Below are positions 1-34,603 of a DNA stretch of 34,603 nucleotides, piece by piece. This DNA is from a bacterium (GTDB taxonomy: Bacteria; Patescibacteriota; Gracilibacteria; Peribacterales; Peribacteraceae), in contig JAQCIJ010000009.1 of NCBI GenBank assembly GCA_027592135.1, forward strand, positions 1-34,603, written 5' to 3'. The position numbers and the translations under genes are program-made. A model generated the notes under the pieces. It worked only from the letters and a program-made list of their open reading frames with translations, was not told where the DNA came from and made no database searches. Position 1 is the stretch's first letter; every line of letters starts with the position of its first letter.

Positions 1-3000
1 ATGTTCGCGACAACTCTATCCATTTTGTGTCTGTAACTTTCAGTAGCACCAAGACATCGTCTGGCCCTCTAATTTTGTAGTCTTCTTTTAGCACTAAGCT
101 CTTGGTTTTTCGCACAGTAATTTCGTGCTCTTCATCAAATCCTTGTAGGACGAGTATTTGGTTTACGGTACCGCCATCGATCTTGGCAAGAACATCAGTA
201 TCGTCACTGTTTTCTGTATCAATAAGATAGAAAGTTCCACCAATACTAATCTGCCCATCAGAGATCGTTTGCAGGTTTCCATTTTCTCCTAATTCTGGGA
301 GATGATTTTCTATATCTTCTACGCGCTTTTCAAGATTCGTAAGTCGAGATGCAAACAGTCCCATGGTTTCTCCAAGTGAGGATCCAAAGGAAAGTATGTC
401 AATCTCAGAATTTCGCACGTTTGTTACTAGCTCTTTGAGAGCTGCAATGACTACCATTTGCATTTCGATGCCAAAGCGGATTTTCTTAAAGCCATCTTCT
501 TGGTCAGATACGAGGTGTGGGAATACTTGCTCTAACTCCTGAGCAATAAGACCTACCGATGTGCCGTGTTCTGGGGCACCTGCTTTCCAGTCAAATTGTA
601 CAGGGTTTAAGAGTTCTACTTTCCCAAGCATTCCTTCAAGTGGCACAATATTTTCTTTTAGTCGCACATCAGAAAGACATGTTCCTCCAACAGTAGTGGT
701 ATCATCTGTCTGGAAACATCCAGTCACATCGATATCGCCCTCGACATCCAATGCATCGTTTGGTGTACCGGTACCAATATTGATACCAGTAGTACCCACA
801 GTCATCTTTGTAATACCATTTGCTTTGATAGAAAGTTTATCAGGAGTTCCTCCTGCATTTATAAATGCACCATCAGTATTATCACCACCCATATGCAAGA
901 ATCCAGCATTATTTGAGGAATCATCTCTCAATTGAATATGGGTAGTTTGTCCTGCTGTAGCATTGTCTACAGTGAGTGTCCCTGCTTCTATATGTAGGCT
1001 TGTAGCTGGTACATCAGTTCCGATACCGATACGTTCATTTATTGTATTCACATTAAAGACAGGATTTCCGCCATTTGCATCGTTAATTTGGAATGCTGTT
1101 GTAGAGTCTATGAGATTTCTAAATACTGCATAACCAGAACCAGAAAGAAGATCAGTAGAGTGAAGTGTGCTTCCAGAAATTGTTCCGACTACTTCAAGTT
1201 CTGTCTCTGGCGTATTGGTTTTGATACCCACTTTTTGATCATTGCTGACAAATATTGCAGGTTGTGCGTCTGCTGCATTTGAGAATACTTTGAATCGGTA
1301 GTCTGTTGTAGGGGATACAGAATATGCTGTAGGTGCTGTAGTAATATTATCCCCTGCAGGGTTGAGTCGTACCCAGTATTTATTTGTTACTTCAGAATTT
1401 ACACTTGTTACAGCCCAGTTTTCTGGATTGACGAATGTGACAGCTCCGTCTTGTGTCAGGTTACTTGTGGTATCTCTGTACCCGGTAACCGTCCATGCAC
1501 TTCCATTCCAGTATTCGACTTCAAATGTAATTCCTGCTCCTGCTACTGCTAGGTCGAAGTAGACAGTAAAGAATGGATCATCCATACCTATGTAGAATAG
1601 GTCATTACTTGGATTTTCTGCTGTAAAGATTGTAAATGCAGTACCACCAGTTGTTCGTGCTTCTGCAAGATTGTCAGCGTACGATACGCTATCGAAATTG
1701 TAGGCACCATTCAATCCTGGAGGATCAATTGCCAATGATCCACTTGTTGTTAGCGAATTATACGTATCGCGGAAGAGGTTGGTATCAAAGATATTTTTGT
1801 AGCCAAAGAGGATGTGAGGATTCTCTGATGCATTAGGAGTCGGCATACTTATACGCAAGCCTGGCTCGGATGTAGCTTCACTATCCACATCAACCGCAAT
1901 ACCATTTCCGTCGGTGTCCGCAAGGAATGTTGTCGCTGCACCATCCTGTTGCAAATGCATCACGGTTGTACTATCTGCATTAGCATGATCATTCTCGAGA
2001 TGGAATAAACTACGTTTACCTGTGTTACTTGAATTACTAATTCCCGTAAAGATCAGACCGGTTCCAGTAGTAAGAGCATTTGCATCGCCAATATCTATTA
2101 CTTTACCTGTAGTTAAGGTTGCAGCTGATATGTTGATGATGTCTGATGTTGTTGCCTCGGAGTCGATATCAAGAGCAATCCCTTCACCATCTTGGTTAAG
2201 GAACAGTGCTGCATTTGTTGTAAGGTTTTCAATAACAGCGTAACCAGATCCTGTAAGAAAACGACCAAAGTGTAGGTGTTCACCAGAGGCTGTTCCGACA
2301 ACTTCTAGAGCCAAATTACTGTCGATCGTATTTGCGGCAACGCCACCGACATCAATCAGCAAGCCACCAGTCATTGTATCTCCACCCGTTTCCACGTAGC
2401 GGTTATCGAAGAAGTTCTGGAGGGAGCCCGTGCCGGAGAATCCGCCTCCCCCACTTTGATCGGTTCCACAGCTAAACGTCCCGTCATCCGCGTTCCAGAG
2501 CAGCTTATCCGTCGAACCGGTATCACAATCACTTAGTCCTGCTCCGTAGAGTCCACTTTCTACTGCGAGAGAACCTGATGTGCTTAAGTGATCCTGCGCA
2601 TGAATTGTCGCACCAGAGATGGTTCCTATTACCTCAAGGTCATCATCGAAGATAAAGCTTGCGAGTGTTCTATCGTACGTAAGCCTCTTATTAAGAGATC
2701 CACCAAACTGTAGATACAAGTCTGCTGCGCTGTCGGTATCATCAATCGTTTGAAACGCCTCTGTATTGACAATAAGAGTAGGAGCCCAACTACTAGCAGC
2801 ACCAGCTACTTGTGGCAGTGCAATAAGGAAGAAGATTGATATATTGATAATTGCCGCAACCAGAGCCAATACGACTCCAGGCTTTTTCGAGAAATGTCCT
2901 CGCCATACACTTAGCATGCTACGCAATCCGCACAACATACAATGGTGATCTTTTCGCTTATCATTGCTAAAAAGTGCACTCTTTGGTGCATTCTCTAATG

Positions 3001-3202
3001 TTGAGAGATCATTCAGGTCTAGACGGTTATACCACCTATAGAATGTCGTTCGCGCTATACCAAACTCATTACAAGTTTTCGAAACTGTCTGATGTCCGGC
3101 AAAATCGACAAACCAACGCAAACGCTCTACCACCTCCGGATGATCACCCATTTGGTGTGCCCGTTCGAGAAGTGCCAGAAGTGTGTGTTTGTTTGGTGTC
3201 AT
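1..3202 (-). CDS. Partial CDS (C-terminus off window): N-terminal transposase-like HTH, TM segment, long tail-fibre-like ectodomain, C-terminal Peptidase S74 intramolecular chaperone domain
   Basis: Manual minus-strand translation. Starts MTPNKHTLLALLERAHQMGDHPEVVERLRWFVDFAGHQTVSKTCNEFGIARTTFYRWYNRLDLNDLSTLENAP (HTH), then TM LALVAAIINISIFFLIALPQVAGAA, repeats such as RYVETGGDTMTGGLLIDVGG, and the S74 signature CLSDVRLKENIVPLEGMLGKVELLNPVQFDW...VGLIAQELEQVFPHLV. Not in ORF track because it has no stop inside the window. Confidence 0.88.
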   Translation of the reverse strand, partial: MTPNKHTLLALLERAHQMGDHPEVVERLRWFVDFAGHQTVSKTCNEFGIARTTFYRWYNRLDLNDLSTLENAPKSALFSNDKRKDHHCMLCGLRSMLSVWRGHFSKKPGVVLALVAAIINISIFFLIALPQVAGAASSWAPTLIVNTEAFQTIDDTDSAADLYLQFGGSLNKRLTYDRTLASFIFDDDLEVIGTISGATIHAQDHLSTSGSLAVESGLYGAGLSDCDTGSTDKLLWNADDGTFSCGTDQSGGGGFSGTGSLQNFFDNRYVETGGDTMTGGLLIDVGGVAANTIDSNLALEVVGTASGEHLHFGRFLTGSGYAVIENLTTNAALFLNQDGEGIALDIDSEATTSDIINISAATLTTGKVIDIGDANALTTGTGLIFTGISNSSNTGKRSLFHLENDHANADSTTVMHLQQDGAATTFLADTDGNGIAVDVDSEATSEPGLRISMPTPNASENPHILFGYKNIFDTNLFRDTYNSLTTSGSLAIDPPGLNGAYNFDSVSYADNLAEARTTGGTAFTIFTAENPSNDLFYIGMDDPFFTVYFDLAVAGAGITFEVEYWNGSAWTVTGYRDTTSNLTQDGAVTFVNPENWAVTSVNSEVTNKYWVRLNPAGDNITTAPTAYSVSPTTDYRFKVFSNAADAQPAIFVSNDQKVGIKTNTPETELEVVGTISGSTLHSTDLLSGSGYAVFRNLIDSTTAFQINDANGGNPVFNVNTINERIGIGTDVPATSLHIEAGTLTVDNATAGQTTHIQLRDDSSNNAGFLHMGGDNTDGAFINAGGTPDKLSIKANGITKMTVGTTGINIGTGTPNDALDVEGDIDVTGCFQTDDTTTVGGTCLSDVRLKENIVPLEGMLGKVELLNPVQFDWKAGAPEHGTSVGLIAQELEQVFPHLVSDQEDGFKKIRFGIEMQMVVIAALKELVTNVRNSEIDILSFGSSLGETMGLFASRLTNLEKRVEDIENHLPELGENGNLQTISDGQISIGGTFYLIDTENSDDTDVLAKIDGGTVNQILVLQGFDEEHEITVRKTKSLVLKEDYKIRGPDDVLVLLKVTDTKWIELSRT

Positions 3203-3219
3203 GTCTGTATTTATTTGCC

Positions 3220-3229
3220 GTAGCGCTAC
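3220..3229. promoter_or_regulatory. Palindrome GTAGCGCTAC (candidate operator, proximal copy)
   Basis: Perfect 10-bp palindrome between predicted -10 and start codon; identical copy at 3372-3381. Confidence 0.55.
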
Positions 3230-3245
3230 ATCGACAAATCACATT

Positions 3246-3274
3246 ATTATAGCAGAAATAAGACATTTTTTCAA
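3246..3274 (-). promoter_or_regulatory. Sigma70-type promoter TTGAAA-N17-TATAAT for the HTH/S74 gene
   Basis: Reverse complement reads TTGAAA aaatgtcttatttctgc TATAAT upstream of the ATG at complement(3200..3202). Confidence 0.7.
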
Positions 3275-3370
3275 TATATAGGGCTTAATCGGCCCGTACT
3301 GACAAAATACGGTATATATCAAATATCTAGAAAAGGGGACTGAAACGGCGATTTCTAACAGTAGCGGTAC

Positions 3371-3382
3371 TGTAGCGCTACA
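3371..3382. promoter_or_regulatory. Palindrome TGTAGCGCTACA (candidate operator, distal copy)
   Basis: Perfect 12-bp palindrome containing the same GTAGCGCTAC core, 152 bp from the first copy. Confidence 0.5.
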
Positions 3383-3503
3383 AATCAAAACGGTAGTACT
3401 TTTCTAGAAAAATGGCCTGCTAACCGAAGCTGCAGCGACTCAACAGCAAAACAAAATATCACCCGCAAAAGGCTATGGATGACAACCTGCGCTGCGCGAA
3501 GGT

Positions 3504-3593
3504 TGGCGGAGGGAGGGGGATTCGAACCCCCGAGACCCTTGCGGGCCTAACGGTTTTCAAGACCGTCGCATTCGACCACTCTGCCATCCCTCC
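3504..3593 (-). tRNA. tRNA-Ser (anticodon UGA), CCA encoded
   Basis: Cloverleaf on minus strand: GGAGGGA acceptor, GGTCTTGAAAACCG anticodon arm (TGA), variable arm, GGTTCGAATCC T arm, TCCCTCC-G-CCA 3' end. Confidence 0.95.
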
Positions 3594-3647
3594 ACGGCGC
3601 AGTATAAAGGGAAGACTAATGTCGGCATAGAGAACTTTGCTAAGTTT

Positions 3648-5972
3648 TTACCTGGTTAGAGAGTCACTAATTCGGTCAGTAAGGTCTGTATTACTAGGGA
3701 GCTCTTCTGGGGGGCATTCTCGGTCTGCCCAGTATTCTCGCAATATATTGATATATCCATGCTCAGAGATCAGCCTATCTGCAAAGGATTTAGCAGTTTC
3801 TGAAAATCGTGACTGAGTCATGTTTTTCGTTAATTGATATATACAAGAGACAAATGCATCTTCACCACCACAGACTTCAGATCGCACTTCGTCTTGAATT
3901 GCATCGGCGATACTATCACTATCGATACCAGCCATGAGGTACAAGTCTTTTGCAGGAGCAGAAGGGAAATAGTGGTTTGCTCCAAGGCGTCGCAAAGAGC
4001 AGGGGAGTGCGAAGTCGGCAATAATATCAGCAACTTGTGTCGCGAGCCCTCCTTCGGAGTTGTGGTCTTCTACAACTATCAAGTGGCCGGTCTCTAGAGC
4101 TGCTTGAATAATTGTTGCAGAATCAATCGGCCGAATGCACGAGACATTAAGAACACGGACAGAGAGATCTTTCGAAAGTTCATTTGTCAGAAGAAACTCA
4201 GCAGCTGCAACTGCACTGTGTACAGGTATTCCGGTTGCAATTACCGTGATGTCATCTTCTACGGTTCCTTTTCCACGGATCAAATCTATTTTTCCATCAA
4301 ACGCATAATCATCACCATAGATAATTTCTCCATTGGGAGACGTAAACTGCTCGTGACCGTCGCGAGGGAAGAATGTGTAAATACTAACGTGACCTTCACA
4401 GATTTTCTCGATAGCTTTTTCTGCCATGGCAGCAGCTTGATTACTATCGGCACTCATCCAGACTTCGGTATTATCAAAAGGAATGTTTAGGTAGTGGCGC
4501 TCTTGGTGCGTCTCGCCGTCTTCTCCAACAGAAAGACCTGCGTGTGTGCAGTCGTTAATTATTCCACAACGCGTGTGGCCACAGTTCACGTCGATCAGTC
4601 TTGCATTTGCTCTTGCTTCGTTTGTTCCGAAAGCTGCGAATGTGTACGTGACAGGAAGAAGCCCGGTCTGGCGCATCCCTGCAGCCATCATGTACATGTT
4701 CGCTTCTGCTACTCCTACATTTACGCAGCGATCTGGAAATTCCTTTCCAACCGTATCAAAACCTCCAGAGCCTGCGAGGTCTGCATGCAGTACCATTATG
4801 CGGTCATCAACTTTCATCATATTCAGTAGATGCAATGCACCGAATTCTTTTCGGGCAGCTCCTTTTTCGGTCATCACACTTCTCTTATATCCTTTGAGGT
4901 TTGGTATAAGCTCAATATCAGTTTTTACTGGTAACGCATCTCCTATCTCTCCATACCGTTTTTGTTCTGCAGTATAAAACTTCTGATAATGCTCTACTGC
5001 CTCATCGAGTGGCTCAAGATCTTTTAGTGCTTCTGTAGCTTCATCTTTAGAAAGAGGAGATCCGTGAAAGTTCTTGGATCCTGTATTGGACCCTTCTTCC
5101 ATAAGGGCAATCCCATGACCCATTGTCGTGTAATAACAGATGAAGATTGGTTTTCCGTTACCGACCAAGGTGTTTGCTTTTTCGATAGCAGCTTTTACTT
5201 GCGAAGGATTATTTCCATTCTGTACCTCGATGACATTCCATCCAGAGGCAGCAGCAATTGCAGCAAAATCTGCAGCTACTGTCTCGGTTGGCACTCCAGA
5301 AAGCTGAATGTCGTTCCAGTCTCCATGCACTATCAAATTATCTAACTGCAAATGAGCAGCAAGTCTGAATGCTTCTTGCACTTGCCCTTCTTGGCTGTCT
5401 CCATCAGCAAGTAATACATCCACTACTCCTGGTTTATTCTGATGCTTTAAGCCAAAGGCAGTCCCTAGTCCGTGGCTTACAGCTTTTCCGAGAGGACCAG
5501 TCCCAAAAGGAATATCGCCGATACCCGCTTCTATATGACCGGGTAATCCAGACGGTGTGCGAAAGGTATCAATAATTTTTTGTGGATGGCGTAACCTCTC
5601 GTCTCCTTTATCTCTGCCAAAAAGATAGATCAAACCATAAGCAAGGACAGAAAGATGTCCGGGGCTCATCCGTAGTGGTTGGTCTATATCAGGACTTCGC
5701 ATCTTATAGACCCAGTAGCAAAGAGTGAATGCAGAGAGGGGACCACCAGGGTGACCGGACTTATGCGTAAGTGGTGCCATGACAGCCAAGTGGCAGATAA
5801 TGGTATGTGCTATTTCGTATTGTGATACTTCTTCTGGGCTTAAAGGCTTTGCATCATCTGGTCCAATCCAGAAACGCTCACCAGGATTTGCAGCAGCTGC
5901 AATTCTTTGAAGTGACATCGGTACTTCGTGTGGGTCTTTGCCTGTAAGAGAAGCTGAATCTGGACGTGTCAT
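3648..5972 (-). CDS. tkt: Transketolase-family protein
   Basis: 774 aa; SGHPGGPLS, TPP-binding-like GDSQEGQVQEAF...GDWNDIQLSG, and central/C-terminal transketolase motifs (VGVAEANMYMMAAGM, DCTHAGLSVGEDGETHQ). Confidence 0.9.
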   Translation of the reverse strand: MTRPDSASLTGKDPHEVPMSLQRIAAAANPGERFWIGPDDAKPLSPEEVSQYEIAHTIICHLAVMAPLTHKSGHPGGPLSAFTLCYWVYKMRSPDIDQPLRMSPGHLSVLAYGLIYLFGRDKGDERLRHPQKIIDTFRTPSGLPGHIEAGIGDIPFGTGPLGKAVSHGLGTAFGLKHQNKPGVVDVLLADGDSQEGQVQEAFRLAAHLQLDNLIVHGDWNDIQLSGVPTETVAADFAAIAAASGWNVIEVQNGNNPSQVKAAIEKANTLVGNGKPIFICYYTTMGHGIALMEEGSNTGSKNFHGSPLSKDEATEALKDLEPLDEAVEHYQKFYTAEQKRYGEIGDALPVKTDIELIPNLKGYKRSVMTEKGAARKEFGALHLLNMMKVDDRIMVLHADLAGSGGFDTVGKEFPDRCVNVGVAEANMYMMAAGMRQTGLLPVTYTFAAFGTNEARANARLIDVNCGHTRCGIINDCTHAGLSVGEDGETHQERHYLNIPFDNTEVWMSADSNQAAAMAEKAIEKICEGHVSIYTFFPRDGHEQFTSPNGEIIYGDDYAFDGKIDLIRGKGTVEDDITVIATGIPVHSAVAAAEFLLTNELSKDLSVRVLNVSCIRPIDSATIIQAALETGHLIVVEDHNSEGGLATQVADIIADFALPCSLRRLGANHYFPSAPAKDLYLMAGIDSDSIADAIQDEVRSEVCGGEDAFVSCIYQLTKNMTQSRFSETAKSFADRLISEHGYINILREYWADRECPPEELPSNTDLTDRISDSLTR

Positions 5973-5983
5973 TTGCTGAAGTG

Positions 5984-6064
5984 TAAAGAGGAAAACGGAA
6001 AACGGAAAGAGATTCTTCGAATAGATTGTAATCTATTTATCCACTTTCCACTTTCCACTGAAAA
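5984..6064. repeat. ORF-less inverted-repeat element with 7-bp-period arms
   Basis: Left arm GGAAAACGGAAAACGGAAAG (5990-6009), inner perfect hairpin AATAGATT-GT-AATCTATT (6020-6037), right arm CCACTTTCCACTTTCCACTG (6041-6060). Confidence 0.6.
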
Positions 6065-6282
6065 TAAGAGGGGAGTTGAACAGGTAAAATAATCGAAACT
6101 GAAGACAATTAGTGTTCACCCCCTGCGCTAGCCAAATTGCTGATTCAGTAGGGAATTTTTGCTCTATAGTAGTCCCCTATTATTTGTTAAAAATTGTATA
6201 CATATCTTACTGCAGAACTTTTCAGACTTGGCAACCCCTAAGAGCTTGTCGAGGAGGCAAAAACGACTAAACTACGTAGGTT

Positions 6283-6378
6283 ATGAAACGACCTTCATTC
6301 AACCAAAAACAGCTACCATTGATGCAAATCAATATCTCGGCAATCCTCATGCTTAGCCTTTTGATGCTCGCAGTTTAG
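6283..6378 (+). CDS. Possible truncated signal-anchor peptide (31 aa)
   Basis: MKRPSFNQKQLPLMQINISAILMLSLLMLAV*; basic N-terminus then hydrophobic run, stop abutting the GGTTTGAAAG repeat. Confidence 0.25.
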   Translation: MKRPSFNQKQLPLMQINISAILMLSLLMLAV

Positions 6379-6413
6379 GGTTTGAAAGATATTGGTTTGA
6401 AAGCTTGAAAGCT

Positions 6414-6803
6414 TTAATGTTTTGTGTGTGTAGATCTTGATGGGTGACTATGAAGATAGTGCATTAAGCTTCCAAGTTTATTTCCAATTACTATGCAGCG
6501 ATCGTAAGAAATTGTAAATGCTGCTATATCAAAATACTGAGCATCTAGTCCGTAATATAACTGAGAACGAACTTCTGCTGCAGATCTTTTTGCATAACTA
6601 AGAAATTTTGCAAATTCAGCATTGGTATATGAATCATTCCCTTCTGCAATATTAGACATTACTGAAAGTCCCGCTCTTAAGATTTGATCTTTCCAACCAA
6701 GATCATACTTAGCACTATTTGAAGTACACAGTTTGCGTAGCTCTTGAACAAGAATTCTAGATTCTTTCCACGCGTCGATTTCTTCAAAAGATTTAAATGA
6801 CAT
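6414..6803 (-). CDS. Four helix bundle protein (23S rRNA intervening-sequence protein family, TIGR02436-like)
   Basis: FKSFEEIDAWKESRILVQELRKL...LSVMSNIAEGNDSYTNAEFAKFLSYAKRSAAEVRSQLYYGLD; likely start MSFKSF at 6803. Confidence 0.88.
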   Translation of the reverse strand: MSFKSFEEIDAWKESRILVQELRKLCTSNSAKYDLGWKDQILRAGLSVMSNIAEGNDSYTNAEFAKFLSYAKRSAAEVRSQLYYGLDAQYFDIAAFTISYDRCIVIGNKLGSLMHYLHSHPSRSTHTKH

Positions 6804-6832
6804 GGTGAACAATAGTACACCAGTTTTTACAA

Positions 6833-6879
6833 TCCTTCAATCCTTCAAACCTTCAAACCTTCAAACCTTCAAACCTTTT
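6833..6879. repeat. 8-bp-period tandem repeat (TTCAAACC)n
   Basis: aatccttcaatccttcaaaccttcaaaccttcaaaccttcaaacc read directly. Confidence 0.9.
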
Positions 6880-7597
6880 TTTCAATAATCAACATCCTCT
6901 TTGGCCCTGTGCGGATCTCTTCTTTGACACCTGTCCAGTCGTGGATCGCATCGATAAGCACGCGGTGTTTGTACGTATAGTCAAATCCCCTCTTAGTTCC
7001 GGGGTCATTTGTGTAGAAATGTCGCCAGTTGTATCCAGTAATCACGAGCATGTGGTACCACGGCCCCTGACCTGAGAAGTTGGGGTTACCAAGTTCGCGA
7101 CCTGCAGCAGGAACTATCACAGGGTTTCCTTTAGAGAGTTCATGCATAATAGATTCTTTTGTGACATCGTCACTTATACGCGTTTGGTAACCGTAGTATT
7201 CCTCGACAATCGCTGCGAGTTGATCAAGAGATACATCGTACTTATAACCATGAGATTCTTCCCATGTAGTAAGCTGCAAAATTTCTCGGTTTGCCTGTGC
7301 AGGTGTGAGCTCTGCATTCCGCAGGAAGTAATCTACCATAATAACAGACGCTTCTTCGCAAGCTTCTTGATAGGGGTTGTCCCAGTTGGCTTCTGGTGCC
7401 TGAGAAGTAAATGGCACATCGAGATACGCTTTGCTTGGGAGAGTGATCTCTTGAATAACTTGCTCTTCTGGCACGATTTCTTCGTCAAATTCAAAGTGTA
7501 CCTTTGCTTCGGAAGAAGGTTCTAGATCTACTTCAATCGTCGATGCAGTGCATCCTGTAAGGAGAATCGCCGATAGGAACCCAATCTGTATATTCAT
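6869..7597 (-). CDS. C39-like (peptidase_C39_2-type) cysteine peptidase, predicted lipoprotein
   Basis: Lipobox MNIQIGFLSAILLTGC; YLDVPFTSQAPEANWDNPYQEACEEASVIMVDYFL and HMLVITGYNW...YTNDPG. Confidence 0.8.
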   Translation of the reverse strand: MNIQIGFLSAILLTGCTASTIEVDLEPSSEAKVHFEFDEEIVPEEQVIQEITLPSKAYLDVPFTSQAPEANWDNPYQEACEEASVIMVDYFLRNAELTPAQANREILQLTTWEESHGYKYDVSLDQLAAIVEEYYGYQTRISDDVTKESIMHELSKGNPVIVPAAGRELGNPNFSGQGPWYHMLVITGYNWRHFYTNDPGTKRGFDYTYKHRVLIDAIHDWTGVKEEIRTGPKRMLIIEKKV

Positions 7598-7600
7598 ATA

Positions 7601-7616
7601 TGTAACATTTGTTACA
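7601..7616. promoter_or_regulatory. Perfect dyad TGTAAC-ATTT-GTTACA
   Basis: Read directly; sits 3 nt upstream of the C39-like gene start codon, in the divergent spacer. Confidence 0.4.
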
Positions 7617-7687
7617 GGCTAGCTTTTTTGGGCTTAAAATCCAGTAAATTTTACTCTATAATGCGAGTAATTTTCCCCCCTAGATTC

Positions 7688-8332
7688 ATGAAATTGTTTA
7701 TAGATACAGCAAATATCGCCAAGGTAGAAGAAATTTCCGCGTGGGGAATATTGGACGGAGTGACAACAAACCCAAGTCTCGTTGCTAAAGAAGAGGGGGC
7801 AGATTTTAAAGAAACTGTTATAAACATGTGCGGTCTTGTTAACGAGGTCAGTGCACAGATCACTGCAACGGAGTTTCCAGAGATGAAAGCACAGGCAGAC
7901 GTGTACAGCAGTTGGCACAAAAACGTTGTCGTAAAAGTTCCGATGACTGTCGAAGGATTAAAAACGCTTAACTATTGTTCCAGCAAAGGAATCCACACCA
8001 ATACCACATTGGTGTTCTCTGTTCCTCAGGCAATTATGGCTGCGAAGTCTGGCGCTACAATGATCAGTCCGTTTGTCGGTCGTCTCGATGACCTTGGTAT
8101 GGATGGTATGGATCTTATCGCAGATATTATGGAAGCGTGGAATCACTACAAATTTGAGACACAGGTTTTGGTAGCATCTATCAGAAATCTAGAACATGTC
8201 GTTCGGGCTGCAACGCTTGGAGCACATATCTGTACTATTCCGTATGATGTCTTCCTCGAACTTCCACAGCATGATCTTACGGATAAAGGGTTAAAGAAAT
8301 TTATGGAAGACTGGGAATCCATAAGTAATTAA
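7688..8332 (+). CDS. Transaldolase (small FSA/TalC-type)
   Basis: MKLFIDTANIAKVEEISAWGILDGVTTNPSLVAKE...; TATAAT at 7658-7663 makes the 7688 ATG more likely than 7628. Confidence 0.93.
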   Translation: MKLFIDTANIAKVEEISAWGILDGVTTNPSLVAKEEGADFKETVINMCGLVNEVSAQITATEFPEMKAQADVYSSWHKNVVVKVPMTVEGLKTLNYCSSKGIHTNTTLVFSVPQAIMAAKSGATMISPFVGRLDDLGMDGMDLIADIMEAWNHYKFETQVLVASIRNLEHVVRAATLGAHICTIPYDVFLELPQHDLTDKGLKKFMEDWESISN

Positions 8333-8342
8333 GCAATTCTGA

Positions 8343-8394
8343 AAGGTCGAAGGTCGTAAGGTCGTAAGGTCGAAGGTCGTAAGGTCGAAGGTCT
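8343..8394. repeat. 7/8-bp-period tandem repeat (AAGGTCG[T])n
   Basis: aaggtcgaaggtcgtaaggtcgtaaggtcgaaggtcgtaaggtcgaaggtc read directly. Confidence 0.92.
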
Positions 8395-8429
8395 TGCGGA
8401 AAGATATATTTGGTGTACTATCGATCACC

Positions 8430-8822
8430 ATGGGATTTAAGAGATTCGAAGATATAGAGGCTTGGAAAGACGCAAGAATTCTTGCAAAAATGATTCGTGA
8501 AATTTGCAAAAATGAATGTGCAAGAAGAGATTTTTCTTGGATTGATCAGATTAAACGGTCAGCACTTTCTATTATGGCAAACATTGCAGAGGGTTTTGAA
8601 GCACAGTCTGATCTTGAATTCGCAAATTTTGCTGGATACGCGAAGAGATCATCTGCAGAAGTACGATCACATTTGTATTATGGTCTAGATGCTGGCTATT
8701 TATCCATGCAAGAACTTGAATCTGCTATGGACCTGTCTCGTAAAATTAGTGGGTCTCTGACTAATTTAATAAAGTATCTTAGAATTTCTCATCGGAAAGT
8801 GAGAGCTCAAACAAGGACTTAG
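8430..8822 (+). CDS. Four helix bundle protein (TIGR02436-like), paralog of 6414..6803
   Basis: MGFKRFEDIEAWKDARILAKMIREIC...LSIMANIAEGFEAQSDLEFANFAGYAKRSSAEVRSHLYYGLDAGYLS. Confidence 0.9.
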   Translation: MGFKRFEDIEAWKDARILAKMIREICKNECARRDFSWIDQIKRSALSIMANIAEGFEAQSDLEFANFAGYAKRSSAEVRSHLYYGLDAGYLSMQELESAMDLSRKISGSLTNLIKYLRISHRKVRAQTRT

Positions 8823-8869
8823 GACGTTCGCCGTTCGACTTTTAGACTAATCATACCTAAAATTGAACT

Positions 8870-10276
8870 ATGATCAATCAGTTAGGCGTCATCGGCCTTG
8901 GAACAATGGGGGCAAACCTTGCACGCAATGCTGCCCGCAATGGCGCAAAAGTTGCGGTATACAATAGAACGACTGACGTGATGCATGATTTTGTAAAAGA
9001 GTATGGAAAAGAAGGAATAATCGTCCCGTGCAAAAGTTATGAAGAGCTTATGCGGTCTCTCGATGCTCCTCGAGCAATACTGCTGATGGTAAAAGCAGGG
9101 GGAGCTGTAGATGCGGTTATCGAAGATCTTCTTCCACACCTCGATGAGGGCGACATTATTATCGATGGAGGAAATAGTCATTACCCAGACACAGAAAGAA
9201 GAACTGCAGAATTATCCGAAAAGGGGATTCGGTTCCTTGGAATGGGAGTAAGTGGAGGAGAAGAAGGGGCATTACTTGGCCCTAGCATGATGCCCGGTGG
9301 TGACATTACTGCATGGGAGGATATGAAAGACCTACTCGAAAAAATGGCTGCAGACGATGGCCTCGGAGGAAAGTGTGTCTCCTATATAGGAGAAGGAGGT
9401 GCGGGACACTTTGTAAAGATGGTCCACAATGGAATTGAATATGGAATTATGCAGCTGATTGCAGAGAGTTACGATGTACTGAAGAATGTCGGTGGATATT
9501 CTAATGCAGAACTTGCAGAAACATTTGCATCGTGGAACGAAGGAGAAGATCTGAACTCCTTCCTTATAGATATTACTGCAAAGGTATTTGCAAAAAAAGA
9601 TGACCAAGGATCCGGAGATTTAATTGATGTGATTCAAGACCAAGCAGGACAAAAGGGGACTGGGAAGTGGACGACAATCTCTGCCCTGCATTATGGAGTG
9701 GCAATCCCTACAATTACCGCTGCTGTCGATGCACGTATTATCTCGGGCAGCCTCGACCTTCGAGCAAGTAAAAGACCATATACACCAGATCTCGAGGAGC
9801 CTATTCCTAATAAAGAGAAAATGCGAACGATGGTGCGCAGTGCACTGCACCTCAGTATATTGTGTGCGTACAAGCAGGGGTTTCAGCTTATGGAAAAAGC
9901 AAGCGAAGAGCATGAGTGGAATCTTAATCTCGAAGAGTGTGCTCGCATCTGGATGGGGGGATGCATTATCCGTTCAGTTCTACTGAAGGTATTTATGGAT
10001 AGTTTATGTGGTGAATCTGCAAGGCAGAAGACTGCAGAGAGCTACTTCTCCAGTCAATTTGGAGGAGAAAAGCAGGTCTACTGGCGACAAGTCCAAGAAC
10101 TGTCAGCAAGTAGAGGTATTCCAATTCCTGCTATGTCTGCCTCACTAAGTTACTATGATGCGATACGAAGAGACCGCCTCCCACAGAATATCATCCAGGC
10201 CCAGAGAGACTTTTTTGGAGCCCATACATTTGCTCGTACCGACAAAGAGGGCGTGTTTCATGCAGAGTGGGAATAG
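8870..10276 (+). CDS. gnd: 6-phosphogluconate dehydrogenase (decarboxylating)
   Basis: 468 aa; GLGTMGANLARN, IIDGGNSHYPDTERR, MVHNGIEYGIMQLIAE, DQAGQKGTGKWT. Confidence 0.96.
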   Translation: MINQLGVIGLGTMGANLARNAARNGAKVAVYNRTTDVMHDFVKEYGKEGIIVPCKSYEELMRSLDAPRAILLMVKAGGAVDAVIEDLLPHLDEGDIIIDGGNSHYPDTERRTAELSEKGIRFLGMGVSGGEEGALLGPSMMPGGDITAWEDMKDLLEKMAADDGLGGKCVSYIGEGGAGHFVKMVHNGIEYGIMQLIAESYDVLKNVGGYSNAELAETFASWNEGEDLNSFLIDITAKVFAKKDDQGSGDLIDVIQDQAGQKGTGKWTTISALHYGVAIPTITAAVDARIISGSLDLRASKRPYTPDLEEPIPNKEKMRTMVRSALHLSILCAYKQGFQLMEKASEEHEWNLNLEECARIWMGGCIIRSVLLKVFMDSLCGESARQKTAESYFSSQFGGEKQVYWRQVQELSASRGIPIPAMSASLSYYDAIRRDRLPQNIIQAQRDFFGAHTFARTDKEGVFHAEWE

Positions 10277-10297
10277 AGATTTTCTGGCTCTCTTCTC

Positions 10298-11173
10298 TCA
10301 AAATAATTCATCAACAGGTCTTTCTGTTTCGTTACGTTCAGTATTAGAATGACCATATGATCCATCAGCAGACCGTTGAGTGTCGTAATTTACTGTAAGT
10401 CTTGATTGAGATGCGGTTATAGGATTCCGAGATCCTTTATCAAAGATATACAGAACACCTTCTTTCAATAGAAGCATGAGGCCGCTTCGAGAGAAATAGC
10501 CGTCATTTTTGATAGGCAACTGTATTGGAATAGATGCATCGATTTTGGTTCCAAAAGGTCTATTATTTATTAACGGACGACCAATAATGAATGGTTCTCC
10601 TTCTTTGAGGGAATAAGTGTTTCCTTCTGCTTTTATGATGCAAGTGGACTCGTCTTCCCCTGGTGAGAATGTAATATCTGTCTTACTGGTAGCCGTAATC
10701 ACCCCTGACTGAGAAGCATCAAATCCAAAAGGACCTTCGTTTTCGTCCCAGTACTTATTAACGATATTCGTACCAAACGGGTAGCACCTGCGCAAAAGTA
10801 ATGTAGCCTCATTTACATAGTTAGGTATGTCAGACAATCTATTCAGCGCTAAAAATATAGTATTCAATGTATCATTTGGATCTTGGTTGGCAAGAGTAGT
10901 GAAATTATGGCGATGAGTACGTTTTACTAAGTCTTTCAATATACCATCGAGAGTAAGATAGTCTTGGTAGCTTAATTGCGACATTGCAGTAGCCATTTGT
11001 ATTACAACGTCCTGACGCTCACTTGAATCTATTTCAGTACCTACATTATCCTGAGTAAGATCACGTATACTTTTTAATGCATTCACCCGTATCATATCCA
11101 ATGCTCCACCTTTAGCGATAGGAGAAGTGGCCAGTTTAGATTGTGGTGTATTTGGGTGTTTATTGTTCGACAT
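10298..11173 (-). CDS. Protein of unknown function with C-terminal FHA-like segment
   Basis: FIIGRPLINNRPFG...YFSRSGLMLLLKEGVLYIFDKGSRNPI resembles the FHA pattern GR..(S)..H....L..D.GS.N; start MSNNKH chosen because TATAAT at complement(11181..11186) lies 7 nt upstream. Confidence 0.55.
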   Translation of the reverse strand: MSNNKHPNTPQSKLATSPIAKGGALDMIRVNALKSIRDLTQDNVGTEIDSSERQDVVIQMATAMSQLSYQDYLTLDGILKDLVKRTHRHNFTTLANQDPNDTLNTIFLALNRLSDIPNYVNEATLLLRRCYPFGTNIVNKYWDENEGPFGFDASQSGVITATSKTDITFSPGEDESTCIIKAEGNTYSLKEGEPFIIGRPLINNRPFGTKIDASIPIQLPIKNDGYFSRSGLMLLLKEGVLYIFDKGSRNPITASQSRLTVNYDTQRSADGSYGHSNTERNETERPVDELF

Positions 11174-11229
11174 AATATATATTATAGCATAGTAAAGTAT
11201 ATTATACAATATACCAAAAGTGCATATAT

Positions 11230-11697
11230 ATGGAACCTGCGGAGCGTGACATCATGAAGCGTCAGCCAAGAAAGCAGAGTGAACATATTCTTGATGGTGA
11301 ATGGGGAAGGCTTATCTTCTCCTCTTTTCTAGGATTCTCTGTATCCTTCTTATTCTATTTATGGAGATTAAGCGAAGGAATGTCATTGGGGCTTGCAAGA
11401 ACAGAGACGCTAACACTCGCGATAATGTTCGAGCTCTTCCTCGCATTCTCTACACGAAGTAATCAGCCAATTTGGAAGGTTGGATTCTTCTCAAATAGAT
11501 GGATGATTGGTGGAATACTTATTCCATTTGCTGCATAATTTATTTTGCTTTATACACCGCTCGGAAATCTATTTTATCTCGAGTATATTTCGTTGCACGA
11601 TTGGCTTGTCATTGCAGGTATTGCAATAATTCCAATTGCATTACTGGAATGTCTCAAATGTATTCCAGGCAACAAAAGATCAATAAAGTCGCTTTAA
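11230..11697 (+). pseudogene. C-terminal remnant of a cation-transporting P-type ATPase, with in-frame TAA
   Basis: MEPAERDIMKRQPRKQSEHIL...TRSNQPIWKVGFFSNRWMIGGILIPFAA[TAA]FILLYTPLGNLFYLEYISLHDWLVIAGIAIIPIALLECLKCIPGNKRSIKSL*; same frame on both sides of the TAA at 11536-11538. Confidence 0.8.
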
Positions 11698-11700
11698 AAG

Positions 11701-12834
11701 ATGTCAGGAATAGGTCACTATGATGGCATGACAGATCGTACGTATAAAACGATTATGGTGGGGTACGTAATTATCCCTCTTGTCGCTGTAGTTACAGCAA
11801 TAGTGTTGCTGTGGAATAATGTTATAAATAGTACGGATTTGTTTCTGTTGATTGTATTTCAAGTTCTTTCTGTATTAGGAATTACTGTTGGATTTCATCG
11901 TATGCTTACACACGATGGATTCAAGTCATCAACGCCCACCCGCCTCTTCTTTACTCTCTGTGGATGCATGGCGTTAGAAGGTAAGCCTTTGGCATGGATT
12001 GCAACGCATGTAAAACATCATGCGCACTCAGACCACGAAGACGACCCTCATAGTCCACTAGAAGGATTTTGGCATGGTCATATGGGATGGGTATTTTCTC
12101 AGGAAAACTTCGAGGATCCTAAAGTCTATTGTCCGCATTTACTCGAAGACAAAGTGACAATGTTCGCCGAAAAAACATACTTCTTTTGGCCACTCCTTTC
12201 GTTTGCTATTTGCTATGCAGTAGGAGGATGGACAGGTCTCCTCTGGGGAGGGTTAGTGCGTTCGTTCCTCACCACGCACATCACCTGGAGTGTAAACTCT
12301 ATCTGTCATACATTTGGATCTCGCGGTTTTGAAACTACAGATGAAAGTCGTAATAACTGGCTTATCGGATTATTAGCTCTTGGAGAAGGCTGGCACAACA
12401 ACCACCACGCATTTCCACGCAATGCTTTCCATGGAATGCGTTGGTATCAGTTTGATCTATCGGGGATAGTGATTCGCAATCTTGAGAGATTAGGTCTTGC
12501 ATGGGATGTGCAACGTATTGGAAAAGAAACCCAAGAGGCTCATAAGCTAAAAGGTCTGACAATGCATCAAAATATAGCAGATCTTAAAGCTGAACTTGGA
12601 GAATTTATAGATCATGCACGACATGAGTTAGATCTGATGATACTCAAGCTTCCACCAAAAAAAGTCGCTGCACTGCGCTTGGCGCATGAAAAAACAATGA
12701 AGCGCTATACAGATATTCAACTAAGTCTTGCAAGGCGCAGAAACATGAAGCGCAAGGCAATCGAAAAGCGTCACGAAGAAGTAGCGAAGCTTTTGGAGAT
12801 TGCGAAGAGGAGGATGAAGATGGTGATCCCATGA
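11701..12834 (+). CDS. Fatty acid (acyl-CoA/delta-9 type) desaturase with C-terminal charged helical extension
   Basis: His boxes HRMLTH, HVKHHAHSDHEDD, GEGWHNNHH; alternative start ATG at 11728 (MTDRTYK). Confidence 0.93.
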   Translation: MSGIGHYDGMTDRTYKTIMVGYVIIPLVAVVTAIVLLWNNVINSTDLFLLIVFQVLSVLGITVGFHRMLTHDGFKSSTPTRLFFTLCGCMALEGKPLAWIATHVKHHAHSDHEDDPHSPLEGFWHGHMGWVFSQENFEDPKVYCPHLLEDKVTMFAEKTYFFWPLLSFAICYAVGGWTGLLWGGLVRSFLTTHITWSVNSICHTFGSRGFETTDESRNNWLIGLLALGEGWHNNHHAFPRNAFHGMRWYQFDLSGIVIRNLERLGLAWDVQRIGKETQEAHKLKGLTMHQNIADLKAELGEFIDHARHELDLMILKLPPKKVAALRLAHEKTMKRYTDIQLSLARRRNMKRKAIEKRHEEVAKLLEIAKRRMKMVIP

Positions 12835-12959
12835 AGCCACAAGAAATTGGAGAAGCAATGGGAGCAAGCACATCGCAAGTAAAACAGTACATTGGAGTAG
12901 TAGAAAGGAGACTGTCAAAAAAACCTCGCCTTCAAGCATTTGTTGATGAGAAAAGGTAG
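12831..12959 (+). CDS. Small HTH-like ORF (42 aa), ATGA overlap with the desaturase stop
   Basis: MKPQEIGEAMGASTSQVKQYIGVVERRLSKKPRLQAFVDEKR*; EIGEAMGASTSQVKQYI resembles a sigma/LuxR-type HTH. Confidence 0.4.
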   Translation: MKPQEIGEAMGASTSQVKQYIGVVERRLSKKPRLQAFVDEKR

Positions 12960-12999
12960 TTCCATTGCACTACTCAGGCTATAGACATAGAGTATTCCT

Positions 13000-14448
13000 G
13001 TGTCACAACTAGCCTGCTCATCACATATATACAAAGATATTTCATTGCATGGAAAGAAAAAAATCCAAGAGGTGTGTCGTTTTGCTAGCGAGCATCTTTC
13101 AGATTTGCATCGTCGTACAGGTGAGAGCTATGCACAACATGGGTGTGAGGTGGCACTGACACTCAAGGAATGCTGCACAGATCCATCTCTGCTCAGAGTT
13201 GCGATGCTGCATGATCTTCTCGTGCATCCAGATGGCAAGAAACTACTGAAGAAATCTCCTCTTACTACAGAAGAGCGCTCTCTTGTTCAGCAAATGCATG
13301 ATCTGAGGCGTTTACACATTGATAAGGATACCGAAGATCTTGATTACTTTATTGATTCCCTTCTCGAAGATTCACGCTTGTTGCCATTGCGTATGGCACA
13401 TCGCCTCAATGATGTGCGAAATTTAGATCAATTTACTCCTGCACTGAGACAGCAAATTGCTAATGAAACTTTGCACATGTATACGGCTATTGCGGGGAGA
13501 CTCGGAATGGATGCTTGGAGATACGAGATGGAAGATATTTGCTTCCGTATTCTGCAACCTGAAATAACGGAAAGACTGGAGAAACAGTTCCAACTTTATC
13601 AGAAACTTGATGAGACATGCTTGAGCCATACGGCAAAATTATTGAAGCAAAAAATACAGGATCAGGGTATAGAGTGCGACATTCAACAAAGAGTGAAGGC
13701 TGTGTATTCCACCTATCGCAAGATGGTATTGAAAGAAAGAGCGTTTGAGAAATTAACTGACAGATTGGCTCTTCGCATCATAGTAGAGAAACCTACCGAT
13801 TGTTATTTGGCACTGGCGGTTGTCAATTCTGTTATGCACCCTATTCCTGGCAAATTGAAAGATTACATTGGCGCCCCGAAGGAAAACGGATACCGTTCCA
13901 TACACTCTGTTGTCTATCCACTGCCTGGTGTGACAGAGCAGCCAATGGAGATTCAGATTCGCACTTTACAGATGCATCAGATATGTGAGTACGGAGTCGC
14001 TGCTCATAGTGAGTACAAAAATGTATTGTATGCAATGAATGCAAATGGGGCACGAGTAGATCTATTTCGCAATCTTGAGAGGATACGAGAAGAAGCTCGC
14101 AGTCCTGAACAGTTTGAATCCGCACTGCGAAATTACTTTAGGGAAGATCGTATTGCAGTTTTTGATTCAAAAAACAATCTCTACCACCTCAAAAGCCCTG
14201 TTACTGCGCTTGATTTTGTTCATCACATATACCCAAATCGATTTTCTAAATTAAAGAAGGTGAGGGTTAACGGGAGAAACCACCCTCTCAGTACTGAGTT
14301 GCATGATGGGGATACGTTAGAGGCGATCTTTGGACGTGAAAACTGTGTTCAGGAAGAATGGATACATGACTGTCTTAATGCTTCTACAAAAAAGAATATC
14401 AAAAATTCCTTACGTACATTGCAGAATAAAAATATGGTCAAGAAGTAA
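13000..14448 (+). CDS. RelA/SpoT homolog (HD-like, synthetase, TGS), GTG start
   Basis: KLKDYIGAPKENGYRSIHSVV, MEIQIRTLQMHQICEYGVAAHSEYK, TGS SKNNLYHLKSPVTALDFVHHIYP; HD region divergent. Confidence 0.92.
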   Translation: MSQLACSSHIYKDISLHGKKKIQEVCRFASEHLSDLHRRTGESYAQHGCEVALTLKECCTDPSLLRVAMLHDLLVHPDGKKLLKKSPLTTEERSLVQQMHDLRRLHIDKDTEDLDYFIDSLLEDSRLLPLRMAHRLNDVRNLDQFTPALRQQIANETLHMYTAIAGRLGMDAWRYEMEDICFRILQPEITERLEKQFQLYQKLDETCLSHTAKLLKQKIQDQGIECDIQQRVKAVYSTYRKMVLKERAFEKLTDRLALRIIVEKPTDCYLALAVVNSVMHPIPGKLKDYIGAPKENGYRSIHSVVYPLPGVTEQPMEIQIRTLQMHQICEYGVAAHSEYKNVLYAMNANGARVDLFRNLERIREEARSPEQFESALRNYFREDRIAVFDSKNNLYHLKSPVTALDFVHHIYPNRFSKLKKVRVNGRNHPLSTELHDGDTLEAIFGRENCVQEEWIHDCLNASTKKNIKNSLRTLQNKNMVKK

Positions 14449-14640
14449 GTGGCACGACATTTACTCACTTATGAGAACAGGTACAAACCCCTTCCAACCG
14501 CCCTTAGTGCCCTGTAAACCTCAATAAGCAGGATTGGTACCCTTCTGATGCACAAAGAGCAACAACGGATGTTTATGAACCAAAAATCCGAAGTCCACAT
14601 TCCATAGTGAGACTTTTCAGGGTGCCGTTAGTGCAATGTT

Positions 14641-14730
14641 TGGCGGAGAGTGAGGGATTCGAACCCTCGGACCGGTTACCCGGTCAATACATTAGCAGTG
14701 TATCCCGTTCGACCACTCTGGCAACTCTCC
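14641..14730 (-). tRNA. tRNA-Ser (anticodon GCU), CCA encoded
   Basis: Minus-strand GGAGAGTTGCCAGAGTGG...ATACACTGCTAATGTAT...GGTTCGAATCCCTCACTCTCCGCCA. Confidence 0.94.
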
Positions 14731-14739
14731 GCACTGCTA

Positions 14740-15342
14740 CTAGTATAGGGCAACTGTGGAGTCTTCCCCAAACGTCATCATGACTTTCTGTAGATCATGT
14801 ATTCCTTTTACGGTAATGACGTCTATGGAACCATTTTGCTCAAAAGTACTTACAAGAAGGTCCATTATAGGCACACGGACGATAATGCATCCCATACTGC
14901 GGAATCGCGTGTCCATTCCATTAAAGATCTCATCTTCCTGGCCGTATTCATGGAATCCATACGCTGTATGGTCTTCCCCGTCTTTATAGAGTCTTAGGAA
15001 TCGTCCAGAAGGCCCAAATGTAAGCCTGTCCCCTTTAATGTGCTTACTTTTGACAGTCCAGTTCCAGTTAGGCGTAGAGGCATTGTAGGAACGGCCAATA
15101 TAGTACACCCAACGCTGCTGACCAGTGACAACATCAAAATTGATGTATGTGCCGTCTGCATGAAATATATATCCAAGATTATTTTTGGTGTCTACTATGA
15201 CTTTATCTTCCTGCTGAATTTCCCAGTTTTCCATAGCAATTTCATGGGCTACAGGTACGGGCGACTCCGCATCCACTGGAGCAAGTGGGGCAGTCGGCAC
15301 GCTTAAAATCAGTGCTAGTAACGTAGCGGTCAAAGTTGACAT
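14740..15342 (-). CDS. L,D-transpeptidase (YkuD-like), secreted
   Basis: Signal-like MSTLTATLLALILSVPTAPLAP; YGFHEYGQ...RFRSMGCIIV matches the H...SxGC(I/V) catalytic pattern. First ATG (15354) overlaps a TATAAT box, so the second ATG is preferred. Confidence 0.72.
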   Translation of the reverse strand: MSTLTATLLALILSVPTAPLAPVDAESPVPVAHEIAMENWEIQQEDKVIVDTKNNLGYIFHADGTYINFDVVTGQQRWVYYIGRSYNASTPNWNWTVKSKHIKGDRLTFGPSGRFLRLYKDGEDHTAYGFHEYGQEDEIFNGMDTRFRSMGCIIVRVPIMDLLVSTFEQNGSIDVITVKGIHDLQKVMMTFGEDSTVALY

Positions 15343-15352
15343 AAGGTCGAAC

Positions 15353-15380
15353 ATTATACATAATAAAAATATTACGTCAA
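15353..15380 (-). promoter_or_regulatory. Promoter TTGACG-N16-TATAAT for the L,D-transpeptidase gene
   Basis: RC reads TTGACG taatatttttattatg TATAAT gttcgacctt ATG. Confidence 0.65.
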
Positions 15381-15396
15381 TGGCTTATACAAGCCA
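15381..15396. promoter_or_regulatory. Dyad TGGCTT-ATAC-AAGCCA upstream of rsmH
   Basis: Perfect 6-bp arms with a 4-nt spacer in the divergent ldt/rsmH intergenic region. Confidence 0.4.
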
Positions 15397-15416
15397 ATCT
15401 ATGGCAATATAGACCT

Positions 15417-16313
15417 ATGAAAGAGCAGTTTCCTCATGATTCGGTTTTACTCTCAGAAGTGCTTGAAACACTCTCTCCAAAAGAGGGGGATCGCATCCTT
15501 GATGTCACTCTAGGATTAGCAGGTCACGCATCTTTGTTATTGGATCAAGCAGGTCCTGATGGGACACTTGTTGGCATCGACGCTGACGAAGAAAATTTGA
15601 ATGTCGCAAAGCAACGACTTGCAGATCAAGCATCGCAATGCACATTTGTCCATAGTAACTTCAGTAAATTGCCAGAACTTGATCTTGGAAAATTCGATGT
15701 GATCCTTGCAGATCTCGGCGTTAGCTCTCCACATTTTGATGAACCAGAGCGCGGGTTTAGTTTCCGCGAAGATGGTCCTCTTGATATGCGTTTCGACCGC
15801 TCCCAAGGACGTACTGCAGCAGAGATAATCGAAAGCTATACAGAGCAAGAGCTTTCGATACTTCTTAGGGACTATGGGCAAATACCTCAGCATGGAAGAC
15901 TAGCAGAAACTCTTAAGCAGAAGCTTCCTCAGACGACGCATGAAGCTTTGAGTGCCATTGATAGTGTCGTAAAATTCAATCCAAAATCTTTGGCTCCGCA
16001 GATGTTTCAAGCCTTACGTATAGAGGTAAATGACGAATTAGGAGCTTTAGAAGCACTATTAAATACTGCACCAGATATGCTGAATTCAGGTGGGAGGTTT
16101 GGAGTCATAGCCTTTCACTCATTAGAAGATCGTTTGGTTAAGAAGCGATTTCGCGATCTGACGAGCGTTGAAATAGATAAAACGACAGGAGCTGATATCG
16201 GCACTGCCCCATTCACTGAGGTAAAACGGAAAGCAATAAAACCATCAGAAGAAGAACTCGCACAGAACCCGCGAGCTCGAAGTGCGAGACTCCGTGTGAT
16301 AAAAAAGGTATAA
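15417..16313 (+). CDS. rsmH: 16S rRNA (cytosine(1402)-N(4))-methyltransferase
   Basis: HDSVLLSEVLETLSPKEGDRILDVTLG, DLGVSSPHFDEPERGFSFREDGPLDMRFD, FHSLEDRLVKKRF. Confidence 0.97.
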   Translation: MKEQFPHDSVLLSEVLETLSPKEGDRILDVTLGLAGHASLLLDQAGPDGTLVGIDADEENLNVAKQRLADQASQCTFVHSNFSKLPELDLGKFDVILADLGVSSPHFDEPERGFSFREDGPLDMRFDRSQGRTAAEIIESYTEQELSILLRDYGQIPQHGRLAETLKQKLPQTTHEALSAIDSVVKFNPKSLAPQMFQALRIEVNDELGALEALLNTAPDMLNSGGRFGVIAFHSLEDRLVKKRFRDLTSVEIDKTTGADIGTAPFTEVKRKAIKPSEEELAQNPRARSARLRVIKKV

Positions 16314-16314
16314 T

Positions 16315-16674
16315 TTGCGTATGCTTAAGAATCTCCTGTTTCCAGAAGAAAGCCAGCGTCGCTCTTCACTTGGCCGAATGGTAAACCAAAGTACGGTGTT
16401 GCTTATGGTTTCTATAGGCGCACTGATCTTGCTCCTTGCTCTGCTTATTCTGTTTCATCAAAACAGTAATGCGACAAAAGGATACCTTCTACGAAACCTT
16501 GAGAGAGAGAGATCTCAGCTGCTTTTAGAGCAGGAAGTGCTTAATATGCAGGTTGCGAAGGCACAGGCTATGGAAAAGATCGAAAATGATCGACAGGTCC
16601 AAACGATGATTCCAGTCAAAAACCCTATATATACTAAAAATATCACTCCAGAATCAACTGAAACCGTAGAATAG
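16315..16674 (+). CDS. Small single-pass membrane coiled-coil protein, FtsL-like by position
   Basis: One TM (LLMVSIGALILLLALLILF) then a coiled-coil-like segment, directly after rsmH as in division clusters. Confidence 0.55.
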   Translation: MRMLKNLLFPEESQRRSSLGRMVNQSTVLLMVSIGALILLLALLILFHQNSNATKGYLLRNLERERSQLLLEQEVLNMQVAKAQAMEKIENDRQVQTMIPVKNPIYTKNITPESTETVE

Positions 16675-16712
16675 CTGTACATTATCCTCTGGGCCTAATG
16701 GCTAATAAATGG

Positions 16713-16718
16713 TATAAT
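16713..16718 (+). promoter_or_regulatory. Extended -10 (TGG-TATAAT)
   Basis: ATGGTATAATAGAAGGAACAAATG; 11 nt from start codon. Confidence 0.6.
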
Positions 16719-16729
16719 AGAAGGAACAA

Positions 16730-19036
16730 ATGAAAACAAACCTTGTCATTGGAGCAGTTACCTCAGCCGCGCTTGGACTGGTCGTTCTGATATCTCCATC
16801 GGTCCTAATAGCCCAGCTTCCGTACTCTGAATGTACTGGAGAAGTGTATGGAACAGCAGGGTGCCCTTTGGTTTCAGATGACCCAACTCCACCGAATTGT
16901 GGCGATGCAATTTTAGATGAAGCTGCAGGAGAAGAGTGTGACGAAGGTCGATTTAATGGTGTCAGTTTCTGTAGTGACGAATGTAAAATCTTCTACTGCG
17001 GAGATGCCGAAGTGCAAAATCACATCGGAGAAGAGTGTGACCTTGGAGTAAATGTCTATGCAGAGGAGCAAGGTGGAGTAGATTTGATCTTTGATAATGA
17101 TAAAATTGGTAATTACGCAAACCAGTGTGGGAATGCATGTATTCCTCCTTGCCCTTTAAAGAAGGATGCAAGTGGAGAATATGACCTTGATGATGAGGGA
17201 AACTATCAACTTAATTGTGATTCTGGATTACTTCCAAGCAGGTGTACATATGCAATATTTGAAGAACAATGTGATGTAGCACCAGACCCTACTACTCAGA
17301 CGACAACCGATACTTCAGGAGACAATGATATCACCGTAAATCTTACGTTCCCATTCCCTCAGCAACAGCAAACATCTTCTGTTTCAAAAGATTCTCAACA
17401 AGTAGCCCAAAGTCCTGTTTGTGGAAACGGCGTTCCTGAACTTGGTGAAATGTGTGATGACGGTAATCAAGTTGATATCGACAAATGTACCAATGATTGC
17501 AAAGTTGCCTACTGTGGAGATGGACAACGAGAAGGAGCTGAGCAGTGTGATACCAGGGGTGCAGACACCAGTACGTGTGATGCGGACTGTAGTTTTCCAG
17601 ATTGTGGTGATGGCTATCGCAACAAAAACACCGGAGAAGAATGTGACGATGGAAACGAAAGCAATGACGATAATTGTACTGATCAATGTAAAAAGTCCAA
17701 GTGTGGAGACGGTTACAAGCAACCGGGTGAACAGTGCGATGATGGAAACTCAGTCGATCTCGACAAGTGTCGTAATGACTGTACGATCCCAGTGTGTGGA
17801 GATGGTTCTATAGACCGTGGAGAGGAGTGTGATGACGGTAACTTCAACAATACAGATAGCTGTACCAATCAGTGTAAACAGGCGAAGTGTGGTAACGGCG
17901 CAAAAGATGGTAAAGATGAATGCGATGATGGCAATACGAATAACTTTGATTCTTGTAAAAATGACTGTTCAATCCCGTATTGTGGAGATGCGGTAATAAC
18001 AGCAGAACCTCCATATGCAGAACAATGTGATGATGGTAATAAGACAGATGATGATCAGTGTAACAACAGCTGTAAAAAGCCAGGTTGTGGTGACGGAGTT
18101 GTTCAAGAGAATCTTGGAGAAACCTGTGATGATGGAAACACAGTAAATATTGATGCTTGTAGCAATAAGTGCCAGAAGGCATCATGTGGAGACAATATTG
18201 TGCAGACAGGAGAACAGTGTGATGACGGTAATAAGATTAACACTGACAGCTGTACCAATATCTGTACGCAGTCAAAGTGTGGTGATGGATACATCCAAAC
18301 AGGTGAGGAATGCGACGATGCTAACCGAGAGAATCTCGATGACTGTAGCAATCGTTGTATAGCATCTCGCTGCGGAGATAAGATTGTTCAGCTTTCTGAG
18401 CAATGTGACGACGGAAACAAAAACAACACTGACGAATGTACAAATCAATGTACTATCGCTGTCTGTGGCAACGGAACCGCAGAAGGTACAGAGGCCTGTG
18501 ATGATGGAAATAATAGTGATCTCGATACTTGTCTCAATACTTGCACTTTCCCTGTCTGTGGAAATGGAACGATAGAAGGTGTAGAGGAATGTGACGATGG
18601 AAATCGAAAAAATAAAGACGGGTGTGACATGCGTTGTGGGATAGAAACCATCTGTGGTGATGGTGTCGTTGATGGTATCGAAGAATGTGATGCAGGTGAA
18701 TTAAATTCCAATACAGAAGCAAACTCTTGTAGATCAAACTGCCGCGTAGCCTTCTGTGGAGACGGTGTAATTGACAAGGGAGAAGAGTGTGACAGTACAG
18801 ACAGTTGTACGTCCGAGTGCCTCTACCCAACGTTTATGGCAGCCAACGGAAACAGCATATGGGGTTCTACGGTTATAATACTACTGATGGGAGGAGGTGG
18901 GTTGGCATTCCTCTACCGCAGAAAGATCTTAGATCTTTCTATAAAGGCTGCAGAAAGCGTACAAGCGTTTTCTATTGATGATATCCCACTCGATGAATTA
19001 GAGATGCCATGGCACAAGTGGAACGATAAAAAATAA
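16730..19036 (+). CDS. Secreted/membrane-anchored Cys-rich repeat protein (DUF4215 / Myxococcus Cys-rich repeat type)
   Basis: Signal sequence, about 15 tandem modules of CGDGxxxxGEQCDDGNxxNxDxCTNxC, C-terminal TM VIILLMGGGGLAFLYRRK and short basic/acidic tail. Confidence 0.9.
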   Translation: MKTNLVIGAVTSAALGLVVLISPSVLIAQLPYSECTGEVYGTAGCPLVSDDPTPPNCGDAILDEAAGEECDEGRFNGVSFCSDECKIFYCGDAEVQNHIGEECDLGVNVYAEEQGGVDLIFDNDKIGNYANQCGNACIPPCPLKKDASGEYDLDDEGNYQLNCDSGLLPSRCTYAIFEEQCDVAPDPTTQTTTDTSGDNDITVNLTFPFPQQQQTSSVSKDSQQVAQSPVCGNGVPELGEMCDDGNQVDIDKCTNDCKVAYCGDGQREGAEQCDTRGADTSTCDADCSFPDCGDGYRNKNTGEECDDGNESNDDNCTDQCKKSKCGDGYKQPGEQCDDGNSVDLDKCRNDCTIPVCGDGSIDRGEECDDGNFNNTDSCTNQCKQAKCGNGAKDGKDECDDGNTNNFDSCKNDCSIPYCGDAVITAEPPYAEQCDDGNKTDDDQCNNSCKKPGCGDGVVQENLGETCDDGNTVNIDACSNKCQKASCGDNIVQTGEQCDDGNKINTDSCTNICTQSKCGDGYIQTGEECDDANRENLDDCSNRCIASRCGDKIVQLSEQCDDGNKNNTDECTNQCTIAVCGNGTAEGTEACDDGNNSDLDTCLNTCTFPVCGNGTIEGVEECDDGNRKNKDGCDMRCGIETICGDGVVDGIEECDAGELNSNTEANSCRSNCRVAFCGDGVIDKGEECDSTDSCTSECLYPTFMAANGNSIWGSTVIILLMGGGGLAFLYRRKILDLSIKAAESVQAFSIDDIPLDELEMPWHKWNDKK

Positions 19037-19037
19037 A

Positions 19038-20444
19038 CTAAACGGTCATTATTTCCATGTGATTTGCCCTGTCTTTGAGGAGCATGACTTTCTGACCTCT
19101 CGTAATTAGACCTATTTCTAGTGCTTTTTTAAGGCCTTCTTGCATTGTTACATCATCGGAGGCATCAAAATCTACTTGCAGAGGATACACACCAAAACTC
19201 ATTGTAAGAGAACGTTGGATACTACTATTTTTGGTAAACGCTATGATCGGCACTGGAGCACGAAATTTACTGATGTGCTTTGCTGTTAACCCACTTTCAG
19301 TAATCAAGACAAACGCATCAACCCCCTCTTTTTCCGCAAGTGCAATTGCCTTATCCATTTCCTCTTCTGCACTATCTCTAAAGTGAATATTATATGTTGT
19401 TTCTAGACGAGAGAGGTGCTCTTCTGTAGCTTTGTGAATACGGACCATCGCCTGGAGAGCAACGATTGGGTGGGTTCCTGATGCCGTTTCTCCAGAAAGC
19501 ATCGTAGCATCTGTCCCTGTGGCTACTGCGTGCGCTGTATCGGTTACTTCGGCCCTAGTTGGTACTGGATGTTCTTTCATACTCTCGAGCATGTGCGTAG
19601 CAATGATCACAGGTTTACCTGCATCTTTACAACGACAAACAATCTCATCTTGAATTGCTGGTAGTTTTTCGAATGGTACATCTGCGCCAAGGTCACCTCG
19701 TGCAACCATAATGCCATCAGAAGCATCAATAATTTCATTAATATTCTTCACACTTTTCTGTGTTTCAATCTTCGATATAATCTTAGAAGTACTTCCCAGT
19801 TCCTCAAGCATAGCGCGCACTTGTTGTACCTCGTCAGCATTTCGAATAAACGAAAGAGCTAAAAAATCAAGATTTTGTTTTGCACCATAACGCAAATCCT
19901 CCCAGTCACTTTCGGTTATAGATGGTAAATCTATATCTGCACCAGGGAGATTAATATGTCGTCTTGTTCCTATCTCTCCATTTTCTCTTGCTCTTGCAAC
20001 AACAGAGCCATCGGCTTCGACAGAAACAATATCAAAGGAAATTTCACCATTATCAATCAAGATTGTATCGGTTTCTATAACATCTTTCGCAAATCCATCA
20101 TAACTCACCTCTATACACTTTCTACCAGAGTCATGTGTTGCTGCCGTAGAAGAAAATATAACTTCTTCACCTTTGGTAACGAGTATAGGGTCTTGGACAT
20201 CTCCTGTGCGAATCTCTGCTCCTTTCGTATCCAGCATAATACCGACTGGCAGACCACTAGTTGCGTTGTAACTTTGGATTCTATCGATAATTTCTTGGTG
20301 ACTCTCGCGTGTTCCGTGAGAAAAGTTGAGCCGAGCGATGTTCATCCCTTCATCAGCCAGTGTCACTAAAATATCCTTATCCCATGAAGAAGGTCCAATT
20401 GTGCAGATAATCTTTGTCCGCCGGAGAGGGTACGAAAGGTCCAT
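19038..20444 (-). CDS. pyk: Pyruvate kinase
   Basis: RRTKIICTIGPSSWDKD, ARLNFSHG, GIMVARGDLGADVPFEKLP, TDTAHAVATGTDATMLSGETASG. Confidence 0.97.
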   Translation of the reverse strand: MDLSYPLRRTKIICTIGPSSWDKDILVTLADEGMNIARLNFSHGTRESHQEIIDRIQSYNATSGLPVGIMLDTKGAEIRTGDVQDPILVTKGEEVIFSSTAATHDSGRKCIEVSYDGFAKDVIETDTILIDNGEISFDIVSVEADGSVVARARENGEIGTRRHINLPGADIDLPSITESDWEDLRYGAKQNLDFLALSFIRNADEVQQVRAMLEELGSTSKIISKIETQKSVKNINEIIDASDGIMVARGDLGADVPFEKLPAIQDEIVCRCKDAGKPVIIATHMLESMKEHPVPTRAEVTDTAHAVATGTDATMLSGETASGTHPIVALQAMVRIHKATEEHLSRLETTYNIHFRDSAEEEMDKAIALAEKEGVDAFVLITESGLTAKHISKFRAPVPIIAFTKNSSIQRSLTMSFGVYPLQVDFDASDDVTMQEGLKKALEIGLITRGQKVMLLKDRANHMEIMTV

Positions 20445-20554
20445 AACTGTATTGTATAGAGTAATGCAGAATATTGGCTACGAGAAGGGGAATTGCAGCT
20501 GAATGTAATGGCAATAATTCTTAACATTTGCAAGGGCACTAAACCCACAGAAAC

Positions 20555-20572
20555 CCAAAATTTTGGTATAAT
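20555..20572 (+). promoter_or_regulatory. Palindrome CCAAAATTTTGG abutting/overlapping extended -10 TGGTATAAT
   Basis: CCAAAATTTTGGTATAAT read directly at 20555-20572. Confidence 0.5.
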
Positions 20573-20580
20573 GATATGAT

Positions 20581-23500
20581 TTGGAACAAAATAAGACACT
20601 TCATCAACGGGTCTTCACTACGGTTGCCGTCTGTGCAATAGTGTACAGTTTTTTTCATCAGGCACAGTTAATGATGAAACCGATACCTCTTGCATTTAAA
20701 TCGACAGATATTGCATGGGGATACAACTTGGATACATTTTCTGGAACGGTATACCACGATAAAGGTGTTACTGCCATTCGAGCGGGTACAGGAGTTGCTC
20801 TGCATGTAAATGGTTCAGCGACAGCAACGACCACTACAAACGCGAGCGGGGTATTCACCTTTACAAATATCGAAGTTGTTGCAAACGATGTAGTAACGAT
20901 CTTTGTCGATAACAATGCAGCATTGGATGCTGTCCGCGTTGTAAAGTTTGATGCAGCGACTCTAACAGATGACTCGGTAACAGATATGGATCTTTATAAA
21001 GATGTACTTATCATTGGTGCAGCGCTGAATGCTGGAAGTACAACAGGAGATAATATTACTACGACAAACTTGAATCTTGCTGATAATGCAGGGGATGCAG
21101 ATGTCACGGCAATCTACAGTCTGACCAATGCAAATAGAGATTTGCAGATGGGATATGGGAAAGAACTTCTGGTTCATGCCGAAGCTTCGCACACAGCGAG
21201 TGGAGCAATCTACACACATGACTTGGATGTCCGCGGAAGTCTGAACGCAGGAACAGGAACAATCTTTGCTTCTGGTTCGGTAGTTGCTGTCGGAAACTTC
21301 ACAGCACTTACAGCACTGTCTCTCACTGCAAAGAACTCAGGAGAGCTCATCAACGTAGCTGGAGCAATTCCAGGAGACGTGTATATCGACAGTGGCCTTG
21401 AAACATATTTTAGGTTTGACGAAGGTGCAGGACTCAACGCCTCTGGAAGTATGCTGACTACAGCTTCTGGTGGGTCTCTAACAAACGGAGCGGCATGGGT
21501 ACAAACGAATACTGGCACAACACTCTTTTATAATCCTTATGCAATTGAATTTGATGATACAAATGATTATATAGAATTTAACTCAAGCTTCAATTTGAAG
21601 TTACTTGATTTCAAAACATTTGCAGGTTGGTTTAGGAGAAAAGGTACTGGTACTACTGATGTAATTCTTGGTAACACAACAAGCTCCGGAACTTTGCTTG
21701 CGGGACGTGGAGGATATTCTATCTGGGTAAACCCTTCAACAAATAAGATTAACGCTTCTCTTTTTGACACAGGAGGATCGGTGACAACAGTTGTATCAGA
21801 AACGGCACTTACTGATCAAAATTGGCATCACTTTGCAGTTTCAATAGATACATCTACTGCAGGATCACCAAAGATTGGATTCTTTTTGGATGGTGCTATG
21901 GATGGATACACAACAGGATCACTTGGGACAACAGCTGGATTTATAAGCACAAAGCCATTTACCGTTGGAGCACTATCTTCAAGCGGAACAGGTGTATTTG
22001 ATGGAACTATCGATGATGTACGTATTTACAACCGCGTTCTCTCTGGTGGAGAACTCTCTGTAATTGCAACAGGAAACAAGTCTACAGGTTCTGGAACGTA
22101 CTACTTGAGTGGTGCTATTAATATCGATGGAGATCTGGGTATTTACGGAGGTACTCTTGATGTAGGTACGAAAACTCTTCGAGTAGCAGGAGACATTAAT
22201 GCCTTTGGCGAGCTTCGGACAAATAGTGGAATAGTTATTCTCGATGGAACAGCACAGATTCTTCGTGGTTCAACAGCCTTTAACCAACTCTCAAAATCTG
22301 TAACATCAACAACGACACTCTCCTTTGAAAGCAATACAGAGCAAACAGTATCTGGTGCTATCACACTACAGGGGACAACAAATAACCGTCTAAGCCTTCG
22401 CGCAACTGTTGTTGGAGACCAAGCATTCCTTATTGTCGAAAGCTCTGGTGCAACTATCCTCAAGAACCTTAATATAAAAGATAACAATGCCCTTACTGGA
22501 GCATTGATGTCCTGTACCTCTGGTTGTATCGATAATGGTAACAATATCAACTGGGCATTCTTAGGAGAGTGTGGAGATGGTGTGGTAAATACAGGTGAGG
22601 CTTGTGATGATGGTAATACCAATAATCTCGACTCGTGTCCGAATGACTGTGCACTGGCCGCTTGTGGAGATAGTGTCATAGAAGGGCTAGAGGAATGCGA
22701 TCCCCCTAATACCGGTTTCTGTCAGAGTAACTGTCTGTTTAGAGGAGCTGGAGGTGGCGGAGGTCGAAGAAACAGGTCTTCTTCTGCTTCTACTGCTTCA
22801 TTCTTTCAGAGACCAGAACCACCAGATGGGTGCGGAAATGCTGTGTTAGAAACGGAAAAAGGAGAGGAGTGTGACACGGGCACACGCTTTAACGGAATGG
22901 GTACGTGTTCATTCGGATGTAAGTTACTCACATGTGGAGACGGGGTCATCAATCCACAGAATGGAGAAGACTGTGAGCCTAAAAAAGGAGCTCTACAAAA
23001 TGGAATACAGCAATTTGAAGTAGCAACATGCGGTGAAATATGTACTGCAGCAGTCACAACTGCAGAGGGGACGCTATGGGGTGGATGTAAACGCATTTTC
23101 TTGCAACCTTGTGAAGTGGAAGGGTCTTCTTCCTCTTCATCTTCTATCAAAGCTTCTAAGTGTGGAAATGGAATAGTAGATAGAGGAGAAGAGTGTGATT
23201 TTGGAGGAATCTGCGAAGGTGGTGACTTTGCAGGATCATTCTGGACTGATAAAACTTCTGCTACAACTTGTGAGAATGGAGGTGGTATACCTAGTCCTGT
23301 AGGAGGAGATGGATGTAGTGGAACTTGTACTACAGAGTATTGTGGAGATGGGTCGGTTCAAGTACGTGGTGCAGACAATCAACCGCAAACAGAAGATGAT
23401 GAGCAGTGTGATAATGGTAGTGTCTGTTCAAATGATTCTCTGAAAGTATGTCGATTGGACAATGACTGTGGAACAGGCAATACATGCGAGTATCACCTAG

Positions 23501-24750
23501 TAAAAGATAGGAAATGTTCAGATAAATGTAAGAACTCTACGAGTGCGTCGAAACCAAAGCCTTCCGCACCTTCTACACCAACTGCACAATGTGGCAATGG
23601 AAAAGTAGAGGGGCCAGAACAGTGTGATGAAGGAACACAAAACGGTATTGGTGATAGCACGTGTACAACAACCTGTACAAAACGCATTGTGGATCGATCG
23701 ACAACTCCAACAAATGCTGTTTGTGGGAACGCAGTCGTAGAAAAAGATGAAGAGTGTGACAGTGGAGATAATAATTCTGATATATTGTCGAATGCCTGTC
23801 GTACAAATTGTGTAAAACCGACTTGTGGTGACTTCGTAATAGATCAAAATGAAAAATGTGATAGCGGAGATGCAAACTCAGATTTCTACTCTGACACCTG
23901 TCGTTATGATTGTACCTTGCCGACATGTGGTGATGGTGTTGTTGATAGTGATGAAGAATGTGACAGCTCGTGGTCTTGTCTGCCAAACTGTAGGCTTGCA
24001 ATGCAGCCATCTCGCTGCGGGAATGGAAAAGTAGAAACTGCGGAGCAGTGTGATGATGGAAATATAGCTTCAGGAGATGGCTGTAGTAGATTTTGCCAAA
24101 AAGAAGAACCAACAGTTTCTAAAAGCATTTGTGGAAATGGCGTTACTGAAGTGGGCGAGCAATGTGATGATGGTAATCTCGCTGACGAAGATGGCTGTAG
24201 CTCTGGGTGCATGATAAAAGAACTTGTTATTCGCAAAGCAGCAGCAGCAGAGCTTCAGCTTGATGCCGATGTTGTGGTCGTGAACCCTACAGAGATTGCT
24301 ACAGCTCTAAAATTTATTGTAGGAAATGATCCATGCTCTACTTTAGTGATTAAGGGGCAAAACCAGAAAGCATCTTTGATTCGTGCAGCAGCCTTAGAGC
24401 AAAAGATTCCTATTGTACGAAACATTGACCTTGCGAGGGCAATCTACAAATCAGTACGGCCTGGAGAAATTATTAACGGAGAACTCTGTGATGAAGTAAA
24501 TAAGCTAAAAGTTCAGAAAAAGCAGGTTCCAGCAAAACCTTCTGCACCCATTATACAGCCTAGCATGCCACAGCTTCCACAGGCACCAACACAGTTTGCC
24601 TACGGATACTACCCATATGCACAAGTCACACCAATGATCACTCAGCATCAACCAGTAGGGGAAACAGGTCCGGCTGTGGTCGGAGTCATTGTCGCAGGTG
24701 CGGCAGGTGGAATGGGGTGGATGCGAATACGCAGGAAGAGAATGCTCTAG
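20581..24750 (+). CDS. Giant surface protein: signal sequence, LamG-like domain, DUF4215-like Cys modules, FlhB/YscU-type C-terminal domain, Pro-rich stalk, C-terminal TM
   Basis: LamG-like YAIEFDDTNDYIEFNSS...WHHFAVSID...DGTIDDVRIYNRVLSGGEL; modules CGDGVVNTGEACDDGNTNNLDSC; ADVVVVNPTEIATALKF...LVIKGQNQKASLIRAAALEQKIPIVRNIDLARAIYKSVRPGEIINGELCDEV; TM AVVGVIVAGAAGGMGWMRIRRKRML. TTG start. Confidence 0.85.
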   Translation: MEQNKTLHQRVFTTVAVCAIVYSFFHQAQLMMKPIPLAFKSTDIAWGYNLDTFSGTVYHDKGVTAIRAGTGVALHVNGSATATTTTNASGVFTFTNIEVVANDVVTIFVDNNAALDAVRVVKFDAATLTDDSVTDMDLYKDVLIIGAALNAGSTTGDNITTTNLNLADNAGDADVTAIYSLTNANRDLQMGYGKELLVHAEASHTASGAIYTHDLDVRGSLNAGTGTIFASGSVVAVGNFTALTALSLTAKNSGELINVAGAIPGDVYIDSGLETYFRFDEGAGLNASGSMLTTASGGSLTNGAAWVQTNTGTTLFYNPYAIEFDDTNDYIEFNSSFNLKLLDFKTFAGWFRRKGTGTTDVILGNTTSSGTLLAGRGGYSIWVNPSTNKINASLFDTGGSVTTVVSETALTDQNWHHFAVSIDTSTAGSPKIGFFLDGAMDGYTTGSLGTTAGFISTKPFTVGALSSSGTGVFDGTIDDVRIYNRVLSGGELSVIATGNKSTGSGTYYLSGAINIDGDLGIYGGTLDVGTKTLRVAGDINAFGELRTNSGIVILDGTAQILRGSTAFNQLSKSVTSTTTLSFESNTEQTVSGAITLQGTTNNRLSLRATVVGDQAFLIVESSGATILKNLNIKDNNALTGALMSCTSGCIDNGNNINWAFLGECGDGVVNTGEACDDGNTNNLDSCPNDCALAACGDSVIEGLEECDPPNTGFCQSNCLFRGAGGGGGRRNRSSSASTASFFQRPEPPDGCGNAVLETEKGEECDTGTRFNGMGTCSFGCKLLTCGDGVINPQNGEDCEPKKGALQNGIQQFEVATCGEICTAAVTTAEGTLWGGCKRIFLQPCEVEGSSSSSSSIKASKCGNGIVDRGEECDFGGICEGGDFAGSFWTDKTSATTCENGGGIPSPVGGDGCSGTCTTEYCGDGSVQVRGADNQPQTEDDEQCDNGSVCSNDSLKVCRLDNDCGTGNTCEYHLVKDRKCSDKCKNSTSASKPKPSAPSTPTAQCGNGKVEGPEQCDEGTQNGIGDSTCTTTCTKRIVDRSTTPTNAVCGNAVVEKDEECDSGDNNSDILSNACRTNCVKPTCGDFVIDQNEKCDSGDANSDFYSDTCRYDCTLPTCGDGVVDSDEECDSSWSCLPNCRLAMQPSRCGNGKVETAEQCDDGNIASGDGCSRFCQKEEPTVSKSICGNGVTEVGEQCDDGNLADEDGCSSGCMIKELVIRKAAAAELQLDADVVVVNPTEIATALKFIVGNDPCSTLVIKGQNQKASLIRAAALEQKIPIVRNIDLARAIYKSVRPGEIINGELCDEVNKLKVQKKQVPAKPSAPIIQPSMPQLPQAPTQFAYGYYPYAQVTPMITQHQPVGETGPAVVGVIVAGAAGGMGWMRIRRKRML

Positions 24751-26147
24751 AGTAACTGCAGAAGCTTATTGCGTGCACTGCTGTCGCTCGGGGTAAGTTG
24801 TAGTAGTTCTTGGTACAAAGATCTAGCTTCTTCGGTTTTTCCTAAGTGAGCCTTTATCTGTGCAAGGTTAAACAGATTACGAGTAGATCTACGGATAGAT
24901 AATGATTTAGAAAACAATAGTTCCGCTTGTTCATAATTTCCAGATTGAGCAGCGTATCCACCAATATTTGTGTACGCAACATGAGAAGGCTGACCTGTAT
25001 CTATGACTCTTCGAAACAGGTTATCACTATTGTGCCAAAACGGAATTTGATTTACAGTAATTGTAATGAGGATGGCTACAGGAGCAATACCGATGTACCA
25101 CGATGTTCTTTTTAGAAAATATCCACATGCTATAACAGGTCCAATAATTGCGAGGTATGCATAGCGATCTGATGTAAGATATATATCAGAAATTCCAAGC
25201 TCTCCACCTTTTTGCATATTAAGGAGAGAAGGTGCTACTAGTATTATAAACCACAATGCTGCAAATAGTATTGCCTTGTGCTTCTTTGCAAAATATACAC
25301 TACCTATACAAATACAAAGAAGTACCATTGAAGCTACTAGCACCTGAGGATTAGAAAAGGTGACAGCACTGACAAACGGGTAGAATATAGAAAGCCCTAT
25401 TGGTGCTAATGTGTGTTTTATAGTTAACAGCAGAGATACAGGAGATAATATGATTGCAGAAAGAGGATCTGAAATTTGCGCACTTTTTCCAAAAATTGCA
25501 ATAAGCAAAAAGAGAGCTGCCAATACAAAATAAGGAATCTTCTCTTTAATACGATCTTGTGAGAGATTTTCTCCACCCAAATAATCAAAAAGAACCAGGC
25601 AGAATGGCAAGGGAAATATTGATACTTTCGAAAGTAAACCACAGGTAAACAGCACTAAGCTTAGAGTTTTTCGGCGACCTGTTTCTTTCCATTCAGTGTA
25701 TGACCAGATACTTGCAAGAAAAAACATCGAAGAGAGTAAGTCCTTTCTGCCACTTATCCATGCTACAGACTCTACCTGTAGTGGGTGTAACGAGAAAAGA
25801 AGTGTGCAAATAGCAGCAGTATGTGCGGTAAAAAACTTTCTCAGTATCAAGAAGACAAATCCTGTAGAAAGTAAATGCAGTAAAAGGTTAATTATGTGAT
25901 ACAAGAGGGGATTGTCTCCTACAATAGACCATTCAACCTGGTGCGTAAGTAGAGTTAGAGGAATGTAGAGTTCGGGATCGTAGGTAGTAAAGGCTTCGGC
26001 AATGGTACTCAGCGACAATCCGTGGACAGTTGGGTTATCAAGAATAATAAGCTCGTCGTCAAAAGCAAGGAACTCACCGAACAGTGACTGGAAAAAGACT
26101 ACAAGTGTTACAAATAATACTATGAATAGTGCACGAGGCTTTTGCAT
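24747..26147 (-). CDS. Multi-pass membrane protein with C-terminal TPRs, PMT/TMTC-like glycosyltransferase family
   Basis: FDDELIILDNPTVHGL, HIINLLLHLLSTGFVFLILRKFF, LFSLHPLQVESVAWISGRKDLLSSMFFLAS; C-terminal TPR-like ANIGGYAAQSGNYEQAELLFSKSLS region. Confidence 0.78.
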   Translation of the reverse strand: MQKPRALFIVLFVTLVVFFQSLFGEFLAFDDELIILDNPTVHGLSLSTIAEAFTTYDPELYIPLTLLTHQVEWSIVGDNPLLYHIINLLLHLLSTGFVFLILRKFFTAHTAAICTLLFSLHPLQVESVAWISGRKDLLSSMFFLASIWSYTEWKETGRRKTLSLVLFTCGLLSKVSIFPLPFCLVLFDYLGGENLSQDRIKEKIPYFVLAALFLLIAIFGKSAQISDPLSAIILSPVSLLLTIKHTLAPIGLSIFYPFVSAVTFSNPQVLVASMVLLCICIGSVYFAKKHKAILFAALWFIILVAPSLLNMQKGGELGISDIYLTSDRYAYLAIIGPVIACGYFLKRTSWYIGIAPVAILITITVNQIPFWHNSDNLFRRVIDTGQPSHVAYTNIGGYAAQSGNYEQAELLFSKSLSIRRSTRNLFNLAQIKAHLGKTEEARSLYQELLQLTPSDSSARNKLLQLL

Positions 26148-26178
26148 ATCTCTAGTATAGGGGATTCTAGAATAGATG

Positions 26179-28419
26179 CTAAATCAGAGGCTCTTCAAAC
26201 TTTTCTTCTACTGCTCGAATCTCTTTATCAGTAGGGACTTCCTTAGCAGCCTCATCCCATTTCTTAAGAATCTCTTCGACCTCTTTTTTTGGCTTACAGT
26301 ATTTCTTTCGTGAGAGATCTTTGATCTCACTAGAGATGTCATTTATTACTGGTGGTACATCTATTGTTCTTCCAGAGAATGGTTCTCGAATCTCTCCATT
26401 TACTGACATTTTTATGTAAAACTCACGCACGCCAAGGTTGATGATATCGCGTTCCTTAAAAATTGGCTCAAACTCTTTTTCAAGTACAGCTGCATCGTCT
26501 GCTCCTACACGGAAAGAGATCATAGAACCAACGTTACCAAATACTGTCTGACGGATCTTGCTACTAAGTTGTCCCATGTACTGGTGAGCAATAGTCAGGT
26601 TTAAGTGATACTTACGTGCCTCACTCATGATTTCATAGAACGTGTCTGTCGCAAAGTTCTGGAACTCATCGACGTAGAAGTAGAAGTTTGTGCGATCTTC
26701 TTCTTTGATATTTGCACGAGCCATCGCCGCTTGGTAAATCTTGGTAATGATCATGGAACCAATAAGAGAACTGTTTTCTTCTCCAAGAAGGCCTTTCGAT
26801 ACTTTCATGAGAAGAATCTTTCTGTTATCCATGATGTCCTTAATATCAAACTGTGTGTCTGGTTGACCCACAACGTTGCGCACCATATTTGTTGCGACAA
26901 ACTGACCTACTTTGTTGAGTAGTGGGGTAATAGCATCAGCATCGTACTTTTCGCTCCAGGCAGCAAACTCTGATACCCAGAAGCTTTTAACAACGTTATC
27001 GTTAATACGAGCAACGATCTTTTGACGGTAGTTTTTGTCGGTAAGCATTTTAAGGATTGAAAGCACCGTAGTGTTAGGGCTATCAAGTAACGCAAGTATT
27101 GTGTATCGCAGAACGTGTTCGAGGCGGTCACTCCAGTTTGTTCCAAAGAGTTTTTTAAAAATATCAATAATTCCAATCGTCAGCTGCATTTTGTAATCAT
27201 CATCAACTTGCTCTAGAGGATTAAAGGCGATAGGAAAATCAGTATCACTCGGATCAAAGAGAATCACATCGTTCTTTCTTTCTTGTGGTATGTACTGAAG
27301 AACAGCATCGACTAAGTCTCCGTGAGGGTCCAGTACGGCAACACCTTCACCATTGATAATATCGTCGATAATGAGAAGTTCGAGGAGTTTACTTTTTCCA
27401 GAACCAGACTTACCAACAAGGTACAAGTGACGCCGGCGGTCTTCTCGGCTAATACCAAATGGAACATAGTTGTTGTGATAGTTGGTGATACCAAATCCTG
27501 AGACATTTTTTGCATCTGCGCGAGGCAAGTCCTGTGGTGGATCAGATTTACGCGCAAGAACATGTACGATGTGTGGAACTTGATCTGCATTTGGAAGGTG
27601 GTATAACGTTGCTGCTTCTTCTGCACTGAGAATAAATGACGTTCCGTGCTTACGAGATGCAAATTGTGTTGCAAAGGCAGAATTTGTAGAAATGCGAGAT
27701 GCGGCAAATCCGTTAATGTCTGTATCGTTAAAGTGGTAGAAGCTATTAATAACGGCATTGATTTTTAGCTTTGCTTTTTCTTCTGTAGAACTAATGTACG
27801 CAAGACGGATACTTGTTCTAAATGGCTTACTCTTTTCTTTTTTAGCAGCAAGTTCAAATCGGGTAGTGTTGATACCCTTAAGACCTTCTTTACGTAGGCG
27901 GTCACGTATAGAGAAGAACTTCTTAATACGTACAAAGTAAAATCGCCAGTTACGCCGAAAGTGGTATGCACCGGTATCATCATGCGGCTCCATCACAATT
28001 TGCACCCAGACTTGCTCTCCAGTTTCGATTTTCGACACAACAGAGAAGAGTCTGGACATACTATCTTCATCAAATTGATCGTACGTACGAATGGGATACA
28101 CGTCTTTCTCGCGAAGCTTGAGGTTTGTACCGGCAATTCCTTGAGTATTTGGATCAAACTTTGTTGTGTAATCCTTTGTATTGCGGATCTCTGCATCAGG
28201 GAATATCGAGTAAATAAGCCCCTCTATTGTTTCACTGTACTGAGCATCAACAACAATATAAAAATAGGTGTATTGCTCGTATCCAAAGTATTCAAAAGAA
28301 AAGCGAACTCCAGTTACCGTATTGCGTAGACTAATCAAAAGCTCCTGGAATTTTGACTCCATCTTGACCTTTTCAGGCGTTCCTTGAGGGATAATGATAT
28401 TGAGGTATGATAGAGCCAT
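26179..28419 (-). CDS. Type IV secretion/conjugative-transfer family ATPase (TraD/VirD4/HerA-like)
   Basis: Walker A LYLVGKSGSGKSKLLELLI, VAVLDPHGDLVDAVL, Walker B-like NFYFYVDEFQNFATDTF, IAHQYMGQL. Confidence 0.85.
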   Translation of the reverse strand: MALSYLNIIIPQGTPEKVKMESKFQELLISLRNTVTGVRFSFEYFGYEQYTYFYIVVDAQYSETIEGLIYSIFPDAEIRNTKDYTTKFDPNTQGIAGTNLKLREKDVYPIRTYDQFDEDSMSRLFSVVSKIETGEQVWVQIVMEPHDDTGAYHFRRNWRFYFVRIKKFFSIRDRLRKEGLKGINTTRFELAAKKEKSKPFRTSIRLAYISSTEEKAKLKINAVINSFYHFNDTDINGFAASRISTNSAFATQFASRKHGTSFILSAEEAATLYHLPNADQVPHIVHVLARKSDPPQDLPRADAKNVSGFGITNYHNNYVPFGISREDRRRHLYLVGKSGSGKSKLLELLIIDDIINGEGVAVLDPHGDLVDAVLQYIPQERKNDVILFDPSDTDFPIAFNPLEQVDDDYKMQLTIGIIDIFKKLFGTNWSDRLEHVLRYTILALLDSPNTTVLSILKMLTDKNYRQKIVARINDNVVKSFWVSEFAAWSEKYDADAITPLLNKVGQFVATNMVRNVVGQPDTQFDIKDIMDNRKILLMKVSKGLLGEENSSLIGSMIITKIYQAAMARANIKEEDRTNFYFYVDEFQNFATDTFYEIMSEARKYHLNLTIAHQYMGQLSSKIRQTVFGNVGSMISFRVGADDAAVLEKEFEPIFKERDIINLGVREFYIKMSVNGEIREPFSGRTIDVPPVINDISSEIKDLSRKKYCKPKKEVEEILKKWDEAAKEVPTDKEIRAVEEKFEEPLI

Positions 28420-28501
28420 TTAGAGCAAATTTTGCCAGAAAATGGGGGATTTGTAAATGCCTCTTTTATGAATTTACCAGAGAACCCATACTTGGGTACG
28501 T

Positions 28502-30199
28502 TTAATACACCTCATTTAAGTAACATTCCTCACAATAGACGGTTTCTGGTTTATCTGGAGAGTATGTCGTTTGAATGTCTTTTTGGCATTTGCCACATTG
28601 GCGACTGAAGAGTGTGCGAGGGTTCCTGAGTGCAAATCGATCCAAATCTCTTTGATGAGGAGATCTGCGTGGAATTGGTAGTCCGATCTGCCTGTAGAGC
28701 TTGAGCTCCAATGACTGTAACTTAAAAAGCTTTCCAGAAATCTCACAACGAATAGCCCAATTGAGGACATCATCAGGAACATCCTTTGATGAATCTGGTA
28801 GTTGATCTGCATGGATAGTCTTTGTAGTCATAGGCGGTGGTGGTTCGTAATCGTCCCATTGCCAACCACGTTCCAGTGTCTGCTCTTTGGTAAGAGGAAA
28901 ATACATGAATGCCGTTGTTTTGTTGTATCCAACCCAAGAATTTTTTGTATCAATCATCTCACCCCACTCTCCAGTCGTTTTCATGTGCTCAATGATCTTT
29001 GGAACCAATTCTTCATATTCCTCCTTAGTGTATTGTTTATTTAAAATGCAGTATTGCTTGTTGTGCAAACCTGCACATCCAAAACAGTCTTTGCACCGTT
29101 CTAGGTACATACAGTAGAGTAGATCATTACTATTCAGGTGCCCTTCTACAGTAAATAGAAGGTGGTAACTATTTTCTCCAGTAATACAGCACTGGTAGCT
29201 TTCCTGAATGTTTGTACCGTACTGGTTCATGTCATGGCAATTGCGAGCGCCAAGAACAAGTTGGTAACAGTATTTTAAGTTTTCCCCATCTTCGATGTCG
29301 TAAGAGTTCATAACATTCTTGCAGTTTACTAAATGATCTCCACTGCACTTTTCTAAATTGTGTCCCTGAAATTCTTTATAGGTGTGGTTCTTCTCAAATT
29401 CATGTAATTCATTTTTGAATTGTTGATATTGAGCATAAGAAGTCAGATCAATCTTTAACATTTCATTTTCATATTCTTCTTTTGTACGTTGTTGATTTCG
29501 AATGCAGTACTGTTTCTCACGAAGGCCATAACTCAAGAAGCAATCTTGGCAACCAATACAATCTCTTAAAAAAGCACTACTTCGAGTATTAAGACAATCC
29601 TGACAACCAATTAATCCATAACATTTATGGATATCGACGCAGTCGTAACAGAGTTCACTGTGCAAATTGTAGAAACCATCGAAACAGGAAGTGTTTTTCT
29701 TAAAACCGTATCCGTAGAGACAGTCTTCACACAAATCTGCATGAGCTAATAAGTAACAGTTCTTTAAGGATCCGACCATATGTGTATAGTCAGAGTTGAT
29801 CATTGTTTGTTGTTGGCTAACGCTCTGGTCTGGAGCAGCCATCTTTAGCGCGCTAAATTGAGGAAACATCGGCTTCGTAAAATTTGGATCTCTGCCAGTG
29901 GCAGTTTGATCCCACTTGTCGCTATGCCAACACTCTCTACAATAAATTGGTTTACTTGATTCAGGGGAAAACTGGTTGAGAACTGTCTTATTACAGAGAT
30001 CACAAGTATCGAGAACAATGTGCTTCTCATTAACGAGGGCTATACGTGCTTGCTGTCTGCAATCCGGGCAGAGCTTTGGTACCGGAAGATTGTACTTCGT
30101 CTCTTTAAAAATAGGAGACATACGATCGTAAAACTCTAGATCTTCATCAGTTACCTCAAATGCCGTATTACACCAGTTATTTGTACACTTCTTTTGCAT
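28502..30199 (-). CDS. Cys-ladder zinc-ribbon protein of unknown function, paralog A
   Basis: N-terminal CxxxxC...CPDCRQQAR ribbon, central CxxC-rich repeats (CIGCQDCF), twin KQYCIxNxQxTKEEYE motifs, C-terminal CGKCQK...PETVYCEECY ribbon. Confidence 0.85.
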   Translation of the reverse strand: MQKKCTNNWCNTAFEVTDEDLEFYDRMSPIFKETKYNLPVPKLCPDCRQQARIALVNEKHIVLDTCDLCNKTVLNQFSPESSKPIYCRECWHSDKWDQTATGRDPNFTKPMFPQFSALKMAAPDQSVSQQQTMINSDYTHMVGSLKNCYLLAHADLCEDCLYGYGFKKNTSCFDGFYNLHSELCYDCVDIHKCYGLIGCQDCLNTRSSAFLRDCIGCQDCFLSYGLREKQYCIRNQQRTKEEYENEMLKIDLTSYAQYQQFKNELHEFEKNHTYKEFQGHNLEKCSGDHLVNCKNVMNSYDIEDGENLKYCYQLVLGARNCHDMNQYGTNIQESYQCCITGENSYHLLFTVEGHLNSNDLLYCMYLERCKDCFGCAGLHNKQYCILNKQYTKEEYEELVPKIIEHMKTTGEWGEMIDTKNSWVGYNKTTAFMYFPLTKEQTLERGWQWDDYEPPPPMTTKTIHADQLPDSSKDVPDDVLNWAIRCEISGKLFKLQSLELKLYRQIGLPIPRRSPHQRDLDRFALRNPRTLFSRQCGKCQKDIQTTYSPDKPETVYCEECYLNEVY

Positions 30200-30205
30200 A
30201 GGATT

Positions 30206-31897
30206 TTAGTATACCTCATTTAAGTAACATTCCTCACAAAAAACTGTTTCTGGTCTTTCGGGGCTGTAGGAGGTTTGAATTGATTTTTGGCAGTTGGAGC
30301 ACTTGCGATCAAAAATTTTAAATGGATTAGTAAAAGCAAACCTATCCTTATGGCGTTGGTCAGGATGCCTACGAGGAATAGGGAGTTTGTGAAACCTATA
30401 AAAATCGAGTTCTTGCTTAATTATCACAAAAGGTTTTTTGGTTATTTCACAACGAATAGCCCAGTTGCAAACATCATCAGGAATATCTGTATTGTCATCA
30501 GGAAGTTGTTCTGCATCAATTATTTTTTCTACAACAACAGGAGATTTATAGTCACTCCACTGCCATCCACGTTCGAGTACTTCTTCTTTTTTCAGTGGAA
30601 AGTAAACATCTGCTACGGATTCATTGTAACCAAATGCAGAGATCTTTGTCGGGAAAAATTCACCCCATTCTTCAGTGTCCTTCATATGTTCTACAATCTT
30701 TGCTACGAGTTTGTGATATTCTTCTGGTGTATATTGCTTGTTAAGAATGCAGTAGTTCTGGTGTATCATTCCAATACAACCAAATAAATTATTACAAGAT
30801 CTTGTGCAAAATAGTGAGTAATACACATTATTACATCCTTCATATACATAGAGACAGCCAAGAATATTTCGCGTGCGCTCACCTATACAGCAAGAGTCAT
30901 AACACAGTTCCATGCCTCCGCCCCATATATGTACATCCATGTTATCCTTGCCTCCCATAAGGCAGTTTGTGCAATATCGAGAGTCTTGCATATCATTACA
31001 ATCAAAGCAGTATGCAGAATCTTTGGATCGATTTAAGTTATCACCCTTACTGTCAATATTTTGAACACATCGAGACTTCTTAACAGGGTGGTTTAAGAAA
31101 AATCTTTTAGACTGGTTTTTATACTTTGTAATCTCTGCATGTGAACTTGTAGTAAAGTTTTGTATGAATTTGTCATACTCCTCACGAGTTTTTTGTTCAT
31201 TAAAAATACAGTATTGCTTTTGGTGAAGATTGGCACAACCGAAGCAATCCTTACATCCGATACAGTCTCGAAGGAAGTACGAATCTCGGCAGTTGTGACA
31301 AAATTGCGAATAAAAAACATGATAGCAGGAGTAACAATGTGTGCACTCATAGCATAGTTCGCAGTGTTCTATGTGTAGAAAATCTGTGCAATTTTTATTA
31401 TATATAAATGTTTGCCCATAGTAACAATCTTCTGCCTCTTCACCATCAAATATCATATAACAGTTTTTCATCTTGTAGGCATCATTTGCGTACTCTGTAT
31501 TCTGGTTGTATGTCATGAGAGAAAGTGACGGTAGTGGAGTGCATTTACGCAGCTCTTCCCATTGTTCAAAAAATGGTCTTGTAAAATCAAAATCTCTTCC
31601 AAAATCTAACGGACTCCAGTTATCGCTAAACCACTCATCCTTCTCGTAAATATTCATCTTCTTATCTGGAGAATACATTGAGATAATATTCTTTCCAGTT
31701 TTGCTGCACTCTCGCTTATAGAGGTTTCGTGTATTGTAGAAAGCAAGCCTCCTTTGCAGTCTACAATTAAAACACATCGTAGGTTCTGGTATTGGAAAAT
31801 CCTTACCATCAAAGACAGGCGTCATCTTATTGAGTAAATTTCGATCTGAATCGGAGAACTCAAACCCTGCCGAACACTGAGCACACTGTTTTTGCAT
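30206..31897 (-). CDS. Cys-ladder zinc-ribbon protein of unknown function, paralog B
   Basis: Same architecture: CAQCSAGFEFS...CFNCRLQRRLAF; DCIGCKDCFGCANLHQKQYCIFNEQKTREEY; CSNCQKSIQTSYSPERPETVFCEECYLNEVY. Confidence 0.85.
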   Translation of the reverse strand: MQKQCAQCSAGFEFSDSDRNLLNKMTPVFDGKDFPIPEPTMCFNCRLQRRLAFYNTRNLYKRECSKTGKNIISMYSPDKKMNIYEKDEWFSDNWSPLDFGRDFDFTRPFFEQWEELRKCTPLPSLSLMTYNQNTEYANDAYKMKNCYMIFDGEEAEDCYYGQTFIYNKNCTDFLHIEHCELCYECTHCYSCYHVFYSQFCHNCRDSYFLRDCIGCKDCFGCANLHQKQYCIFNEQKTREEYDKFIQNFTTSSHAEITKYKNQSKRFFLNHPVKKSRCVQNIDSKGDNLNRSKDSAYCFDCNDMQDSRYCTNCLMGGKDNMDVHIWGGGMELCYDSCCIGERTRNILGCLYVYEGCNNVYYSLFCTRSCNNLFGCIGMIHQNYCILNKQYTPEEYHKLVAKIVEHMKDTEEWGEFFPTKISAFGYNESVADVYFPLKKEEVLERGWQWSDYKSPVVVEKIIDAEQLPDDNTDIPDDVCNWAIRCEITKKPFVIIKQELDFYRFHKLPIPRRHPDQRHKDRFAFTNPFKIFDRKCSNCQKSIQTSYSPERPETVFCEECYLNEVY

Positions 31898-31978
31898 ATG
31901 AGGCTAGTATACGCGATCAATATCGCGTATCTCGATTAGAAGACAAAGTATTTGCTGGTGTTGATACGTAAGTAATCA

Positions 31979-33658
31979 TTAGATAAGAGATTCTTGATAA
32001 CACGGTTCACAATAAATCTTCTCCGGTCGATCTGGTGCATAGCTTGTTTCTATAGCAACATTGCATTTATCACACGTGCGATCATACAGAACACGAGGGT
32101 TTCGCATCTTGAGGTGATGTTTATATCTCTGGAAGAAGCTGATACGTGGTAGAGGAATGTGTAGCTGCTTATAGAAGGCTAGCTCCTGAGGAATAATCTT
32201 GTACTGCTTAGCGGTTTCTTCACAGGTAAGAATCTGTGAGCAGATATCTTCTGAAACATCTACGATTGAATCTGGAAGCTTTACTTTAGGACCCATGTAC
32301 TGGTCTTTCTTCTCTACTTCATCGATCCAATTCCAACTCTTTCCGAGTACACCTTCTTTTGTCATTGGGTAGTAATCCTGTGCCAGAGTTTCATTGTATC
32401 CGTATGTAGAGACTTCTACGGGGAAGAATTCCCCCCATTCACCATGTTTTATCATATGTTCTATAATCTTCGGCACAAGTTCATTGTATTGTTCTTCTGT
32501 ATATTGCTTATTAAGGATGCAGTACTGCTTACGTTGTACCCCTATACATCCGAAGCAATTTTTAGAGTGATTACTTAAGCTGCAATAGATCATGTCATTC
32601 ATCTGTGCGAGTGTGTGATTCGAGAATAGACATCGAGAAATGTCATACCCAGCAACACTACATTCATACAACAGCTCTCCTTCACCACACTCATGAATGT
32701 CCATGCAATTTTTAAGTGGCATAAATCCCTGAGTTACATATCTGCAATCCCAAAGATCTTCAGAGTCAAAACACTTGTAGGCATTTTTACATTGTACAAG
32801 GTAGTCACCAGAGACATCTTCGTTCTGTACACCGTGTAGATATTTTTGAGGGTGTTCTAGTTTCAGATTTTCAAAACGCTCTTTTGCAGATTGCAATGTA
32901 GAGTGGCTCCCTAGCATTAAACGAAACTTTGCAAATTCTTCTTTGGAAACAGGTTTGTTTTCTACATAGTATTCTTTGTTTTTTACATTACTGCACATCA
33001 AGCAGTTTTTGCATCCAGTACAATTTTTAAGAAACATGGAGTCTGCACAGTTATCACATTCTTGGAGGTATGCAGAGCTGTAACATTTTACAGAGTCGAT
33101 ACATTCGTAACACAGCTCAGACTTTCTGGTTCTAAAACAATCAACACAATTTACACAGTGATTAAGGCTATAACTAAAGTAGCAATCACGGTTTTCATCA
33201 CTATCAAAAATCATGTAGCAGTCTTTATTTTTTCCAGCGTGATTCGTGTATTCGCAGTTCTCATCAAACTCGTATCCTGTAAATACATTTGGACGAGGTA
33301 CTTTTTGGATAAGCTCAAACCATTGATCAAAAAAAGGTCGAGTAAAATCAAATGGTTGTCCATAGTCGAGCGCACTCCACTTATCACTATACCAATCCTC
33401 CTGCCTATATACTTTATAGGGAGACCCAGGTCTGATATTTGAAATGACGCTTGCTCCTGTTAGGTCACACTTTCTCTCGTAGAGATTTAATTGGTTTACG
33501 TGTGCCATGCGACGTTGTGCTCTGCAGTTGGGGCACTGCTTCGGTGGCGGAAGGGGAATCTTCTTCCCTCCAATAATAGGCGAGAGATCATCAAGCATTT
33601 TACTGTCCTCATCGAGGATCTCAAATTCTGCCGAACATTGGTTGCAAGTAGTTTTCAT
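31979..33658 (-). CDS. Cys-ladder zinc-ribbon protein of unknown function, paralog C
   Basis: CNQCSAEFEIL...CPNCRAQRRMAH; NCTGCKNCLMCSNVKNKEYYVENK; FGCIGVQRKQYCILNKQYTEEQY; CDKCNVAIETSYAPDRPEKIYCEPCY. Confidence 0.85.
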   Translation of the reverse strand: MKTTCNQCSAEFEILDEDSKMLDDLSPIIGGKKIPLPPPKQCPNCRAQRRMAHVNQLNLYERKCDLTGASVISNIRPGSPYKVYRQEDWYSDKWSALDYGQPFDFTRPFFDQWFELIQKVPRPNVFTGYEFDENCEYTNHAGKNKDCYMIFDSDENRDCYFSYSLNHCVNCVDCFRTRKSELCYECIDSVKCYSSAYLQECDNCADSMFLKNCTGCKNCLMCSNVKNKEYYVENKPVSKEEFAKFRLMLGSHSTLQSAKERFENLKLEHPQKYLHGVQNEDVSGDYLVQCKNAYKCFDSEDLWDCRYVTQGFMPLKNCMDIHECGEGELLYECSVAGYDISRCLFSNHTLAQMNDMIYCSLSNHSKNCFGCIGVQRKQYCILNKQYTEEQYNELVPKIIEHMIKHGEWGEFFPVEVSTYGYNETLAQDYYPMTKEGVLGKSWNWIDEVEKKDQYMGPKVKLPDSIVDVSEDICSQILTCEETAKQYKIIPQELAFYKQLHIPLPRISFFQRYKHHLKMRNPRVLYDRTCDKCNVAIETSYAPDRPEKIYCEPCYQESLI

Positions 33659-33752
33659 GTCACTACAATCTCATAATTAGTAAGGTTTGTCCAACAACAT
33701 TCACAATATTGCCATAAATAGCTAATTTAGAATATTATAGTGTAACAGATTC

Positions 33753-33770
33753 TGTAGAAATATTTCTACA
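33753..33770. promoter_or_regulatory. 18-bp perfect palindrome TGTAGAAATATTTCTACA (candidate operator)
   Basis: Read directly; in the divergent spacer between paralog C and the TrmB-like gene, 7 nt upstream of TATACT (33778-33783). Confidence 0.6.
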
Positions 33771-33817
33771 ACAGTGGTATACTAGTAGGGTAAACTTCCC
33801 TCAATGACGCACACCCC

Positions 33818-34573
33818 ATGAAGACAGAATTGCTAAAACTTGGCCTAACAGAAGATGAAGTTATCGTGTATCTTGCCTGTTTGGAGTTAAGCGGTGCACC
33901 CGTTTCGGTGATAGCTCGCAAGGCAGGAGTGCAACGTGTTGGTTGTTACCACACTATAGAGAAGCTCTTAAAAAAGAAGTTGCTCAGTCAGTACAACAAA
34001 AATGGCGTAAAGTGCTTTGCGCCAGAGGCGCCAGAGAAACTTGAGGAGTTAGCTTTAGAACGCGTTGGGATAGCCAAGTCGATCTTGCCTCAACTTAAAA
34101 GCCTCGCATCAACTTCCGGATTTCGGCCACGAATAAGATTTTACGAAGGGATGGATGGTGTCGAGCGAGTCTTTAACGAGTCACTGAACGCAGAAGGTGA
34201 AATACTTGGGTACACAAACCTCAAGCAGGTTATAGACGAGATCCCAGTATTCTTTAAAGACTACACCAGCAAGCGTCTCAAGAAAGGAATCAAGTCGAGG
34301 TATCTTTCACCAAACACTGTAGAGAGCGTTCACGCCGTAGATCAATTCCTGCCAAAGGAATTTGATGCAAACTTGATCGAAATACTACTCGTAAATAAAG
34401 AGCAGTTCCCTTTTGAGAATGATATATTGATATTTGGAGACTCTGTTGGGATCGTCTCACTAAATCCTGATGAACGCCTCGGACTTATTGTCGAAAGTCC
34501 GACACTTTCAAAGACCATGAAGGCAATATTTGACCTTGCATGGCTTGGAGCTACAGCGTTTGTGGCGAAGTAG
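33818..34573 (+). CDS. TrmB-family HTH transcriptional regulator
   Basis: LLKLGLTEDEVIVYLACLELSGAPVSVIARKAGVQRVGCYHTIEKLLKKKLL wHTH, then RIRFYEGMDGVERVFNESL and a C-terminal effector-like domain. Confidence 0.85.
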   Translation: MKTELLKLGLTEDEVIVYLACLELSGAPVSVIARKAGVQRVGCYHTIEKLLKKKLLSQYNKNGVKCFAPEAPEKLEELALERVGIAKSILPQLKSLASTSGFRPRIRFYEGMDGVERVFNESLNAEGEILGYTNLKQVIDEIPVFFKDYTSKRLKKGIKSRYLSPNTVESVHAVDQFLPKEFDANLIEILLVNKEQFPFENDILIFGDSVGIVSLNPDERLGLIVESPTLSKTMKAIFDLAWLGATAFVAK

Positions 34574-34603
34574 ATTACACTTTTGTTAATCGAAGCGAGC
34601 TTG

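What the first reader, a model, noticed from the sequence alone, without database searches (positions are those of the whole stretch)
24190..24750. FlhB/YscU-type C-terminal domain on an apparently extracellular surface protein
ADVVVVNPTEIATALKF...LVIKGQNQKASLIRAAALEQKIPIVRNIDLARAIYKSVRPGEIINGELCDEV closely follows the FlhB/EscU cytoplasmic domain (ADVVVTNPTHYAVALKY...KG.......IR.IA....VPIVEN..LARALY..V..G..IP.ELY..V), including the self-cleaving N-P-T (here NPTE, not NPTH; Asn codon 24283-24285). Yet it follows Cys-rich modules and precedes a Pro-rich stalk and C-terminal TM, with no export apparatus in view. A type III secretion switch domain may have been co-opted as an exterior autocleavage or release module.
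Basis: partly seen in the sequence, partly recalled or inferred. Interest (0 to 1): 0.85.

Follow-up and report, generated by a model that had tools for sequence, protein, structure and literature searches.

The report
Secretion-switch domain moved to cell surface
Some tiny groundwater bacteria (Peribacteria) have joined the self-cutting part of a type III secretion protein, without the rest of that machine, to the base of a large cysteine-rich surface protein, where it most likely acts as a built-in cut site near the membrane anchor.

Summary
Window aa 1228-1307 (24262-24501 +) match only the C-terminal part of the FlhB/YscU profile (PF01312, E = 2.5e-20). AlphaFold models made with and without FlhB sequences both return YscU, EscU, Spa40 and FlhB C-domains as the best 34 PDB hits. 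N-P-T is intact at 24283-24291, with Glu in the fourth place.

The domain lies between Cys-rich DUF4215 repeats and a stalk ending in a sortase-like P-x-G-[EDNQ]-T-G-P signal, a TM helix and Arg/Lys. The organism is a Candidatus Peribacter relative. The same fusion occurs in 11 of 75 genomes of the family (three genera) and not elsewhere in the class and phylum samples. FliP is absent from 12 genomes tested, FlhA from this one. Syntenic orthologs in another genus lack the domain.

Two cysteines are invariant in the fused domains and essentially absent from the true FlhBs sampled, which suggests a disulfide. dN/dS is low (0.06-0.14).

Best explanation: an exported FlhBc that cuts itself at N1235-P1236, leaving a two-chain surface protein that can be released. 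Homology and co-option are well supported, the exterior location is strongly inferred, cleavage is likely but untested, and release is a guess.

The parts
20581..24750 (+). whole ORF: 1389-aa surface protein (signal - LamG-like - DUF4215 repeats - FlhBc - Pro-rich stalk - TM - basic tail); TTG start, exact start uncertain
20581..20721 (+). N-terminal basic/hydrophobic export signal or signal anchor, followed by a conserved A[YW]GY; the same layout in orthologs
   Evidence: inference
21553..22056 (+). Laminin_G_3 domain (aa 325-492)
   Evidence: PF13385 E=4.1e-19
22570..24210 (+). DUF4215 / myxo cysteine-rich repeats (12 CG[ND] motifs, aa 664-1210)
   Evidence: PF13948 and TIGR02232
24262..24501 (+). 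FlhB/YscU/SctU C-terminal domain (aa 1228-1307)
   Evidence: PF01312 E=2.5e-20; fold match
24283..24294 (+). NPTE turn (N1235-P1236-T1237-E1238); expected cut between N1235 and P1236 (after base 24285)
   Evidence: cleavage inferred from the family
24334..24336 (+). Cys1252 at the start of strand 3, invariant in the 11 fused domains; usually Ala in true FlhBs
24487..24489 (+). Cys1303 at the start of the last helix, invariant in the 11 fused domains; usually Tyr in true FlhBs; possible disulfide with Cys1252
   Evidence: pairing inferred
24526..24651 (+). Pro/Gln/Tyr-rich stalk (low model confidence)
24652..24672 (+). P-x-G-E-T-G-P sortase-like sorting motif (aa 1358-1364)
   Evidence: invariant G.TGP in A4; sortases in all 12 genomes; role inferred
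24673..24747 (+). C-terminal TM segment and Arg/Lys-rich tail, which places the preceding domain outside
   Evidence: inference

Best explanation
A real FlhB/YscU-type C-terminal domain, detached from its export machine, was inserted in Peribacteria between the Cys-rich ectodomain and the wall/membrane anchor of a large exported protein. After secretion it folds as in FlhBc. The Asn-Pro bond at N1235-P1236 cuts itself by Asn cyclisation, and the 1235-residue ectodomain stays attached through the buried first beta strand. The protein is then a two-chain surface protein that can let go of its anchor when the domain is destabilised (force, loss of divalent cations, heat). This would be like SEA or GAIN domains in animals. 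Shown: homology, fold (by prediction), conservation, purifying selection, missing export apparatus. Strongly inferred: exterior location, disulfide. Inferred from the family: autocleavage. Speculative: release.
For: Profile and PDB sequence hits. AlphaFold with 66 rows (pLDDT about 84-94 over the core) and with Peribacteria rows only (about 82-89); in both, the best 34 PDB hits are YscU/EscU/Spa40/SpaS/PscU/FlhB C-domains, the next at E about 0.5. Same fusion in 11 genomes (6/6, 4/5 and 1/1 of three genera), so no assembly artefact. N, P and T invariant in all 11 with varying synonymous codons, fourth residue E (10) or D (1). dN/dS 0.06-0.14 where computable. The FlhB last-helix consensus A-V-A-E-V-L-A-Y is lost but the NPT turn kept. 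C1252 and C1303 in all 11; those columns are 96% Ala and 87% Tyr in 55 FlhBs. FliP absent, FlhA absent, sortases present. EscU T264A and H265A chains start at the Pro after the cut; PMC3052322 says YscU P264 and H266 substitutions cleave partly. Cleaved YscU halves stay joined, separating near 55 C, with divalent cations opposing separation (PMC3504009).
Against: No cleavage data for any Peribacteria protein. Glu in place of His may slow the cut. NPT could be kept only as a structural turn. Cys1252-Cys1303 proximity was not measured (the tool gives no coordinates). If the N-terminal signal is not removed, or other links hold the ectodomain, a cut would not release it. The domain is missing in many family members, so it is not essential to this protein class.
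Confidence: 0.57

Rival explanations
1. The domain is a genuine exported FlhBc but no longer cuts itself; it serves as a rigid, disulfide-stabilised spacer or ligand-binding module, and NPT is kept as the beta-turn the fold needs.
For: The fold is conserved; the fourth residue of the motif is Glu/Asp, not His; a stabilising disulfide would suit a plain spacer. The Spa40 paper PMC2615192 reports that surface features around the loop, rather than the cut, may matter in the T3SS itself.
Against: All three of N, P and T are invariant over sequences only 43-74% identical to the window's, while many other FlhB-conserved columns changed. EscU T264A and H265A chains are cut.
Confidence: 0.28
2. The domain still binds a protein partner as FlhBc does in type III secretion, acting as a docking site for another exported Peribacteria protein, with or without cleavage.
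For: FlhB/HrcU C-domains bind substrates and switch proteins (PMC3052322, PMC2615192).
Against: No other T3SS gene was found in the searches made; the C-terminal helix consensus is replaced. No candidate partner seen.
Confidence: 0.1
3. Artefact: chimeric assembly, contamination, or chance similarity.
For: MAG-derived contigs only.
Against: 11 genomes from separate projects, 3 genera, one continuous frame and conserved flanks; E = 2.5e-20.
Confidence: 0.01
4. The domain is cytoplasmic, the C-terminal segment being oriented the other way or not a TM helix.
For: Topology is predicted only; the hydrophobic segment is short and Gly/Ala-rich.
Against: N-terminal hydrophobic signal, Cys-rich repeats directly before it, basic residues after the TM segment, invariant new Cys in the domain, sortase-type motif.
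Confidence: 0.04

Closest known systems
FlhB / YscU / EscU / Spa40 / SctU C-terminal cytoplasmic domain (PF01312, TIGR00328, TIGR01404)
   Same: Same domain by profile and predicted fold; same NPT turn between strands 1 and 2
   Different: No four-TM N-terminal half, no export apparatus genes found, NPTE/NPTD instead of NPTH, two invariant Cys, changed last helix, apparently outside the cell on a surface protein
SEA and GAIN (GPS) autoproteolytic domains of animal surface proteins
   Same: Proposed design: membrane-proximal self-cut, halves held non-covalently, possible release by force
   Different: Different fold, cut site and origin; cleavage here not shown. An analogy only, from general knowledge
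FlhB-like short proteins (TIGR00789)
   Same: FlhBc-type domain separate from the TM half
   Different: An 84-position model that gives only weak hits here (best 2.4e-5, 5 of 11 members); its match to the window fragment starts after the NPT turn
Peribacteria Cys-rich (Myxococcus-type repeat) exported proteins, PMC4736985
   Same: The host protein belongs to this class: large, exported, Cys-rich, in sortase-bearing genomes
   Different: No FlhBc fusion mentioned there (term FlhB absent)

Membership tests
FlhB/YscU/SctU export-gate switch protein | C-terminal domain matches the family profile | tested here: met
   PF01312 E=2.5e-20, positions 250-329 of 335
FlhB/YscU/SctU export-gate switch protein | FlhBc fold | tested here: met
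   AlphaFold + Foldseek, best 34 PDB hits all of the family
FlhB/YscU/SctU export-gate switch protein | NPTH cleavage motif | tested here: inconclusive
   NPT invariant in 11 of 11; fourth residue E or D. NPTE also in 55 FlhBs, which were picked by a PTE-containing pattern
FlhB/YscU/SctU export-gate switch protein | N-terminal four-TM half joined to the domain | tested here: not met
   Profile positions 1-249 unmatched; domain preceded by DUF4215
FlhB/YscU/SctU export-gate switch protein | Genome encodes the export gate (FlhA, FliP) | tested here: not met
   No PF00771 in own genome; no PF00813 in 12 genomes; controls rang
FlhB/YscU/SctU export-gate switch protein | Cytoplasmic location | tested here: inconclusive
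   Sequence features point outside; not measured
FlhB/YscU/SctU export-gate switch protein | Autocleavage at N-P | not testable with these tools
   Needs protein
Sortase-anchored surface protein | Export signal plus C-terminal sorting motif, TM and basic tail | tested here: inconclusive
   All parts present by inspection, but the motif is PxG[EDQ]TGP in the FlhBc carriers, not classical LPxTG, and no signal-peptide predictor was run
Sortase-anchored surface protein | Sortase gene in the genome | tested here: met
   2-4 matches in each of 12 genomes
SEA/GAIN-type release module | Self-cut with halves remaining associated | not testable with these tools
   Inferred from YscU behaviour
SEA/GAIN-type release module | SEA or GAIN fold | tested here: not met
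   No such Pfam hit and no such fold hit

The most novel reading that the evidence does not exclude
A type III secretion switch domain has become an extracellular, disulfide-stabilised self-cleaving release or force-sensing joint on the surface of ultra-small bacteria: a bacterial counterpart of SEA/GAIN domains made from a different fold and different chemistry (Asn cyclisation).
Probability: 0.35. Interest if true: 0.88.

Novelty: new variant of a known kind. Interest (0 to 1): 0.7.

Why it matters
To my knowledge FlhBc autocleavage is described only inside type III export gates, where its purpose is still argued over. A lineage in which no export gate was found, yet which keeps the domain and its NPT turn under purifying selection, separates the domain's own chemistry from secretion and gives a soluble test object. 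It would also add a bacterial, independently evolved example of self-cut surface stalks, in a group whose contacts with other cells are poorly understood.

Tried and rejected
Assembly chimera: rejected (11 genomes). Phage origin: no relative in viral contigs at the pattern's sensitivity. Hidden second FlhB in the genome: none; the weak extra PF01312 matches in other genomes (L009-L011, 17-21 bits, below cut-off, N-terminal part of the profile) were not counted. Single gain along the family tree: the neighbouring pyruvate kinase tree needs two changes and 12% of bootstrap trees have one, so one gain with losses, or a transfer, stays open. Direct measurement of the Cys1252-Cys1303 distance: not possible, no coordinates returned. 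Literature for NPTE, or for FlhB in Peregrinibacteria: nothing found.

Full report
What is there. The ORF at 20581-24750 (+) encodes 1389 residues. In order it has a basic/hydrophobic N-terminal signal, a LamG-like domain (E = 4.1e-19), twelve CG[ND] modules of the DUF4215/myxo Cys-rich kind, an FlhB/YscU-type C-terminal domain, a Pro-rich stalk, and a short TM segment with an Arg/Lys tail. The FlhBc match is PF01312, E = 2.5e-20 for the fragment, and covers only profile positions 250-329 of 335. EscU and FlhB are the best PDB sequence hits.

Fold. AlphaFold with 66 sequences gives pLDDT about 84-94 over the domain core, with the order helix, strand | strand, strand, helix, strand, helix, helix, the NPT turn lying between the first two strands. 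Foldseek returns 34 YscU, EscU, Spa40, SpaS, PscU, CT091 and FlhB C-domain chains, then a gap to E = 0.6. To exclude that the added FlhB rows forced this, a second model used the 11 Peribacteria sequences alone: same elements, pLDDT about 82-89 in the domain, and again 34 chains of this family first. The rest of that model (repeats, stalk, TM) is low-confidence.

Distribution. The genome (1.12 Mb, 98% complete) has one PF01312 match. In the family, 11 of 75 genomes have it, in three genera (6 of 6, 4 of 5, 1 of 1), always in the same kind of long frame. In the fifth genome of the second genus (G215) the conserved Cys-rich region of the host protein was not found either, so the whole gene may lie in an assembly gap. 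No above-threshold match was found elsewhere in samples of 292 (class) and 389 (phylum) genomes. Record titles place the carriers in Candidatus Peribacter / Peregrinibacteria. The 55 other relatives found in the GTDB collection all carry the domain as in FlhB (starting near residue 250-280 of a 340-400 aa frame in most; a few frames are longer or cut off). This search used Peribacteria-derived patterns, so it does not exclude other fusions.

Syntenic orthologs without the domain. Three genomes of another genus hold the neighbour order (pyruvate kinase head to head, DUF4215 paralog about 5 kb away) and an orthologous protein of 1176-1275 aa. There the last DUF4215 repeat runs straight into a Gln/Pro-rich stalk and the same P-x-G-[DN]-T-G-P anchor. 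So the domain is a discrete insertion (or loss) between ectodomain and anchor. A pyruvate kinase tree does not settle one gain versus two.

Absence of an export gate. FlhA is absent from the window's genome and FliP from 12 genomes including all carriers; the same searches ring in four flagellated controls. Sortase is found in all 12. The published Peribacteria genomes report Cys-rich Myxococcus-type exported proteins, sortase A and type IV pili, and the text does not contain the words flagell- or FlhB (PMC4736985).

Conservation. In the 11 fused domains N1235, P1236 and T1237 are invariant; the next residue is Glu in ten and Asp in one. Columns that true FlhBs hold for the last helix (A-V-A-E-V-L-A-Y) have changed, but the turn has not. 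C1252 and C1303 are in all 11; the same columns are 96% Ala and 87% Tyr in the 55 FlhBs. Both Cys lie after the cut site, so a bond between them would not tie the two halves together. dN/dS is 0.06-0.14 for pairs where dS could be estimated, with synonymous sites near saturation.

Would NPTE cut? In the PDB copy, EscU T264A (3bzv_B) and H265A (3bzx_B) are 83-residue chains starting at the Pro after the cut, like native EscU, while N262A, N262D and P263A have 137-residue chains (P263A also has a short chain, 3c03_C). A paper reports partial cleavage for YscU P264 and H266 substitutions and none for N263 (PMC3052322). So Asn is the essential residue, and it is kept here. Cut YscU halves stay together and separate near 55 C, divalent cations opposing this (PMC3504009).

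Mechanism and confidence. FlhBc homology and co-option: about 0.97. Exterior location: about 0.93. Autocleavage at N1235-P1236: about 0.6. Function as a release or force-sensitive joint: about 0.35-0.4. The first two rest on tool results and sequence; the third on family knowledge; the last is an inference by analogy with SEA and GAIN domains.

Membership. It is a member of the FlhBc domain family but not an FlhB/SctU protein: the four-TM half and the export gate were looked for and not found.

Noticed in passing
window 16730-19036 (+): Paralogous DUF4215 protein (11 repeats) with a C-terminal TM and a strikingly conserved presumed cytoplasmic tail [SI]DDIPLDELEMPWHKW, found in the window and 12 other loci across the family (some loci overlap); no function known to me.
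   Followed up: partly
window 2-3202 (-): Large protein with a Peptidase_S74 (endosialidase chaperone) domain at aa 844-898 of 1067, another self-cleaving module type in the same window.
   Followed up: no
window 28505-33658 (-): Three consecutive ~560-aa proteins with weak to moderate zf_Tbcl_2 treble-clef hits.
   Followed up: no
window 26182-28419 (-): T4SS coupling / HerA-like ATPase (PF02534, 1.4e-9), next to a PMT/TPR protein.
   Followed up: no
L025-L079: 55 FlhBs (nearly all full-length) from Planctomycetota, Zixibacteria, Coprothermobacter and others carry NPTE instead of NPTH; papers call NPTH conserved in all homologs. The search pattern selected for PTE, so the frequency is not known.
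   Followed up: partly
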